DNA of 64,000 nt from Streptomyces sp. NBC_01788. GTDB lineage: Bacteria > Actinomycetota > Actinomycetes > Streptomycetales > Streptomycetaceae. The stretch spans positions 3,720,001-3,784,000 of the forward strand of contig NZ_CP109090.1 in the NCBI RefSeq assembly GCF_035917575.1, in the 5' to 3' direction. Below, one piece after another: positions 1 through 64,000 of the stretch. A program made the translations under genes and the position numbers. Below the pieces are notes generated by a model. The model was not told where the DNA came from, did no database searches, and saw nothing but the letters and a program-made list of their open reading frames with translations. Position 1 is the first letter of the stretch, and each line of letters begins with the position of its first letter.

Positions 1-230
1 TGCGTACGACTCCTTGGCGGGCTTGGCGGGGCAGGAGGAACGCCGGCCGCGGGTGACGCGACGTCAGCGTGATCTCGATCCTGTGCCGTGCCCGATCGGT
101 GCGCGACTCGTGTGCACCACGCGGGTGATCACAGGGGTGATTGGTGCCGCGGACGTACGCACGACGGCCTCCGCGAGGGCATGGAGACTCCGATGCGCCC
201 CACACCCGCACCCCGCTCCTGGAGGCATCG

Positions 231-1877
231 ATGCGCCGAGAAGCCGACCACCGGGTACCCGTCCTCATCGTGGGCGGCTCCCTGGTGGGCCTGTCCACCT
301 CCCTGTTCCTGGGCCGCCACGGCGTGCCGCACCTGCTGGTCGAACGGCACTCCGGCACCTCCATCCACCCCCGCGGACGCGGCAACAACGTGCGGACCAT
401 GGAGCTGTTCCGGGTGGCCGGCGTCGAGCCGGACATCAGGACGGCGGCCTCCCTGCTGGCGGAGAACCACGGCATCCTCCAGACGCCGACGCTGGCAGGC
501 GACGCGGGAGAGTGGCTGTTCAAGCACATCGACCCGGACGGCGGCCTCGCCAGGTTCAGCCCCGCCACCTGGTGCCTGTGCAGCCAGAACGACCTGGAGC
601 CCGAGCTGCTCAGGGGTGCCCGCAGGCTCGGCGGCGACCTGCGCTACTCCCACGAGATGGAGTCCTTCGAGCAGGACGGCGAGGGCGTGACCGCGGTGGT
701 GCGGGACCGGGGCACCGACGAGCGCTGCACCGTCCGCGCCGACTACCTGGTCGCCGCCGACGGGCCGCGCAGCCCGGTCCGGCGCCGCCTGGGCATCGGG
801 CACAGCGGGCCCGGCGACCTGTTCGCCAACGTCAGCGTCACCTTCCGCTCCAAGCTGCTCGCCGAGGTGGTGGGCGACCGCCGCTTCATCTGCTGCTACC
901 TCACCGACCCGGACGCCGACGGGGCCCTGCTGCCCGTCGACAACAAGGAGCACTGGGTCTTCCACGCGCCCTGGCACCCGGAGCGCGGCGAGAAGCTGGA
1001 GGAGTTCACCGAGGACCGGCTCCAGCGGCACATCCGCCGCGCGATCGGGGCCCCCGACCTCGATGTGGAGATCACCGGAAAGGCGTCCTGGCGCGCCGCC
1101 GAACGGGTCGCCGACCGCTACTCGGCCGGACGGGTGTTCCTCGCCGGTGACTCCGCGCACGAGATGTCCCCCACCGGCGCCTTCGGCTCCAACACCGGCA
1201 TCCAGGACGCGCACAACCTGGTCTGGAAGCTGGCCGCCGTGCTCGGCGGCTGGGCCGGACCGGGCCTCCTCGACACCTACGACGCCGAGCGCCGCCCCGT
1301 CGCCACGGCGACCAGCGCCCGCGCCTCCGCCCGCTCCGTCGAGCACAGCCACCCCGGCTTCGCGCCGGCCCCCGGCATCGGCGGTGGCAGGCGCGGCGGC
1401 ATCCTCAACGTCGTCCTCGGCTACCGCTACCCGCAGGGCGCCGTCGTGGGCGCCGACCCAAACCAGGAAGTCGTGCCCGAGTCGATGCGCCTGAGCGGCG
1501 AGCCGGGCAGCAGGGCGCCCCACCTGTGGCTGCGCCGCGGCGGCGAGCGGATCTCGACGCTCGACCTCTACGAGCGCTCCCTGGTGCTGCTGAGCGACGC
1601 CCGGTCGGCGGCGGGCTGGCACGCGGCGGCCCTGCGCGTCGCCGAGAGCGACGGCGTACGCCTGGACTCGTACCGCTTCGGCGCCGAGATCGTCCACGAC
1701 CCGCGCGACGGCGTGGAGGGCGCGGCACCCGACTGGGCGCGTGCCCACGGCACCACGGCCGACGGAGCGGTACTGGTCCGCCCGGACGGATTCGTGGCCT
1801 GGCGGACGTCAGCCGCCGCCCCGGACGCGGAGGCAACGCTGCGTCAGGTCGTACGGACCCTCCTCAGAACTGCCTGA
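231..1877 (+). CDS. FAD-dependent aromatic monooxygenase (PHBH/TcmG type)
   Basis: Predicted class A flavoprotein hydroxylase that uses FAD and NAD(P)H to hydroxylate an aromatic substrate. The 548-residue product has an N-terminal dinucleotide fold (VLIVGGSLVGL, about residues 11-21), the mid-domain DG motif (AADGPRSPVRR) and the FAD-ribityl motif AGDSAHEMSPTGAFGSN. A C-terminal extension resembles the thioredoxin-like domain of polyketide and phenol hydroxylases. The ATG at 231 is chosen because GGAGG lies 5 bases upstream and the FAD fold begins 10 residues later; an in-frame start at 141 would add an unlikely Arg/Pro-rich leader. No biosynthetic cluster is visible beside it, so the substrate cannot be inferred. 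Confidence 0.85.
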   Translation: MRREADHRVPVLIVGGSLVGLSTSLFLGRHGVPHLLVERHSGTSIHPRGRGNNVRTMELFRVAGVEPDIRTAASLLAENHGILQTPTLAGDAGEWLFKHIDPDGGLARFSPATWCLCSQNDLEPELLRGARRLGGDLRYSHEMESFEQDGEGVTAVVRDRGTDERCTVRADYLVAADGPRSPVRRRLGIGHSGPGDLFANVSVTFRSKLLAEVVGDRRFICCYLTDPDADGALLPVDNKEHWVFHAPWHPERGEKLEEFTEDRLQRHIRRAIGAPDLDVEITGKASWRAAERVADRYSAGRVFLAGDSAHEMSPTGAFGSNTGIQDAHNLVWKLAAVLGGWAGPGLLDTYDAERRPVATATSARASARSVEHSHPGFAPAPGIGGGRRGGILNVVLGYRYPQGAVVGADPNQEVVPESMRLSGEPGSRAPHLWLRRGGERISTLDLYERSLVLLSDARSAAGWHAAALRVAESDGVRLDSYRFGAEIVHDPRDGVEGAAPDWARAHGTTADGAVLVRPDGFVAWRTSAAAPDAEATLRQVVRTLLRTA

Positions 1878-1890
1878 CCTGCGAAAACAA

Positions 1891-1930
1891 ACGAAGGCCG
1901 CCCGCGCTTCACAGTGCGGGCGGCCTTCGT
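1891..1930. terminator. Strong hairpin between monooxygenase and tRNA-Thr
   Basis: A perfect 15-bp stem (ACGAAGGCCGCCCGC and its complement) encloses a 10-base loop. It begins 13 bases after the monooxygenase stop codon and lies just past the 3' end of the convergent tRNA, so it can serve both. Confidence 0.8.
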
Positions 1931-1933
1931 GCG

Positions 1934-2011
1934 TGGAGCCCCCTGTCGGATTCGAACCGACGACCTGCTGTTTACAAGACAGCCGCTCTGGACCAGCTGA
2001 GCTAAGGAGGC
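1934..2011 (-). tRNA. tRNA-Thr (anticodon TGT)
   Basis: On the minus strand the sequence folds as a full cloverleaf. The acceptor stem GCCTCCT pairs with AGGGGGC (one G-T), the anticodon stem GCTGT/ACAGC encloses loop CTTGTAA with anticodon TGT at 1974-1976, and the T-loop is GGTTCGAATCC. CCA is encoded (1934-1936). It reads ACA threonine codons. Confidence 0.93.
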
Positions 2012-2243
2012 CTGCGTGGGTGTTTCCGTGCAGTGTACCCAGGTCCCCGCGACGGCCCCGCAGGAGTTTCCGCGAAGTTCACTCGCCCCCGGGTGCTGAC
2101 AGACCAGGTGAACGCCAGGTACCGTCCTGTGCCAGTTCACTCGTGTGGACTACACCACCACAACGGAATCACCCGTAGTGGCACCACCTTCCTACAACGG
2201 ATCGTCCGGCACGTTCCTGCCGGTAGAAGGGGGCCCATTCGCC

Positions 2244-3380
<1,137 letters not shown>

Positions 3381-3447
3381 CCCGTCCGCGGCTGACGCCT
3401 TACGGCTGAAACCTCGGGACACCTCCGAGCGATTCACCCAAGTTGAC

Positions 3448-3484
3448 GAGAAGGGCCCCGCGACCTGGCCGCGGGGCCCTTCTC
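3448..3484 (+). terminator. Rho-independent-like terminator of msiK
   Basis: A perfect 14-bp GC-rich stem (GAGAAGGGCCCCGC with its complement) with a 9-base loop lies 68 bp downstream of msiK. There is no strong T-tract, which is usual in Streptomyces. Confidence 0.75.
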
Positions 3485-3623
3485 CATGCCCCCGAACCAC
3501 CCCCGCGCACCGGACATTTCGAGCGGTGTGCGTCAACACGCCGGCCGGGAGGGAGGGTTCGGCCATCCCCCGAAGGAGTGACTAAATGTCGCCAAATCAT
3601 TACCGGGCGCTACCCTCACTCGC

Positions 3624-4079
3624 GTGAAGCACTCCACCAACCACTCCACGCGACGCGGCCCGGGCCCCGCCCGCCGGATCGGCCGCTCCCTCGCCCTCGT
3701 CCTGCCCGTCGTCCTGGTGCTCTCCGGAACCCTCGCGGTCACCCGGGTCAACTGGTCGGGGAGCACCTCCAACTCGGTCCTGACCGCGTCGGACGCGATG
3801 GCCGCCCCCGCCGCGGCGAAGTCCCGCGCCCGCGCCCCGCAGGACGTGCTGCGCGACCAGCTCCTGACCGAGCTGCAGGACAAGAACCCGGGCGTGGTCC
3901 TCACCCACCTCCAGCAGGCGGTCAACGGCCGCCCGTCGCTGGCCCGGCACTGCGCCTCCATCGCCCGCACCCTGGGCCGCGCCGCCGTCCGCATCTACGG
4001 CCCCACCCGCGCCCAGTCCTACGCCCGCCCGGTCTGCGACACCTCCTTCGCCACCGGCATCCAGTCCACCCACAACTGA
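3624..4079 (+). CDS. Small secreted or membrane-anchored protein, unknown function
   Basis: 151 residues. A basic N-terminus (RRIGRSLA) is followed by one hydrophobic segment (LALVLPVVLVLSGTLAV, about residues 23-40), either a signal peptide or a signal anchor. The exported part is short, with Cys residues about 109 and 138 that could form a disulfide. No family recognised. The GTG start has no ribosome-binding site, but TACCCT lies at 3611-3616, 7 bases before it, so the transcript is probably leaderless. Confidence 0.7.
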   Translation: MKHSTNHSTRRGPGPARRIGRSLALVLPVVLVLSGTLAVTRVNWSGSTSNSVLTASDAMAAPAAAKSRARAPQDVLRDQLLTELQDKNPGVVLTHLQQAVNGRPSLARHCASIARTLGRAAVRIYGPTRAQSYARPVCDTSFATGIQSTHN

Positions 4080-4090
4080 CGCCGCCCATC

Positions 4091-4127
4091 GCCCTGGCCG
4101 CCCGAGCACACCCCTCGGCGCCAGGGC
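4091..4127 (+). terminator. Hairpin downstream of the secreted protein gene
   Basis: GCCCTGGC (4091-4098) pairs with GCCAGGGC (4120-4127); it begins 12 bases after the stop codon at 4079. Confidence 0.55.
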
Positions 4128-4418
4128 AAGGGCCACCCGGTCCCGCGCCCGACGTGCACCACGACGACGACAGCCGCCCTGCACCCGACGGCACCCGAAC
4201 CGACAACGCGGAGACCCGCGCCCACCCTGAAGGCGTGCCCGGGCGGCACCGCGGAGAGCCATGTCGGCGCTGCCCACGCCTGGGCCGCCAGCCCGGCGGG
4301 GCAGCTCCGGCCCTGGGCACGATGACCGTGATGTGCGCCCCGACCCGGGTCGGACGACCGACGACCCGGGCGCGGAGACCACGCCCCCGTGCCCGGGCCC
4401 GCCCGTTCCCGCGCCCCA

Positions 4419-4900
4419 GGCCTCGTGAAGAGGTCAGCCGCCCCACCCGACCAGGGCCCGGCGCCCGCACAACGGGCCGCGGACCGGCGGGGCGACGACC
4501 GACAGCATGCCGCCCAACCCTCGCCCCACCGCACCGCGCCCCATCACCCGCCCCGCAGCTCCGCACCCCGGACCTCGTAGAACAGTCGGCCGCCCCCACC
4601 CGACCGGAGCCCGGCGCCCGCACGACGGGCCGCGGACCGGCTGGCCGACCGGCAGCATGCCGACCGCCCCCCGCCCCACCGCTCCGCACCCCGGACCACG
4701 TACAGCAGTCGGCCGCCCCACCCGACCGGAGCCCGGCGCCCGCACAACGGGCCGCGGACCGGCGGGGCGACCGGCGGCATGCCGACCGGCCCCCGCTCCG
4801 CGGCCCGGACCTCGTAGAGCAGTCGGCCGCGCCTTCCGGCCGGAGCCCGGCGCCCGCACGCGTGGCTTCGCGCTGGGGACTCGTGGAGGGGTCGGCCGTC
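4419..4900. repeat. Degenerate long tandem repeat (about 70-150 bp units)
   Basis: Related units begin near 4419, 4570, 4693, 4807 and 4878, each opening with a GGACCTCGTAGARCAGTCGGCC-like segment. The fuller units then carry CCGGAGCCCGGCGCCCGCAC and a GGGCCGCGGACCGG core, and several end in a CGGCATGCCG-like palindrome. Spacings are about 151, 123, 114 and 71 bp, so reading frame is not kept across the whole array. This argues against a protein repeat. Confidence 0.75.
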
Positions 4901-5064
4901 CCTTCACGACCGGCGCCGGGCCGGACCCCCGTCCGGCTCGTCCCGAGACGCGGCAGTCCTCCTGCAGTGGCTTTCGTCCGGCCGAGTCGGCCGTGTCCGT
5001 CGCCCGCGTGCGTACGGTGACAGCCCCTGACGGACGCTCCGAGGGCGGGTCGTACAGTGCGGGC

Positions 5065-5796
5065 ATGACCCCTCCGAAGACCGCGTCCCGCCCCACTCAA
5101 GCCGTCGTCCTGGCCGGGGGCCAGGGCTCCCGGTTGCGGCCCTACACCGACGACCGGCCCAAGCCGATGGTCGAGATCCCCGGCACGGGCACTCCGATCA
5201 TCGGCCACCAGCTCGCCTGGCTGGCCGAGGAGGGGGTGACGGACGTGGTGGTGTCCTGCGGCCACCTCGCCGAGGTGCTGGAGAAGTGGCTGGACTCGGC
5301 GGACCTGCCGGTCCGCGTCTGCACCGTCGTGGAGCCGGAGCCCCTCGGCCGCGGCGGCGGCCTGAAGTTCGCGGCCGCCCAGCTGCCCCACCCGGACCAG
5401 CCCTGGTACGCCACCAACGGCGACATCTGGACCCGGTTCTCGCTGCGCGACATGGCCGACTTCCACGCCGAGCGCGACGCGATCGCCACACTCGCGCTGG
5501 CCCGCCCGCGAATCCCCTGGGGCGCCGTGCGGACGGACGGCTTCGGCCACATCACGGACTTCATCGAGGCCCCGCCCTCGACCTTCGAGATCAACGCGGG
5601 CGTCTACGTGTTCTCGCCCGAGTTCGCCGGCCTCCTCCCGGAGCGCGGCGACCACGAGCGCACCACCTTCCCGCACCTGGCCCGCGAACGCAGGCTCGCC
5701 GGCTTCCCGATCCCCCAGGGCGCCTACTGGCGCGCCATCGACACCGCGAAGGACCTCACCGAGGCCGCCAAGGAACTGGCGGCACTGGGCAGGTGA
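5065..5796 (+). CDS. Sugar-phosphate nucleotidyltransferase (NTP transferase family)
   Basis: 243 residues with the nucleotidyltransferase signature near the N-terminus (VVLAGGQGSRLRPYTDDRPKPMVEI, residues about 14-38), including the Arg in GSRLRP and Lys in RPKPM. NGDIWT supplies the metal-binding Asp. It likely makes an NDP-sugar (NTP + sugar-1-phosphate), but it lacks the C-terminal left-handed beta-helix of GlmU or GDP-mannose pyrophosphorylases, so the sugar is unknown. ATG 5065 is chosen because the family begins here. TACAGT (5053-5058) sits exactly 6 bases upstream, which suggests a leaderless transcript. It stands alone between spacer regions. Confidence 0.85.
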   Translation: MTPPKTASRPTQAVVLAGGQGSRLRPYTDDRPKPMVEIPGTGTPIIGHQLAWLAEEGVTDVVVSCGHLAEVLEKWLDSADLPVRVCTVVEPEPLGRGGGLKFAAAQLPHPDQPWYATNGDIWTRFSLRDMADFHAERDAIATLALARPRIPWGAVRTDGFGHITDFIEAPPSTFEINAGVYVFSPEFAGLLPERGDHERTTFPHLARERRLAGFPIPQGAYWRAIDTAKDLTEAAKELAALGR

Positions 5797-5836
5797 GTCC
5801 GCGGCGCCGCACCCGTGCGGCGCCGCGGAGGCCGGG

Positions 5837-6034
5837 CTAGGGTCTTTTGTTTGGATCAGGCCGGATCAGGGAGCGGGGTCTGGTGCTGGGGGCACCTCCC
5901 ACGCCGTTCAGGCAGTGGGGGAGCGTCGCAAGGCGGAGGAGGGCGGCAGGGCGGAGCCCTGCCAACCGACGACAACCCCGCGAGGCACGGTGCCAGGGCC
6001 CGCGAGCCCGGCATGATCCACACGAGAGGCCCTA
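5837..6034. repeat. CTAG-ended palindromic element with an internal insertion
   Basis: Left arm (5837-5866) CTAGGGTCTTTTGTTTGGAT... and right arm (about 6000-6034) ...GATCCACACGAGAGGCCCTAG are imperfect inverted complements, matching the compact elements at 42231 and 51943. Here the arms are separated by about 130 bp containing a GCTGGGGGCACCTCCCACGC-type Streptomyces dispersed repeat. The right arm supplies the TAG stop codon of the DoxX gene. It probably acts as a terminator between convergent genes. Confidence 0.75.
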
Positions 6035-7801
6035 GCCCAGCAGTCCGCCCACCAGCCCCGGCTGGCCAGAGGAGGAGCCGCCACCGCTGGAGCCGCCGCT
6101 GCTTGAGCTGGGTCCCCCGGAGCCACCGCTCGATCCGGTGCTGCCGCCGGTCGCGGTACCGCCGGAGGTCGGACCCGAACTGGCGCTGGGCGCCTGCTGC
6201 GCCGGGGCGGAGTGCCGCGGCGGCGTCCGACCGGTGCCCTGGGTCTCGCTCGGCACGCCGCCGGTCGCGGTACCGCTCTCGCGGGCCGCGCCCGGCGTGC
6301 TCGCGGGACCGCGGGACGGGCTCGCCGAGGAGCCGTGCCGGGTGGCCGGCGACGTCGACGCCGACGGCGGCTGCTGCCGCTCACCCGTCTCCTTCGGCAG
6401 CGGCGAACCGGGCAGCTCGTTGCGCGGGGCCTCGCCCGGCCCGGGCACGACCACCCGGTCGGCGTCGCGGACGGCTCCGCCGAGCAGCGAGCCGACGAGC
6501 AGCGTCAGACCGGTGACGACCACCGTGACCAGGGCGCCGCGGCGCAGCACGAACCGGCGCAGTTCCCAGATGTCGGAGCGCGGTCCGAGCCGCCGCCAGG
6601 CGGAGGCGGCGAGGCGGCCGTCCACGGAGTACACGGGCGCGCCCGCGATGACCAGCGGGGACCAGGCCGCGAGGTAGATGATGTCCGGCGCGTCGTAGGC
6701 GGGCACCGACTTCCAGCTCACCGTCACGATCAGCGCGGCCGACAGCAGCGCGCCGATCCCCGCGGCGACCCGCTGCCAGCAGCCCAGGACCGTGAGGATG
6801 CCCACGACGACCTGGAGGAAGGCGATGAAGAGTCCGGAGCCGACGGGGTGGTGGAGCGCGAACTGGCGCAGCGGCTCGGCGACTTCCCAGGGGTGCAGGG
6901 TGTCGAGCCACTTGACCATGGAGCCGCGCTTGCCGCCGTCGAAGTACAGCGGGTCGCACAGCTTGCCCATGCCGGCGTAGAGCGAGATGAACCCGAGGAA
7001 GATGCGCAGCGGGAGCAGCACGACCCCGAGGTTCATGCGCCGGCCCGGGTAGTACGCGTGCCGGGACGGGTCGTCGGCGTGGCGCCTGCCCTGCCGGTGC
7101 CCGTCCTGCTCGCCGTAGGTGTCGTAGACGCCGTCCTCGGCGTCCTCGGCGTACCTGTCCTCCGCGAAGCCGGCGTCGTCGTACGACGGTTGGCCGTGCG
7201 CCGGAGTGTCGTACGCGTTCTCGCCGTACCCGGTGCCGCCGTATCCGGCACCGCCGTGGGCGGACTCCTCGTAGGCGCTGCCCGCGGTCCGCATGTGCGG
7301 CAGCAGCCGGGTCTCGCCGGGCTGGGGCGCGCGCTGGGCGCCGACGACGGGGGTCTCGACCGTCCGTTCGAGGTCGTAGGCGTCGTAGCCGGGTGTGCCG
7401 CCGACGCGCGGGACGACCCGCGTGGCCCCGGTGTCCGCGGACGACTCGTCGGCGTACCGCACGCTTCCGCTCCGCACGGCCTGGAGCAGCCGGTGGGCGC
7501 CGGTGTCATCGGGGGCGGACCGGCCGCTCCAGACGACCGGACGGCGGTGGGTCGCGGCCCCGGCCCGGCCCGCGGCGACGGGCACGCTGCCGGTGTACTC
7601 GGTGCCGCCGGGGTGCCGGGCGATCCGCCGGGTCTGGGCGCGCCGCGAGGTGGCGCCCAACTGCACGCGGAAACTGGCGTGGTTGACGATGACCTGCGCC
7701 GGATCGCTCGGCACCTTCACCATGCTCAGCGCGGGAGCGTCGTCGTATCCCGACGAACGGTCCCCCGTGGGTGTGCGGGGTGTTCTGGTGTCCACACTCA
7801 T
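6032..7801 (-). CDS. DoxX-family membrane protein with long disordered N-terminus
   Basis: 589 residues. Residues 1 to about 255 are hydrophilic and rich in Tyr, Asp, Gly and Glu. They are followed by a four-helix DoxX-like domain (begins MNLGVVLLPLRIFLGFISLY; later GLFIAFLQVVVGILTVLG and ALLSAALIVTVSW) and one more transmembrane segment (TVVVTGLTLLVGSLLGGAV). The tail is a Ser/Gly/Pro-rich low-complexity stretch, probably extracytoplasmic. DoxX proteins are quinone- or thiol-linked membrane proteins of mostly unknown role, and no thiosulfate-oxidation genes are nearby. Its stop lies in the right arm of the palindromic element. Confidence 0.82.
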   Translation of the reverse strand: MSVDTRTPRTPTGDRSSGYDDAPALSMVKVPSDPAQVIVNHASFRVQLGATSRRAQTRRIARHPGGTEYTGSVPVAAGRAGAATHRRPVVWSGRSAPDDTGAHRLLQAVRSGSVRYADESSADTGATRVVPRVGGTPGYDAYDLERTVETPVVGAQRAPQPGETRLLPHMRTAGSAYEESAHGGAGYGGTGYGENAYDTPAHGQPSYDDAGFAEDRYAEDAEDGVYDTYGEQDGHRQGRRHADDPSRHAYYPGRRMNLGVVLLPLRIFLGFISLYAGMGKLCDPLYFDGGKRGSMVKWLDTLHPWEVAEPLRQFALHHPVGSGLFIAFLQVVVGILTVLGCWQRVAAGIGALLSAALIVTVSWKSVPAYDAPDIIYLAAWSPLVIAGAPVYSVDGRLAASAWRRLGPRSDIWELRRFVLRRGALVTVVVTGLTLLVGSLLGGAVRDADRVVVPGPGEAPRNELPGSPLPKETGERQQPPSASTSPATRHGSSASPSRGPASTPGAARESGTATGGVPSETQGTGRTPPRHSAPAQQAPSASSGPTSGGTATGGSTGSSGGSGGPSSSSGGSSGGGSSSGQPGLVGGLLG

Positions 7802-7984
7802 CTAACCGAGTGACGAGGAGTTAGGACACTGCCACGGCGCGTCGGATCTGTCCGGACCGCGTCAAGGTTGTGCGGATCGCCCGGTTCCACCCGGGCGGGT
7901 GACCGTACGGACGACCGTTCGACCACCCGCGCCGGGCTGAGGACGACCTGCCAGGCGCGCCCGCGCCCGGCCCCGGACGGCCGC

Positions 7985-8926
7985 TCAGGCGCGCCTGCGC
8001 GCCGCCTCGTAGAGCACGATGCCGGCCGCGACACCGGCGTTCAGCGACTCCGCGCCGCCCGGCATCGGGATGCGCACCCGCACGTCGCAGGTCTCGCCGA
8101 CCAGCCGGGACAGACCCTTGCCCTCGCTGCCGACGACGATGACGACGGGACCCGCCAGGGCGTCCAGGTCGCCGAGTTCCGCCTCGCCGTCCGCCGCGAG
8201 GCCGACCACCGTGATGCCCGCCTTCTGGTACATCTCCAGGGCGCGGGTCAGGTTGGTGGCACGGGCCACCGGCGTACGGGCGGCGGCGCCGGCGGAGGTC
8301 TTCCAGGCACCCGCGGTCATACCGGCCGCGCGCCGCTCGGGGACCACCACGCCGTGCCCGCCGAAGGCGGAGACGGAGCGGACCACCGCGCCGAGGTTGC
8401 GCGGGTCGGTGACTCCGTCGAGGGCGACGATCAGCGGATCCTCGCCCTCGTCGTAGGCCGCGTCGGCGAGGTCCTCGGGGTGCGCGTACTCGTACGGCGG
8501 CACCTGGAGGACCAGGCCCTGGTGGTTGAGTCCGTTCGTCATCCGGTCGAGCTCGGGACGCGGGGCCTCCATGAGGTTGATCCCGCCGCGCTCGGCCGCG
8601 AGCTGGAGCGCCTCGCGCACCCGCTCGTCGTTGTCGATGAACTGCTGGACGTAGAGCGTGGTGGCGGGCACGCCCTCGCGCAGCGCCTCGACGACCGGGT
8701 TGCGGCCGACCACGAGCTCGGAGGACGACCGGCCCGAACCGCGCCGCTGCGGCGGGCGGCCCTGGGCGCGGCGCACCTTCGACTGGGCAGCGCGCTGCTT
8801 GGCGTGCCCCTTGCGCATCTCGGCGGGGGGCGTCGGCCCCTTGCCCTCGAGCCCCCGGCGCCGCTGGCCGCCGCTGCCGACCTGCGCGCCCTTCTTGCCG
8901 GACATGCGGCGGTTGTTCCCGGCCAT
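7985..8926 (-). CDS. rlmB: 23S rRNA 2'-O-ribose methyltransferase, TrmH/RlmB family
   Basis: SPOUT-class methyltransferase that transfers a methyl group from S-adenosylmethionine to a ribose of 23S rRNA, G2251 in E. coli RlmB. The 313-residue protein has a basic Gly/Arg/Lys-rich N-terminal extension (about residues 1-68, RNA binding), the substrate-binding domain starting [15 protein letters not shown], and the three SPOUT motifs [30 protein letters not shown] and [17 protein letters not shown] that form the trefoil knot. It lies 97 bp downstream of cysS on the same strand, a common actinobacterial order. Confidence 0.93.
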
Positions 8927-9023
8927 GACCTACCTGTCTGTTGAAGCGTCGTACGTACGTCTATGCAGTGTGCCGCCCGGGAGGCCGGGCGGCACAATCG
9001 ATCTTCCGCGCTCGCGGGCGGGC

Positions 9024-10424
9024 TCAGCGCGCGCCCAGACTCCAGCGCGGCCCCTGCGGGCTGTCCTCGATGACCAGGCCCGACTGGTTCAGCTGGTCGC
9101 GGAGGGCGTCGGCGGCCGCCCAGTCCTTGCGCGCACGAGCCGCCTCGCGCTGGTCGAGGACCATGCGGACCAGGGTGTCGACCACGCCGTGCAGGTCCTC
9201 GCCGCGCTGCTCCGCCCCTCCGGCCCAGTGCGGGTCCAGCGGGTCGAGGCCGAGGACACCGAGCATGGCACGCACCTCGGCGAGCCGGGCCACGGCGGCC
9301 TCCTTGTCGTCGGCCGCGAGCGCGCTGTTGCCCTGGCGGACGGTGGTGTGCACCACCGCGAGCGCCTGCGGCACGCCCAGGTCGTCGTCCATCGCCTCGG
9401 CGAACGCGGGCGGCACCTGCTCGGCCGGCTCGACCGGGCCGACCTTCTCCACCACGCGCTGGACGAAGCCCTCGATCCGGGCGAAACCGGACTCGGCCTC
9501 GCGCAGCGCCTCCTCGCTGTACTCGATCATCGAGCGGTAGTGCGGGGTGCCCAGGTAGTACCGCAGCACGATGGGCCGCCACTGCTTGACCATCTCGGAG
9601 ACCAGCACGCTGTTGCCCAGCGACTTGGACATCTTGTCGCCGGCCATGGTCACCCAGGCGTTGTGCACCCAGTACCGCGCGAAGTCGTCGCCGTAGGCCT
9701 TGGCCTGGGCAATCTCGTTCTCGTGGTGCGGGAAGATCAGGTCCAGGCCGCCGCCGTGGATGTCGAAGGCGCTGCCGAGGTACTTGTGCGCCATCGCCGA
9801 GCACTCCAGGTGCCAGCCCGGACGTCCCGGCCCCCACGGGGTGGACCAGGTCGGCTCGCCCGGCTTGGCCGACTTCCACATGGCGAAGTCACGCGGGTCG
9901 CGTTTGCCGGTCTCGCCCTCGCCCGAGGGCTGGAGCAGGTTGTCGAGCTCCTGCCGCGACAGCTCCAGGTAGCCGGGGAAGGAGCGCACGTCGAAGTAGA
10001 CGTTGCCGTCGGCCGCGTAGGCGTGGCCGCGCTCGATGAGCCCCTGCATCATCTCGATCATCTCCGGCACATGGCCGGTGGCGCGGGGCTCGTAGGTGGG
10101 CGGCAGGCAGCCGAGCGCGGTGTAACCGTCGTCGAACGCGCGCTCGTTCTCGTAGCCGATCGACCACCACGGGCGGTGCTGCTCGCGCGCCTTGGTGATG
10201 ATCTTGTCGTCGATGTCGGTGACGTTGCGGATGAACGTCACCTCGTAGCCGCGGTAGGCGAACCAGCGGCGCATGATGTCGAAGTTCAGCCCCGAGCGGA
10301 TGTGCCCGATGTGCGGGGCCGCCTGCACGGTCGCGCCGCACAGGTAGATCGAGACACAACCCGGCTCGAGCGGGGTGAAGTCACGGATCTGCCGGGCGCT
10401 GGTGTCGTACAGGCGAATGGTCAC
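9024..10424 (-). CDS. cysS: Cysteinyl-tRNA synthetase
   Basis: Charges tRNA-Cys with cysteine using ATP. 466 residues with the class I HIGH signature ([11 protein letters not shown]), KMSKSLGN, zinc ligands ([34 protein letters not shown]) and the C-terminal anticodon-binding domain. Its length and anticodon domain fit CysS rather than the mycothiol ligase MshC. Two adjacent GTG codons (10427, 10424) are possible starts. 10424 is preferred because TACCCT at 10431-10436 is exactly 6 bases upstream, giving a leaderless mRNA and a protein starting MTIRLYD. Confidence 0.95.
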
Positions 10425-10529
10425 CACTCCAGGGTAGTGGGCGCCGGGCAGTGCCTCGCCTGCCTTTCGCCGTGCGCCCGCCGCTTTTCCGCACAGGTGA
10501 CGCGTATGCGCCGCGCGGGAGGGCGGCGG

Positions 10530-10934
10530 TCAGAGGAGGCCGACGACCTTCCGCGGCCTGATCCGTACGATCACGCGCTCGGCGTCCTGCGCCGAGGAGG
10601 GGTTGAACTCGGCGTACTTCTTGCCGGTGTACTTCATGGACAGCTCGTCGATGAGCTGCCGGCCGCCCGCGGTGGTCGTCTCCACGGTGCCGCGGATCTC
10701 GGCGTACTCATAGGGCGATTCGGGGTCCTGGACGACGACGCTCACGCGGGCGTCGCGGTCGAGGTTCTTCTTCTTGCGGCGGTCCACGGTGGTGGAGACG
10801 AGGACGTCGTCGCCGTCCCGCTTCGCCCACACCGGGGACATCTGCGGGCTGCCGTCGGGCTGGATCGTGCCGAGGATGACGAAGACGGGACCGTCGAGCA
10901 GTGACTTGAGCCGGTCGGGCAGGGCGGCGGACAT
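10530..10934 (-). CDS. PPOX-class split-barrel oxidoreductase (F420- or FMN-dependent)
   Basis: 134-residue single-domain protein of the pyridoxamine 5'-phosphate oxidase-like fold. Visible motifs are GTIQPDGSPQMSPVWAKRDGD and RKKKNLDRDARVSVVV, typical of the short actinobacterial F420H2-dependent reductases, so F420 is the likelier cofactor (inference). Substrate unknown. GGAGGTCCCCC precedes the ATG at 10934. It lies between cysS and ispF but leaves gaps of about 100 bp on each side. Confidence 0.8.
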   Translation of the reverse strand: MSAALPDRLKSLLDGPVFVILGTIQPDGSPQMSPVWAKRDGDDVLVSTTVDRRKKKNLDRDARVSVVVQDPESPYEYAEIRGTVETTTAGGRQLIDELSMKYTGKKYAEFNPSSAQDAERVIVRIRPRKVVGLL

Positions 10935-11033
10935 GGGGGACCTCCGTGAACCTGGTCGCGCGTCGGGTGCCCGCGTCGGGGGCGGGTGCGTACGCGTCGG
11001 GGACGAGGCGTACGCGGGTACCCTCGCACGCCG

Positions 11034-11528
11034 TCAGTCCACTCGCACCACGAGCGCCGTGGCCACCGCCATCAGCCCCTCGCCCCGGCCGGGGAAGCCG
11101 AGCCCGTCGGTCGTCGCGCCGGAGACGGTGACCGGTGCCCCGGCCGCCTCGGACAGGACCTTCTGGGCCTCGTCCCGGCGTTTGCCGATCTTCGGCCGGG
11201 GGCCGACGACCTGCACCGCGACGTTCCCGATCCGGAAGCCCGCCGCGCGGACGATCCGCGCGGCCTCCGCCAGCAGGGTGACCCCCGGAGCGCCCGACCA
11301 CTCGGGGCGCCCGGTGCCGAAGTGCTGCCCGAGGTCGCCGAGGCCGGCGGCCGAGAGCAGCGCGTTGCACGCGGCGTGCGCGACGACGTCGGCGTCGGAG
11401 TGCCCGGCCAGTCCCGGGCCCTCGCCCTCCCACTTCAGGCCCGCGCACCACAACTCGCGGCCCTCCTCGAAAGCGTGGATGTCGGTGCCGATGCCGACCT
11501 GGGGAAGCAGGGGCGCGTCAGAAGCCAT
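11034..11528 (-). CDS. ispF: 2-C-methyl-D-erythritol 2,4-cyclodiphosphate synthase
   Basis: MEP-pathway enzyme that cyclises CDP-methylerythritol 2-phosphate to MEcPP with release of CMP, on the route to isoprenoids. The 164-residue protein shows the metal-binding [12 protein letters not shown] (Asp and His), [30 protein letters not shown], and the C-terminal [14 protein letters not shown] motif. Its start overlaps the 3' end of ispD by 11 bp, so the pair is translationally coupled, as is common in actinobacteria. Confidence 0.96.
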
Positions 11529-12282
11529 CGTTCAGCCTCCGCCGGGCCAGGACCGCCTCCGCGAGGACCAGGTCGAGCGGGCGGGTGACCTTGAAGGCCT
11601 CCTCGTGGCCGGGCACGACCACGACCCTCTCGCCGAGCTGCTCGACCATGCTCGCGTCGTCGGTGACGTCGTCGGTGACGGTCTCGTGGGCGCGGACCAG
11701 CGTCGCCCGGTCGAAGCCCTGCGGGGTCTGCACGGCCCGCAGCAGCGACCGGTCGGGCGTGGCCACCACCGGCTCGGGCCCGCCGGGCTCCGCCGCGGGC
11801 TCGACCTGCTTGACGGTGTCGGCGAGCGGCAGCGCCGGCACGACGGCGGACGCCCCGGCCCGCACGGCCTCGATCACCGCGTCCACGGTGTCCACCGGCA
11901 CCAGCGGACGGGCCGCGTCGTGCACGAGGACGATGTCGTGGCCCGGCGGCAGCGCGTCCAGGCCGAGCCCGACCGACTCCTGGCGGCTCTCGCCGCCCGG
12001 CACGACGAGGAAGTCCGTGCGCTCGGGCAGCGCGTGCGCGTCGAGGAGCGACTTGACCTCGGCGGCGCCGTCGGGCGGGGCCACGACGACGACGAGACCG
12101 ACCGCCCGGGAGGCGGCCATGGCCCGCACGGCGTGGATGAGCATGGGCGTGCCGCTCAGCGCGCGCAGCGCCTTGGGGGCGCCTGGGCCGAGGCGTACGC
12201 CCCGGCCGGCGGCCGGAATCACGGCGGCGACGGGGGCTCCCGGCCTGCCGCCTGCGGACGAGGGACGCGATTCGTCAGACAT
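11518..12282 (-). CDS. ispD: 2-C-methyl-D-erythritol 4-phosphate cytidylyltransferase
   Basis: Transfers CMP from CTP to methylerythritol 4-phosphate. 254 residues with the nucleotide-binding [21 protein letters not shown] near residue 20, [12 protein letters not shown], and [18 protein letters not shown] near the C-terminus. ATG 12282 (MSDESRPSS) is chosen over the longer frame (to 12552), whose extension runs through a dispersed repeat. Directly upstream of ispF. The CarD gene lies 311 bp further upstream on the same strand, as in mycobacteria. Confidence 0.95.
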
Positions 12283-12593
12283 GGTTCCTGTCAGGTTTGT
12301 GTGGCGGCCCGGCGTGGGTATGGCCTGGGGGAGCATCCCCCTTGCTCGCAGAGCCCGGGGGGAGTGCCGGGCGCACGGCCTCGACCGGACCCTTCCGTGA
12401 CACTGGTCGAGCCGACTGCCCGGGCCCGGCACACAGTATCGGGGGGAACCTCTCCCGCCGTACGGCATGGAGGAGACCCGCGCGGGCCCGCGCGGGTACG
12501 AACATGCCGCAGCGCCCGGCGACGTAAAACGCGCCATCGGGCACCGCGGCATTTTCTGTGCTGAACTGAGGCGGGTGTGACGGTCGCCTCGCG
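12283..12593. other. Intergenic region between ispD and carD
   Basis: Apart from a dispersed inverted repeat (12325-12370), which could terminate the carD transcript or fold in the ispD leader, no gene or tRNA is seen. Confidence 0.5.
12325..12370. repeat. Streptomyces dispersed GC-rich inverted repeat
   Basis: CTGGGGGAGCATCCCCC followed by TTGCTCGCAGAGCCCGGGGGGAG is of the same general type as the copies near 5888 and 35591: runs of G or C bracketing a GCTCG/CGAGC core. It is noncoding here. Confidence 0.5.
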
Positions 12594-13076
12594 TCAGGAC
12601 GCGAGAACCTCGTCGAGCAGGGCCTCGGCCTTGTCCTCGTTGGTGTTCTCCGCGAGGGCGAGCTCGCTCACCAGGATCTGGCGGGCCTTGGCGAGCATGC
12701 GCTTCTCACCGGCGGAGAGTCCGCGCTCGCGCTCGCGACGCCACAGGTCACGTACTACTTCCGCGACCTTGATGACATCGCCGGAGGCGAGCTTCTCCAG
12801 ATTTGCCTTGTAGCGACGCGACCAGTTCGTGGGCTCCTCGGCGTACGGAGCACGCAGGACCTCGAAGACCCGGTCCAGCCCGTCCTGACCGACCACATCA
12901 CGCACGCCGACGAACTCCGCATTGTCCGCTGGCACACGCACCGTCAGGTCACCCTGGGCGACCTTCAGCACCAAGTAGGTCTTGTCCACGCCTTTGATCT
13001 GGCGAGTTTCGATAGCCTCGATCAGCGCGGCCCCGTGATGGGGATAGACCACGGTGTCGCCAACCTTGAACGTCAT
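12594..13076 (-). CDS. carD: CarD-family RNA polymerase-binding transcription factor
   Basis: Global regulator that binds the RNA polymerase beta subunit and stabilises open promoter complexes, acting mainly at stable RNA promoters in mycobacteria. The 160-residue protein has the N-terminal Tudor-like RNAP-interaction domain ([23 protein letters not shown]) and the C-terminal helical DNA-binding domain, including the conserved [13 protein letters not shown] tryptophan region. GGAAGGGG lies 10 bases before the ATG. A weak promoter can be proposed at TTCAGA-N17-TACCCT (13105-13133, minus strand). Confidence 0.93.
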
Positions 13077-13788
13077 GTGACAGGTACCCCTTCCGTGGCT
13101 ATCCAGGGTAACACGGATACGGCGTCTTCTGAATGGCGTTTTCGCAGGTCAGGGCATATCTCGGGGCTTGACAACAGCAACGGGGACGTGCTTCGGAAGG
13201 GTCCCGGAGGTCAAGAGGAAGCGGGTATTCGCAGGTCGGAGGGGCTCCGCGTGTGGGCCGAAACGCGTACGTTACACACATCCGGCACCCCGTCCAAACG
13301 GCTGAACATCCCGTTTTGTCTGGTTCCAAGCGCTCGACTTCCGCTACTCCGTTCGGTGCTTCCCAGCCGTCTCCAAGACGAATCCGGAATTGATCACGCC
13401 GTTCGTCCCATCCACCGGACGGGCGGCCGTTGATCAATTCCCACCCCCGGCGCGCATTCCTTCACCGGAAATCCCCAGCAGGCCGATGACGCGCTATGAG
13501 CGGGCTATGCGGGTGGCGGTAATGGGAAAGGCGGACAGCCGCGCGGCCAATGCGCGGGTGCCCGTACGGATCCGGCCGCCCGGCGGAACGGACCCGGTCC
13601 GCCGACCGGTTACGGCCGCCCGGACGGCTGCGCCGTGGGGGAAGCGGGGTGTGGCGCGGGGCACAGGGGGCGGGTCGGGTGCGGGCCTGCGGGAACGGCT
13701 CGATAACCTATGGCCGCTGACAGACGCTTAGGGCGGCTTTATAAGGGAGCCGTCCTGTTCCGCCCACGTTCAAGGAGTTGCCGCCGCC
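13077..13788. other. 712-bp intergenic region between divergent carD and lipoprotein gene
   Basis: No gene with a ribosome-binding site or recognisable product is seen; the open frames here have poor codon structure. The region must contain the carD promoter (left) and the lipoprotein promoter (right; TTATAAGGGAG near 13738-13748). Its length is unusual for this gene-dense window, so a small RNA or a long 5' leader is possible but not shown. Confidence 0.5.
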
Positions 13789-14460
13789 GTGAGCAGCAGC
13801 CTTCGACGCGGCGCCCTCGCCGCCGCCGCCATCGCGTTCTCGCTCGCCTCGCTCGCCGCGTGCGGCGCCGGCAACGATGCCCAGACGCTCCAGATCCACC
13901 CCGACAACGCGGCCACGACGGTCGGCACGATCAAGGTCCAGAACGCGGTGGTCGTCACCCAGCCCGGCGTCCAGACCAAGGGCCCGGCCGTGATCATCGC
14001 GACGCTGTTCAACAGCGGCACGACGGACGAGACGCTGGACGCGATCCGTGTCGACGGCGACGGCTCCGCCCAGCTCACCGCGGCGCAGGGCGGCGGCAAG
14101 GTGATCGTCCCCGCGCACGGTTCCGTGATCCTCGGCGGCAAGGGCAACGCCTCCGCCGCGCTGACCAACCCGGGCCCGGTGCTCAAGGACGGCAACGCGC
14201 AGAAGGTCACCTTCACCTTCAGCAAGACCGGTGACGTGAGCCTGCGCCCCTTCGTGGTCCCGGCCGAGGGCTACTTCGACAAGTGGGGCCCGAGCAACAT
14301 CCCGGCGGCCCCCGGCGAGCCGGCCGCGTCCCACTCCCCCGCGGGCAAGCGGTCCAAGTCGCCGTCGGACGCGCCGTCCGAGTCGGCCTCCGCGTCGGAG
14401 GGCGCCGACGCCGCCGCGACGCCCAGCGACTCGGCCTCGCAGTCGGCGGCCGGTCACTGA
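13789..14460 (+). CDS. Secreted lipoprotein, cupredoxin/PCuAC-like fold suspected
   Basis: 223 residues. The lipoprotein signal peptide ends in lipobox LASLAAC (Cys25). The mature part has a beta-rich segment (VQNAVVVTQPG... AVIIATLFNSGTTDETLDAI) reminiscent of copper-chaperone-like lipoproteins, but no Met/His copper site is visible, so this is only a fold-level guess. The Ser/Ala/Asp-rich tail (about residues 180-223) is low complexity. GTG start with AAGGAG at 13771-13776. It is convergent with phoP across a very strong terminator, the conserved neighbourhood of Streptomyces phoRP. Confidence 0.82.
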   Translation: MSSSLRRGALAAAAIAFSLASLAACGAGNDAQTLQIHPDNAATTVGTIKVQNAVVVTQPGVQTKGPAVIIATLFNSGTTDETLDAIRVDGDGSAQLTAAQGGGKVIVPAHGSVILGGKGNASAALTNPGPVLKDGNAQKVTFTFSKTGDVSLRPFVVPAEGYFDKWGPSNIPAAPGEPAASHSPAGKRSKSPSDAPSESASASEGADAAATPSDSASQSAAGH

Positions 14461-14472
14461 GACCCGCTCCCG

Positions 14473-14523
14473 CATGCGACAAGGGCGGCACCCTCTCCAC
14501 GAGGGTGCCGCCCTTGTCGCATG
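14473..14523. terminator. Very strong bidirectional terminator, lipoprotein / phoP
   Basis: A 23-bp perfect stem (CATGCGACAAGGGCGGCACC... ) encloses a 5-base loop (TCCAC). It lies between the convergent lipoprotein gene (stop 14460) and phoP (stop 14568), so it can insulate both. Confidence 0.9.
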
Positions 14524-14567
14524 TCGCGGCGGCAGGGACCGGTGCGTGCGGCGCGGCCCGCGCCGGT

Positions 14568-15248
14568 CTACGGCTCGAACTTGTAACCGAGCCCCCGGAC
14601 CGTCACCAGATAGCGCGGGGCGCCCGGGTCCGGCTCGATCTTCGCGCGCAGGCGCTTGACGTGGACGTCCAGCGTCTTGGTGTCGCCCACGTAGTCGGCA
14701 CCCCAGACGCGGTCGATGAGCTGCATCCGGGTCAGGACCCGGCCGGCGTTGCGCAGCAGCATCTCCAGCAGGTCGAACTCCTTGAGCGGGAGGTCGACCT
14801 TGGAGCCGGAGACCGTGACGACGTGCCGGTCGACGTCCATACGGACCGGCCCGGCCTCCAGGGCCGCCGGAGTGACCTCCTCCGGCTCACCGCGCCGGCG
14901 CAGCACCGCGCGGATGCGGGCGACCAGCTCGCGGGAGGAGAACGGCTTGGTGACGTAGTCGTCCGCGCCTATCTCCAGGCCGACGACCTTGTCGATCTCG
15001 CTGTCCTTGGCGGTCACCATGATCACGGGAACGTTGGAGCGGCCGCGGAGCTGACGGCACACCTCCGTGCCGGGCAGGCCCGGCAGCATCAGATCGAGGA
15101 GGACGAGGTCGGCGCCGTTGCGCTCGAACTCGTCGAGTCCGTCGGGCCCGGTGGCCGCGACGGCGACCTCGAAGCCCTCCTTGCGGAGCATGTACGAAAG
15201 GGCGTCGGAGAAGGACTCCTCGTCCTCGACGACGAGCACTCGGGTCAC
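14568..15248 (-). CDS. phoP: Phosphate response regulator PhoP (OmpR family)
   Basis: Master regulator of phosphate starvation, also linked to secondary metabolism in Streptomyces. 226 residues: receiver domain with acidic pocket (VVEDE) and phospho-acceptor Asp52 (LLDLMLPG), switch Lys in VTKPFSSREL, and a C-terminal winged-helix domain (LPLKEFDLLEMLLRNAGRVLTR... DVHVKRLRAKIE... GLGYKF). The GTG start overlaps the phoR stop in a 4-base overlap, so it is coupled to the kinase gene. The adjacent PhoR, PhoU and PHO box confirm identity over other OmpR members. Confidence 0.97.
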   Translation of the reverse strand: MTRVLVVEDEESFSDALSYMLRKEGFEVAVAATGPDGLDEFERNGADLVLLDLMLPGLPGTEVCRQLRGRSNVPVIMVTAKDSEIDKVVGLEIGADDYVTKPFSSRELVARIRAVLRRRGEPEEVTPAALEAGPVRMDVDRHVVTVSGSKVDLPLKEFDLLEMLLRNAGRVLTRMQLIDRVWGADYVGDTKTLDVHVKRLRAKIEPDPGAPRYLVTVRGLGYKFEP

Positions 15249-16510
15249 GGAAGGACCTCCGGGGCGGGAAGCGGTTCGTAAGGGGATTGTTCGTTGACTG
15301 CCTGCCCGGCCTCCTCGTCGAGGGCGGGATGCTGCTGTGCGCGGTCGCGGGCCTCTCGGGCCACGGCCGCCTCCGGCAACCGCAGTGTGAAGGTGGAGCC
15401 CTGTCCCTCGGCGCTCCACAGAGTGATCTCCCCGCCGTGCGAGGCGACCACGTGCTTCACGATCGCCAGACCCAGGCCGGTGCCCCCCGTGGCACGCGAC
15501 CGGGCCGGGTCGACGCGGTAGAAGCGCTCGAAGATGCGCTCCTTGTCCTTGTCCGAGATGCCGATGCCCTGGTCGGTGACGGCGATCTCGATGAGGTCCC
15601 CGCCGGGCACCCGCACCCGGCGGGCGGCGATGCCGACGCGGGTGCGGGACGGGGAGTAGTTGACGGCGTTCTCCACGAGGTTGCCGAGCGCCGCGGCGAG
15701 CTGGCCCCGGTTGCCCCACACCCGCAGGTCGGCGGTGCCTCCGGCGGCCATCGTGATCTGCTTGGTCCCGGCCTGGTGGCGGCAGCGGTCGACGGCCTCG
15801 GCCACCAGCTCGTCCACCCGGACCGGCTCGGCGTCCTCCAGCGGGTCGTCGTTCTGCACCCGGGAGAGGTCGATGAGCTCCTGCACCAGGTTGGTGAGCC
15901 GGGTCGCCTCGATCTGCATGCGCCCGGCGAAGCGCTCCACGGCCTCCGGGTCGTCGGAGGCGTCCATGACGGCCTCGGACAACAGGGAGAGCGCGCCGAC
16001 CGGGGTCTTCAGCTCGTGGCTCACATTGGCGACGAAGTCGCGTCGTACGGCCTCGATGCGGCGGGCCTCGGTCAGGTCCTCCACCAGGAGCAGCACCAGC
16101 CGGGAGCCCAGCGGCGCGACGCGCGCGGAGACGGCGAGGGCCTCGCCGCGTCCGGTGCCGCGCCGCGGCAGGTCCAGCTCGACCTGCCGTATCTCTCCGT
16201 CCCTCCGGGTGTCCCGGGCCATCTGGAGCATCGGCTCCACGGCCAGCGTGCCGCCGCGGACCAGTCCGAGGGCGTAGGCTGCCGAGCTGGCCTTGACCAC
16301 GGCGTCGGCCTCGTCGAGGACGACCGCCGAGGAGCGCAGTACGGAGAGGACGGTGTCCACACCCGGTGGCAGGACCGGGTCGGTGTGCAGGGAAGTACGG
16401 GTCGGGCGCCTCTGCTCGCGCTCGCTCCAGCGGAACGCCAGCATGGCGATGACGCCGGTGAGCACTCCGGCGATCGCTGCCGCTGCGGCGACCGCCGCGT
16501 TCACGTCCAT
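15245..16510 (-). CDS. phoR: Phosphate sensor histidine kinase PhoR (SenX3-like)
   Basis: Membrane sensor kinase partner of PhoP. 421 residues: one N-terminal transmembrane segment (about residues 5-26), a PAS-like region (about 50-150), and a dimerisation/phospho-acceptor domain with His165 (NVSHELKTPVG). The catalytic domain has the N-box (NLVENAVNYSP), G1 (VTDQGIGI) and G2 (GGTGLGLAIVKHV). ATG 16510 is preferred; an in-frame upstream extension has no family similarity. The order phoR then phoP, divergent from phoU, is the classical Streptomyces arrangement. Confidence 0.96.
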   Translation of the reverse strand: MDVNAAVAAAAAIAGVLTGVIAMLAFRWSEREQRRPTRTSLHTDPVLPPGVDTVLSVLRSSAVVLDEADAVVKASSAAYALGLVRGGTLAVEPMLQMARDTRRDGEIRQVELDLPRRGTGRGEALAVSARVAPLGSRLVLLLVEDLTEARRIEAVRRDFVANVSHELKTPVGALSLLSEAVMDASDDPEAVERFAGRMQIEATRLTNLVQELIDLSRVQNDDPLEDAEPVRVDELVAEAVDRCRHQAGTKQITMAAGGTADLRVWGNRGQLAAALGNLVENAVNYSPSRTRVGIAARRVRVPGGDLIEIAVTDQGIGISDKDKERIFERFYRVDPARSRATGGTGLGLAIVKHVVASHGGEITLWSAEGQGSTFTLRLPEAAVAREARDRAQQHPALDEEAGQAVNEQSPYEPLPAPEVLP

Positions 16511-16600
16511 GCGTCGTTCACGTCCATGCGTCCAGGTTAGGCACGGGACAGGACCGGACCACAGCCGTCCAGGTGCGACCTCGGACACTCGTCGCCCAGA

Positions 16601-16633
16601 GTTCACCTTGCAGCCAGGGATGGTTCATTTGGG
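16601..16633. promoter_or_regulatory. PHO box (PhoP operator) between phoR and phoU
   Basis: Three contiguous 11-bp units, GTTCACCTTGC, AGCCAGGGATG and GTTCATTTGGG. The first and third match the Streptomyces PhoP direct-repeat unit G(G/T)TCAYYYR(G/C)G and lie exactly 22 bp apart. It sits in the divergent phoRP/phoU control region, where PhoP is known to act on both. Confidence 0.88.
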
Positions 16634-16764
16634 GTGACGGAAACGGACGCGTACGGCCCGGACCGTGGGAGCGTGGGGTTCGCACCCCAGGCTCCGCCGC
16701 GGCCCCAGGCCCCGGAAAAACCCCTACGAACCCCCTGAACGACGACGCACGAGAGGGAACCCTG

Positions 16765-17454
16765 ATGCGGGACGCGTACCACGAGGAACTTGACTCGATC
16801 GGCGACGGTCTGGTGGAGATGGCCCGGCTGGTCGGGTCGGCGATCGGGCGCGCCACGACCGCCATCCTGGACTCCGATCTGAAGCTGGCCGAGAGCGTGA
16901 TCGAGGCCGACCAGCGGGTCGACGAAATCCAGCACGACCTGGAGGCCCGGGCGATAGCCCTGCTGGCCAGGCAGCAGCCGGTGGCGACGGATCTCAGGAT
17001 CGTCGTGACGTCCCTGCGGATGTCCGCCGACCTGGAGCGTTCGGGCGACCTGGCCCAGCACGTGGCCAAGCTCGCCCGGCTGCGCTTCCCGCAGCGCGCG
17101 GTCCCGCAGGACCTGCACGCCACCATCCTGGAGATGGGACAGCTGGCCCAGCGCCTGATGGCGAAGGCGGCCGAGGTGATCGTGACCAAGGACGTCGACC
17201 TGGCCCTCCAGCTGGAGCAGGACGACGACGAGATGGACCTGCTGCACCGCACCCTCTTCACGCACCTGATCGACGACCGCTGGCAGCACGGCATCGAGAC
17301 GGCCGTGGACGTCACCCTGCTCGGCCGCTACTACGAGCGGTACGCCGACCACGCGGTCGCGGTCGCCAAGCGGGTGGTGTACCTGGTGACCGGCGAGCAC
17401 GCGGACGAACTCCAGCAGGACATCAAGCCGGTGACGGGGGTGGAGGGGGCCTGA
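16765..17454 (+). CDS. phoU: Phosphate signalling regulator PhoU
   Basis: 229-residue all-helical protein made of two PhoU three-helix bundles, with metal-binding motifs ExxxD-type in each (DLERSGDLAQHVAKLAR and YYERYADHAVAVAKRV). It couples the state of the Pst phosphate importer to PhoR, keeping the kinase off when phosphate is sufficient. ATG 16765 follows GAGAGGGAAC; the longer in-frame extension to 16573 crosses the PHO box and is rejected. No pst genes are present in the window. Confidence 0.95.
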   Translation: MRDAYHEELDSIGDGLVEMARLVGSAIGRATTAILDSDLKLAESVIEADQRVDEIQHDLEARAIALLARQQPVATDLRIVVTSLRMSADLERSGDLAQHVAKLARLRFPQRAVPQDLHATILEMGQLAQRLMAKAAEVIVTKDVDLALQLEQDDDEMDLLHRTLFTHLIDDRWQHGIETAVDVTLLGRYYERYADHAVAVAKRVVYLVTGEHADELQQDIKPVTGVEGA

Positions 17455-17472
17455 CGGCCGGGGCGCCGGAGT

Positions 17473-17545
17473 GCTGGGGCTCTGCGACGCCGCAGGTGCC
17501 AGGGCGCTGGGGCTCTACGACGCCGCAGGCGCCGGGACGCTGAGG
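17473..17545. repeat. 33-bp tandem repeat, about two and a half copies
   Basis: The segment GCTGGGGCTCTRCGACGCCG recurs at 17473 and 17506 and in degenerate form at 17539, giving a 33-bp period. It lies between phoU and the Cys-rich small gene. On the minus strand the period keeps frame, but no start signal supports a gene there. Confidence 0.6.
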
Positions 17546-17629
17546 CGCGTACGAGCCACCGTGCGCCGTTGATGCGCCCAGGGCAGCGGGCATGAAATGG
17601 GCAAAGGCACCAGTCTCGAGGAGGGACCC

Positions 17630-17785
17630 ATGGCCGAATCCCCCAGCACCACGCCCGACCCCACGCAGGAACGCGAGACCGAGCAGCCCGCCGAGATCAA
17701 GAGCCTCCCGCTCTTCGGCGCCTGCGGCTGCGGCTCGGGCTGCGGCTGCGGCTGCCAGTCGGGCGGCCCCTGCCAGTGCGGCTGA
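17630..17785 (+). CDS. Cys-rich 51-residue protein
   Basis: The N-terminal half is acidic and polar (residues 1-25); the C-terminal half carries seven cysteines in a Gly-rich block at positions 32, 34, 38, 40, 42, 48 and 50, spaced CxC, CxCxC and CxC. That spacing suggests metal binding, as in metallothionein-like proteins, but no family was recognised. ATG 17630 follows a strong GAGGAGGGA; an in-frame start at 17597 is possible but weaker. It may be co-transcribed with phoU (175-bp gap) or have its own promoter, and a terminator follows. Confidence 0.75.
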   Translation: MAESPSTTPDPTQERETEQPAEIKSLPLFGACGCGSGCGCGCQSGGPCQCG

Positions 17786-17847
17786 CGGGCCGCCGCCCAC
17801 CGAGTTCGTCCACAACCGCACCACGGCGCAGGCCGCCGCGGTGATCG

Positions 17848-17878
17848 CAGGGCCCCGGTACTCCACCGGGGCCCTGCG
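17848..17878 (+). terminator. Terminator after the Cys-rich gene
   Basis: 13-bp perfect stem (GCAGGGCCCCGGT with its complement) and a 5-base loop, 62 bp after the stop. Confidence 0.75.
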
Positions 17879-18246
17879 GCGTATGTACGGGTGCCGTACG
17901 TACGGGCGCCGGTACGGGTGGCCGGCTGTTACCCACGGGGGAGTGACGGGCGCGCGGCGGCCGGGGTGGCGTGCCATGGCGAGCGCGCACGGGGGCTCAG
18001 TGCCCGCAAGGACCTTCCCGCCGACGGGCCGTCAACCGCTCGTGTTCGGCGCCTGAATGAGCCCTACAGTCAACCGTCACGGAAATATGGGCACTCTGTA
18101 ACACCGGTCGGGAATCACCCCCATGTCCCGGAATCGACGGACAAGGTATGAGGGCGCGGCCAGCCGGCCGCCACCGTACAGCGCACACCTTCCCGCGCGG
18201 CTCGTCCCCGCGGGCGGAGTGTGCTCGCACCAAGCAGGGAGAGCCT

Positions 18247-18813
18247 GTGTCCGTTTCCGTTTCTGTGACCGCTCGTCGTCTGGCCGCCGCGGCCGCCGTT
18301 GCCGGAGCACTGGTCGGTACGGCGACGCTGCCGGCGTCCGCAGCCGACCACGCCCCGCGCTCGCACCGCGAGAACGTGGTGATCAGCGGCGTGCACCTCG
18401 GCTCCGAGGGCCGCGACCACCGCTCCAACCGCGCCCTGAACGAGGAGTGGGTGGCGATCACGAACAACAGCCGCCAGAACGCCAATCTGAGCGGCTGGAC
18501 GCTGTCCGACAAGCACGGCCACACCTACACCTTCCGTCACTTCCGGCTCAACGGCCGCGCCACGGTCCGGGTCCACACCGGTATCGGCCGCGACAGCCGC
18601 ACGGACCTGTTCCAGGACCGCCGCAACGAGATCTGGGACCGCCGCGACACCGCCACCCTGCGCAACGAGCGGGGCCGCGTGGTGGACATCACCACCTGGA
18701 ACGACACCCGTCGCGACGACCGTGACCCCCGCGACCCCCGCGACACCCCCCGCGACAACCACCATGACCGCGACAACCACCACGACCGCGACAACCGCGG
18801 CGGCCGCCACTGA
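18247..18813 (+). CDS. Secreted lamin-tail-domain (LTD) protein
   Basis: 188 residues. A signal peptide (RRLAAAAAVAGALVGTATLPASA) is followed by an immunoglobulin-like LTD domain with landmark ALNEEWVAITNNSRQNANLSGWTLSD. The tail is a degenerate Arg/Asp/His repeat (DPRDPRDTPRDNHHDRDNHH) of unknown role. LTDs are extracellular adhesion or accessory modules in bacteria. The GTG at 18247 follows AGGGAGA; upstream in-frame ATG 18148 would bury the signal peptide 33 residues in, so it is rejected. Confidence 0.82.
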   Translation: MSVSVSVTARRLAAAAAVAGALVGTATLPASAADHAPRSHRENVVISGVHLGSEGRDHRSNRALNEEWVAITNNSRQNANLSGWTLSDKHGHTYTFRHFRLNGRATVRVHTGIGRDSRTDLFQDRRNEIWDRRDTATLRNERGRVVDITTWNDTRRDDRDPRDPRDTPRDNHHDRDNHHDRDNRGGRH

Positions 18814-18832
18814 CACCAGGCACACCCCTGCG

Positions 18833-18867
18833 GCCCCCTGCCGGCGGATTTCCCGCCGGCAGGGGGC
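18833..18867. terminator. Terminator between LTD gene and convergent minus-strand gene
   Basis: 15-bp perfect stem (GCCCCCTGCCGGCGG with its complement), 5-base loop ATTTC, placed 20 bp after the LTD stop and 28 bp from the convergent stop at 18895. Confidence 0.8.
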
Positions 18868-18894
18868 GTCGTCGTGCGGGCGCAGGTCAGCCCC

Positions 18895-19356
18895 TCAACA
18901 CCACTGCGAACCCGCGTGGTCCGCGACGATCGCCACCTGGAGCAGACCGTCGTCGGGACCCTCTATGCCCAGGTAGGCGGTCGTCCCACCCATCGACTTG
19001 GTGAAACAACCGGGCACCGTTCCCCCCTTGGCGGCGCTCCTCGGCCGCCAGCCGTCCGCCCGGGCGGCCTCCCGATAGTGGGCCAGGGCACCCTCGGAGG
19101 ACCCGCCGTACCGGTACTCCGCACCGACGACCACGAAGCGATCGTCGTCGTCACAACTCCGGTACCGGCCCGTGGGATCAGCCCCTTCCGGTGCCGTACC
19201 CAGCACCGCCGCACCCGCCATGACCTCGGCAAGCCGGTCCTCGTCCGCGCCACAGCCATAGGAGGTCAGGAAGTACACCGCGGGCAACCCCACCACCAAC
19301 AACCCCAGAACAGCCACGAAAGCAACCGGCCAATACCCCACCCGACTTCTCTCCAT
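18895..19356 (-). CDS. Membrane-anchored extracytoplasmic protein, unknown function
   Basis: 153 residues: one N-terminal transmembrane segment (YWPVAFVAVLGLLVVGLPAVYFL, about residues 8-30), then an exported domain with Cys residues about 35, 66, 121 and 153 (the last residue), probably disulfide-bonded. No family recognised. ATG 19356 is chosen because the hydrophobic segment starts right after it; TAGCGT lies 8 bases upstream and no ribosome-binding site is seen, so it may be leaderless. Divergent from the FG-GAP protein gene. Confidence 0.7.
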   Translation of the reverse strand: MERSRVGYWPVAFVAVLGLLVVGLPAVYFLTSYGCGADEDRLAEVMAGAAVLGTAPEGADPTGRYRSCDDDDRFVVVGAEYRYGGSSEGALAHYREAARADGWRPRSAAKGGTVPGCFTKSMGGTTAYLGIEGPDDGLLQVAIVADHAGSQWC

Positions 19357-19598
19357 ACGCCCGGACGCTAGCCCACCCCTCGCGAAGCCCTTCTGCCTGT
19401 CGGGGAGTTGCCGTCCGACGCAACACGCCGACTGCGGGCCGACTTCCCCAACCACGGTCGTGAGCAGGGCGAATGCTACGATCCGGCCACTCGCCCGGGG
19501 GGACGAACATCAGCCGACGCAGGTTCATGACCTGCGGCTCAGTCGCGCGCTGCACAAGCCTCCCGAGTCTTCGCCTGCCATTCCTGGAGCTGACCCGC

Positions 19599-22500
19599 AT
19601 GGCCAGACGTGCGCTCATACGCGGCGCCGCCGTTTCCCTCACGCTCGCCATGGGCCTCGGCTCGCCGGCGGTCGGTACCGCGCAAGGTGAAACGGTCGCG
19701 GGAGAGGTGATCGTCCCCGCCACCACGGCCATGCTTCCCGAGACGAGCCTGCTGAGCGCGGGGCCCTCCGGTTTCCTCCGCCACGAGTACGGGCGCGGCC
19801 ACCTGTGGACGACCTACGACGGCGTCGACACGGTCGTCGACGCGTCCGCCACGGGCGTGTTCGGCCTCCCGGAATTCGGCGCGGGCTCGGACGTCGTCGC
19901 CTCCTACGACGAGTCCGACCGTGTGGTGACACTGCGGGACATGCGGTCCGGCCGGTCCCGCACGATCGCGCTTCCCGCACGCCACGAGTACCGGGCCACC
20001 CTCGGATCGACGGTCGTGACGCTGGCGGGGACCCAGGGCAGCGACGTCACGTGGCACCTGCTGGACGTCCGGGACGACGGCTCCGTCACCGACCGCACGG
20101 TGGAGGGCGTACCCCAGGGCATCTACATTCTCAACGAGCGCAACGCGGCGCTGGGCGACGCGCACGGACAGCTCGTGAGCTGGCGGGTCGACCGCGAGTC
20201 GTTCACCGGCTGGCTCGACCTCGACCAGGGCCGGCTGATCGCGCTGCCGTACACCGTGAGCGCGGGGTACCCGTTCATCGCCCTCACCGCCACACACCTG
20301 CTGTGGTGGGACGAGGGGACCGCCCACATCGCCTCCCGCCGTGACCTGACCGCCACCCCGCGGACGGTCCCGGTGCGCGACGTCGGGCAGGTGCTGGGCA
20401 TGGTCGGCGACACCCTCGTCGTCTCGCGCTACGACTCCGCCCTGGGTCCCCTCAATTACAGCCTGCCGGTGTGGAGGGTCGAGTCCGTACCCCTCGACGG
20501 CTCCCCGGGGAAGACGCTTCTGGCCAGGTCGTCGTGGCGTGCCGTGCCGACTCCGGGCGGCGGGCTCCTGGTGCCGGGCGGCCCCGGCACGGACCAGTGG
20601 GGCGTCTCCCTCGTCGAACCCGCCGTCGGCGGCGGCGTGACGGTACGCAGGATCGCCGACGCGTACCCCTGGCAGAGGGTCGACGACGTCTCCCAGCTGA
20701 CCCTGACACAAGGGCGGTTGACCACCGTGGAGACGGATCGCTCGCAGGAGTGGACGTATCTCCGCACCCGCGACATCGGTGTGGCCGGATCCCCCACCGT
20801 CGGGGCGCTCACCAACCGCGGCCGCGTGGTGCCGGAGAACTACACGGCGGGCCGCCCGCGCCTCGACGACACCGGTGACGGCCGGACGGTCGTCTGGGGC
20901 CCCGGCACCTCCGCCGCCGAGCAGCCCCACCTCCTGGGGCCCACCCGGTCGCTGCCCGGCACCCGGATCGACAGCTCCCGTACCTACCAGTTCGTGGAGG
21001 CCGTCAGCGGCCGTTTCGCCGCCCTGAGGACTCCTTACACCAGCTCCGGGTCGGAGACCCGGGTCGTCGACCTCGACACCGGGCGCACGGTGTTCACCAC
21101 GAAGGAGAACATCGAGGCGATGTGGGGCACCACCCTCTGGGTGAGATCCGGCAACGACGCGGTGGTCCCCGTCGACGTGCTGACCGGACGGCGGGGCGAC
21201 GAGGTGCTGCTCGGGCGCGGGTGCCTGCTGGACGACTTCCAGGCAGTCGGGCGATGGCTGCTGTGGACCTGCGTGGGCTCCCTCACGGGCCAGGGCGTCT
21301 ACGACACCACCACGAAGAAGAACCTCACGCTCGTCTCCGGCGACTGGTCGCAGGCGAAGCTCGGTGACGGCTTCGTCGCGATGGAGTCGGACGGGAACCT
21401 GAAGGTCACCGACGTTCGCGGCGGGACCCCCGTGTCGCACACAGTCGGGAAGTTCGAGTGGGGTCCCTGGGACGTCGACCCCTACACCGGTGTGATCGCC
21501 CAGCAGGGCGCCAAGGGCATCCACCTCATCCCCAGTGGTGTCCCCGTCTCGCCCCTCGTCCAGTTCGACGCCACCGTCGCCGCCTCGGTGGACGTCAAGG
21601 GAGGAACCGGGCAGTGGAGCCCGAAGTGGCGGCTGAACAAGCCGGCCGCCTCCTGGCAGCTCGTGATCAAGCACAAGGCCACCGGCAAGGCCGTCCGCAC
21701 CCTCTCCGGCGGCCTGGCGCGCGGCCTGGTGGCCACGGCATGGAACGGCAAGGACGGCTCCGGTCGGCTGGTGCCCAACGGCGCCTACACCTGGACGTTG
21801 ACCGCCGCACCTGCCGACGGGACGGGCAAGGCCCTGACCAGGTCCGGAACGCTGAAGCTCAGCGGCGGCGCCGCCGTGCACCGGGACTTCGTCGGCTCCG
21901 ACGGCTTCGGCGAGCTGCTGACGCTGAACGGTTCGGGCGCTCTGACCTACCAACGAAGCAACGGCGCCGGGAAGTTCACCGCCAAGACCTCCGGTTCCGG
22001 CTGGCCGAAGACCGTCAAGGCGATCCCGTACGGCGATCTGAACGGCGACCGGTGCAACGACGTGCTCGTGCGGCTCAGCAGCGGTGCCCTGCGCGCGTAC
22101 AAGCCGGGGTGCGGCAAGGCGCTGACGCCGTCGACGCCGTACACCTCCCTCGGCTCGGGCTGGAACCAGTACGACATCCTGACCTCGCCGGGGGACGTCA
22201 CGGGCGACGGACGGGCGGACCTGATCGCGCGCAAGGCGTCGACCGGGGACGTCTACCTCTTCAAGGGGACGAGCACCGGCAAGCTCTCGGCGCGCACCAA
22301 GCTCTACTCCCGGTGGACCGGATACAAGAAGATCGTGGGCGCGGGCGACCTGAACGGTGACGGCCACGGCGACCTGCTCGTCCAGGACAAGTCCAACCAG
22401 CTCTGGCGCTACAACGGCACCGGCAAGGGCAAGTTCAAGGCCCGGGTGAAGGTGGCCAAGAACTGGGGAGCCTCCTACAACGCCGTCGTCGGCGTCGGGG

Positions 22501-22643
22501 ACATCACCGGCGACGGGAAGGCCGACCTCGTCGCCCGCGACACCTCCGGCAGCCTGTGGCGCTACAACGGCAACGGCAAGGGGTCCTTCGGCGCGCGCAC
22601 GAAGATCGCCACCGGTTGGAAGGGTTACAAGGCGCTGTCCTGA
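19599..22643 (+). CDS. Secreted FG-GAP/VCBS repeat protein with FlgD-type Ig domain
   Basis: 1014 residues. The signal peptide (MARRALIRGAAVSLTLAMG...) is followed by a long beta-propeller-like N-terminal region (to about 670), then a FlgD Ig-like domain (LVIKHKATGKAVRTLSGG... WNGKDGSGRLVPNGAYTWTL). The C-terminus has four FG-GAP-type calcium-binding repeats with loops GDLNGDRCNDVLV, GDVTGDGRADLIA, GDLNGDGHGDLLV and GDITGDGKADLVA. Streptomycetes often encode paralogues of this architecture; the exact role, probably extracellular binding, is unknown. ATG 19599 follows GGAG and directly precedes the signal peptide. Confidence 0.87.
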   Translation: MARRALIRGAAVSLTLAMGLGSPAVGTAQGETVAGEVIVPATTAMLPETSLLSAGPSGFLRHEYGRGHLWTTYDGVDTVVDASATGVFGLPEFGAGSDVVASYDESDRVVTLRDMRSGRSRTIALPARHEYRATLGSTVVTLAGTQGSDVTWHLLDVRDDGSVTDRTVEGVPQGIYILNERNAALGDAHGQLVSWRVDRESFTGWLDLDQGRLIALPYTVSAGYPFIALTATHLLWWDEGTAHIASRRDLTATPRTVPVRDVGQVLGMVGDTLVVSRYDSALGPLNYSLPVWRVESVPLDGSPGKTLLARSSWRAVPTPGGGLLVPGGPGTDQWGVSLVEPAVGGGVTVRRIADAYPWQRVDDVSQLTLTQGRLTTVETDRSQEWTYLRTRDIGVAGSPTVGALTNRGRVVPENYTAGRPRLDDTGDGRTVVWGPGTSAAEQPHLLGPTRSLPGTRIDSSRTYQFVEAVSGRFAALRTPYTSSGSETRVVDLDTGRTVFTTKENIEAMWGTTLWVRSGNDAVVPVDVLTGRRGDEVLLGRGCLLDDFQAVGRWLLWTCVGSLTGQGVYDTTTKKNLTLVSGDWSQAKLGDGFVAMESDGNLKVTDVRGGTPVSHTVGKFEWGPWDVDPYTGVIAQQGAKGIHLIPSGVPVSPLVQFDATVAASVDVKGGTGQWSPKWRLNKPAASWQLVIKHKATGKAVRTLSGGLARGLVATAWNGKDGSGRLVPNGAYTWTLTAAPADGTGKALTRSGTLKLSGGAAVHRDFVGSDGFGELLTLNGSGALTYQRSNGAGKFTAKTSGSGWPKTVKAIPYGDLNGDRCNDVLVRLSSGALRAYKPGCGKALTPSTPYTSLGSGWNQYDILTSPGDVTGDGRADLIARKASTGDVYLFKGTSTGKLSARTKLYSRWTGYKKIVGAGDLNGDGHGDLLVQDKSNQLWRYNGTGKGKFKARVKVAKNWGASYNAVVGVGDITGDGKADLVARDTSGSLWRYNGNGKGSFGARTKIATGWKGYKALS

Positions 22644-22684
22644 GACCGCGGGCTCTCACCCCACACCTTCCGCGCATGTGAACA

Positions 22685-22713
22685 GCCCCTGACCAGGAAC
22701 TACGGTCAGGGGC
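22685..22713 (+). terminator. Terminator of the FG-GAP protein gene
   Basis: 10-bp stem GCCCCTGACC with its complement, 9-base loop, 41 bp after the stop. Confidence 0.7.
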
Positions 22714-22934
22714 CGCCGTGTTGCCCGCCGCCCGCCGGCCACCGTGGCCCGGCTGCCGCCCCGGGCCGGGCCGGCGACGGCGTTTGCGTGCCCGCATGGC
22801 TATTGACCTGCTCAGATCCGCTGTGCTTCGCTCCCCGGTGAGGGCCTGGGGCACCGCTACTGACTGTGGCCGTCCGCTCTGAAGGGCACACCAAGGGCAC
22901 GGACGGCGTGCAGGGGCGGACGAGGGGGTATGAC

Positions 22935-24356
22935 GTGTCTCGGGGCTTTGGGAGACGTATCGGGATTGCGGGCGAAGTGACCGCTCCGCCCAGACACATA
23001 CCGGACCTGCTTCGATCACGGGCGGGACTCTGGGCCGTGACGGGTGTCGCGGCCCTCGGATTCCTCATCGTGCTGGAGTTCGCCGCGCGTCACTACGGCC
23101 TGCCGGGACCCCTCACCAGCCAGGTGCGGGAGCTGGTGGTCCCCCCCAAGTCGGGCGGCCTGCTGTACGCCGCCATGGCGTTGATGATGGTGGTCCTGAC
23201 CTGGCGGGAACGGTTCGTCGCGGTGACCGCGGCGGTCGGCATCGACATCGCCTTCTCGCTGGTCCGGTGGGCGTTGGACGTCAGGACGACCGGCGGCCAC
23301 CCCTTCGGCAACGGGGCGTTGTGGGTGATTCTGTGCTGCGCGGTCGTCGCCGTCACCCGCCGCACCGGCGCAGAACGTGTCCTGCTGCTGAAGGGCGTCG
23401 GGCTGGGCCTGCTGCTGGTGGCCGGCCGCAAGACCGGCGACACATGGCTGCTCATCACCTCGAAGACCCGCCCGGCGGTGCTCGACCAGTACGTGGCGAC
23501 AGCCGATCACGCGCTGGGCAACCCGTCGTGGCTGGTGGGCCGGATCGTCACGGCCACCGGCCCCTTCGGCTTCAATTTCCTCGACATCGTCTACGGTCAG
23601 CTCGCGGTGGCCGCGGTCGCCGTCGCGCTGTACCAACTGCGCGGCGTGGCGGTCGAACGCCGCTTCCCGGGCCATCACCTGGTGCGCAGCTTCCTCGTGA
23701 TCGGCCTTCTCGGGCCGGCCTTCTACCTGATCTTCCCGGTGGTCGGGCCGATCTTCGCCTACGGAACCGGCACCGACTACTGGTCGTCGGTCAGCCTGTG
23801 GTCGCCGGACATTCCGTCCAGCGGGCACTGGGCGGTGGGCGACCTGTGGCCGCAGACGCCGTCGCTGATCGACGCCCCGCACCCGATGCAGTTCGACGAG
23901 ATCACTCCGCGGAACTGCATGCCCAGCCTGCACACGGCGTGGGCCGCCGCGATCTTCATCCATTCCCGGAAGGGCCCGCGCGTCCTGCGGTACGCGGGCA
24001 CGTTCTGGCTGGTCGCCACGCTCACCGCGACGCTGGGCTTCGGCTACCACTACGGCGTGGATCTCATAGCCGGCGTGGTCTTCGTCCTCACGATCGAGGC
24101 GGCCCTGCGGGCGTTCGACCGCGGCTGGGACCGATCGGGGATCCGGCTGGCCGCGTACGGCGCGGCGGTCTTCGCCGCGCTGCTGGTGTCCTACCGCTTC
24201 CTGCCGTTGACGATGGCCGAGCACCCGTGGCTGTCCGGCCCCCTGCTCATCCTCGCGATGGCCTCAGTGATCTACGGCTACGTACGGACCACCACGGCAT
24301 GGGACCCGAGGCCCGCACCAGCACGACGCCCGGAACCGCAACCGGAACCGATCTGA
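22935..24356 (+). CDS. PAP2/Aur1-like membrane phosphatase or phosphotransferase
   Basis: 473 residues with about ten transmembrane helices. Phosphatase motifs of the PAP2_3 (Aur1/Ipt1) type are seen in the second half: CMPSLHTAWAAA contains the SxxH motif and GFGYHYGVDLIAG the HxxxD motif. Such enzymes hydrolyse or transfer lipid phosphates, for example undecaprenyl-PP or phosphatidylinositol. GTG 22935 is preferred because GAGGGG precedes it by 7 bases; GTG 22866 would add 23 residues. A terminator follows, then tRNA-fMet on the other strand, so it is a single-gene unit. A link to the glycosyltransferase 600 bp downstream is only positional. Confidence 0.83.
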   Translation: MSRGFGRRIGIAGEVTAPPRHIPDLLRSRAGLWAVTGVAALGFLIVLEFAARHYGLPGPLTSQVRELVVPPKSGGLLYAAMALMMVVLTWRERFVAVTAAVGIDIAFSLVRWALDVRTTGGHPFGNGALWVILCCAVVAVTRRTGAERVLLLKGVGLGLLLVAGRKTGDTWLLITSKTRPAVLDQYVATADHALGNPSWLVGRIVTATGPFGFNFLDIVYGQLAVAAVAVALYQLRGVAVERRFPGHHLVRSFLVIGLLGPAFYLIFPVVGPIFAYGTGTDYWSSVSLWSPDIPSSGHWAVGDLWPQTPSLIDAPHPMQFDEITPRNCMPSLHTAWAAAIFIHSRKGPRVLRYAGTFWLVATLTATLGFGYHYGVDLIAGVVFVLTIEAALRAFDRGWDRSGIRLAAYGAAVFAALLVSYRFLPLTMAEHPWLSGPLLILAMASVIYGYVRTTTAWDPRPAPARRPEPQPEPI

Positions 24357-24383
24357 AGGCTGTCGCACCGCGTGACGGAATGC

Positions 24384-24410
24384 GAAAGGGCCCGGAGACC
24401 GGGCCCTTTC
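24384..24410 (+). terminator. Terminator between PAP2-like gene and tRNA-fMet
   Basis: 12-bp perfect stem GAAAGGGCCCGG with its complement, 3-base loop; it lies between the convergent genes. Confidence 0.8.
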
Positions 24411-24416
24411 ACGTAG

Positions 24417-24490
24417 TAGCGGGGACAGGATTTGAACCTGCGACCTCTGGGTTATGAGCCCAGCGAGCTACCGAGCTGCTCCACCCCGCG
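24417..24490 (-). tRNA. Initiator tRNA-fMet (anticodon CAT)
   Basis: Cloverleaf on the minus strand, 74 nt. Initiator hallmarks are the unpaired first acceptor position (C1 opposite T72) and three consecutive G-C pairs in the anticodon stem (CTGGG/CCCAG) around loop CTCATAA, with the anticodon at 24454-24456. CCA is not encoded. Confidence 0.93.
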
Positions 24491-24844
24491 TCGGCATGAG
24501 CAACAGTACCCGACTCGGAAGCGGATGCCGAACAGGGGCCTGCGCGGTTGGGCATGCCGGGCATGGGACCGCGAGCGCCGGGCGTGACATCTGTCACTCA
24601 AAAAGTGATTGAAGGTGGGACAACTGTGCACGTGCGTCCCACTTTGCGGTAGTCGGCTCGATCCCTCCCTCAACCCGACTCGCAGCGCCACCCATTACGG
24701 AAACCGCCCGCGGCAGTACGGTTTGTCGGGCGCCATGTGAAGATCATGTGAAAACTTCGCGGGGGATGCGGGTGGGGCTATCCGGTCGACCGGTCGGTAC
24801 GACCGTGATCTGCCCCACCCGCAATGAAGTCGAGGGGGAACGTC
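24491..24844. other. Intergenic region between tRNA-fMet and the glycosyltransferase locus
   Basis: No gene of ordinary length. It contains the tRNA-fMet promoter region (left), a short inverted repeat TCACT-N5-AGTGA (24594-24608), an 11-bp direct repeat (24734-24752) and a CCGGTCGACCGG palindrome near 24781-24792. Confidence 0.5.
24734..24752. promoter_or_regulatory. 11-bp direct repeat resembling a PHO box
   Basis: CATGTGAA occurs at 24734 and again at 24745. Read on the minus strand this is TTCACATG repeated with exact 11-bp spacing, which shares TTCAC and the period with the PhoP direct-repeat unit seen at 16601. The downstream half of each unit matches less well, so PhoP binding is a hypothesis. 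Confidence 0.4.
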
Positions 24845-24907
24845 ATGTGCGGACTTGCGGCCACCGGTCTGTCCACCGTCGCGTACGCGGCAGTCCCGGA
24901 GGCGTGA
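24845..24907 (+). CDS. 20-residue mini-ORF with an LAxTG motif upstream of the glycosyltransferase
   Basis: MCGLAATGLSTVAYAAVPEA, preceded by a good ribosome-binding site (GAGGGGGAA, 7 bases from the ATG) and 66 bp upstream of the glycosyltransferase. It contains LAATG, the Streptomyces sortase-type LAxTG pattern, followed by a short apolar stretch too short for a full membrane anchor and with no basic tail. It could be a leader peptide, a small membrane peptide or chance. Confidence 0.4.
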   Translation: MCGLAATGLSTVAYAAVPEA

Positions 24908-24973
24908 ACCGGCCGCCTCCTCCCTTTTCGAGCCCCGCCGATTCCATCTCAGAAGGACCCACAAGAGGCACCC

Positions 24974-26059
24974 ATGGGGAAGCATCGAAGATCGGGCCTG
25001 ACGCCCGCCGCGATCCGCGACGTGATCGCCCTGATACCGGCCCACAACGAGGCCGACGCCATCGCGGACTCCATCCAGGGGCTGTACGGACAGACCGTGC
25101 CCCCGCAGCGGGTCATCGTCGTCGCGGACAACTGCACCGACGCCACCGTGGCCATCGCGGACTCCCTGAGGGCCGAGGTCTTCGAGACCCGGGGCAACCG
25201 GCACAAGAAGGCCGGGGGCCTGAACCAGGTCCTGGCCGAGCTGCTGCCCGGTCTGCACGACGACGACGTGGTTCTCGTGACGGACGCGGACAGCGCCCTG
25301 GACCCCGGCTTCGTGGCCTGTGGGGTCGAGCATCTCGCGAAGGGCTACGGGGGCGTGGGCGGCACCTTCCGGGGAGGGCCCGGCGGGGGCTTCGTGGGCC
25401 ACCTCCAGCGCAACGAGTACGCCCGCTACTCGCGGGACGTGAAGCGACTGGGCGGCAAGTGCCTGGTGCTCACCGGCACGGCGGCCATGTTCCGGGTGCA
25501 GGTGCTGCGCCAGATCTCCCGGGCCCGCCTGACGGGCCGCCTCCCGGCCGGGGACGGGATCGGGGGCATCTACGACACCTCGGTGCTCACCGAGGACAAC
25601 GAACTGACCTTCGCGGTGCTGCACCTGGGCCATCAGGTGCTCTCACCGCAGGGCTGCACGCTCACCACCGAGGTCATGCTGACCTGGAAGGCCCTGTGGG
25701 ACCAGCGACTGCGCTGGAAGCGGGGAGCGGTGGAGAACTGTGTCCAGTACGGCCTGACGCACATCACGTGGCGCTACTGGGGCCGTCAGCTCCTGAGCAT
25801 GGCCGGCGTCCTCGTGACCGTCGTCTACCTGTCGACCATCGCCTACTCCCTGGCCCTGCACTCGTTCCGCCCGCACGAGTTCTGGCTCTGGGTATCGCTC
25901 GTCTTCGTGATCGAGCGGGTTGTGACCGTGCGGGAGCGCGGCTGGAAACGGATGCTGCTCGCCGCGTCCATGTACGAGCTCTTCTTCGACTTCCTGCTCC
26001 AGGCCTGCCACACCAAGGCGTACCTGGACTCCGTGTTCCGCCGTGAGCGCGCCTGGTAG
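24974..26059 (+). CDS. Processive family 2 glycosyltransferase, membrane-bound
   Basis: 361 residues. The GT-A domain has substrate-binding DNCTD (Asp52), the metal-binding TDADS (Asp104/Asp106), the catalytic TEDNE (206-210) and the acceptor motif QRLRW (244-248), as in cellulose, chitin and hyaluronan synthases. About three C-terminal transmembrane helices follow (LLSMAGVLVTVVYLSTIAYSL, FWLWVSLVFVIERVV and one near residue 335). It probably polymerises a cell-surface polysaccharide on the inner face of the membrane and secretes it; the sugar is unknown. ATG 24974 has only a modest ribosome-binding site. The LAxTG peptide gene follows after 43 bp, suggesting an operon. Confidence 0.87.
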   Translation: MGKHRRSGLTPAAIRDVIALIPAHNEADAIADSIQGLYGQTVPPQRVIVVADNCTDATVAIADSLRAEVFETRGNRHKKAGGLNQVLAELLPGLHDDDVVLVTDADSALDPGFVACGVEHLAKGYGGVGGTFRGGPGGGFVGHLQRNEYARYSRDVKRLGGKCLVLTGTAAMFRVQVLRQISRARLTGRLPAGDGIGGIYDTSVLTEDNELTFAVLHLGHQVLSPQGCTLTTEVMLTWKALWDQRLRWKRGAVENCVQYGLTHITWRYWGRQLLSMAGVLVTVVYLSTIAYSLALHSFRPHEFWLWVSLVFVIERVVTVRERGWKRMLLAASMYELFFDFLLQACHTKAYLDSVFRRERAW

Positions 26060-26102
26060 CGGGTCGCTTCAGAAACTGTCAGAGATCATTTGGGAGGGAC
26101 CC

Positions 26103-26261
26103 ATGTACAACAACCCTGCGACGACTGTGGGCGGTGGGGCGTTGGCCTCTACCGGTATCGGACTGACGACCAGCGTGTGGCTGGGCCTGGCGGCCTTCGC
26201 CCTGGTGGCCCTGGGAACCGCCGTGATGCGGATCGTGCCTCGGGGCGCGAACCGCACGTAG
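26103..26261 (+). CDS. 52-residue LAxTG sorting-signal peptide, partner of the glycosyltransferase
   Basis: Almost the whole protein is a sortase sorting signal: a short N-terminus (MYNNPATTVGGGA), LASTG at residues 15-19, a hydrophobic helix (SVWLGLAAFALVALGTAVM) and a basic end (RIVPRGANRT). LAxTG is the motif used by class E sortases of Streptomyces, such as those acting on chaplins. There is no passenger domain, so after cleavage only about 18 residues would be attached to the wall. GGGAGGGA lies 4-10 bases before the ATG. The gene follows the glycosyltransferase by 43 bp and is followed by a terminator. Confidence 0.72.
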   Translation: MYNNPATTVGGGALASTGIGLTTSVWLGLAAFALVALGTAVMRIVPRGANRT

Positions 26262-26316
26262 CCGCGAAGCGGGCAACACGGTCCACGAAGGTCCGATCCA
26301 ACGCCCCCAGCACAGC

Positions 26317-26361
26317 ATCAAGCCCCCTGACAGCGGAGAACCCGCAGGCAGGGGGCTTGAT
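26317..26361 (+). terminator. Terminator after the LAxTG peptide gene
   Basis: 13-bp perfect stem ATCAAGCCCCCTG with its complement and a 19-base loop. Confidence 0.75.
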
Positions 26362-26430
26362 CAATACGACCTGGCACGGGTCTGGCATGGGTCCACGAGG
26401 ACATGGCGCTGCCTCAACTACCGTGCGGAC

Positions 26431-26658
26431 ATGGACTGGTTCATATCCCTTGCCTTCGCCGTCCCATTCGTTGCGCTGGGGACAGCCATCGTCCGGGACT
26501 ACCGAGGGTTTCGGAGCCGCTTCTATCAGCCTCGGACGGGACGACCGTCCGAGGCCGCGGAGCAACGCTACGGAGGGGTCACACGGCTGGTCGGCTGGGT
26601 CTTCATCGTGCTCTCGCTGTACCCGCTCGTCGGAGAGACGGTCCGACTCTTCCTGTAG
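26431..26658 (+). CDS. Small membrane protein, two predicted transmembrane helices
   Basis: 75 residues: hydrophobic segments at about residues 3-20 (WFISLAFAVPFVALGTAI) and 51-72 (LVGWVFIVLSLYPLVGETVRL) with a basic, polar loop between. No family recognised. TACCGT at 26419-26424 lies exactly 6 bases before the ATG and there is no ribosome-binding site, so a leaderless transcript is likely. Confidence 0.65.
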   Translation: MDWFISLAFAVPFVALGTAIVRDYRGFRSRFYQPRTGRPSEAAEQRYGGVTRLVGWVFIVLSLYPLVGETVRLFL

Positions 26659-26776
26659 GTGTCTGAGACTGCCGTCATCGACTGGTGCGTCGGCCGGACA
26701 CGTGGCCCTGTTGCCGCGCGATGGAATCCGGATCACCTCAGTCATCCGGAATGCCCAGCTGCTAGCGTCCGGCAGC

Positions 26777-27544
26777 ATGTGGGCTCAGGAGATCGTGGCC
26801 GGACGGCCGGCTTGGCGGCACGCCCCCTCCGGAGTGGTCTTCCGGGCTGTTCCCGGTGGGACGCTCCGAATGGGCTTGTCCGACGCGGAACTGGACGCCG
26901 TTCGTGCCATCGAGCGGGCCGACGGCTCGGATGACGACCTCGAAGCGTTCTTCGCCGGTGCTGTCCGAGCCAGGCCGGTGCGAGAGGTGCGGGTCGAGCC
27001 ATTCCTGATCGCCCGGCATCCGCTCACGGTGGCGCAAGTACGGCACTGGCTGCCCGAGTACGAGGACAGCTTCACCGACTCGGCTTCGAGCACGGCCCGG
27101 TTCGAGGACGACTTGGACGATCTCCTGGGGACGTTGCCATTCCGGCTGCCCAGCGAGGCGGAGTGGGAGTACGCGGCCCGGGCAGGCACGAACACTCTGA
27201 CCTTCCACGGGGACGAGAGGCCGGACGAGGACCAGGTGCTCGACGACTTCGCCGACGAGGAGCGCACCGCCGCGGCTGAGAACGCCTTCGGGCTGGCGGC
27301 GATGGGGTCGGCGAACGAAATCTGCGCTGACGTGTGGATCCCGGATTTCACGAACGCGCCGGTGGACGCACGCCCTCGCACCGGGGACGGACCACGGGTG
27401 GTGCGCGGCGGCGCCGGCGACCTCCATCCGTGGCAGGGCTGCGACGAGTGGCTGCTGTTGCTCTCCGCCACCCGCTACGAGCTCCCGGACTTCACCGCGG
27501 TCCGTCCGGTCGCACCTGTGCCAACCGGTCAGGGGGCGTACTGA
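26777..27544 (+). CDS. Divergent SUMF1/FGE-domain protein
   Basis: 255 residues. The formylglycine-generating-enzyme fold is indicated by PGGTLRMGLSD near residue 27, VEPFLIARHPLTVAQVRHW and the hallmark FRLPSEAEWEYAARAG, then RVVRGGAGDLHPWQG. The usual GNVWEW is replaced by SANEICADVW, and the paired catalytic cysteines with the RYR segment of true FGE are not seen, so it is unlikely to activate sulfatases. Such variants occur as ligand-binding or ergothioneine-type domains; no specific role is assigned. TAGCGT lies 8 bases upstream of ATG 26777. The 3' end overlaps the LysR gene by 53 bp. Confidence 0.72.
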   Translation: MWAQEIVAGRPAWRHAPSGVVFRAVPGGTLRMGLSDAELDAVRAIERADGSDDDLEAFFAGAVRARPVREVRVEPFLIARHPLTVAQVRHWLPEYEDSFTDSASSTARFEDDLDDLLGTLPFRLPSEAEWEYAARAGTNTLTFHGDERPDEDQVLDDFADEERTAAAENAFGLAAMGSANEICADVWIPDFTNAPVDARPRTGDGPRVVRGGAGDLHPWQGCDEWLLLLSATRYELPDFTAVRPVAPVPTGQGAY

Positions 27545-28394
27545 GCACAGCCTGACGTCCAGCCGCGTCGCCAGTTCGGAAGGCCGCGTTTCCGGGATGC
27601 TCACCGGTTTTCCCCGCGGCCAGGGTGTCCGCCAGCGCCGACAGACTCTGGTTCTGCGTCCCGCGCGCCCAGCAAAACGCCAGCGTGGTGGGCGGCAGGT
27701 CGGTCACCGGCACGGCCGCGACATCGCCGGGCAGGCGGTCGGCCACCGCCGACCCGACCACGGTCACAAGACGGCCGAGGGCGACCCGGTCCATGATCTC
27801 GTCAAGTCCGGCCTCCGGACAGTGGGCGCGGTAGCCCGGCTCACCCTGGAGGTCAACGACGGCAACCTCCGCCCGACCCGCCAGGTGGTGGTCTCCGGGC
27901 AGCAACGCGACCGGGAGTTCCTCGCCCACCTCAATGCCGCTCAGGCCTGTCAGGTCCTCACTGCCGACGCACACCAGGGCCGCATCCGCGAGCCCGTCGC
28001 GCACCGCGCCCGCACGGTCGTGCGTGAAGATCAGCTCGGGCGCGGGCCCGCTGTACTGACGCAGCAGCTCCGAAAGCAGCCCGCTACCGGTTCCGGGGCG
28101 GACGGCAACGACGAAGCGGGGCGTATCGGCGGATCGTTGGGTGCGCCGTACCGCAACGTCGAGCCGGCGCAGCAGCCGCCGGCACTCGTCGCGGAATGTA
28201 CGGCCCGCGTCCGTCAGTTCCACCCGCCGGCTCGTCCGGTTCAGCAGACGGACGCCCATGCGCCGCTCCAGGCGGGCGATGGCACGCGAGAGCACCGGCT
28301 GTGTGATGCCCAGGTTCTCCGCCGCACGGCTGAAGTGGAGTTCCTCAGCCACTGCCGCGAAGTACACGAGTTCACGCGTCTCCAGGCGATCCAT
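27492..28394 (-). CDS. LysR-family transcriptional regulator
   Basis: 300 residues: N-terminal winged helix-turn-helix (ELVYFAAVAEELHFSRAAENLGITQPVLSRAIARLE) and a periplasmic-binding-like effector domain. It is divergent from the SnoaL-like gene, so it probably regulates that gene and itself; a short palindrome ATGTCACAT (28414-28422) in the shared spacer is a candidate half-site. TACCCT at 28401-28406 is 6 bases before the ATG, which points to a leaderless start at 28394 rather than the longer frame. Its C-terminus is Pro/Ala-rich and overlaps the convergent SUMF1-like gene. Confidence 0.85.
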   Translation of the reverse strand: MDRLETRELVYFAAVAEELHFSRAAENLGITQPVLSRAIARLERRMGVRLLNRTSRRVELTDAGRTFRDECRRLLRRLDVAVRRTQRSADTPRFVVAVRPGTGSGLLSELLRQYSGPAPELIFTHDRAGAVRDGLADAALVCVGSEDLTGLSGIEVGEELPVALLPGDHHLAGRAEVAVVDLQGEPGYRAHCPEAGLDEIMDRVALGRLVTVVGSAVADRLPGDVAAVPVTDLPPTTLAFCWARGTQNQSLSALADTLAAGKTGEHPGNAAFRTGDAAGRQAVLSTPPDRLAQVRPDGPR

Positions 28395-28597
28395 GCCTCC
28401 AGGGTATCGCCGCATGTCACATCGGTCATGGCTGGGAACACACGGGGTCTGGTCGACTGAACGCAAACGCGTGGGCCGCTGCCGAAGCCCGAGCCCGATC
28501 CCGCAGCGGTCCATCCACGTCCACACCCCCCGATGCCGCGGCACCGCCACAGTGCGGCAGGGCCGCGAGCCACGCAGTACACGAGGAGAGCCGAACC

Positions 28598-29086
28598 ATG
28601 ACCAGTGAGCGCGAAGTGCAGGAGGTACTCGCCCGCTACGTCCGTGCCACGGACGCGCGCGACGGCAAGGCACAGGGCGCGTTGTTCACGGACGACGCGG
28701 TCGTGCGGATCCACGCCAAGACCGGCCAGGGGACCTACGAGCCGGTCGGCGAGCCTCTGATCGGCGGTGTGGCCGTGCGGTACGCGGTCGAGAACTTCAT
28801 GGAACCGCACCCGGAGGGCGGCTCCAGCCACCACACCACCTCGGACTGCATCATCGAGGTCGACGGCGACAGCGCCCATCTCAACGCACAGTTCGTCGTG
28901 TTCCGGGTACGCGCCCGGCGCCGCCCCGAAACCGGCTGGACGGAAGGCGCGTTGGGCGCGCAGGGCACCGTGGAGCCGTACGAGTCGGGCTACTACGACA
29001 CCTGGCTGCGCCGTATGAACGGCGAGTGGAAGATCGTTCGCCATGACGTCCTGATGGACATGCCGATGGCCATACCGGAAGTGTGA
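28598..29086 (+). CDS. SnoaL-like (NTF2-fold) protein
   Basis: 162 residues with the NTF2-like pattern of N-terminal helix (EVQEVLARYVRATDARDG), AxxFTDDAVV, a HHTTSDCIIEVDGD strand region and a final GEWKIVRHDVLMD strand. Members are polyketide cyclases, dehydratases, limonene-epoxide hydrolases or non-catalytic. It has a strong GAGGAG ribosome-binding site and is divergent from a LysR regulator, the usual layout for an inducible single-target pair. Substrate unknown. Confidence 0.78.
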   Translation: MTSEREVQEVLARYVRATDARDGKAQGALFTDDAVVRIHAKTGQGTYEPVGEPLIGGVAVRYAVENFMEPHPEGGSSHHTTSDCIIEVDGDSAHLNAQFVVFRVRARRRPETGWTEGALGAQGTVEPYESGYYDTWLRRMNGEWKIVRHDVLMDMPMAIPEV

Positions 29087-29109
29087 CGTGAAGGCCGCGG
29101 TCCACCGCC

Positions 29110-29154
29110 GGCCTGACCGTCCGCGTGTACGCGCACCTGATGCCGTCCAGCCGA
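29110..29154 (+). pseudogene. Relic of a tyrosine recombinase (integrase) C-terminus
   Basis: The translation GLTVRVYAHLMPSS matches the end of actinobacterial phage-type integrases, whose final active-site Tyr lies in a VYxHLMPSS-like segment. Only about 15 codons survive and the flanks do not continue the domain, so this is a remnant of a lost integrative element. Confidence 0.5.
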
Positions 29155-29352
29155 CGTCCACCACCAAGGGCGTGTTTCCGCAGGTCAACACGGCTCTCAG
29201 CATGGGGCAGGCTGCTAACGCCACCCCCTCCGGAACAACGAAGAGACCACCCATCCGGTCACCCGAATGGCGCAACAAGACGTGCCACCCACATTGGTGA
29301 AGATCAAGCTGACTAGTGCCCCAACCGAGGCAATCCGTGAAAGGGGAACCGA

Positions 29353-29568
29353 ATGCGCACTCGACGAATCCTCGCCGCCGCCATCGCCACGGCAGCCCTC
29401 GCCGGACTCGGCCTCACAGGCGCCGCCACCGCCACCGCCGCCACCACACAGGGTGGTCCCTCCTACGTCACCCCTTCTCAGTGTGAGGAGGGCGGCGGAA
29501 AGCCCATGATCAATGAGCCGGGCAACCCCTGCAAGGGCGGTAAGTACGACGGGCAGCCGGTCGACTAA
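29353..29568 (+). CDS. Small secreted protein with two cysteines
   Basis: 71 residues. A signal peptide (RRILAAAIATAALAGLGLTGAATATA) is followed by about 40 mature residues with Cys in PSQCEEGGG and NPCKGGKYDG, probably one disulfide. No family recognised. AAAGGGGAACC lies just before the ATG and a terminator follows the stop. Confidence 0.75.
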   Translation: MRTRRILAAAIATAALAGLGLTGAATATAATTQGGPSYVTPSQCEEGGGKPMINEPGNPCKGGKYDGQPVD

Positions 29569-29578
29569 ACCCCACAAG

Positions 29579-29607
29579 GCGCCCCGCGGCCACGCGCCGC
29601 GGGGCGC
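29579..29607 (+). terminator. Terminator of the small secreted protein gene
   Basis: 12-bp perfect stem GCGCCCCGCGGC with its complement, 5-base loop, 11 bp after the stop. Confidence 0.8.
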
Positions 29608-29724
29608 TCCCGCGCGAGCGTAGCCGGGAGAGCCGCAGGGACTTGTGCCGCCCCGTCGGGCACGCCAGGTCCGAGTCGGCCCGGAAGCACGCGGCGGGCG
29701 GGAGCTCCTGAATGGACTCGAAAA

Positions 29725-29761
29725 TGCCCCCGATCCGCGCCATAAGCGCAGGTCGGGGGCA
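29725..29761 (-). terminator. Terminator of gpmA
   Basis: Stem TGCCCCCGA / TCGGGGGCA; on the minus strand it is followed by TTTT (29721-29724), so it resembles a classical intrinsic terminator. It begins 13 bp past the gpmA stop. Confidence 0.75.
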
Positions 29762-29773
29762 CGATCACAAACC

Positions 29774-30535
29774 CTACTTCTTCTTGCCCTGGTTCTTGAC
29801 CGCCTCTATGGCGGCTGCCGCGGCGGTCGGGTCGAGGTACTTGCCGCCCGGGGTGACGGGGCGGAAGTCGGCGTCGAGTTCGTAGGAGAGGGGGATGCCG
29901 GTGGGGATGTTGAGGCCCGCGATGTCGGCGTCCGAGATCTGGTCGAGGTGCTTGACCAGCGCGCGCAGGCTGTTGCCGTGGGCGGCGATCAGGACCGTGC
30001 GGCCGGCCAGGAGGTCGGGGACGACCGAGTCGAACCAGTACGGGAGCATGCGGACGACGACGTCCTTCAGGCACTCCGTCTGCGGACGCAGCTCCGGCGG
30101 GAGGTTCGCGTAGCGCGCGTCGGAGAACTGGGAGTACTCGGCGTCGCGGTCCAGCGCCGGCGGCGGGGTGTCGTAGGAGCGGCGCCACAGCATGAACTGC
30201 TCCTCGCCGAACTCCTGAAGGGTCTGGGCCTTGTCCTTGCCCTGGAGGGCACCGTAGTGGCGCTCGTTCAGGCGCCAGGAGCGGTGGACCGGGATCCAGT
30301 GGCGGTCGGCGGCCTCCAGCGCGAGCTGGGCCGTGCGGATCGCGCGCTTCTGGACGGAGGTGTGGACCACGTCGGGCAGCAGGCCGGCGTCCTTCAGCAG
30401 CTCACCGCCGCGGATCGCCTCCTTCTCGCCCTTCTCGTTGAGGTTGACGTCCACCCAGCCGGTGAACAGGTTCTTCGCGTTCCACTCGCTCTCGCCGTGG
30501 CGGAGCAGGATCAGCTTGTACGGTGCGTCGGCCAT
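29774..30535 (-). CDS. gpmA: 2,3-bisphosphoglycerate-dependent phosphoglycerate mutase
   Basis: Glycolytic enzyme interconverting 3- and 2-phosphoglycerate through a phosphohistidine. The 253-residue protein has the catalytic motif [18 protein letters not shown] (His13), the [15 protein letters not shown] and [15 protein letters not shown] segments that bind the carboxylate and phosphate, and the second active-site His in [15 protein letters not shown]. Length and motifs match the dPGM family. Confidence 0.97.
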
Positions 30536-30721
30536 GCCTCAGAGCGTAATCCACGCATTCGGGCCCCTGCCCCGGCGCCCAGCAGGCGGACGGCAGCCCC
30601 CGGCGCAGCCCCGACAGTTGACGGCTTCTGTTAATCGAGTGGTCCTGCACGGCCGCCGCCACGTAAGTTGTGCTCGCCGCTTCAGCCGCTTACATCCGCG
30701 TACATCCCCGGGGGGTCGTCC

Positions 30722-31984
30722 ATGTCCGTCGCCAGTCTCAGACGCGCCGCCCGCGAGACCGTCTCCGGGCTCCCCCGAGAGTTCTGGTGGCTGTGGACCA
30801 GCACCCTCGTCAACCGGCTCGGCGCCTTCGTCGCCACGTTCATGGCGCTGTACCTGACCCTGGACCGCGGCTACTCCGCCTCGTACGCCGGTCTGGTCGC
30901 CGCGCTGCACGGGCTCGGAGGGGTCGTCTCCTCGCTCGCCGGGGGCGTGATGGCCGACCGGCTGGGACGGCGGCCGACCCTGCTCGTCGCCCAGTCCGCC
31001 ACCGCCGTGTCCGTCGCGGCGCTCGGGTTCGTCCGGGACCCCGTCGCCATCGCCGCCGTCGCCTTCCTGGTCGGCATGGCCAGCAACGCCTCCCGGCCCG
31101 CCGTGCAGGCGATGATGGCCGACATCGTGCGGCCCGAGGACCGGGTCCGCGCCTTCTCCCTCAACTACTGGGCCGTCAACCTCGGCTTCGCCATCTCCTC
31201 CATGGCGGCCGGCTTCATCGCCGAGTACAGCTATCTCGCCGGCTTCCTGATCGAGGCCGCGATGACGATGGCCTGCGCGATCGTCGTCTTCCTGAAGCTG
31301 CCCGAGTCCCGGCCGGTTCCGGACGCGCACGCGAGCCACGACGGCGGCGACCCCGTCCGGCTGTGGACCGTCCTGCGGGACGGGCGGTTCATGGGCGTCG
31401 TCGGAACGTCCTTCCTGATCGCGGTCGTCTTCCAGCAGGGGTCGGTCGGGCTGCCGATCGCCATGGGCCGGGCCGGCTTCACGCCCGCCGACTACGGCAC
31501 GGCCCTCGCCGTCAACGGGTTCCTGATCGTCGCCCTGCAGATCCCGGTCACCCGTTTCATCGAGCATCGGGACCCCGGACGGCTGCTGATCGTCTCCGCG
31601 CTCCTCGCCGGGTACGGATTCGGGCTCACGGCGTTCGCCGGCTCGGTGGGCGTGTTCGCGCTCACGGTGTGCGTGTGGACGCTCGGCGAGATGATCAACG
31701 CGCCCACCCAGACCGGGCTGGTCGTCCGGCTCTCCCCGGCGCACGGGCGCGGGCGCTACCAGGGCGTCTACACCCTGTCCTGGTCGGTGGCCGCCCTGGT
31801 CGCGCCCCTGATGTCCGGCACCGTCATCGACCGGTTCGGCGCCGAGTGGCTGTGGGGCATGTGCGCGGCCGTCGGCACGGCCGCCGCCCTCGGCTACTGG
31901 GCCCTGATGCACCGCCTGCCGAAGGCCGGGCCGGCCGTCGCGGAATCCCGCGCCGAGCCCCGTACCGAGGTCGGCGCCGCGTGA
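30722..31984 (+). CDS. MFS transporter, drug-efflux-like
   Basis: 420 residues with 12 predicted transmembrane helices. The loop motif between helices 2 and 3 is GGVMADRLGRRPTLLVAQ, the classical MFS motif A. Homologous proteins are multidrug or metabolite exporters; the substrate is not predictable. ATG 30722 is chosen just after a GGGGGG ribosome-binding segment and before the first helix. Divergent from gpmA. Confidence 0.88.
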   Translation: MSVASLRRAARETVSGLPREFWWLWTSTLVNRLGAFVATFMALYLTLDRGYSASYAGLVAALHGLGGVVSSLAGGVMADRLGRRPTLLVAQSATAVSVAALGFVRDPVAIAAVAFLVGMASNASRPAVQAMMADIVRPEDRVRAFSLNYWAVNLGFAISSMAAGFIAEYSYLAGFLIEAAMTMACAIVVFLKLPESRPVPDAHASHDGGDPVRLWTVLRDGRFMGVVGTSFLIAVVFQQGSVGLPIAMGRAGFTPADYGTALAVNGFLIVALQIPVTRFIEHRDPGRLLIVSALLAGYGFGLTAFAGSVGVFALTVCVWTLGEMINAPTQTGLVVRLSPAHGRGRYQGVYTLSWSVAALVAPLMSGTVIDRFGAEWLWGMCAAVGTAAALGYWALMHRLPKAGPAVAESRAEPRTEVGAA

Positions 31985-32031
31985 GGCGGGGGGAGTAGTC
32001 ACCAGCCGGAGGCGGCACTTGGCGGCGGCGT

Positions 32032-32165
32032 CACCACGGACGCCTCCGCCCGGTGCCGTCTCCGCACCACGGACGCCTCCGCCCAGTGCCGCCTCCGCTC
32101 TACGGATACCTCAGCTCTACGGATACCTCAGCACCACGAATACCTCCGCTCTACGGATGCATCCG
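32032..32165. repeat. Degenerate 16-17-bp tandem repeat, eight units
   Basis: Units include CACCACGGACGCCTCCG (32032 and 32065), CCCGGTGCCGTCTCCG-like (32049, 32082), CTCTACGGATACCTCAG (32098 and 32115), CACCACGAATACCTCCG (32132) and CTCTACGGATGCATCCG (32149). The array runs from the MFS gene's downstream side into the last codons of the DUF2000 gene. Confidence 0.8.
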
Positions 32166-32579
32166 CGCACCCTTCAGCACCTTGTCCACCGCGTTGCGCG
32201 GGCCGTACACCGCGAGCCCCACGAGATCCAGCTCGGCGGTCGGCACGGCCCGGACCGCGGCCCGGTTGTCGCGGTCGTTGCCCGTGGTGAACAGGTCGGA
32301 GGTGAAGACCGCGCGCGGCAGGGACCGGGACAGGGCCCGCCCGTGCGCCGCCGTCAGCGTCTCCTTGGTGCCCTGGAAGACCAGCACCGGCTGGCGGAAC
32401 ATCGGCAGGTAGGGCACCTCGCCGGCGTCCTCGTACGGCTCCCCGATCACCTCGGGGACCGTCGTGCCGAGGCCGCTGACCAGGAACGCGGTGACGTTCA
32501 GGCGCTGCCAGGGCTCCAGGTCCTCGCGCAGCAGGACGGCGATCTTGGTGTCGAAGCGGATGGGCTGCTCGTCGTTCAT
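32151..32579 (-). CDS. DUF2000-family protein
   Basis: 142 residues of the DUF2000 family: FDTKIAVLLREDLEPWQRLNVTAFLVSGLG at the N-terminus, then a PMFRQPVLVFQGT core. Family members are small cytoplasmic proteins of unknown function, often next to AraC regulators. The ATG (32579) overlaps the ATG of the divergent AraC gene in the tetranucleotide CATG. Its last codons lie within the 17-bp repeat array. Confidence 0.83.
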   Translation of the reverse strand: MNDEQPIRFDTKIAVLLREDLEPWQRLNVTAFLVSGLGTTVPEVIGEPYEDAGEVPYLPMFRQPVLVFQGTKETLTAAHGRALSRSLPRAVFTSDLFTTGNDRDNRAAVRAVPTAELDLVGLAVYGPRNAVDKVLKGARMHP

Positions 32580-33393
32580 GGCCCCGCAGCGGAACGTCTC
32601 CGCCTGGCGCCCGCGTGTCCCGGGCGTCGTGGAGGTGTTCCACGCGCACTTCACCGAGTACGCCTACCCGATGCACGTGCACGAGGCGTGGACGCTGCTG
32701 ATCGTGGACGACGGCGCCGTACGGTACGACCTGGACCGGCACGAGCACGGCACCCCGCACGACACCGTGTCCCTGCTGCCGCCGCACGTCCCGCACAACG
32801 GCTCGCCCGTCGGCCCGCGCGGCTTCCGCAAGCGGGTGCTGTACCTGGACGCCTCCCACCTGGGCGACGAGCTCATCGGGGCGGCCGTGGACGGGCCGGA
32901 CCTGCGTGATCCGGTGCTGCGGCGGCGGGTCGGACAGGTGCACACCGCGCTCACGCTGCCCGGTGACGAGCTGGAGGCGGAGAGCCGGCTGACGCTCATC
33001 GGTGAACGGCTGCGCACGCATCTGCGGCCACGGCTCGCTGTCGGGGCCCCGCGCCGCGACCCCGCCCTCGCCCGCCAGGTGCGCGAACTGCTCGACGAGC
33101 GGCTGCCGCAGGGTGTCACCCTCGACGAGGCGTCGGCCCTGGTGCAGGCCCATCCCGCCCATTTGGTACGGGCGTTCAGCGGTGCCTACGGCATCGCTCC
33201 GCACCAGTACCTGATGTCCCGCCGGGTGGACCGCGCCCGCCGGCTGCTGCTGGCGGGGCGGAAGCCGGCCGAGGTGGCCGCCGAGACCGGCTTCTACGAC
33301 CAGGCCCATCTCACCCGGCACTTCAGGAGACTCGTGGGAGTGACTCCGGGGCGGTACGGCCGCGGGACCTCGCGAGGCAGGCCCGGGACGTGA
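32578..33393 (+). CDS. AraC-family transcriptional regulator
   Basis: 271 residues: N-terminal cupin-like sensor domain (FHAHFTEYAYPMHVHEAWTLLIVDDG... with HxH and later LLPPHVPHNG) and a C-terminal double helix-turn-helix (GVTLDEASALVQAHPAHLVRAF... PAEVAAETGFYDQAHLTRHFRRLVGVTPGRY). ATG 32578 shares CATG with the start of the divergent DUF2000 gene; the longer in-frame start (32464) would lie wholly inside that gene. It probably regulates DUF2000 and itself. Confidence 0.87.
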   Translation: MAPQRNVSAWRPRVPGVVEVFHAHFTEYAYPMHVHEAWTLLIVDDGAVRYDLDRHEHGTPHDTVSLLPPHVPHNGSPVGPRGFRKRVLYLDASHLGDELIGAAVDGPDLRDPVLRRRVGQVHTALTLPGDELEAESRLTLIGERLRTHLRPRLAVGAPRRDPALARQVRELLDERLPQGVTLDEASALVQAHPAHLVRAFSGAYGIAPHQYLMSRRVDRARRLLLAGRKPAEVAAETGFYDQAHLTRHFRRLVGVTPGRYGRGTSRGRPGT

Positions 33394-33406
33394 AGCCAGG
33401 CGGGCG

Positions 33407-33934
33407 TCAGTCGGCCGGACGCCGGGTCAGGTGCGCGAACGCCTCCAGGTTGCGGGTCGATTCGCCGCGCGAGACGCGCCAGGCGTACTCACGGCGGATC
33501 GCCGAGGCGAAGCCGAGTTCCAGCAGGGTGTTGAAGCTGCCGTCGGCCGCCTCCAGGACCTGCCCGAGCAGCCGGTCGACCTCGTCGGCGGTCACCGCGG
33601 CCAGCGGCAGCCGGCCGGTGACGTAGACGTCGCCGAGCTGGTCGACGGCGTAACTCACGCCGTACAGCTTGAGGTTGCGCTCCAGCAGCCAGCGGTGGAC
33701 GGCGGACTCGTTCTCGTCGGGGTGGCGGATGACGAAGGCGTTCAGGGACAGCGAGTGCCGGCCGACGATCATCGACAGGGTGGTCGACAGCTTGCGGGTG
33801 CCGGGAAGCTTCACGACGTAGGTGCCGGACCGCGGGCTCTCCCACTCCAGTTCGGCGCCCTTGAGCACGTCCTCGACGACCCGCGTCGCCCGTTGCTGCT
33901 CCGCCTCACCCGTGGCACCCGTGGCGCTACCCAT
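33407..33934 (-). CDS. YbjN-domain protein
   Basis: 175 residues, YbjN family (type III secretion chaperone-like fold): visible landmarks are [28 protein letters not shown] and [38 protein letters not shown]. Function unknown. Its start overlaps the end of mshA by 8 bp, so it is translated from the mshA transcript; this pairing is conserved in Streptomyces. Confidence 0.85.
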
Positions 33935-35264
33935 GGGGCGAGCGTACGCGACGCCGGTGGGCCTGCAACGCGGCCGTGTACACGTCGGCCGTGGCCGCCG
34001 CCGACGCGTCCCAGCCGAAGAACCGCGCGTGCCGGGCGGCGGCGGCGCCCATCCGGTCGGCGAGGTGCGGGGTGTCGGCGAAGCGGCTCAGCATGTGCGC
34101 GTAGTCGGCCGGGTCGTGGCCCTGGACCAGGAATCCGGTCTCGCCGTCCCGTACGGCCACCGGCAGCCCGCCGACCGAGGCGGCGAGGACCGGGGTGCCG
34201 GTGGCCTGCGCCTCTATCGCGACGAGGCCGAAGGACTCGCTGTAGGAGGGCATGACCAGGACGGACGCGGCCCGGAACCAGTCGGCCAGCCGGTCCTGCC
34301 CGACCGGCGGGCAGAACCGTACGACGTCGGCGATGCCGAGCCGGGCGGCCAGTTTCTGCAGCCCCTCCGGCTTGGCGAGGCCGCTGCCGCTCGGGCCGCC
34401 GACGACGGGTACGACGATGCGGGAGCGCAGCTCGGGCCGCCGGTCGAGGAGCACGCCCACGGCCCTCAGCAGCACGTCGGGGGCCTTGAGCGGCTGTATA
34501 CGCCCGGCGAACAGCGGGATCAGGGCGTCCTGCGGCAGGCCGAGGCGGGCGCGGGCGGCGGCGCGGCCGTCGCCGGGGCGGAAGCGGGTGAGGTTCACGC
34601 CGGGGTGCACGACGGCGACCTTGGCGGGGTCGGCGCTGTAGTGCCGTACGAGTTCGCCCGCCTCCTCGTCGGTGTTGGCGATCAGCCGGTCGGCGGCGGT
34701 GACGATCTGGGTCTCGCCGATGACGCGGGCGGCGGGCTCGGGGGTGTCGCCCATGGCCAGGCTGGCGTTCTTGACCTTGGCCATGGTGTGCATGGCGTGC
34801 ACCAGGGGGACGCCCCAGCGCTGGGCGGCGAGCCAGCCGACGTGGCCGGAGAGCCAGTAGTGGGAGTGGACGAGGTCGTAGTGACCGGGGCGTTGGCCGG
34901 CCCAGGCCTGCATCACGCCGTGCGTGAAGGCGCAGAGCTGGGCGGGCAGGTCCTCCTTGGCCAGGCCCTCGTAGGGGCCGGCGTCGACGTGCCGGACGAG
35001 GACGCCCGGGGACAGTTCGACGGCGGGCGGCAGGTCCCCCGCGGTGGCCCTGGTGAAGACCTCGACCTCGACGCCCTGGGCGGCCAGCCGCTGGGCCAGC
35101 TCCACGATGTAGACGTTCATGCCGCCGGCGTCGCCCGTGCCGGGCTGGTGGAGCGGTGAGGTGTGCACGGAGAGCATGGCGACGCGCCGGGGCCGACGGT
35201 GCAGCCGCAGCCGCGTGGGTGCCGTCGGGGAACGACGCCCGAGCCTGCTGACGTACTGGCTCAC
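33927..35264 (-). CDS. mshA: D-inositol-3-phosphate glycosyltransferase (mycothiol synthesis)
   Basis: First enzyme of mycothiol synthesis; it joins GlcNAc from UDP-GlcNAc to 1-L-myo-inositol-1-phosphate. 445-residue GT-B enzyme: acceptor domain with [20 protein letters not shown] near residue 33 and [31 protein letters not shown], donor domain with [12 protein letters not shown] and [27 protein letters not shown]. The GTG at 35264 follows GAGGAGGAA. The product thiol is the actinobacterial functional counterpart of glutathione. Confidence 0.95.
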
Positions 35265-35571
35265 GTGGCGTTCCTCCTCGTTACGGGCATGCCGAGGGCG
35301 CCGAGCGCCCTCCAAGACCCAACGCCGGAGGCCCCGACTCCATTTCCGCACCCGGTTCCTTTACCCAATCATTACCGACTCTCGCTCAACCGTTCGACCC
35401 CGGTGGGCGTGCCGCCCGGGCGCGACCGGCGCGCGGCGGACTGCGGGTACCGCAAAAGCACGGCGCGACGCACGCGCACGCGACCTGATGGAACGGCGTC
35501 GCACAGGCCCGCGAGGGAGGGGGTGGTACGTCCGTGCCGTGCGGGCCGAGGGGCGCCATACCCTCGTATGC
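35265..35571. other. Divergent promoter region, mshA / methyltransferase
   Basis: 307 bp with no gene. It should hold both promoters; the -10 TACCCT of the methyltransferase (35559-35564) is the clearest element. Confidence 0.5.
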
Positions 35572-36420
35572 ATGACATCCCGCGCAGCGACCCTCCCCCA
35601 CTCTCGGCTTCGCTCGAGAGTGGGGACCCCCGTCGTGGGAACGGTGACGCGCGGGACGACCAACCCCAACCGGCTCCGCCGCATGGACCGCTGGATCGCG
35701 GCCGTGCACGGCGCCGAACTGCGCCGCGCCGCCGATCCGGTGGCGGTCGACCTCGGCTACGGCGCCGCCCCCTGGACGGCGGTCGAGCTGCTGACCCGGC
35801 TGCGCACCGCCGCTCCCCGCGCGCGCGTGGTCGGCGTCGAGATCGAACCGGCCCGGGTCACGGCCGCCAAGCCGTACGAGCGCGAAGGACTCGTCTTCCG
35901 TCACGGCGGCTTCGAGGTTCCCGTCCCGCGGCGCCCCCACCTCATCCGCGCGGCGAACGTGCTGCGGCAGTACGACGAGGGAGATGTCGCCGCCGTCTGG
36001 GAGCGACTGCGCGCGCGGCTCGCCCCGGCGGACGGGCACTCGCGCGGAGGGCTGCTGGTCGAGGGCACCTGCGACGAGATCGGCCGCCGGCACGTCTGGG
36101 TCGCGCTCGGTCCCGAGGGCCCCCGCACGGTGACCTTCGCCACCCGGCTCGGCTCTCTGGACCGACCGTCCGACCTGGCTGAACGCCTCCCGAAGGCACT
36201 CATCCACCGCAATGTCCGGGGCGAGCCGGTGCACGCCTTCCTGCGCGATTTCGACCGCGCCTGGGCGAGCGCGGCGCCGTACGCCTCCTACGGCGCCCGG
36301 CAGCGCTGGATCCGCTCGGTGCGCGACCTGGCGGCCGACTGGCCGGTGACGGACGGTCCGACGCGGTGGCGGCAGGGCGAAGTGACGATCGACTGGCGGG
36401 CGTTGGCGCCGCGGAACTGA
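35572..36420 (+). CDS. Class I SAM-dependent methyltransferase-like protein
   Basis: 282 residues with a Rossmann methyltransferase motif I (PVAVDLGYGAAPWTAVELL) and an acidic motif II (RVVGVEIEPARVTAA). Substrate unknown. The start ATG 35572 lacks a ribosome-binding site but has TACCCT 7 bases upstream, so it is read as leaderless. The first 20 or so codons are formed by a dispersed inverted repeat (35591-35630); a later start near GTG 35644 (VTRGTTNPNRLRRMDRW) is therefore possible. Confidence 0.75.
   Translation: MTSRAATLPHSRLRSRVGTPVVGTVTRGTTNPNRLRRMDRWIAAVHGAELRRAADPVAVDLGYGAAPWTAVELLTRLRTAAPRARVVGVEIEPARVTAAKPYEREGLVFRHGGFEVPVPRRPHLIRAANVLRQYDEGDVAAVWERLRARLAPADGHSRGGLLVEGTCDEIGRRHVWVALGPEGPRTVTFATRLGSLDRPSDLAERLPKALIHRNVRGEPVHAFLRDFDRAWASAAPYASYGARQRWIRSVRDLAADWPVTDGPTRWRQGEVTIDWRALAPRN
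35591..35630. repeat. Dispersed inverted repeat inside the methyltransferase 5' end
   Basis: CCCCACTCTCG (35594-35604) and its exact complement (35613-35623) form an 11-bp stem around GCTTCGCT, flanked by CTCCC and ACCCCCG. This is a common Streptomyces chromosomal repeat type, usually noncoding. Confidence 0.65.
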
Positions 36421-36620
36421 CCGGCGACCAGCCGCGCGGCGGCCGGACGACCGCCCGCGCAACCGCCGTGACCTGCGGGGAACGATCTTTGCGGGTCGTT
36501 CGTCACACAGACGGGGAGATCGCCGGGAGATCGCCACACCTCTGTCGCTTTGCGCCGAGTCGTGGCACGATCACCCGAGCGTCTGCATGTTACTGACGGT
36601 TAACCAGCTGGGGGGCGAGT

Positions 36621-37739
36621 ATGGGACGGGGCAGGCACAGCGTGCTCGCGGCGGCCGTGACCGTGGTCTGCGCGGTCACGCTGCTGGGAGCACCGGGCAC
36701 CGCTTTCGCGCGCGCGCTGCCGGACCCGGCGCCGCCCGCCGCACCCCCTTCCTCGTCCGCGCCCTCGCCTTCGTCCCCGCCCTCCGTCACGCTCCCGCCG
36801 GACCAGGACCTCGAAGCCGTCCGCGCCGAGCTGGACGAGCTCTACCACGACGCGGCCGTCGCCACCGACGCCTACAACCTGGCCGACGAGAAGGCGAAGA
36901 AGCAGTCCGCCGAGATCACGGACCTGAACGGGAAGATCGCTGACGAACAGCGGAAACTCGACGGTCTGAAGGAACGCGCCGGCGCCGCGGCCAGCGCCCA
37001 GTACCGCACGGGTGGCCTGCCGCCGGAGGTCCAGCTGATGCTGGGCAACGACCCGCAGGACTTCTTCGACGGGGCAGGCCGGTTGCTCCAGAGCCAGCGG
37101 GCGACCAAGAACCTGATCGAGGAAACCACCCGCGCCCAGCAGGACTTGGAGCTGTACGCGGGCGATGCCGCCGACCACTTGCGGGAGCTGGAGGCGGGCC
37201 GCAAGGCCAAGGCCGCCGCGAAGAAGCGGATCAAGCAGCGGATCAAGGAGGCCGAGCAGCTCGAGGCCAAGCTGGAGAAGCGGCAGCGCGAGCGCCTCGC
37301 CGAACTGGAGCGGCAGGCCGCCGACCAGGCGCAGTCGGCCTGGCTGAGCACCGGGATCCTCGACGAACTCAAGGGCAGGGCGTCCGCGTCGGGCAGGAAG
37401 GCGGTCGAGTTCGCCACGGCCCAGCTCGGCAAGCCGTACCAGTGGGGCGCCGTGGGTCCCCGCACGTACGACTGCTCGGGGCTCACCTCCCAGGCCTGGG
37501 CGGCGGCCGGCCACCCGGTCCCGCGCACCTCCCAGCAGCAGTGGCAGCAGCTCGAGCGCGTGGACATCAAGGACATGCGGCCCGGCGATCTGATCATCTA
37601 CTTCGATGACGCCAGCCATGTCGGGATGTACGTCGGCGACGGCACGATCGTCCATGCCCCGCGCCCGGGGCGCACGGTGACGCTCGCCGGGGCGGGCTCG
37701 ATGCCGATCCTGGGCGTCGTACGGCCCACCACGGACTGA
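36621..37739 (+). CDS. Secreted NlpC/P60 peptidoglycan endopeptidase
   Basis: 372 residues: signal peptide (VLAAAVTVVCAVTLLGAPGTAFA), Pro/Ser-rich linker, a long coiled coil (about residues 62-240, heptads rich in Ala, Glu and Lys) and a C-terminal NlpC/P60 domain with catalytic Cys285 (TYDCSGLTSQAW), His333 (DDASHVGMYVG) and His345. It probably cleaves the D-Glu-to-diaminopimelate bond of peptidoglycan stem peptides, and the coiled coil resembles the autoinhibitory region of RipA-type hydrolases. GGGGGGCGAG precedes the ATG. Confidence 0.9.
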   Translation: MGRGRHSVLAAAVTVVCAVTLLGAPGTAFARALPDPAPPAAPPSSSAPSPSSPPSVTLPPDQDLEAVRAELDELYHDAAVATDAYNLADEKAKKQSAEITDLNGKIADEQRKLDGLKERAGAAASAQYRTGGLPPEVQLMLGNDPQDFFDGAGRLLQSQRATKNLIEETTRAQQDLELYAGDAADHLRELEAGRKAKAAAKKRIKQRIKEAEQLEAKLEKRQRERLAELERQAADQAQSAWLSTGILDELKGRASASGRKAVEFATAQLGKPYQWGAVGPRTYDCSGLTSQAWAAAGHPVPRTSQQQWQQLERVDIKDMRPGDLIIYFDDASHVGMYVGDGTIVHAPRPGRTVTLAGAGSMPILGVVRPTTD

Positions 37740-38067
37740 GCCCCCAGGGCGGGGCACGCACTGAGCCTCCACGGGCCGGACGCCCCCTTTCCCCGCTCCG
37801 TCGGTGAACCCGGTGACCCCGGCCACGTGACCGATCGCACCCCCGGCCGCCACCAAACCCACGGGGGACGTGACCTTCGTCATTCCGGCCCCGGCGGCGC
37901 CCTGTCCAACTCCGGTAGGGATCGCGGCATATGACAGGGGCGAAAGCCGGAGCGACGCGCCTCACACCATTCCCCCGCGGCGCCGACTACCGCTAATGTC
38001 CCCGTCGGCGGCCCGAGGTCCCTTGGTAACCGCCATGCCCTCGGGGGGAGGGAAGGAACCCAGGACA
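37740..38067. other. 328-bp intergenic region before the receiver-SpoIIE gene
   Basis: No gene seen. An in-frame upstream extension of the next gene exists but reads as low-complexity Pro/Arg sequence. It probably contains the promoter for that gene. Confidence 0.45.
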
Positions 38068-39399
38068 ATGCCCGTGCCCGTACCGCGGCAGAGGACGGTC
38101 CCGGCCGCGGAGTGCGACCAGGCACAGACCGCGTCCCACGGCGACGGCACCTCCGCAGCGCAGGCCCCGCGTAAGGAACCAACGGTCGAGAAGGACAGCC
38201 GCGCCGCAACGCCGGCCACCAACACCACCCAGCTCACGCTGCTGCTGATCGAGGACGACCCGGTCGGCTCGCCGATGGTGCCCGAACTGCTCGACGCGTC
38301 CGGCAAGCCGATCCGCGTGCGCAGGGCCCGCAACCTCACCGAGGCCGAGCGGCTGCTCACCGACGACGTCCACTGCATCCTGCTCGACCTCGCGCTGCCC
38401 GCGCCCGGCCGGTCCGCGGGCGACGACGACGAGCTCGCCGTGCTCCGGCACATACTCGAACTCGCGCCCCGGCACGCCGTCCTCGCGCTCACCTCCTCCG
38501 GTGACGCCGAGCGCGCCGCCCAGGCGGTGCGGGTCGGCGCCCAGGACTACCTGTTCCGGGACGAGCTGGACGGGCGGCTGCTGAGCCGTGCGATCCGGTA
38601 CGCGGTGGAGCGCAAGCGCTCCGACTCGGCCGAGCGCAGGCTCGCCGAGGGACGGCTGCGCGCGCAGGAGAACCGCCGGCTGGAGCGCGGCCTGCTGCCG
38701 ACCCCCCTGCTGGACGGGTCCACGCTGCGCTTCGCCGCCCGCTACCGCCCCGGCCGCTCGCGCGCGCTGCTCGGCGGCGACTTCTACGACGCCGTCCGCA
38801 CGCCCGACGGCACCGTGCACGCCATGATCGGCGACGTCTCCGGGCACGGCCCGGACGAAGCGGCGCTGGGTGTGGAGCTGCGTATCGCCTGGCGGGCGCT
38901 GACCCTGGCGGGGCTGTGCGGGGACGAGCTGCTGGGCACGCTCCAGCAGGTCCTTGAGCACGAGCGCTCCGACGACGAGATCTTCGCGACCCTGTGCGCG
39001 GTGGACATAGCGCCCGACGGGCGCCATGCGGGACTGTGCCTGGCCGGCCACCCGTCACCGCTGGTGATCACTCCTGGCCGGCCCGCCCGGCTGCTGCCGT
39101 ACGAGAACAACGGCCCCGCCCTCGGTCTGCTGCCGGGCGACCGCTGGCCCCGGATGCAGGTGCAGCTGGGCGCGGAGTGGAGCCTGATGCTCTACACCGA
39201 CGGTCTGATCGAGGGCCGGATCGGGGAGGGCGGTGAGCGGCTGGGTCAGGACGGCATGGTCGACGTGGTCCGCCGCCAGCTCGACGAGGGTCTGCGCGGG
39301 GAGGGGCTGCTGCGGGCGACGGTGAACGAGGTGCGCGGGCTCAACGGCGGCGAGCTCACGGACGATGTGGCCGTGGTCCTGCTGGACCGGGAGCCGTAG
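38068..39399 (+). CDS. Response-regulator receiver fused to SpoIIE/PP2C phosphatase
   Basis: 443 residues: hydrophilic N-terminus (1-55), receiver domain (LTLLLIEDDPVGSPMVPELL; acceptor Asp in CILLDLALPAPG; ALTSSG and GAQDYLFRDE as switch regions) and a C-terminal SpoIIE-type PPM phosphatase (RALLGGDFYDAV, MIGDVSGHGPDEAALG, LMLYTDGLIEGR, DDVAVVLLDREP). Such RsbU-like proteins dephosphorylate anti-sigma antagonists in partner-switching pathways; the partner is not in the window. ATG 38068 (MPVPVPRQ) is preceded by GGAAGGAA. Confidence 0.9.
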   Translation: MPVPVPRQRTVPAAECDQAQTASHGDGTSAAQAPRKEPTVEKDSRAATPATNTTQLTLLLIEDDPVGSPMVPELLDASGKPIRVRRARNLTEAERLLTDDVHCILLDLALPAPGRSAGDDDELAVLRHILELAPRHAVLALTSSGDAERAAQAVRVGAQDYLFRDELDGRLLSRAIRYAVERKRSDSAERRLAEGRLRAQENRRLERGLLPTPLLDGSTLRFAARYRPGRSRALLGGDFYDAVRTPDGTVHAMIGDVSGHGPDEAALGVELRIAWRALTLAGLCGDELLGTLQQVLEHERSDDEIFATLCAVDIAPDGRHAGLCLAGHPSPLVITPGRPARLLPYENNGPALGLLPGDRWPRMQVQLGAEWSLMLYTDGLIEGRIGEGGERLGQDGMVDVVRRQLDEGLRGEGLLRATVNEVRGLNGGELTDDVAVVLLDREP

Positions 39400-39401
39400 C
39401 C

Positions 39402-39429
39402 GGCCGACGCCGCGGGCCGGCCGTCGGCC
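39402..39429. terminator. Terminator between SpoIIE gene and convergent DUF2516 gene
   Basis: 8-bp stem GGCCGACG / CGTCGGCC immediately after the stop at 39399, 8 bp from the convergent stop. Confidence 0.6.
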
Positions 39430-39436
39430 CGGGGGT

Positions 39437-39787
39437 TCACCGGCCGCCGTTGTAGGGCCCGTACGGGCCGTCGCTGCTGCTGCCGCGGCGGCGGCCGAAG
39501 CCGCCACCCGAGACGTGCTTGAGCGCGGGGCGGACGTCCACGAAGAAGACGATCGTGGCGACAAGGCCCGCGATCTGCAGGAAGAGCATCGGCACCAGCA
39601 GGTTCACCGCGACCGCGACACCCAGGATGATCAGCCAGAAGCCCTTGTTCTGCTTGCCGGCCGCGCGGTACGCGTCATCCCGGTACAGGACAGCCATCCC
39701 CAAGGCCACCACGGCGAGCACCAGCATCGCCAGGTAGAGCAGCGACAGGAAGCCGCCGAACGCCGTCATCAGCACAATGCCCACCAC
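39437..39787 (-). CDS. DUF2516-family small membrane protein
   Basis: 116 residues from GTG 39787 (an ATG at 39769 would give 110). Two or three transmembrane helices (FLSLLYLAMLVLAVVALGMAVLY; GFWLIILGVAVAVNLLVPMLFLQIAGLVATIVFFV) with the family landmark RDDAYRAAGKQNKGFW, then VDVRPALKHV and a Gly/Arg/Ser-rich tail. Function unknown. The GTG at 39787 is chosen because GAGGA lies 9 bases upstream. It follows the coiled-coil gene on the same strand, but a terminator separates them. Confidence 0.8.
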   Translation of the reverse strand: MVGIVLMTAFGGFLSLLYLAMLVLAVVALGMAVLYRDDAYRAAGKQNKGFWLIILGVAVAVNLLVPMLFLQIAGLVATIVFFVDVRPALKHVSGGGFGRRRGSSSDGPYGPYNGGR

Positions 39788-39847
39788 CCGATCGAGTCCT
39801 CTGTACGGCCACCGTACCCGTGCCCGGCCGCCGTGTATCCGTAAGAA

Positions 39848-39878
39848 CGGGCCGGGCGCCCAAGGAGTGCCCGGCCCG
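39848..39878 (-). terminator. Terminator after the coiled-coil (HBHA-like) gene
   Basis: 10-bp stem CGGGCCGGGC with its complement and an 11-base loop, 22 bp past the minus-strand stop. Confidence 0.65.
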
Positions 39879-39899
39879 CCCCATGTTCCTTCGGCGCGC

Positions 39900-40580
39900 C
39901 TACGGGGTGGGCGGGGTGGCCCTCTTCGCCGTGGGCGGGGTCTTGCGCATGGCCGGACCCTTCCCCTTCCCGTGGTTCTTCTTGGCCGTGATGGGCGTGG
40001 CCCCGTTCTCGGCGGGCCCGTCCTCCTTGACCACGACCGGCTCCGCCTTCGGCTCGGGCTCGACGGCGACGGCGAGCTCCTCGACCTCCTCGGCGATGTC
40101 CTCGATGCCGTCTGCGGCCTGGCCGCGCCAGGTCCGCACGGCCTGCTCACCGTGCTCGGCGACCTTCTCGTAGGTCTCACGGGCCTTGACGGCGTACTCG
40201 GCGGCGACGCCGACGCCGCGCAGGGCGAGGTCCTGGGCGCTCTCGCCGAGCCTCTTCAGATCGGCGTCGAGGTTGGTGCTGAGCTTCTTGAGATCGCTGT
40301 CCAGGTAGTTCAGGAAGCCGTTGACCCTGGTCTGGAGGTTCTCCTGCGTCTCCCTGACACGGACGCCGGCCTCCTTGGCGCGGGCGGTGGCCCGCGCCTG
40401 AACGGCCTTCGGGTCGGTGTTGCGCACCGCGTCGATACGGGCCGGGGCGTCGGCGCGCAGCTGGTCCACCAGGGCGGGCACCTTCTTGGCCTGCTGGAGG
40501 GCCAGGTCCGCGGTGCCCGCGGCGAAGTAGAGCGGCGTGGGGTCACTGAGGGTCTTGCGCAGGTCGTCGGTGATGGCCAT
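39900..40580 (-). CDS. HBHA-like coiled-coil protein with Lys/Pro-rich tail
   Basis: 226 residues. The N-terminal half resembles mycobacterial heparin-binding hemagglutinin (TPLYFAAGTADLALQQAKKVPALVDQLRADAP), followed by a helical coiled coil to about residue 160, an acidic stretch, and a basic tail (KKNHGKGKGPAMRKTPPTAK) like the heparin-binding tail of HBHA. No signal peptide is seen. In non-pathogens the role is unknown; cell-envelope or polar-growth functions have been suggested for relatives. GGGAGAA precedes the ATG. Confidence 0.78.
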   Translation of the reverse strand: MAITDDLRKTLSDPTPLYFAAGTADLALQQAKKVPALVDQLRADAPARIDAVRNTDPKAVQARATARAKEAGVRVRETQENLQTRVNGFLNYLDSDLKKLSTNLDADLKRLGESAQDLALRGVGVAAEYAVKARETYEKVAEHGEQAVRTWRGQAADGIEDIAEEVEELAVAVEPEPKAEPVVVKEDGPAENGATPITAKKNHGKGKGPAMRKTPPTAKRATPPTP

Positions 40581-40693
40581 GGTGCTGGTTCTCCCGGATC
40601 GCTTGTGGCTGAGGGTTGTGGGTTTCCGCGGTGGTCGGGCCGCACGCCCGCCCCGTACGGGCCGTGACCGTGGGATTGCTGGGATCACTGATG

Positions 40694-41224
40694 TCAGCCC
40701 GCCGCCTCCCGCGGATCGGCGTCACTGCCGCCGGACGTGCCGGTACGGCCTTGCCCGGCGGGGGCGGGCCGGACGGGTATGGAGCCCTGGTCGGCGCCGT
40801 CGCCGACGTCCGCCGCGCGGGTGCCGTGGCCGGTGGGGCCACCGGTGTCGCCGGTGCCGTCCGTCTCGGCGGTCCCGAACCCGTTCTCCTTGCGGAAGGA
40901 CTCGTAGATCTGGAGCAGCACCTGCTTCTGCCGCTCGTTCAGCGACGGGTCGGAGAGGATGACGGCGCGTGTCTCGACGTCGTCCCGGTCCCGCTCGGCG
41001 TCGAGGATCCCGGCCCGCACGTACAGCGTCTCCGCGGAGATCCGCAGCGCCTTGGCGACCTGCTGGAGCACCTCCGCGCTCGGCTTGCGCAGCCCGCGCT
41101 CGATCTGGCTCAGGTACGGGTTGGACACCCCGGCGGCATCGGCGAGCTGCCGCAACGACAACTGCGCGTTGCGCCGCTGCTCGCGCAGGTACTCACCGAG
41201 ATTGCCGACGTTGAGCGATGCCAT
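40694..41224 (-). CDS. XRE-family helix-turn-helix regulator
   Basis: 176 residues: N-terminal Cro/C1-type HTH (LGEYLREQRRNAQLSLRQLADAAGVSNPYLSQIERGLRKPSAEVLQQVAKALRIS), then a short region (DPSLNERQKQVLLQIYESFRKENG) and a Gly/Thr/Asp-rich disordered tail of about 60 residues. Highly conserved next to the HBHA-like gene, which follows on the same strand after about 110 bp, so that gene may be a target. A perfect palindrome 31 bp upstream of its ATG is a candidate operator. GGAGG precedes the start. Confidence 0.85.
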   Translation of the reverse strand: MASLNVGNLGEYLREQRRNAQLSLRQLADAAGVSNPYLSQIERGLRKPSAEVLQQVAKALRISAETLYVRAGILDAERDRDDVETRAVILSDPSLNERQKQVLLQIYESFRKENGFGTAETDGTGDTGGPTGHGTRAADVGDGADQGSIPVRPAPAGQGRTGTSGGSDADPREAAG

Positions 41225-41254
41225 GCCTCCACCTTGCACCACCCCCGCTAACAA

Positions 41255-41275
41255 TTGCAAGCATCTTGCTTGCAA
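41255..41275. promoter_or_regulatory. Perfect inverted repeat upstream of the XRE gene
   Basis: TTGCAAGC-N5-GCTTGCAA: 8-bp arms with spacer ATCTT, 31 bp upstream of the XRE start codon. It looks like an operator for a dimeric regulator, possibly the XRE protein itself. Confidence 0.6.
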
Positions 41276-41420
41276 GAGTGAGCCCCCGCCTTTCGCATAC
41301 CCCCGAATGGGTGGGAGAGCCTCGGACGGGGTCGCGCGGAGCCCGGCATTGACCTTCACCTTGGGGCAGGCCACAGCATCGGGGGGCCGGGCGATGTGCT
41401 CGGCGCGAGGAGGGGCGGGC

Positions 41421-41483
41421 ATGGGATTGCTGACCATCGGGGTGTTCGCGAGGGCGTCCCGGCTTTCGCCGAAGGCTCAATAG
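41421..41483 (+). pseudogene. Truncated MerR-type regulator (first helix-turn-helix only)
   Basis: MGLLTIGVFARASRLSPKAQ followed by TAG. The first 19 residues match the N-terminus of MerR-family regulators (LTIGxFxRxSxLSPKAL), but translation stops where the second helix should continue. A good GAGGAGGGG ribosome-binding site and a MerR-promoter-like TTGACCTTCACCTTGGGG (near 41349) lie upstream. The PP2C gene starts 14 bp later, so this may be a relic now serving as its leader. Confidence 0.55.
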
Positions 41484-41496
41484 ATAGGACCCCGCC

Positions 41497-42234
41497 ATGT
41501 CCCCGACCACCAAGCCCCTGGGCATCCGTTACGCCGCCCTGTCCGACACCGGCCTCGTCCGCGAGAGCAACCAGGACACCGCCTTCGCCGGGCCCCGGCT
41601 GCTCGCCGTCGCCGACGGCTACGGCAGTCGAGGAGCCCCCGCGAGCGCGGCCGCCGTCGACGCGCTCAAACACCTCGAAGCCGACAGCATCCCGGCGGGC
41701 GATCTCCTCAATGTCCTGGAGGACGCGATCGAACAGGCCCAACAGGCCGTCCACGGCATCGCGGGTACCGGTTCCTCCTCCGCAGAGGCCGGCACCACAC
41801 TCACCGCGATGCTCTGGACCGGCTCGCAACTCGCCCTCGTCCACATCGGCGACTGCCGCGTCCACCTCCTGCGCGAGGGAGAGCTGTTCCAGATCACCCA
41901 CGACCACACCATGGTGCAGACGATGGTCGACGAGGGACGCCTCAGCCCGGAAGAAGCCGCCTCCCACCCCCAGCGGTCGCTCCTGATACGAGCCCTGGGA
42001 CAGGGAGCCGACGGCACGCCCGACATGCGTCTGCACGACGCCCGGCAGGGAGACCGCTACCTGCTCTGCTCCGACGGCCTGTCGACCGTCGTACCGGCCG
42101 AAGAGATCCACCGGGTGCTCTCCGACGCCGGGGAGCCGGAGCGGACGGTCCGCGAACTCGTCGCCCCCGCCAACGGCTCCGGCGGGCCGGACAACGTCAG
42201 CTGTGTGGTCGCCGACGTCGTGGGACTCGGCTAG
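41497..42234 (+). CDS. PP2C-type serine/threonine phosphatase
   Basis: 245 residues with PP2C motifs: RESNQDTAFAG, AVADGYGSRGAPAS (metal Asp; the usual GMGG is altered), AGTTLTAMLW, LVHIGDCRVHLLREG, DHTMV, RYLLCSDGLSTVV and GGPDNVSCVVADV. It probably dephosphorylates Ser/Thr-kinase targets; no kinase is adjacent. The stop TAG is supplied by the palindromic element at 42231. It begins 14 bp after the MerR fragment. Confidence 0.87.
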   Translation: MSPTTKPLGIRYAALSDTGLVRESNQDTAFAGPRLLAVADGYGSRGAPASAAAVDALKHLEADSIPAGDLLNVLEDAIEQAQQAVHGIAGTGSSSAEAGTTLTAMLWTGSQLALVHIGDCRVHLLREGELFQITHDHTMVQTMVDEGRLSPEEAASHPQRSLLIRALGQGADGTPDMRLHDARQGDRYLLCSDGLSTVVPAEEIHRVLSDAGEPERTVRELVAPANGSGGPDNVSCVVADVVGLG

Positions 42235-42291
42235 GGCCTTTCGTTTGGATCAGGCCCGCGAGCCCGGCATGATCCAAACGAGAGGCCCTAG
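42231..42291. repeat. CTAG-ended palindromic element (compact copy)
   Basis: 61 bp from CTAG to CTAG: CTAGGGCCTTTCGTTTGGAT and the complement-like ATCCAAACGAGAGGCCCTAG enclose a CAGGCCCGCGAGCCCGGCATG centre. Its two ends provide the TAG stops of both convergent genes (PP2C and the APH protein), and the hairpin can terminate both transcripts. Homologous elements are at 5837 and 51943. Confidence 0.85.
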
Positions 42292-44468
42292 TCCAGTGCC
42301 CGGGCCAAATGCGGGTTTGCCGTGGCGCGGACCGTCAGGCCGAGGAAGCCCGTGGCCGCCGCGAGGGTCATCGCGTAGGAGTCGACGGCTCGGCGGACGT
42401 TGGGGGCGTCCAGGCCGGCGCCGGTCACCAGGCGGTCCAGGTCCACGTAGGCGGAGCGGACGGTCTCCAGCCGGTGGTACACGCGCCAGTCCTCCCGCCA
42501 GCCGTCCGTGTACTCGGCGGGCAGGCGGCGTTCCCAGCGGCTGAACATGCGTTCGCGGATCTCCGGGCGGGTCGGCGTGAGGTGCATGTGCCGGACCAGG
42601 TCGTACAGCGGGTCGCCGATCAGGGCCATCTCCCAGTCGATGACGGTGAGGGCGAGCGCGTCCTCACGGCGTACGAGGTTCCACGGGTTCAGGTCGCCGT
42701 GCAGGAGCGACGGACGGCGGGAGCCGACCCGGAAGCGGGAGAGGATCTGCCTGAGCCGGGAGGCGCCGGGCAGGCCGAGGCACCGGGCCAGCTGCCGCGA
42801 CTCCTTGGGCAGCTCGTCCACCAGGATCACCAGTTGGTCGCACAGCCAGGTGAAGAAGGCCTCCTTGCCCGCGACCGGGTCGAGTTCCCGGTAGTCCACT
42901 CCGGTCAGCGCGCACAACTGGTCGACGAGCGCGTCCGCCTCGTGCGGTCGCAGGCCGTGCTCCGGATGGCTGGGCGGGCGGTCGGGGTCGTCGGGGCCGG
43001 CGTACGTGTGGATGGCGCAGGGCTCCCCCCGGTGGCTGCGGCCCAGGGCGAGCACTTTCGGCGCCGCCACCGGGACGCCGGACTGCTCGATGGCCCGCAG
43101 CACGGCATGCTCGCTGAGGAAGCTCGGCTCGCGGCGGCAGACGTTCGCCACCTTGCGGCGTACCACGACCGGAACGTCCGACTCGGGCACCCGGACCACC
43201 GAGTTGAGGTGGGCGGTGCCCTTGAGCACCCACCGGGCCGGGGCAGTGCCCTCGGCGAGCAGCGCGTGGCGGATCGCGGAGTCGGGGAAGTCGGGCCGCT
43301 CCTGAAGGCGCGGGTCCCACGACCAGGACACCGCTTCCGCGGCCCGCCCAGCACCGCCGGTCCGCCCCGCCGACCGGGAGGCTCTCCGGCGGAAGAGGAT
43401 GCGTTCGATCTGCGCGGTGTCCGGAACGTTCCTGAGTCCGAGCGGTTCGGCGGCGGCCTCCAGCGCACGCCGCACGGACGCCGTCGCCTCGTCCAGGCTC
43501 TTCTGGTCGGGCGCGTCCTCCAGGGCCCTCGCCGCCCGCATCACGTCCGGGTAGACGGACTGCGCCCGCTCGAAGGCGACGTAGTGCCGCAGGTCCTTGC
43601 CCAGGCCGTTGACGGAGGCGGGGCGGACGCGGCTCATGGCCTCGGCCCAGGCGTCGATCACCTCGTGCCACTGGTGATCCGGGTACCGCATGCGGACCAG
43701 GTGCGTCGCGAGGTCGTGCAGCGGATCGCCGTAGGTCGCCAGTTCCCAGTCGATGCAGACGAGGGCCGGATCACCGTCGTACGACATGATCAGGTTGTCC
43801 CGGTGCAGGTCCGCGTGGAGCAGGCTGTACGGCCGCCTGGCCATCGCGGGCACGCGCTCGGCCAGTCGGACCAGGGCGTCCTCGGGGATGCCCAGGGCCG
43901 CGAACAGCCCGCCGTAGTCCCGCCAGTTGGCCTGCCTGATCTGCCGGTCCGCGAGCCGCGCCAGCGTCTGCAGGAACGCCTGGCTGTCCTTCTCGTTGCG
44001 CGGCCACTCGGGCGGCAGCGGGGGCACCACCTCCCTGCGGACCTGGGTCGTCCGGGCGAGCAGTTCCGCCAGCGCCTTGACCAGCAGTGTGCCGACCGGC
44101 TTCCCGTCGCCGCAGACGCTGGAGAGCGGAACACCCTCGACATGGCTGTGGATCGCGAAGGACTCCTGCTGGACCAGGCACTTCGGAACGTGGGGCAGCA
44201 CGCCTGTGACGGTGTCGAGGATGTCGGCCTCGTTCTTCCAGGTCCTGATCACCACGGGCAGCACCTGGGCCCGGCGGACGCGCACGGTCACCGACGCGCC
44301 GGCCTCCCCGCCGAGCAGCCGCGCCATACGCTCCGTCAGCGGCATGACGTGGTTCTGGTGGTGATGACCGCCGCTCGCCCGGCCCAGCCTGGCGGCGAGC
44401 CGCACGAACGCCCTGACGTCGTGGAGGGCGTGTTCCCCGAGAAAGGGACGGGGAGGAGGTGCGCCCAC
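42288..44468 (-). CDS. Tandem aminoglycoside-phosphotransferase-fold protein (two kinase domains)
   Basis: 726 residues with two APH/choline-kinase-like domains. Domain 1 (about 40-330) carries LLHADLHRDNLIM (Asp220) and CIDWELATYGDPLHDL (Asp240). Domain 2 (about 390-726) carries LLHGDLNPWNLV (Asp592) and VIDWEMALIGDPLYDL (Asp611). Both keep the catalytic Asp of the HxDxxxxN loop and the metal-binding Asp, so both may be active. The substrate is unknown; an antibiotic, an amino sugar or a nucleoside are possibilities. The GTG start follows TGGAG. Single-domain APH proteins are about 300 residues, so this is a fusion or duplication. Confidence 0.85.
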   Translation of the reverse strand: MGAPPPRPFLGEHALHDVRAFVRLAARLGRASGGHHHQNHVMPLTERMARLLGGEAGASVTVRVRRAQVLPVVIRTWKNEADILDTVTGVLPHVPKCLVQQESFAIHSHVEGVPLSSVCGDGKPVGTLLVKALAELLARTTQVRREVVPPLPPEWPRNEKDSQAFLQTLARLADRQIRQANWRDYGGLFAALGIPEDALVRLAERVPAMARRPYSLLHADLHRDNLIMSYDGDPALVCIDWELATYGDPLHDLATHLVRMRYPDHQWHEVIDAWAEAMSRVRPASVNGLGKDLRHYVAFERAQSVYPDVMRAARALEDAPDQKSLDEATASVRRALEAAAEPLGLRNVPDTAQIERILFRRRASRSAGRTGGAGRAAEAVSWSWDPRLQERPDFPDSAIRHALLAEGTAPARWVLKGTAHLNSVVRVPESDVPVVVRRKVANVCRREPSFLSEHAVLRAIEQSGVPVAAPKVLALGRSHRGEPCAIHTYAGPDDPDRPPSHPEHGLRPHEADALVDQLCALTGVDYRELDPVAGKEAFFTWLCDQLVILVDELPKESRQLARCLGLPGASRLRQILSRFRVGSRRPSLLHGDLNPWNLVRREDALALTVIDWEMALIGDPLYDLVRHMHLTPTRPEIRERMFSRWERRLPAEYTDGWREDWRVYHRLETVRSAYVDLDRLVTGAGLDAPNVRRAVDSYAMTLAAATGFLGLTVRATANPHLARALD

Positions 44469-44741
44469 GGCCGCTCCAGTTGCTCAAGTACTCAGAAGTG
44501 ATGGTGTGGAAAAAGGTACGCCAAGGGCCATAACGGACACGATCGGGGCGCACCCGGCATCGGCACAACGGGTGGCGTGCCCCTGCCTGTGGTCTCCGGC
44601 CCGCGCCGCACCGTCGAGGTCACCTCGCACGCCACCTCTTGCGTGCCATACGTGCGGAGCGGAGCTCTTGCTCATGCGGTGCGCGCATGCTACAGGAGAC
44701 CCGTGTGGCGGCCGTGCCGCCCGACTGAACCGGCGGGGCGC

Positions 44742-45491
44742 TCAGAGCCCCTCCCGCAGGGTCCGCAGTACCGGTTCCAGGGAGTCCACGACGACGGTGG
44801 CGCCCGCCTCCCTGAGCAGCTTCTCCTTGCGGGCGTTGCGGGCGTAGCCGAGGAAGGGCACGCCGGCCCGCAGGGAGGCCTCGTGGTCCGCGGGGGTGTC
44901 GCCGATCATCAGGGCCCGGTCGGGAGCCGCGCCCGTGGCGCTCAGGGCGCGGTTCAGGCAGTGCGGGTCGGGCTTGAGGGGCTTGAGGTCCCGGGTGCGT
45001 CCGTAGACGTGCGGGGCGAAGCAGCCGCCGAGGTCGCGGCCGTCGAGGTACTCGCGCACCACCAGGGGCGAGTTGTTGGTGGTGACGGCCAGGCGCGAGC
45101 CCAGGGCCTTCCAGGTGCGGATCAGCGGGTCGGCGTACGGGGTGGGCTGCGCGGAGGGGACGGCTCGCAGCTCCTCCTCGGTCAGCCGCGCCTCCAACTC
45201 CGTGACGAGGTCGCTGCCGGGGTGCCGGCGGTCCACGGCGCGCAGGACGACGTGCGGGTCATGCGACTGCCGTTCGGGGCCGGTCAGCACGCCGTGCAGG
45301 CCCTGGCCCTCCAGCCACCGCACCAGTTCGTCCGCCACCCGCTCCGCCGAATGCCCGGCGAACAGCCGGCAGATCGGCCCGTCGAAGTCCCAGAGCACGA
45401 CATGGGCATCCGCGATCAGGTTCCGCAGTTCCTCGGTCTCGTTCCCGGTCTCGGCTGTCACCGCTTCGGTCTGCGTCGTATCAGAAGTCAC
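44742..45491 (-). CDS. devB: HAD-family phosphatase DevB, coupled to devA
   Basis: 249-residue haloacid-dehalogenase hydrolase: nucleophile motif WDFDGPIC, motif II TTNNS, Lys in KPLKPDPHCLNRAL and motif IV MIGDTPADHEASLRAG. The GTG start uses the last base of the devA stop codon (TAGTG), so translation is coupled. In S. coelicolor devB is the phosphatase gene co-transcribed with the developmental regulator devA (from memory of the literature). Its substrate is not known to me. Confidence 0.85.
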   Translation of the reverse strand: MTSDTTQTEAVTAETGNETEELRNLIADAHVVLWDFDGPICRLFAGHSAERVADELVRWLEGQGLHGVLTGPERQSHDPHVVLRAVDRRHPGSDLVTELEARLTEEELRAVPSAQPTPYADPLIRTWKALGSRLAVTTNNSPLVVREYLDGRDLGGCFAPHVYGRTRDLKPLKPDPHCLNRALSATGAAPDRALMIGDTPADHEASLRAGVPFLGYARNARKEKLLREAGATVVVDSLEPVLRTLREGL

Positions 45492-46363
45492 TAGGAGAGT
45501 GTCAGATCCGACGTGATGGTTTCCCAGAGGGCGTCGAACCACTTCTGCGATTCCGCCACGAACGCGGCGTCGCGCTGCCCGGTCGCCTGCTCGAAGGAGA
45601 ACAGCAGGGACTCCGTGCCGAGGACGTCGTACATGTCCAGCGTCCCGTCGTCCGCCGCCTCCTCGCGGCGGGTGATCATGTAGTACGCCATCAGCGCCTC
45701 CGCGCCGTTGAGCAGGTAGAGCTTGACCGGCGGGGTGAAGGGCAGCGCGCGGAAGGCCACGCGGACGTCGATGCCGTGGGTCGCGCGCAGGGCCTTGAGA
45801 TTGTGGCTCAGGACATGGCCCTGGGCGTTGCGCTGGGTGAGCCAGCGCCCGTGGACCGGGTCCTCCTCGGCCGGCCGGTCCACCGAGATCGGGAAGGCCA
45901 GGTCGATGTTGCGGGACGGCAGCAGAATGCGCACGTCGATCGACTCGGGGCGCAGCCGGCCCTCATGGATCAGCCGCAGCGGCTCGCCGACGGCGATCAT
46001 CAGGGACTCGGCCGTGAGGCAGGCCGCGTCGATCCTGACCTGCCGGGCGGAGAAGGCCTCCACGAGCCGGGGCGCGAGGCCGACCATCGTCGGCTGCGGC
46101 TCGGCGCGGGCGGCGACGGGCGCGGCGACGCGCGGCGGGCTGCCCTTGGTGACGTTGCTGAGCAGGCCGTCGGCCTGGAGCACCCGCAGGGCCTGGCGCA
46201 CGGCGCCGCGCTCCACCCCGAACTCCTCGGCGAGTTCGGCCTGTGTGGGCAGGCGGTCGCCCGGCCGGAGCTCGCCGGTGCGGATCCGCTCCCGCAGGGT
46301 GCCGGCGATCTCCTGGGGCGAGCTTCTTCTGCTGCCGTTCACGGCCACGCTCTCCTGGGTCAC
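45491..46363 (-). CDS. devA: GntR-family developmental regulator DevA
   Basis: 290 residues: GntR winged helix (LRERIRTGELRPGDRLPTQAELAEEFGVERGAVRQALRVLQADGLL) and a long C-terminal effector domain shared with DevE (PSRNIDLAFPISVD; FRALPFTPPVKLYLLNGAEALMAYY). DevA is needed for normal aerial mycelium formation in S. coelicolor and represses its own gene. GTG 46363 is chosen because TAACGT (46370-46375) lies exactly 6 bases upstream, giving a leaderless start; a TTG at 46369 is less likely. It is followed by devB with a 1-base overlap. Confidence 0.88.
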   Translation of the reverse strand: MTQESVAVNGSRRSSPQEIAGTLRERIRTGELRPGDRLPTQAELAEEFGVERGAVRQALRVLQADGLLSNVTKGSPPRVAAPVAARAEPQPTMVGLAPRLVEAFSARQVRIDAACLTAESLMIAVGEPLRLIHEGRLRPESIDVRILLPSRNIDLAFPISVDRPAEEDPVHGRWLTQRNAQGHVLSHNLKALRATHGIDVRVAFRALPFTPPVKLYLLNGAEALMAYYMITRREEAADDGTLDMYDVLGTESLLFSFEQATGQRDAAFVAESQKWFDALWETITSDLTLS

Positions 46364-46450
46364 GACCAAACGTTACAACTTTACTCCATCTAAAGGGAGT
46401 TGTTCGGAACTTGTTCATTGATAGCGACCAAGTGGAGACAACTGAAACGT

Positions 46451-46465
46451 AGTTGGTCACCAACT
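46451..46465. promoter_or_regulatory. Candidate operator upstream of devA
   Basis: AGTTGGT-C-ACCAACT, a perfect 7-bp inverted repeat, 88 bp from the devA start codon. A near-identical palindrome lies at the same distance from devE, so it is probably the site for DevA/DevE-type regulators. Confidence 0.6.
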
Positions 46466-46492
46466 CCACCGAGTACGGCGCGATGGGTGTCC

Positions 46493-47395
46493 TCAGCTCG
46501 TGAGCAGCAGCTCCGAACTGATCGTCTCCCACAGCGCGTCGAACCACACGTGGGACTGCTCGACGAAGGCCGCGTCCCGCGCTCCCGCGCCCTGCTCGAA
46601 GGCGAAGAGGATCGACCGGGTCCCCTCGGCGTCGTACAGCTCGAGGGGCTCCTGGTCGATCTCCTGCTCACGCCGCCGCAGTGTGTAGTACGCGAAGAGC
46701 GCCTCCCCGTCGTTGAGCAGGTACAGCTTGACCGGCGGGGTGAAGGGCAGCGCGCGGAAGGTCACGTGCACGTCGATGCCGTGGGTGGCGCGCAGGGCCA
46801 GCAGGTTGTGCTTGAGCACCTGGCCCTGGGCGTTGCGCTGGGCCAGCCAGCCGCGGCGCAGTCGGCCGGCGTCGGAGGCGTCCACCGGCACGGGGAAGGC
46901 GAGGTCGATGTCCCGGCTGGGAAGCAGCACGCGGACGTCGACCTTGGCCGGTTTCAGTCGCCCGGCGTGGATCTGCCGCAACGGCTCGCCGATGGCCAGG
47001 GTGAGCGAGATCGCGGTCAGGCACAGCGCGTCGATCGCGACGTGGGAGGCGTCGAAGGCGGCCTCGATACGGGGCGCCAGCGCGGCCGTGGTGGGCAGCG
47101 GCCGGGCGGTGGGGCCGGTCAGGGCCCCCACCGGGCCGGCCGCGACGGTCGCCGGGCTCCCCTTGGACACATTGGTGAGCAGGTGTTCCGCCTGGAGGAT
47201 GCCCAGAGCCTGGCGCACGGCCCCGCGCTCGACGCCGAACTCGTCGGCCAGCTCCGCCTGGGTGGGCATGCGCTGGCCCGGCCGCAGCACTCCGGTCCTG
47301 ATCCGGTGCCGCAGTTCGTCGGCCACCTCGCGGTGTGACCTCTGTGGCCGCTGTGACCTCTTCCGTCCATTGACGGAGGCATGTTCCGGGTCCAC
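46493..47395 (-). CDS. devE: GntR-family regulator DevE, paralogue of DevA
   Basis: 300 residues with the same architecture as DevA: GntR wHTH (LRHRIRTGVLRPGQRMPTQAELADEFGVERGAVRQALGILQAEHLLTNVSKGSP) and the same effector domain (LPSRDIDLAFPVPVD; FRALPFTPPVKLYLLNDGEALFAYY). It lies immediately upstream of devA on the same strand as a tandem duplicate with its own promoter. GTG 47395 is chosen because TACCGT (47402-47407) is 6 bases upstream. The product is expected to bind similar DNA and may modulate development alongside DevA. Confidence 0.83.
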   Translation of the reverse strand: MDPEHASVNGRKRSQRPQRSHREVADELRHRIRTGVLRPGQRMPTQAELADEFGVERGAVRQALGILQAEHLLTNVSKGSPATVAAGPVGALTGPTARPLPTTAALAPRIEAAFDASHVAIDALCLTAISLTLAIGEPLRQIHAGRLKPAKVDVRVLLPSRDIDLAFPVPVDASDAGRLRRGWLAQRNAQGQVLKHNLLALRATHGIDVHVTFRALPFTPPVKLYLLNDGEALFAYYTLRRREQEIDQEPLELYDAEGTRSILFAFEQGAGARDAAFVEQSHVWFDALWETISSELLLTS

Positions 47396-47482
47396 GGCAA
47401 AACGGTACAACTTCCCGCCATCTTCCGGCAGTTCACGGGAAGGTGGTTATGAGCCGCTTCCAAGCGGAGATAACAGCAGTGG

Positions 47483-47497
47483 AGTTGGTAGCCAACT
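47483..47497. promoter_or_regulatory. Candidate operator upstream of devE
   Basis: AGTTGGT-A-GCCAACT, matching the devA palindrome with one arm mismatch, again 88 bp from the start codon. Confidence 0.55.
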
Positions 47498-47646
47498 TGA
47501 GCGACATGGCCGAACCTTCCAAGTGTTGGCCACCAGGTGACGGTTGGTACGTACGACCGTGCTCCCTTCCGGAGGGGAGCCGGGAGCCCGGTCGGCCGGC
47601 GCGCCAACGGGGAGCGGCAGCCGGTATCCGGCACCGCGCAGGCACA

Positions 47647-47781
47647 GCCACAACTGAACAGCCGGCACGCAGCCGGCACGAACAGCCGGTGCGCAGCCGG
47701 CGGGTACGGCAGGCACAGCCACAACCGAACATGCCGCACAGCCACAACTGAAGACCGTCTCGTACCGCCACAACTGAACAG
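47647..47781. repeat. Short repeat array with GCCACAACTGAA and AGCCGGC units
   Basis: ACAACTGAA or ACAACCGAA occurs at 47650, 47721, 47744 and 47770, each after GCC, with AGCCGGCACG / AGCCGGTGCG repeats between the first two. The same 9-mer ACAACTGAA also occurs in the devA upstream region (46438). Confidence 0.65.
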
Positions 47782-47833
47782 CCACGCTACGGATGCGTCA
47801 TACCCGTCACCCGGCACCGGCAGGAAGGAGCGC

Positions 47834-49093
47834 TCAGAACATGTCCGGGCACCAAGGCCGCCTGGACGTACGCAGCAGGGCGTCGGCCCCACGGGCGGCG
47901 CCCGCTCGTTCTTCCCGGACCCGGCCCAGCGCGGCGAGCCGCACCGCCGACTCGTCGCCGAGCCACAGGGTCGCCAACTGCGCCACGTCCAGCGTCAGAT
48001 CGGCGCTCCCGGTCGTCGGCGTACAGCTCACTCCGGCGGGCGACGCCTCGAGGCGCCAGCGCCCGCCCGCCATTCCGGCCGGATCCAGGACGTCGAGGAC
48101 CAGCGTCCCCGTGCCCTCGTACGTCCGCGCCTCCAGGGCCCGACGGACGTCGAGGATCCGCACCCACAGCCAGTCCGCGTGCGTGGTCACGGTGGCGGCG
48201 CGCGGGTCGGGAAGGAAGTGGGGCAGCAGGTCGTCGGGGGCCCGCCAGCCGCTCTTGACCTTCATGATCCAGTCGATCGAGCACAGGTGGAGCCACAGCG
48301 CGCGCTCGGCGGCCGGGGTCACCGCGACGAGGTCCTTCACGGTGGCCGTGTTCAGCGGCTGCTTGGCGTCCGACCAGGTCTCGTCGCACTGGTACACCGC
48401 CAGCCCCTCGACCGTGCCGTCCGCGGCGCGGTAGACGGCGTGGAAACGCTCGGTCCACCGGCTGGGGTCCGGGCGCACCACGCCGGTGCTGACCTGCCAC
48501 CAGCGGTCGGAGCGGTCGACCGCACCGGGCTGGGCGCGGCGCAGCCGCTCGTGCAGCTCCGGGCCGAGCTTGCGTACGTCCTCCGCGTCCACGAGGTCGA
48601 CCCGGCCGCCGTCCTCCGGCCCCGACCGGCGGGGGTCGAGGCCGGCCCGGGGCACGTCGATCGCCCACTCGGTCATCCAGGCGGCCGGACCGAAGCCGTA
48701 ACGGCCGTAGATCGGGTACTCGGCGGCGATCAGGGTCGCCACGACGTCACCGCGCTCCTTCGCGGCCGCCAGGTCCTGGGCCATCATCCGGGTCAGCAGG
48801 CCGCGTCGGCGGTGGGTGGCGGTGACGCTGACGTTGGTTATCGCGTCGGCGGGAACGGTCGCCCCGCCGACGGCCGTGATCTCCTGCGGGAAGGACCGGA
48901 ACGTCGCCACGCACCGGCCGGCGTCGAAGGCGCCGAGGGTGCGGGACGGCTCGACGTACGTGCGCAGGTCGGCGATCTCGGCCTCGGAGACGCCGGGGGC
49001 ACGCAGGAAGCCGGTCTTCAGGGCGCGGCCCCAGTCGGGGATCTCGGCCTCGGTGATGGTCCGTACGTCGATGTCGGGGCTGGCGGCAGTCAT
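47834..49093 (-). CDS. Eis-like GNAT N-acetyltransferase
   Basis: 419 residues in the three-part layout of Eis: N-terminal GNAT domain with acetyl-CoA motif ([21 protein letters not shown]), a second GNAT-like domain ([17 protein letters not shown]) and a C-terminal sterol-carrier-like domain ([15 protein letters not shown]). The conserved C-terminus ends PWCPDMF, typical of Eis where the terminal carboxylate takes part in catalysis. Mycobacterial Eis acetylates aminoglycosides and lysines; the natural substrate here is unknown. TACTGT lies 6 bases before ATG 49093, so the transcript is probably leaderless. Confidence 0.88.
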
Positions 49094-49179
49094 GGGCTGA
49101 CAGTAGGGGCGCCGGGGGCGGGGTGTCGCGGTGTTTTCCCCCGCCCCGCCGTCCCGCCCCTCGCGCCTCACGGACCGCG

Positions 49180-49845
49180 TCAGACGAGCAGGTCGTCGAC
49201 CTGGGCCTCCCCTTCGCGGTATCTGCGGGCGATCTCCGTGCCGCATCCGTCGGCCGTGCGCTGCAACTGCTGCCGCCGCCCGGACACCTGCTGCTCGTAC
49301 CGCACCAGCCGCCCCATCGCCGCGCCCAACTCCCGGTCCGTACGCGCCTCGAGGTCCGACAGCTCGACCTCGGCGAGCATCTCGGCGGCGAGCTGCCGGT
49401 ACTCCTCCCCGTGCGGTGTGCCGAGCGTCACATGCCGGGCGGAGGAGCGCTGCCGGGCGGGCGCGTCCTTGAGGATCTCCGCGAGCCGCTCGACGACGGA
49501 ACCCTGCTCGGGCGCGGACACCTGCCCGGCGCCCAGGACGGACTCCGGCCCACGCCGGGCCAGCTCCGCGCGCAGGATGTCGATCCGCCCCTGGAGCAGC
49601 CGCCGTACGTAGCTCAGGTCGGCCTCGTCCCGCTGCGCCTGCCGGCGCAGCGCGCGCAGCTCCGGCAGGCTCAGCGCGGTCAGGTCGGGATGTGCGTACC
49701 CCGTGCCCGGAGAACTGGGCCCGGGGTCCACGGAGGGCGGCCCGGGGCTGTCGGTGCGCTGCACCGGCGGCCGGTGGGCGTCGGCGACCTCCGCGAGGAT
49801 CGGCGAGGCCGCCGCCGGGTGCCGCTCGGTACTCGATGTGCTCAT
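49180..49845 (-). CDS. rsiG: c-di-GMP-binding anti-sigma factor RsiG (antagonist of sigma WhiG)
   Basis: 221 residues. RsiG is the anti-sigma factor that, loaded with cyclic di-GMP, sequesters the sporulation sigma factor WhiG. Both copies of its twin signature E(X)3S(X)2R(X)3Q(X)3D are intact: E74-S78-R81-Q85-D89 ([16 protein letters not shown]) and E184-S188-R191-Q195-D199 ([16 protein letters not shown]). They lie on two helices that form the antiparallel coiled coil. The N-terminal 50 residues are Pro/Ser-rich and disordered. The gene stands alone, next to the dev genes, and whiG is not in the window. Confidence 0.92.
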
Positions 49846-50017
49846 GGCGCCTCAACCGTCCCCTCGACCGGCGCGTACGACAGCATCGTGCCACCCTGAG
49901 TGGCCGGGATGTGACCGAGTGCGCCCGATCGGCCCCGGATGGAGGGTTACGGAGCGGAAAGAAGCACGATATGGCCCCCTCACGGCACCCGGACGGCCGA
50001 GAGGCATCATGGTCGGC

Positions 50018-50443
50018 ATGCGAGCGGTGGTGCAGAGGGTGGACGGCGCGAGCGTCGTCGTGGACGGCGAGACGGTGGGGGCCATCGACGGCGAGGGGCT
50101 GTGCGTCCTCGTCGGGGTCACCCACGAGGACACCAAGGAGAAGGCGGCGCAACTGGCCCGCAAGCTCTGGTCGGTCCGCATGCTGCACGACGAGAAGTCG
50201 TGCAGCGACACCGGCGCCCCGCTGCTGGTCATCAGTCAGTTCACGCTGTACGGCGACGCCCGCAAGGGCCGCCGCCCCACCTGGAACGCGGCCGCGCCCG
50301 GCGAGGTCGCCGAGCCGCTGGTGGACGAGGTGGTCGCGCGGCTGCGCTCCCTGGGCGCGACGGTGGCGACGGGCCGGTTCGGCGCGCGGATGCGGGTGTC
50401 GCTGACGAACGACGGCCCGTTCACCGTCCTGCTGGAGGTGTGA
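50018..50443 (+). CDS. dtd: D-aminoacyl-tRNA deacylase
   Basis: 141 residues. Removes D-amino acids and glycine wrongly charged on tRNAs. Landmarks are the N-terminus [17 protein letters not shown], the active-site segment [19 protein letters not shown] (SQFT) and the C-terminal [19 protein letters not shown] with the Gly-Ala/Pro motif region (NDGPFT). ATG 50018 is chosen by family alignment; ATG 50009, three codons upstream and closer to GAGAGG, is also possible. Confidence 0.93.
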
Positions 50444-50486
50444 ACCGGCAGGTGTGAGCCTCGGGGACCTGTGAGCCGCGGGGAGG

Positions 50487-51452
50487 CTACGGCTCCACGA
50501 CCACTTCCTGCGCGGCCGCCGTCTCGCCCGCCATCAGCCGTGCGTCCACCGGGACGTTCCGCTTGACCAGGGCGAGCGCGACCGGGCCGAGCTCGTAGTG
50601 CCGTACGGACGTGGTGATGAAGCCGATCTTGCGGCCGTCCGGGCCGTCGTCGGCGAGGCGGATCTCGGTGCCGGCCACCGGCAGGTGGACCTCGCTGCCG
50701 TCGAGGTGCAGGAAGACCAGGCGGCGCGGCGGCTTGCCCAGGTTCTGCACCCGGGCCACGGTCTCCTGACCGCGGTAGCAGCCCTTCTGGAGGTGCACGG
50801 CCGTGCCGATCCAGCCCAGCTCGTGCGGGATGGTGCGGTGGTCGGTCTCGAAGCCGAGCCGGGGCCGGTGCTGCTCCACGCGCAGGGCCTCGTGGGCGAG
50901 GATCCCGACCGGCGGACCCGCCTGGCCGGCGTAGGACTCCAGGTCCGCGCGGGGCAGGAAGAGGTCGCGGCCGTAGGCGGTCTCGCGGACGACGACCCCT
51001 TCGGGCACCTCGGCGATCGAACCGGCCGGCAGGTGCACGACGGCGAAGTCGGCGGTGCGGTCGGCGACCTCGACCCGGTAGAAGAACTTCATCGACTCCA
51101 GGTAGGCGATCAGCTCCTCCTGGGTGCCGGGCTCGACATGCGCCCAGACCGTCTCGCCGTCGTCGACCAGATAGAGCGCGTGCTCGATGTGGCCGTGCGC
51201 GGACAGGACCAGCGCCTCGGTGGCACGGCCGGCCGGCAGGTCGCTGACGTGCTGGGTGAGCAGCAGGTGCAGCCAGCTCAGCCGGTCCTCGCCGGAGACG
51301 GTGACGACACCGCGGTGCGAGAGGTCGACGAATCCGGTGCCGTCCGCGAGGGCGCGCTGCTCACGGAACAGGTCGCCGTAGTGGGCGGCGACGCCTTCGT
51401 CCACGCCCTCGGCCGGAACGGCGCCGGGCAGGGACAGCAGGGGGCTCTTCAT
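50487..51452 (-). CDS. ygfZ: YgfZ/CAF17-type folate-binding protein
   Basis: 321 residues. It supports assembly or repair of certain iron-sulfur enzymes and binds tetrahydrofolate in an aminomethyltransferase-like fold. The family signature K-G-C-Y-x-G-Q-E is present ([15 protein letters not shown], Cys225), preceded by [14 protein letters not shown]. The start ATG 51452 lies 10 bp past the nur stop, so it is probably co-transcribed with nur. Confidence 0.88.
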
Positions 51453-51462
51453 GAACACAAGC

Positions 51463-51933
51463 CTACGACTCGGTACTTGCACTCCTGCCGGCCGAGGTGC
51501 CCGAAGCCGCCGCGGCCTTGCCCGCGCAGTCCGCGCACCGCCCGAAGATCGCGAAGTGCTTCATGTCGGTGTCGAAGCCGAACTGCTCCCGCAGCTTGGC
51601 GGTGAACTCGGCCGCCACCGACAGATCCGCCTCGATCACGTTCGTGCAGTCCCGGCAGACCAGATGGATGTGGTGGTGCCGGTCCGCCAGGTGGTACGTC
51701 GGCGCCCCGTGCCCCAGATGGGCATGGCTGACCAGCCCGAGCTCCTCCAGGAGCTCCAGGGTCCGGTACACGGTGGAGATGTTAACCCCCGACGCGGTCT
51801 TCCTCACCTCGCCGAGGATGTCGTCGGGCGTCGCGTGCTCCAGGCTGTCGACGGCTTCGAGCACGAGTTGCCGCTGCGGGGTCAGCCGGTAGCCACGCTG
51901 CCGCAGATCACTCTTCCAGTCGGTGCTCACCAC
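51463..51933 (-). CDS. nur: Nickel-responsive Fur-family regulator Nur
   Basis: 156 residues. Nur represses nickel uptake and the iron superoxide dismutase gene when nickel is sufficient. Residues recalled as the Ni site (His33, His86, His88, His90) and the M site (His70, His72, His126) all fall at exactly those positions, and the structural-type CxxC pairs are at Cys93/96 and Cys133/136. HTH region: RLTPQRQLVLEAV... ISTVYRTLELLEELGLV. GTG 51933 lies 6 bases after TAGACT (51940-51945), so it is leaderless. Its -10 abuts a palindromic element. Confidence 0.93.
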   Translation of the reverse strand: MVSTDWKSDLRQRGYRLTPQRQLVLEAVDSLEHATPDDILGEVRKTASGVNISTVYRTLELLEELGLVSHAHLGHGAPTYHLADRHHHIHLVCRDCTNVIEADLSVAAEFTAKLREQFGFDTDMKHFAIFGRCADCAGKAAAASGTSAGRSASTES

Positions 51934-51942
51934 ACCCCAAGT

Positions 51943-51988
51943 CTAGGGTCTTCCGTTTGGATCAGGTCTGATCCGAACGAGAGACCCT
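51943..51988. repeat. CTAG-ended palindromic element overlapping the nur promoter
   Basis: CTAGGGTCTTCCGTTTGGAT pairs imperfectly with TGATCCGAACGAGAGACCCT around a short GTC centre. It is the shortest of three related copies and overlaps the -10 of nur (51940-51945), so it covers where its -35 should lie. Confidence 0.75.
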
Positions 51989-52015
51989 GGGACCAGGGCC
52001 GTAAGCCGGCCGGGC

Positions 52016-52591
52016 TCACTTGAAGAAGGCGATCCCGTCGTCCGGGAGGTCGTCCGGGAGGGCCTTGGCCCAGCGTTCGACGTCCTCGGGGGTGACGACC
52101 TTCTTCAGGTGGGCGGACATGTAGGGGCGCAGCTCGACGTCCGGGGTCTGCTTCTCGCCGACCCACATCAGGTCGCTCTTGACGTAGCCGTACAGCCGCT
52201 TGCCGCCGGTGTAGGGGCGGGAGGCGGCGGTGCGGGCGACCGCGTCGGTGGCCAGCTCGACCTGCGGCTTCTTGTGGGCCAGCTCGCCGTACCAGATCTC
52301 GATGACGCCGTCGTCGCGGGTCATCGTGACCTCGACCTTGCGGTCGGCGTCGATCCGCCAGAAGCCGGACTCGGACTCGAGCGGCTTCGCCTTGTTGCCG
52401 TCGTTGTCCAGCACCCAGGTGCGGGAGTGGTACTCGAGGAAGTCCCGGCCGTCGTGGGTGAAGCTGAGCTCCTGGCCGAAGTTGCACCTCTCGGCGCCCG
52501 GGAAGTCGTGCACGCCTGCGCCGGCCCAGTCACCGAGCAGGAAGGCGAGGGGGACGAGGTCCTTGTGGAGGTCGGACGGGATCTCGATCAT
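52016..52591 (-). CDS. Nitrobindin-like heme-binding protein (peroxynitrite isomerase family)
   Basis: 191 residues forming a beta-barrel of the FABP-like/DUF1794 family. The family motif GxWxGxG is seen as GDWAGAG (Gly20-Gly26), and the C-terminal heme-ligand histidine as SAHLKKV (His161). Family members bind ferric heme and isomerise peroxynitrite to nitrate. It follows a tiny membrane-protein gene by 22 bp, suggesting one transcript. Confidence 0.88.
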   Translation of the reverse strand: MIEIPSDLHKDLVPLAFLLGDWAGAGVHDFPGAERCNFGQELSFTHDGRDFLEYHSRTWVLDNDGNKAKPLESESGFWRIDADRKVEVTMTRDDGVIEIWYGELAHKKPQVELATDAVARTAASRPYTGGKRLYGYVKSDLMWVGEKQTPDVELRPYMSAHLKKVVTPEDVERWAKALPDDLPDDGIAFFK

Positions 52592-52613
52592 GAGCGGCGA
52601 TTCCTCTTCGGGG

Positions 52614-52712
52614 TCAGCGCTGGCCCTGGTACAGCTTCTTCACGGTCAGGTAGGCGAAGGCGAGAACGCCGACGCAGACCAGGACCAGCAGGGTTTCGAA
52701 GAAGATCTCCAC
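52614..52712 (-). CDS. 32-residue single-helix membrane peptide
   Basis: Translates as MEIFFETLLVLVCVGVLAFA YLTVKKLYQGQR: a short acidic N-terminus, one transmembrane helix (about residues 6-22) and a basic C-terminus. GTG 52712 is preceded by GAGGAG with 6-base spacing, a much better signal than expected by chance. It is 22 bp upstream of the nitrobindin-like gene on the same strand. No function can be assigned. Confidence 0.65.
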   Translation of the reverse strand: MEIFFETLLVLVCVGVLAFAYLTVKKLYQGQR

Positions 52713-52750
52713 GGGGTGCTCCTCGGTTGAGCAGGTGCGGTATGTGCACA

Positions 52751-52787
52751 GGGCCGGACCCCAGCTTAGTCGGCCGGGGTCCGGCCC
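52751..52787 (-). terminator. Terminator of the three-gene bitopic-protein operon
   Basis: 12-bp perfect stem GGGCCGGACCCC with its complement, 13-base loop, 24 bp past the minus-strand stop at 52812. Confidence 0.8.
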
Positions 52788-52811
52788 TCTTGGTGAGGTG
52801 CGCCCACCCGG

Positions 52812-53711
52812 TCAGGCGAGCAGTTCGCTCTGCAGGATCACCGTCTGCTGGAAGGGAACGGCGGGCGCGGTGCCCTTGCGGGTCTGGAGAACGACCGCGA
52901 GGGTGTCGCCCGCCGACAGGTACGCCTGGCGCACCTGTTCGGCGCCGTACGGCTTGGCCTCGGCATAGACGGAGTACACGATGTTGTCCACCTCGGCCCG
53001 GGGCGGAAACTCCTCGTCGTAGACGGAGACCGGGGCCCCGTGCACCTGGAAGGCAGGGCCGCCGGACGCGGCGAGCCACTGGCCGACCAGATGGTCCACC
53101 AGCGCCGCGCTGTGGAACTGGAGCAGGTAGATCCGCGTGTGCGTACCGTCCTGCGTGGTCCAGCCGCGGGCAGCGATGTGCCGAAGGCCGTGTTCCTTCA
53201 ACTGCTGCCCGCACTTGCTCCGGTCGGCTTTGCTCTCGTACTCCTCGAGGAAGTCCTTCGTCGCCAGCCAGCCGTCCGTGCCCCGCAGCGCCTTGTTCTC
53301 CGTCGCGCCCTTGGGGGCGGGCAGGAGGAAAGCCCGTAGATCGGCGTGGTGGGCGCCGGCCCTGTTGTCGAGCTCGAACGGCCCGGGGCTGCCGGAGGGC
53401 AGCGGCGGTCTGGCCAGCGTCGGGTACTCCCAGCGGCCGTCGGACTCGGTCGCCAGACCGGGCAGGTCCCCGCGCTCCATGTGCGTGATGCCGTACCCCG
53501 TGCCCGCGCCGACGGCCGCGAAGACGACGACAGCGGCGGTCCAGCGCAGGACTGCCCGCAGCGCGCGGCGGTCCTTCGGCGGGGCCGACGGGACAGGTGG
53601 AACCGACGGGACCGACAGTGCGGGTCGACCGTCATCGGGCCGGTCCTGCGAGGGCACGAGGCCCGCGGTGGGTTCGGTCTCCTGCTCCGGCTGCCGTGTC
53701 TGCTCGGTCAT
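52812..53711 (-). CDS. Bitopic membrane protein, third of a tandem set, unknown function
   Basis: 299 residues: disordered Pro/Glu-rich cytoplasmic N-terminus (1-50), one transmembrane helix (VLRWTAAVVVFAAVGAGTGYGI, about 54-75) and a 220-residue exported domain with the landmark LRAFLLPAPKGATENKALRGTDGW. The landmark resembles LRKLLLPTPRGAKDAEW in the first gene of the operon, so the two look paralogous. The start overlaps the preceding gene's stop by 4 bases. No family recognised. Confidence 0.75.
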   Translation of the reverse strand: MTEQTRQPEQETEPTAGLVPSQDRPDDGRPALSVPSVPPVPSAPPKDRRALRAVLRWTAAVVVFAAVGAGTGYGITHMERGDLPGLATESDGRWEYPTLARPPLPSGSPGPFELDNRAGAHHADLRAFLLPAPKGATENKALRGTDGWLATKDFLEEYESKADRSKCGQQLKEHGLRHIAARGWTTQDGTHTRIYLLQFHSAALVDHLVGQWLAASGGPAFQVHGAPVSVYDEEFPPRAEVDNIVYSVYAEAKPYGAEQVRQAYLSAGDTLAVVLQTRKGTAPAVPFQQTVILQSELLA

Positions 53712-54538
53712 ACGGCCACCCCCGGCTCCTTGATGCGGTCGAGCTGAGTGGCCAGCAGGTCAGCGGCGCCCTTGTTGGCGCCCAGATCGCCAGGGCCGCT
53801 GGCGGACAGGCTGACCACGACATTCCCCTCGGACGCCGAGCAGCTCATCGTGCCGAAATCCTTCTTTTCGGGCTTGGGCAGCAGGAAGCACTTGGCGTTC
53901 TTGTGGCCCTTGATCGCCGGACCCTCGCGCAGACCGCCCAGCGTCGAGCGGACCTCGTTCTGATAGGTGGCCATGTCACGTGCGGCCGCTCTGTCCATCT
54001 GTGTCAGCACGACGGTCACCGTGATGGCCTTGTCCGTGTAGAAGGCGCGTCCAGCCTGCTTGACGTAGCTGCGCATCGCCATGCCCTCGATGTGCTGCTT
54101 GTCGAGCTCCTCCTCCATCCGCTTGCGCGTGCTGCGGGGCAGATCCCGCAGTGCCTCCATGGCCAGGGCCACGGTCCGCTTCCCGCTGAGTTCGGCCTCG
54201 GAGCCGAAGTCTTCCAGATCCGGGCCGCGGTCCCAGCCGGACCCGTACGGCACGAGCATGCCGGCCAGTCCGGTCCGTGCGGCCGGCTTCGGCTGCGCCG
54301 CTCCCGTCCTGGGAAGCGACCAGGCCGGGGCGCCGGGATCGCGGTCGGCGTCCCGCACGGTCACCACCGTGTATCCGGCTCCGGCTACGACCGCGCCGAC
54401 GAGCAGGAAGGCCCCGGCGACGGCGATGACACCACCACGGCGTACGGGCCTCTTCGGCCGTTCCTCGGGGTGGTCATCCACCGGCTCGGCCTCGCGCCGA
54501 CCGCGTCCCGGCTCCTCTTCGTGCTGGTTCTCGCTCAC
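53708..54538 (-). CDS. Bitopic membrane protein, second of a tandem set, unknown function
   Basis: 276 residues with the same layout as its neighbours: charged cytoplasmic N-terminus (1-34), one transmembrane helix (VIAVAGAFLLVGAVVAGAGYTVVTV, about 37-61) and an exported domain with two Cys (CFLLPKPEKKDFGTMSC) near the C-terminus. Four-base overlaps with both flanking genes show a coupled operon. No family recognised. Confidence 0.75.
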   Translation of the reverse strand: MSENQHEEEPGRGRREAEPVDDHPEERPKRPVRRGGVIAVAGAFLLVGAVVAGAGYTVVTVRDADRDPGAPAWSLPRTGAAQPKPAARTGLAGMLVPYGSGWDRGPDLEDFGSEAELSGKRTVALAMEALRDLPRSTRKRMEEELDKQHIEGMAMRSYVKQAGRAFYTDKAITVTVVLTQMDRAAARDMATYQNEVRSTLGGLREGPAIKGHKNAKCFLLPKPEKKDFGTMSCSASEGNVVVSLSASGPGDLGANKGAADLLATQLDRIKEPGVAV

Positions 54539-55383
54539 AGGCGCTCCATCTGACGCCGGGCGAGATCCGTGATCGTCGCCTTGGAAACCGGTGTGGCCGA
54601 ACTGACCCAGAGCTCCATGAGGATGTCGCCTCGCCAGGCCATGGCCTCCGCGCCGTACGGCGTCTCGCCGTCGGCGGTCGGCCGGGAGTGGACGTACACC
54701 CTGCCCGTCTCGGTGCCGGGGATCAGCCAGCTCCTGGTGCCGCGTTCCTCCTCCCGCCAGTACCGTGCGTCCTCAGCTCTCACGGAGGCGGCCGCCTGCT
54801 CCTCCTGGCGGAACTGGATCAGCCGGACCTCCACCACGTAGCCGTCGCCGACCTGCCAGCCGGTGACGGCCGCACGACGGAACTCGTCGCTGATGAGCCC
54901 CTCGAACCCTTCGTCCGGTCTCTCGAAGTAACTGGCGTACTCGGTCATGCTCATCCAGCCGTCGCCGTCCTGCAGCCACTCGGCGTCCTTCGCGCCGCGT
55001 GGCGTGGGCAGCAACAGCTTGCGCAGGTCGCCGTCGGTCCGTACACGACGGTCCTGGGCGGCCGAAAGTGGTTCCGGAGCCGGGCCCTTCGCCCGTGCGA
55101 GCGCGGGCTGCGAGAGGGAGGGCAGCCGGGTGGGTTCACGGTCGGCCTGGATCAGATATCCGGTGCAGGTGCCGGCCACGGCGCCGAGGACGGCGGCGGT
55201 GGCGACGAGCAGCACGGTACGGCCGCGTCGGCGGGCGCGGGGTGCGACCGCCGGCTCCTCCGGGGCGTTCGGCGCATCCGGTGCCCCGAGCGCTTGCCGC
55301 GCCTCGGGTGCTTCCTGCACCTCAGGCGGTTCCTGCACCCCGGGTACTGCGGTTGACGGTTCGGGTCTTTCGGGTACTTCCAA
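54535..55383 (-). CDS. Bitopic membrane protein, first of a tandem set, unknown function
   Basis: 282 residues from a TTG start at 55383, chosen because GGGGGGAAC lies just upstream and no ATG or GTG with a ribosome-binding site fits. Cytoplasmic N-terminus rich in Pro, Glu and Ala (1-52), one transmembrane helix (TVLLVATAAVLGAVAGTCTGYLI, about 56-78), then an exported domain with LRKLLLPTPRGAKDAEW and a long YFERPDEGFEGLI region. First gene of the operon, and the paralogous motif suggests duplication. Confidence 0.72.
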   Translation of the reverse strand: MEVPERPEPSTAVPGVQEPPEVQEAPEARQALGAPDAPNAPEEPAVAPRARRRGRTVLLVATAAVLGAVAGTCTGYLIQADREPTRLPSLSQPALARAKGPAPEPLSAAQDRRVRTDGDLRKLLLPTPRGAKDAEWLQDGDGWMSMTEYASYFERPDEGFEGLISDEFRRAAVTGWQVGDGYVVEVRLIQFRQEEQAAASVRAEDARYWREEERGTRSWLIPGTETGRVYVHSRPTADGETPYGAEAMAWRGDILMELWVSSATPVSKATITDLARRQMERL

Positions 55384-55485
55384 GACGTTCCCCCCAGAAC
55401 GGGAAGCGCGCCTTCCGTATGCGCGCTCCCCGGGAGACTCACGGATGATGTCCGTGGTTGCAAGGGAGTTGTTTACGATTCGGGC

Positions 55486-55848
55486 ATGGCGAAGAAGCTG
55501 GTGATCAAGGTGACCGCGGGGGCGGACGCTCCCGAGCGGTGCTCTCAGGCGTTCACGGTCGCGGCGGTGGCCGCGGCCAGCGGGGTGGAGGTCTCCCTGT
55601 GGCTGACCGGGGAGTCCTCCTGGTTCGCGCTGCCGGGCCGGGCCGCCGAGTTCGAGCTGCCGCACGCCGCTGCGTTGCCCGACCTGATCGAGTCGATCCT
55701 CGCGGCCGGCCGTCTCACCCTGTGCACCCAGTGCGCGGCCCGCCGGGACATCACGGAGAAGGACGTCATCGAGGGCGTGCGGATCGCGGGCGCGCAGGTC
55801 TTCGTGCAGGAGGCCCTGGCCGACGGTACGCAGGCGCTCGTCTACTGA
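55486..55848 (+). CDS. DsrE/DsrF-like protein
   Basis: 120 residues of the DsrE sulfur-relay fold (KLVIKVTAGADAPERCSQAFTVAAVAAASGVEVSLWLTGE... LTLCTQCAARRDITEKDVIEGV). Cys80 and Cys83 (CTQC) sit at the position of the sulfur-carrying cysteine of this fold. Partner proteins are unknown, although a sulfurtransferase operon is 0.75 kb away. TACGAT (55474-55479) is 6 bases before ATG 55486 and no ribosome-binding site is seen, so it is leaderless. Confidence 0.82.
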   Translation: MAKKLVIKVTAGADAPERCSQAFTVAAVAAASGVEVSLWLTGESSWFALPGRAAEFELPHAAALPDLIESILAAGRLTLCTQCAARRDITEKDVIEGVRIAGAQVFVQEALADGTQALVY

Positions 55849-55864
55849 GAGACCGCCCCTGCGG

Positions 55865-56122
55865 CTAGTGCCGCTTCTTGCCGTCCAGTTCGTCCCACCA
55901 CTCGTCGGACTTGGGGTCGCCGGACGGGTCGTCCCACCAGCGGTCCTCGGGGCCGCGCCGGTTGGCGACCATCGCGGCGACCGGCGGGATCACCATGGCG
56001 ACCAGGCACATGCCGACGGCGGCGGGTACCGACCAGATGCGCACGACGCCCCACGCCAGGACGAACAGCCCGACGCAGATCCCCATCATGGCGAAGTACA
56101 CATGCCGACGTCGTGCGTACAT
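55865..56122 (-). CDS. DUF3099-family small membrane protein
   Basis: 85 residues with two transmembrane helices (YFAMMGICVGLFVLAWGVVRIW; VGMCLVAMVIPPVAAMVANRR) and an acidic, Trp-rich C-terminal tail (DRWWDDPSGDPKSDEWWDEL). Function unknown. The ATG follows TACCCTGGAGGT; TACCCT is exactly 6 bases upstream and the GGAGG is too close for a normal ribosome-binding site, so it may be leaderless. Confidence 0.8.
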   Translation of the reverse strand: MYARRRHVYFAMMGICVGLFVLAWGVVRIWSVPAAVGMCLVAMVIPPVAAMVANRRGPEDRWWDDPSGDPKSDEWWDELDGKKRH

Positions 56123-56172
56123 ACCTCCAGGGTAGGTCCGTACGGGCCTGCCGTGCGGGGGCGGGAACGCCG

Positions 56173-56217
56173 GAAGGGCCGCGCCCCGGGTGTCCAACCC
56201 GTGGGGCGCGGCCCTTC
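56173..56217 (-). terminator. Terminator of the sulfurtransferase/sseC operon
   Basis: 15-bp perfect stem GAAGGGCCGCGCCCC with its complement, 15-base loop, 50 bp past the sseC stop. Confidence 0.8.
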
Positions 56218-56266
56218 GGCCGTACCGTGCCCGGAACCGCCCGCGCGGACCGTCCGGGCAGACCGC

Positions 56267-56554
56267 TCAGACGGCGATCGCGACCTCCGCGAGGCCGCCC
56301 TGCTGGGCGACGACCGTGCGGTCGGCGCTGGCGCCGGGGACGAGGGCGCGGACGGTCCAGGTGCCCTCGGCCGCGTAGAACCGGAACTGGCCCGTGGCGG
56401 AGGTGGGGACCTCCGCGGTGAACTCGCCGGTCGAGTCCAGCAGACGGACGTAGCCCGTCACCGGCTCGCCGTCGCGGGTCACCTGACCCTGGATCGTGGT
56501 CTCACCGGGCTTGATCGTCGAGGCGTCCGGGCCGCCGGCCTTCGCTCCACACAT
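56267..56554 (-). CDS. sseC: DUF1416 (SseC-like) protein
   Basis: 95 residues starting MCGAKAGGPDAS, with an Ig-like beta core (TTIQGQVTRDGEPVTGYVRLLDSTGEFTAEVPTSATGQFRFYAAEGTWTVRAL). In mycobacteria the homologue sseC lies beside the thiosulfate sulfurtransferase gene, the same arrangement as here (49 bp downstream). A role in sulfur metabolism is inferred from this partnership; biochemistry is unknown to me. Confidence 0.85.
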   Translation of the reverse strand: MCGAKAGGPDASTIKPGETTIQGQVTRDGEPVTGYVRLLDSTGEFTAEVPTSATGQFRFYAAEGTWTVRALVPGASADRTVVAQQGGLAEVAIAV

Positions 56555-56603
56555 GTGCTTCTCCAGAGGTTCGATGAGGTCGAAACGGTCTGAGCCGTCG
56601 TGC

Positions 56604-57449
56604 TTACTTGCCGGAGCCGAGCTCGATCGGCACGCCGACCAGGGAGCCGTACTCGGTCCAGGAGCCGTCGTAGTTCTTGACGTTCTGCACACCGAGCAGC
56701 TCGTGCAGCACGAACCAGGTCAGCGCCGAGCGCTCACCGATGCGGCACAGGGCGATGGTGTCCTTCGCCAGGTCGACCTGCTCGTCCTCGTAGAGGGCCT
56801 TGAGCTCCTCGTCCGACTTGAAGGTGCCGTCGTCGTTGGCGTTCTTGGACCACGGGATGTTCCGGGAGGTCGGCACGTGGCCGGGGCGCTGCGACTGCTC
56901 CTGCGGCAGGTGGGCCGGGGCGAGCAGCTTGCCGGAGAACTCGTCGGGCGACCGGACGTCGACGATGTTCAGCTTGCCGATCGCGGCCACGACCTCGTCC
57001 CGGAAGGCGCGGATGGAGGCGTCCTGCGGCTTGGCCTCGTACGCGGTCTCCGGGCGCTCCGGCACATCGGTGCCGTCGACCAGCTCGCGGGCGTCCAGCT
57101 CCCACTTCTTGCGGCCGCCGTCGAGGAGCTTGACGTTCTCGTGGCCGTACAGCTTGAAGTACCAGTAGGCGTACGAGGCGAACCAGTTGTTGTTGCCGCC
57201 GTAGAGGATCACCGTGTGGTCGTTGGCGATGCCCTTCTCCGACAGCAGCTTCTCGAAGCCGGCCTGGTCGATGAAGTCACGGCGGACCGGGTCCTGGAGG
57301 TCCTGGGTCCAGTCGATCCGGATGGCGTTCTTGATGTGGTTCTTGTCGTACGCGGACGTGTCCTCGTCCACCTCGACGATGGCGATGCTCGGGTCGTCCA
57401 GGTGTTCCTGGACCCAGTCGGCGTCGACCAGGACGTCGCTGCGGCTCAT
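56604..57449 (-). CDS. Thiosulfate sulfurtransferase (two-domain rhodanese)
   Basis: 281 residues with two rhodanese domains; only the second keeps the catalytic cysteine, Cys235 in LCRIGERSALTWF. Landmarks: VDEDTSAYDKNHIKNAIRIDW, LYGGNNNWFASYAYWYFKLYG and IVDVRSPDEFSGKLLAP. It transfers sulfane sulfur from thiosulfate to an acceptor. GGAGGAGATTGAGC precedes the ATG. An upstream 26-codon leader with two Cys codons suggests cysteine-dependent control. Called CysA or SseA-like in actinobacteria. Confidence 0.93.
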   Translation of the reverse strand: MSRSDVLVDADWVQEHLDDPSIAIVEVDEDTSAYDKNHIKNAIRIDWTQDLQDPVRRDFIDQAGFEKLLSEKGIANDHTVILYGGNNNWFASYAYWYFKLYGHENVKLLDGGRKKWELDARELVDGTDVPERPETAYEAKPQDASIRAFRDEVVAAIGKLNIVDVRSPDEFSGKLLAPAHLPQEQSQRPGHVPTSRNIPWSKNANDDGTFKSDEELKALYEDEQVDLAKDTIALCRIGERSALTWFVLHELLGVQNVKNYDGSWTEYGSLVGVPIELGSGK

Positions 57450-57589
57450 GCTCAATCTCCTCCGGGGCAGGTACGGCGGGGCGTGCGAGTGCGAAGGGGC
57501 GCGCGGGTACGCGTTCGATGCCGGCGTACACGGCGCGCGGGTGGGCCCCGGGTCGTCACGGGGCGGGGGATACGGGAGAGGGCTCCCGC

Positions 57590-57670
57590 TCAGGAAGTGC
57601 GACAGAGCATGGCGGCAACACGGCACAGGTCCACTGCCCGCCGCTTCGTGAGATCCGCCTGTCGCTGCAT
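57590..57670 (-). CDS. Cysteine-containing leader peptide of the sulfurtransferase operon
   Basis: 26 residues: MQRQADLTKRRAVDL followed by CRVAAMLCRTS. The segment with basic residues, VDLCRV and LCR matches the actinobacterial putative leader-peptide pattern found upstream of sulfur-assimilation and sulfurtransferase genes. The stop is 140 bp before the sulfurtransferase start. TACGAT (57678-57683) lies 7 bases before the ATG and there is no ribosome-binding site, so the leader is probably translated from a leaderless mRNA. Its two Cys codons could sense Cys-tRNA supply. Confidence 0.7.
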   Translation of the reverse strand: MQRQADLTKRRAVDLCRVAAMLCRTS

Positions 57671-57878
57671 GGTGTCGATCGTAGGGAGGGAAAGGCGGAC
57701 ATGTCACCGGCGTGTCGGATGTTGAGACGCGATCGTCCGGGATGTGGGAACGGGAGGGCTCCCGGGTCATCGCCCCGCGGCCTCCGGGCGCTCGTGTCCG
57801 TTCTCGGCCGCACGGCGCATCTGCGCTGCGGACGAGGCGTCTCGCTACTCGGACACCTCGTCGGTCCCAGCGTGCTGC

Positions 57879-58616
57879 CTACCCGGCCAGCCTGACGTCC
57901 GAACCCTTCACCGTGATCTCGACGCCGTCCTTCGCCGCCCGTACCGAGTCCAGCCGGACCTCGCCGGGCAGCCGTTCGATCGCCTGCTGGAAGTCGGTGA
58001 TCGCCCGGATCCGGCTCTCGGGGAGCTGCAGGCCGCCCACCACGGGCAGGTCGTCGGCGCTCACCTCCACCTTCTTGCCCCGCACGGTGACCGAGCTGAG
58101 CACGGAGAAGGTCTGCTTGATGCCCAGCGCTCCGGCCTCGACCTCCACGTCGACCTTGACCTTGCCTGCGCCGCCGTCGGACAGGCCGACCACGTGGGCG
58201 GCGACGCCGGGAAGGACCGGCGTCGGCTTGGACTTGGCGGCCTTCAGCAACTCGTCGTAGGCGATGGTCGCGGTGCCGGTGGCGGAGGACGCGGTGGCCG
58301 AGCTGTAGTCGCCGGAGAACCTCACGCCCCGCATGTCGGCCTCGATGCCGGCGATACGGATCTTCTGGCCGCCGTTCCCCGTGGCCGCCTCGTAGTCCTT
58401 GATGCCGACCCGGACGTCGTCGAGCTCGCCGCCGGCCACCTGGGTGAGGAACGGGAAGCCCTCGATGGACACGTCCGGGGTGCTCGCCAGGTTCTCCGTG
58501 GTCCTGAGCCTGTCGGCCGCCTGCCCCTCCGCGAAGTGCACCGCGACCCGGTCGACCACCACGAACAGCACGCCCAGGACCACGACGACGACCAGGAGTA
58601 CTCTCAGCGCTCGCAA
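57879..58616 (-). CDS. DUF2993 (LmeA-like) membrane-anchored protein
   Basis: 245 residues: N-terminal signal anchor (VLLVVVVVLGVLFVVVDRVAVHF) and a DUF2993 exported domain (VSIEGFPFLTQVAGGELDDVRV; LPVVGGLQLPESRIRAI). Mycobacterial LmeA of this family binds phospholipids and aids lipomannan elongation; equivalence is not proven. TTG 58616 follows GAGGGGGAACC. Confidence 0.83.
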   Translation of the reverse strand: MRALRVLLVVVVVLGVLFVVVDRVAVHFAEGQAADRLRTTENLASTPDVSIEGFPFLTQVAGGELDDVRVGIKDYEAATGNGGQKIRIAGIEADMRGVRFSGDYSSATASSATGTATIAYDELLKAAKSKPTPVLPGVAAHVVGLSDGGAGKVKVDVEVEAGALGIKQTFSVLSSVTVRGKKVEVSADDLPVVGGLQLPESRIRAITDFQQAIERLPGEVRLDSVRAAKDGVEITVKGSDVRLAG

Positions 58617-58735
58617 CCGGTTCCCCCTCGGCGGTCCTTCACGACCGGATGGCCGTCACACGCGAGCGTAGGCCTCCCCGGGGACCGGGCCCGGGATTTG
58701 TCGAACAGCTGTGACAGAGGACCCGGTCCGGGAGG

Positions 58736-60091
58736 TCATCCCAGCGCCCGTCCCAGCACCCACACCACCGGTGCCGCGGCCGACAGCGGCAGGGCGACGC
58801 CTGCCGTGAAGTGCACGAAGCGCGACGGGTAGTCGTAGCTCGCCGCGCGGTGCCCGATCAGCGCGCACACCGCGGCGCCGACGCCGAGCAGCGCGCCCTT
58901 GGCGCCCAGGTCCGTCATGCCGCCGGCCGCGATGCCCGCGCCCGCCGCCGCGAGCAGCGCGACGACCACCGAGGCCGCCGTGGGCAGTGGCAGCGCCCGT
59001 GCCAGGACGGCCACCGCGACCGCCACCGCGCCGACCGCGACCGCGTCCGGCGGGGCGGCCAGGTAGCCGGTGGCCACGATCGCGAGCGCCGCCGCGGCGA
59101 CGGTCGCCATCAGGCCGTACATCCGCTCGTCCGGGTCGGCGTGGGAGCGCAGCTGGAGGACGAGGGAGAGCAGCACCCACACCCCGAGCGTGCCCAGGAT
59201 CGCGCCGGGCGCGTGCTCGCGGCCCGCGGCGAGCACCGCCGCGTCCGCGGCGAGCGCGCCCAGGAAGCCGAGGGCGATGCCCTGCCGGGCGGGCCACATA
59301 CCGTTCAGCCGGAACCAGCCCGCGGCCGTCACGCCCTGGAGCACGACCAGCGGCAGCAGCAGCCCGTAGACGCCGAGCTCCGCCGCACCGGCGAGCAGCA
59401 GCCCCAGCAGCGCCGTGAGCGCGGCCGGCTGCATCCCGGGCTCGATGATCGGTGAGCGTCCCTCGGCGCGGGCCCGCTGCGCGTCGGTGATCCGGGCGTT
59501 GCCGGCGACGGTGGCGGGCCCGTAGCCGGGTCCGTCCTTCCCCGCGGGATCCGCGGCGGCCTGGGCGGAAGCCTGGGGCTGCGGGGCGGGAGCCTGCGGC
59601 TGCGGGGCGTGCTGCCCGACCGGGGGCAGGTACGCCGTCCGTGCGGCCGCGGACGCGGCCGGAGCCTGCGGCTGCGGCTGCGGCTGCGGCTGCGGCGTGT
59701 AGGAGGGCGCCTGCGCGCCCTGGACCCCGCCGCCCTGGACCCCGCCGCCCTGGACCCCGTGGGCCGCGACCGGCCCCTGGTGCCCCACCGGGGGCAGGTA
59801 CGCCGTCTCCGCCGCCGCCGGTGCCGCCGGTGGCCTGGCATGCGTCTGGGTGTCCCAGGTCTCGCCCTGCCACTGCTGCGTGTACTGCTCGGCGACCCGC
59901 GGGTCCTCGTACGCCTGCGGATGCTCGGGCCACGCCTGCGGCTGGGCGGCCGGGTGGGGCTGCTGTGCGGCAGGCGGGTACGGCTGGTGTGCCGCGGGCT
60001 GCTGGGGCTGCCGTCCCGCGTACGGGTCGTACCCGCTGTAGGGGTTGTCGTACGGAGACCCTGGGGACCCCTCATACGGCCGGTCGGTCAT
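58736..60091 (-). CDS. Polytopic membrane protein with Pro/Gln-rich cytoplasmic N-terminus
   Basis: 451 residues. The first half (to about 215) is disordered and rich in Pro, Gln and Ala, with GGGVQGGGVQ and PQPQPQPQ repeats and two TAYLPPVG motifs. The second half has about eight to ten transmembrane helices rich in Ala, Val and Leu. No family recognised. The start is 4 bp after the moaD stop, so it is coupled to the upstream genes. Confidence 0.75.
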   Translation of the reverse strand: MTDRPYEGSPGSPYDNPYSGYDPYAGRQPQQPAAHQPYPPAAQQPHPAAQPQAWPEHPQAYEDPRVAEQYTQQWQGETWDTQTHARPPAAPAAAETAYLPPVGHQGPVAAHGVQGGGVQGGGVQGAQAPSYTPQPQPQPQPQAPAASAAARTAYLPPVGQHAPQPQAPAPQPQASAQAAADPAGKDGPGYGPATVAGNARITDAQRARAEGRSPIIEPGMQPAALTALLGLLLAGAAELGVYGLLLPLVVLQGVTAAGWFRLNGMWPARQGIALGFLGALAADAAVLAAGREHAPGAILGTLGVWVLLSLVLQLRSHADPDERMYGLMATVAAAALAIVATGYLAAPPDAVAVGAVAVAVAVLARALPLPTAASVVVALLAAAGAGIAAGGMTDLGAKGALLGVGAAVCALIGHRAASYDYPSRFVHFTAGVALPLSAAAPVVWVLGRALG

Positions 60092-60095
60092 TCGC

Positions 60096-60350
60096 TCACC
60101 CTCCTGCGAACGGGGGGAGCACCTCTACCGTGCCGCCCTCGGTCAGCCGTACCGTCTCGTGCGCGCGCTTCCCCACCGGGTCGCCGTCGATGAGGAACGA
60201 GCACCGCCGCAGAACGCGGTCCAGCTCACCCGGGTGCCGCCCGCGCACCGCGTCCAGCACCCCGGCGAGCGTCTCCGCCTCGTACGGCTCCTCGGCGACC
60301 CCGGCCGCGGCCTTCGCCGCCGCCCAGTAGCGCACCGTGACCTCTGCCAT
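60096..60350 (-). CDS. MoaD/ThiS-family ubiquitin-like sulfur carrier
   Basis: 84 residues with a beta-grasp fold and the C-terminal Gly-Gly (VEVLPPFAGG) that is adenylated and thiocarboxylated in MoaD and ThiS. It could feed molybdopterin, thiamine or another sulfur pathway; no partner enzyme is adjacent, so the route is unclear. Confidence 0.85.
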   Translation of the reverse strand: MAEVTVRYWAAAKAAAGVAEEPYEAETLAGVLDAVRGRHPGELDRVLRRCSFLIDGDPVGKRAHETVRLTEGGTVEVLPPFAGG

Positions 60351-60387
60351 CCCGTCCCTCGATCACTCGTCCATGAACAGGGTCAGG

Positions 60388-61269
60388 CTAGCCCGCCTGT
60401 GCGACGGTCCAGCGCGCGATGCGGTCCAGGAGTTCGTCGGCGGCGGCGTTCTCGGCGTGGCCCATGCCGTGCTCCAGCCACAGTTCCCCGTGGTCACCGG
60501 CGGCCGCGGCCAGCATCCGGGGGTGGTCGAGGGGGAAGTAGCCGTCCCGGTCGCCGTGCACGATCAGCAGCGGGGTGGGCGCGATGCGCGCGGCCGCCCG
60601 GAACGGCGGCAGCGGGACGGGGTCCCAGTCGCGGTGGTGGATCCGGGTGCGCAGCCCGTAGCGGCCGAGCAGGCGGCCCGCGGGGCGCGTGACCAGCCAG
60701 TGCAGCCGGCGCATGGGCGCCGTGCCCCGGTAGTACCAGCGCGCGGGCGCGCTGACGGAGACCACGGCGCCCGTACGGGTGTCCGGGCACCCCTCGTCCG
60801 GTGCGGGGCCGCGGTGAAGGGCCGCGTGCCGCAGCACCACCGAGCCGCCCATGGAGAAGCCGACGGTCGCCACGCGCGCGTGCCCGAACCCGCGCGCCCA
60901 GGCCACCGCCGCCGCCAGGTCCAGCACCTCGCGGTCGCCGACGGTGGAGCGCCCGCCGGAGGCCCCGTGGCCGCGGAAGGAGAAGGTGACCACGGCGCCG
61001 TGCCGGGCCAGGGCCCGCGCCACCCTGCGCACGTGCGGCCGGTCCAGGTCGCCGGTGAAACCGTGTGCGACCACGAACACGAGTCCGGCGTGCCCGCGGC
61101 CGGGCCCGTCGCACGCGGCCGCGCCCGGCTCGTACAGGGCGTCGAGCGCGACCCCGTCCGCCGTGCGCAGGAACGTCCTGACCACGCCTTCGACACCCGT
61201 CCCTGGCGGTGTCCCGCCCTCCGGAACGTCCGTCGAACGCACCACACGACCTGCCGATCCCGACCTCAT
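60388..61269 (-). CDS. Alpha/beta hydrolase
   Basis: 293 residues with the nucleophile elbow VGFSMGGSV (Ser139), an HGFTGD oxyanion segment near residue 69, the acid in [13 protein letters not shown] and catalytic His in HGMGHAENA. An esterase or thioesterase function is likely, substrate unknown. First gene of a short operon with moaD and the membrane protein. The ATG 61269 has no clear ribosome-binding site; a start nearer [14 protein letters not shown] is possible. Confidence 0.8.
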
Positions 61270-61510
61270 ATCGGCTATTCTGCTGCGAAGAGGACTCGGG
61301 CAGCGCAGCCCCCGGGTCCTTTTGTGCTTTCGGCAGGCGTGGCGCACGGCGCGGGAGACCGCGGGTGCACGGCCCGTCGATCGCGCGGCGGGCAGGGATC
61401 CGAGGAGGAGCCAGAGCCATGGACGACCGAACGGTGCACGCACGTACGACGGCCCAGGCACGGGGGTTCCCCCTGCTCGACCACGGCCGGGAACCGGGGG
61501 GAGGCGCGCG

Positions 61511-62287
61511 ATGAGTTCACTGCTGCTGCTGACCAACGCCCTCCAGCCGTCGGCGGAAGTGCTCCCCGCCCTCGGCCTGCTGCTGCACAACGTGCGGGTG
61601 GCTCCGGCGGAGGGGCCGGCCCTCGTGGACACCCCCGGTGCCGACGTCGTCCTGGTCGACGGGCGGCGCGATCTGCCGCAGGTGCGCGGGCTGTGCCGGC
61701 TGCTGCGCTCCACGGGCCTCGGCAGTCCGCTGATCCTGGTGGTGACCGAGGGCGGCCTCGCGGCCGTGACCGCCGACTGGGGCATCGACGACGTGCTCCT
61801 GGACACCGCCGGTCCCGCCGAGGTGGAGGCCCGCATCCGGCTGGCCGTGGGCCGCCGGCAGATCGTCGACGACGACTCCCCGATGGAGATCCGCAGCGGC
61901 GACCTGTCCGTGGACGAGGCGACCTACAGCGCCAAGCTCAAGGGCCGGGTGCTGGACCTCACCTTCAAGGAGTTCGAGCTGCTGAAGTACCTCGCGCAGC
62001 ACCCGGGCCGCGTCTTCACCCGCGCCCAGCTCCTCCAGGAGGTCTGGGGCTACGACTACTTCGGCGGCACCCGGACCGTCGACGTCCACGTACGGCGGTT
62101 GCGAGCCAAGTTCGGGCCCGAGCACGAATCGCTGATCGGAACGGTCCGCAATGTCGGTTACCGATTCGTTACTCCCGAGAAGGGCGACCGCGCCGGGGAC
62201 GCCGCGAACGAGAAGAAGGCCGGGGCCGCCCGGCCAAACGCGGAGAATCAGGACACCGCGACGAGGCGGGCCCGCGCGCAGGGGTGA
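61511..62287 (+). CDS. glnR: Nitrogen master regulator GlnR (orphan OmpR-type)
   Basis: 258 residues. Activates nitrogen-assimilation genes (glnA, amtB and others) in Streptomyces. Receiver-like domain ([21 protein letters not shown]; conserved Asp50 in [10 protein letters not shown]) without a cognate kinase, and a winged-helix DNA-binding domain ([55 protein letters not shown]). The family's atypical receiver is not thought to be controlled by normal phosphorylation. GGGGGAGG precedes the ATG. A basic, Ala-rich tail (about 30 residues) follows the DNA-binding domain. Confidence 0.95.
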
Positions 62288-62374
62288 GGAGCGCTCCCAC
62301 AAGGTGTGACGCATACCCGCCCACGCTCCCGTAAGCCCTGCCGGGAGCGGGTCCATCCGCGTAGACTCCGCGCC

Positions 62375-63397
62375 GTGGCCAAGGTGACTCGGGATGACGT
62401 GGCGCGGCTGGCAGGGACGTCCACTGCCGTCGTCAGCTATGTGATCAACAACGGACCCCGGCCGGTCGCCCCGGCCACCCGCGAGCGAGTCCTCGCCGCG
62501 ATCAAGGAGCTGGGGTACCGGCCCGACCGGGTCGCCCAGGCCATGGCCTCGCGGCGCACCGACCTCATAGGCCTGATCGTCCCGGACGCCCGCCAGCCCT
62601 TCTTCGGGGAGATGGCGCACGCCGTGGAGTGGGCCGCAGCCGAGCGCGGGAAGATGGTCCTCGTCGGCAACTCCGACTACGTCGCCGAGCGCGAGGTCCA
62701 CTATCTGCGGGCGTTCCTCGGGATGCGCGTCTCCGGCCTGATCCTGGTCAGCCACGCGCTGAACGACCTCGCCGCCGCCGAGATCGAGGCCTGGGACGCC
62801 CGGGTGGTGCTGCTGCACGAGCGGCCCGAGGCCATCGACGACGTGGCCGTGGTCATCGACGACGTGGGTGGCGCCCAGCTCGCCGTGCGCCATCTGCTGG
62901 AGCACGGCTACGAGTACGTCGCCTGTGTGGGCGGCACCGCCGAGACGCCCGCCGTGGGCGACCCCGTGTCCGACCACGTCGAGGGCTGGCGGCGCGCCAT
63001 GGCCGAGGCCGGCCTCTCGACGGAGGGGCGCCTGTTCGAGGCGCCGTACAACCGCTACGACGCGTACCGGATCAGCCTGGAGCTCCTCTCGGGCCCGAAC
63101 CGTCCCCCGGCGGTCTTCTGCTCCACCGACGACCAGGCGATCGGCCTGCTGCGGGCGGCGCGCGAGCTGCGCATCGACGTCCCCGGCGAACTCGCGGTCG
63201 CCGGGTTCGACGACATCAAGGAGGCGGCGCTGACGGACCCACCGCTGACGACGGTCGCCTCGGACCGTTCGGCGATGGCCCGGGCGGCCGTGGACCTGGT
63301 CCTCGACGACGGGCTGCGGGTCGCCGGCTCGCGCCGGGAGCGGCTCAAGCAGTTCCCGTCACGGCTGGTCGTACGCACGTCCTGCGGCTGCGCCTAG
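62375..63397 (+). CDS. LacI-family transcriptional regulator
   Basis: 340 residues: LacI HTH ([49 protein letters not shown]) and a periplasmic-binding-like sugar domain ([64 protein letters not shown]). Probably senses a sugar or derivative; the effector is unknown and no transporter is next to it. GTG 62375 is chosen because TAGACT (62362-62367) is 7 bases upstream (leaderless); an in-frame start at 62306 would precede the family N-terminus by 23 residues. Confidence 0.9.
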
Positions 63398-63529
63398 CCT
63401 CTCTCCGCCCCCTTCGAGGACCCCCGGGGCCCCTCCGGGGAGCGGCCTTATATCGGGCATACGAGGTTCTGTCGGGCTTCTCAGCGGGGACTCAGGAAGC
63501 TCTCATGATCCCGGGACACTCTCAATGTC

Positions 63530-64000
63530 ATGAGCGAGAGCATCCGCCGCAGCGGCGAGTACGAACACCCCGAGGGTGACGGGCAGGCCCCGGCTGCCGA
63601 CTCCGTGCAGTCGGCGGACCCGCGAGGGGACTTTGCCCCGGTGAATCCGGAGTGGCCTCCCCCGCCGCCGTACGCCCCCGGCCGCCCCTTCGCGGCCGGA
63701 CCCGGCGCCGACGGCGGCCAGGGCGGCGCGGACGGCGGCGGCACCGCCACCTTCCCGGCCTTCCCGGCGGAACCCGCGCACGCCTCCACCTCCCGCAAGC
63801 GCACCAGGGGCCCGCTCGCCCTGCTCGCCGCCGTGGCGATCGCCTCGGCCGTCGTGGGCGGCGGTACCGCCTTCGCCTTCCAGGAGCTGACCGGCACGCA
63901 CACGGTCGCCGCCTCCAGCACCACCACGACCAACGTGGTGCCCTCCAGCCAGCGCGGCAGCATCTCCGCGATCGCCAGGGCGGTCACCCCGAGCGTCGTC
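63530..64000 (+). CDS. HtrA-like membrane serine protease, N-terminal part only
   Basis: Partial: 157 codons reach the window end without a stop. Pro/Gly-rich cytoplasmic N-terminus (to about 90), one transmembrane helix (LALLAAVAIASAVVGGGTAFAF), a Thr/Ser linker, and the first residues of a trypsin-like protease domain (GSISAIARAVTPSVV), typical of actinobacterial DegP/HtrA proteins. Catalytic residues lie beyond the window. ATG 63530 is used; a nearby ATG at 63525 is out of frame. Confidence 0.78.
   Translation, partial: MSESIRRSGEYEHPEGDGQAPAADSVQSADPRGDFAPVNPEWPPPPPYAPGRPFAAGPGADGGQGGADGGGTATFPAFPAEPAHASTSRKRTRGPLALLAAVAIASAVVGGGTAFAFQELTGTHTVAASSTTTTNVVPSSQRGSISAIARAVTPSVV

Follow-up and report, generated by a model that had tools for sequence, protein, structure and literature searches.

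What might a protein of 52 residues, little more than a cell wall sorting signal, be doing directly after the gene for a membrane glycan synthase? The question arises from a 64,000 nucleotide stretch of Streptomyces sp. NBC_01788 DNA, here termed the window. The family 2 glycosyltransferase (GT2) that the initial annotation had read there is encoded by an ORF of 361 aa, and 43 bp after it lies, as claimed, an ORF for a 52 residue minipeptide, with a likely ribosome-binding site (GGGAGGG) 4 nt ahead of its ATG and with the LASTG, hydrophobic stretch and basic tail of a sorting signal (Table 1). The 18 residues foreseen for the mature N-terminal part have to be revised to 17, as cleavage between the Thr and Gly of LASTG would give that number. 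The minipeptide ORF is the sole one of up to 60 aa in the window that has all three of L[AP]xTG, hydrophobic stretch and basic tail, and an order-2 Markov control (20 draws) yielded 0.05 ORFs of this type per window; on this control, and on conservation among relatives, a chance or mis-called frame was rejected.

The GT2 gene had also been described as bracketed by two LAxTG mini-ORFs, and here only the downstream half of the claim stands. The upstream 20-codon ORF has LAATG and lacks the hydrophobic span and basic tail; small L[AP]xTG ORFs number three in the window against a Markov control mean of 3.6. Of the four nearest relatives included in the comparison, just the one whose GT2 is 99% identical (L041) retains it, in altered form; the motif reads LAADG in L043, and L042 and L044 lack the ORF. 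Being at chance level in number and absent, or without its motif, in three of these relatives, it was rejected as a second anchor. As to other neighbors in the window, FG-GAP-like repeats such as those of the large protein encoded upstream recur in a GH16-type neighbor of locus L085.

Table 1. Positions of the features discussed (plain numbers are window positions; those with an L number are positions within that locus)
Feature	Position	Strand	Basis
Large FG-GAP repeat protein, apparently secreted	19473-22643		
DUF5933 and PAP2 membrane protein, upstream of GT2	22866-24356		
tRNA-Met, between the DUF5933/PAP2 protein gene and GT2	24416-24490		
Upstream 20-codon ORF with LAATG	24845-24907 (in-frame ATG at 24824 gives 27 codons)		
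GT2 membrane glycan synthase gene, 361 aa	24974..26059	+	ORF, motifs, Pfam, structure model
GGGAGGG, likely ribosome-binding site of minipeptide	26092..26098	+	read from sequence
Minipeptide gene, 52 residues: MYN, Gly/Ala/Thr tail, LASTG, hydrophobic span, MRIVPRGANRT end	26103..26261	+	
LASTG motif of minipeptide	26142-26156	+	
ORF of 75 aa after the minipeptide gene, two hydrophobic stretches	26431-26658		no match in Pfam or NCBIfam
Minipeptide reading in Pseudonocardia dioxanivorans	L067:7041-7278		
GT2, minipeptide and class E-type sortase sets	L198:5422-7380; L199:5244-7156		
GT2-minipeptide pair with class-F-like sortase divergently upstream	L200:3693-5824		
UDP-glucose dehydrogenase and second glycosyltransferase region	L012:6243-7768; L128:8243-9768; L129:5243-6768		
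GGDEF-fused membrane partner of sister GT2	L187:206-1465; L188:212-1471	-	

The GT2 matches PF00535/PF13641 in Pfam, and has DxD, TED and QxxRW (here QRLRW) motifs, with D104, D106, T206-E207-D208, Q244, R247 and W248 invariant in two alignments (A1 and A4). Its predicted fold is that of the hyaluronan synthases, with which the archaeal mannosyltransferase PcManGT ties (Z 25.2); a Foldseek search with the model gave PcManGT as first match, and GalNAc-T2 lower in the list. The protein is a membrane-embedded, probably processive synthase. With the hyaluronan synthases of Chlorella virus and animals it shares the fold of the glycosyltransferase domain and following helices, the three motifs and carriage by viruses; it differs in its LAxTG partner and at its N-terminal end, where there is no helix of membrane length ahead of the first strand (residue 17). 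Since model residue 11 aligns with residue 79 of the Chlorella virus enzyme and the alignment starts only there, the first two helices of hyaluronan synthases are missing. Neighbors of beta-glucanase type in part of the loci point away from hyaluronan as the product. The homologue P0020 of Herbiconiux has an apparent second, degenerate glycosyltransferase-like stretch in front.

In an NCBIfam scan neither the GT2 nor the 52-aa protein, for which low scores are usual at such a length, reached any cut-off. In the PgaC-PgaD and IcaA-IcaD systems a processive GT2 likewise has a small membrane partner encoded directly 3′; here the partner has LAxTG, and the GT2 is far below the cut-off of the PgaC/IcaA poly-GlcNAc synthase model TIGR03937 (67.1 against 422.3 bits). 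Polysaccharide glycosyltransferases are tied to a C-terminal sorting enzyme in PEP-CTERM/EpsH sorting and the XrtG- and XrtP-associated systems. Those use an exosortase where the candidate enzyme for the present pair is a class E sortase, and the scores with the XrtG- and XrtP-associated models are again far too low (TIGR03111, 21.3 against 363.95 bits; NF053846, 24 against 520).

How general the pairing is was addressed with a profile from 18 GT2 homologues, the best 80 of 109 named actinobacterial loci being kept. A small ORF of minipeptide type, six of them identified by eye rather than by the first detector, follows the GT2 gene directly in all 80, and 70 of these ORFs have a strict L[AP]xTG. 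The other ten are four from Pseudonocardia/Actinomycetospora (SLPFL-), two from Arsenicicoccus (LTYAG) and four from Arthrobacter, of which two have degenerate motifs and two LAYSG. With one detector, set to a looser motif, signals came after 72 of 78 GT2 genes and, as a control, after 3 of 509 other genes of the same loci. Within the window's own family the minipeptide is present at 25 of 26 GT2 places, the exception being L037 (Streptomycetaceae), where the GT2 frame includes an additional C-terminal part and no minipeptide was found. In Pseudonocardia dioxanivorans (L067) a clean reading is obtained from an internal start only, while the database homologue P0177 begins MYN; a frameshift or assembly error is possible.

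An even, class-wide sample of 148 genomes gave 56 rows in a minipeptide search. All 13 strong matches (E<1e-9) are directly 3′ of a GT2 match; the 19 of the 43 weaker rows that had loci were inspected, one of them (L154) in a wrong frame, and most are the ends of longer open frames with generic sorting signals. Two divergent forms, each matching at 1501 of its locus, are MY...LAFTG in L152, with a GT2 motif in the locus, and the weak MY...LALTG in L158, with no GT2 motif within 1.5 kb and possibly an orphan by its sequence context. Taken from the other side, the sample has 22 GT2 genes at E up to 1e-40, partnered by a strict LxTG minipeptide in 12 cases, by an MY-type minipeptide without LxTG in four and by another small membrane protein in six. 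The proposal that GT2 homologues mostly adjoin an LAxTG ORF thus holds for the nearer homologues and in phages, and across the class the arrangement is usual rather than universal.

Phages provide a further setting. A tblastn search of phage records found 26 with a GT2 relative, and 13 were fetched. In all ten from actinophages (Merry, RobsFeet, Count, TinyMiny, AWGoat, SilentRX, Cantare, Fireman, Tyrumbra and RikSengupta) a MY...LAxTG ORF follows, even though five of their GT2s are just 28-30% identical; in the three from non-actinobacterial phages (Javan622, Lb338-1 and Moorella MCACPph1) the next annotated gene is not a minipeptide. Two loci with a GT2 relative came from a scan of viral contigs, both with the minipeptide. 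A tblastn search of phage records with the minipeptide itself, too insensitive for sequences that do occur there, yielded nothing even with E values as high as 10 allowed. Metamorphoovirus phages have, a few genes after the pair, an annotated UDP-glucose dehydrogenase beside an annotated second glycosyltransferase.

The minipeptides themselves were compared as 112 unique sequences from 118 loci, extracted with a script that favored starts followed by Tyr. L[AP]xTG, chiefly LAATG and LAMTG, is present in 102, and Tyr at residue 2, with that preference in start choice, in 108; the start codon varies (ATG, GTG, TTG) and the Tyr after it is constant. In 121 relatives called by others, a set gathered by similarity and so enriched for these features, Tyr2 is found in 108, [MVL]Y within the first 30 residues in 118 and the motif in 106. 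Among the 94 proteins with both Tyr2 and motif, none has a second Tyr in the tail and 88 have Ser or Thr there. The tail is rich in Gly, Ala, Ser and Thr, has just 7-21 residues ahead of the motif, is uncharged on average and, by this length and charge, does not look like an N-terminal Sec signal peptide. The C end exceeds the tail in basicity in 100 of 102 cases, so the tail would be outside and the basic end inside. The minipeptide bears the mark of purifying selection, with a pN/pS of 0.05-0.39 in seven groups.

The 52-aa protein matched no Pfam family, and no PHROG family was found for it or for four phage minipeptides. Relatives bearing a name (best 120 of 193) are mostly ‘hypothetical protein’. 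No description of the pair was found in the open-access literature, as covered by titles, abstracts and some full text, preprints being outside that scope; it seems that a conserved module has escaped notice on account of its very small second gene.

Class E sortases are the candidate processing enzymes. SrtE1 of S. coelicolor is described as cutting LAXTG peptides (PMC5148588), and seven Cwp candidates of 219-762 aa are described for Actinoplanes (PMC13251363). Known substrates, the chaplins ChpA-C of Streptomyces coelicolor and CwpA/B of Actinoplanes, resemble the minipeptide in their LAxTG-type motif, in the hydrophobic span and basic end, and in coming from genomes that encode a class E sortase; in contrast, the minipeptide is about 50 residues long, has no signal peptide and is typically beside one GT2. 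By its sequence it would be a class E-like substrate, yet not a canonical one, given the lack of a Sec signal peptide. Nine PF04203 sortases are encoded in the window's genome, two of them over the class E (NF033747) cut-off. In a survey of 93 genomes, 89 once four duplicates, recognized by identical places, were removed, and with four Pseudonocardia/Actinomycetospora genomes of unstated completeness, 80 have a class E sortase over that cut-off: 68 of 69 with a strict LxTG minipeptide against 12 of 20 without. In eight of the nine genomes without one, strict LxTG is absent too; in the ninth, G202, the gene immediately following the minipeptide encodes a class E-like sortase of 140 bits. Fisher's test gives p 1.4e-5 for the 89 genomes; on the tree there are only five independent pairs, one or two agreeing with expectation and none running against it, and because independent events are so few the association is suggestive only.

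In two genomes GT2, minipeptide and class E-type sortase genes are consecutive: G048 (LPITG; sortase of 177.7 bits) and G202 (LAMTG; its sortase being below the 160-bit cut-off). Upstream of a second copy of the pair in G202, in divergent orientation, lies the gene of a class-F-like sortase that scores 66 bits, short of the cut-off. A home-made profile run over the scanned loci, many with 1.5 kb flanks only, gave no further class E-type sortase. Given the association and these two gene sets, sortase processing of the minipeptide tail is likely.

In Pseudonocardia/Actinomycetospora (L065, L083 and L089; 14 proteins among P0175-P0236) a clade-conserved SLPFL(E/Q)MSP-like stretch replaces LAxTG, the C end is longer and the host genomes have no class E sortase over cut-off. 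Lack of any sortase as the cause of motif loss was rejected, PF04203 being present in 22 of 22 genomes, in four of which class E is below cut-off. A GT2 tree of 82 rows, hand-thinned from 116 distinct sequences and without eight loci that had no extracted sequence, requires six changes of the LxTG label; the trait therefore looks old and mostly kept.

The best single account, judged to have a little less than an even chance, is that the minipeptide is a class E sortase-processed anchor or carrier for the product of the synthase. The pair would then be a two-gene module for a surface polysaccharide: the minipeptide would enter the membrane without a cleavable signal peptide, in the orientation given above, the sortase would cut LAxTG between Thr and Gly, the Tyr-bearing tail (17 residues here) would be joined to peptidoglycan precursors, and the glycan would by this means be fixed to the wall. 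The near-invariant Tyr2 would be the likeliest attachment or primer point. Tyr is a possible glycan primer in glycogenin and in Tyr-linked S-layer glycans, whose enzymes are not known to be related to the present GT2; for the minipeptide the use of Tyr is inferred from conservation alone, and covalent attachment through it is the boldest part of the proposal. The fuller version, a dedicated peptide carrier of actinobacteria and their phages on whose terminal Tyr the adjoining synthase begins, or to which it couples, a polysaccharide before class E sortase ligates the carrier to peptidoglycan, is put forward tentatively, as something we would doubt sooner than assert. The PcManGT tie in fold and the one possible orphan minipeptide slightly weaken the anchor or carrier reading.

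The main rival, which we consider somewhat unlikely, is that the minipeptide belongs to the synthase as a membrane subunit, as PgaD is for PgaC and IcaD for IcaA, with its helix replacing those missing from the GT2, sortase cutting serving as maturation or an off switch, and no glycan attached. Such a role would fit the alignment that starts at residue 79 of the Chlorella virus enzyme, and also the fact that minipeptides without LAxTG still have the hydrophobic span and the (I/V)-P terminus. The six class-wide GT2s with another small membrane protein form one sister clade, and they too fit: the partner is in the same place, without LxTG in L181, L182, L183 and L186 and fused to GGDEF in L187 and L188, the fusion suggesting, from domain content, a synthase under cyclic-di-GMP-type control. 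However, a profile comparison of the LxTG minipeptides with the LxTG-less partner gave an hhalign probability of 2.7, too low to establish homology, and single-sequence comparison no match; an AlphaFold joint model of GT2 and minipeptide, in which contacts were sought, left the minipeptide helix at a pLDDT of about 59; and conservation of LAxTG and of Tyr2 in an outside tail would be left unexplained. Carrier and subunit roles could both be true.

It is improbable, in our estimate, that the GT2 is no polymerase and attaches a single sugar, or a few, to Tyr, Ser or Thr of the tail to give a small wall-linked glycopeptide: the rank and tie of PcManGT, the presence of GalNAc-T2 further down and the frequency of Ser or Thr in tails agree with it, but QxxRW and the membrane helices match processive synthases too, and glucanase-type and deacetylase neighbors suggest a polymer. 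That co-transcription is all the two genes share, the minipeptide being an unremarkable small protein of wall or membrane with a job unrelated to glycan, is very improbable, as L158 could exemplify it but every strong class-wide match follows a GT2 and the pairing extends over phages and many genera.

Returning to the anchor or carrier reading, wall polysaccharides of Gram-positive bacteria are known to be attached by LytR-CpsA-Psr-type ligases, and attachment through a sortase and a minimal peptide would add a second route, simple in genetic terms. If the fuller version is true, a polysaccharide would be anchored to the wall via sortase, and phages would carry the means as a portable surface-coating cassette. 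Because it occurs in actinophages, the pair is a candidate means of modifying the surface of infected cells, whose remodeling might, for instance, exclude competitors. That numerous soil actinobacteria, and certain of their phages, have the pairing suggests an undescribed way to fix a surface sugar polymer to the bacterial wall.
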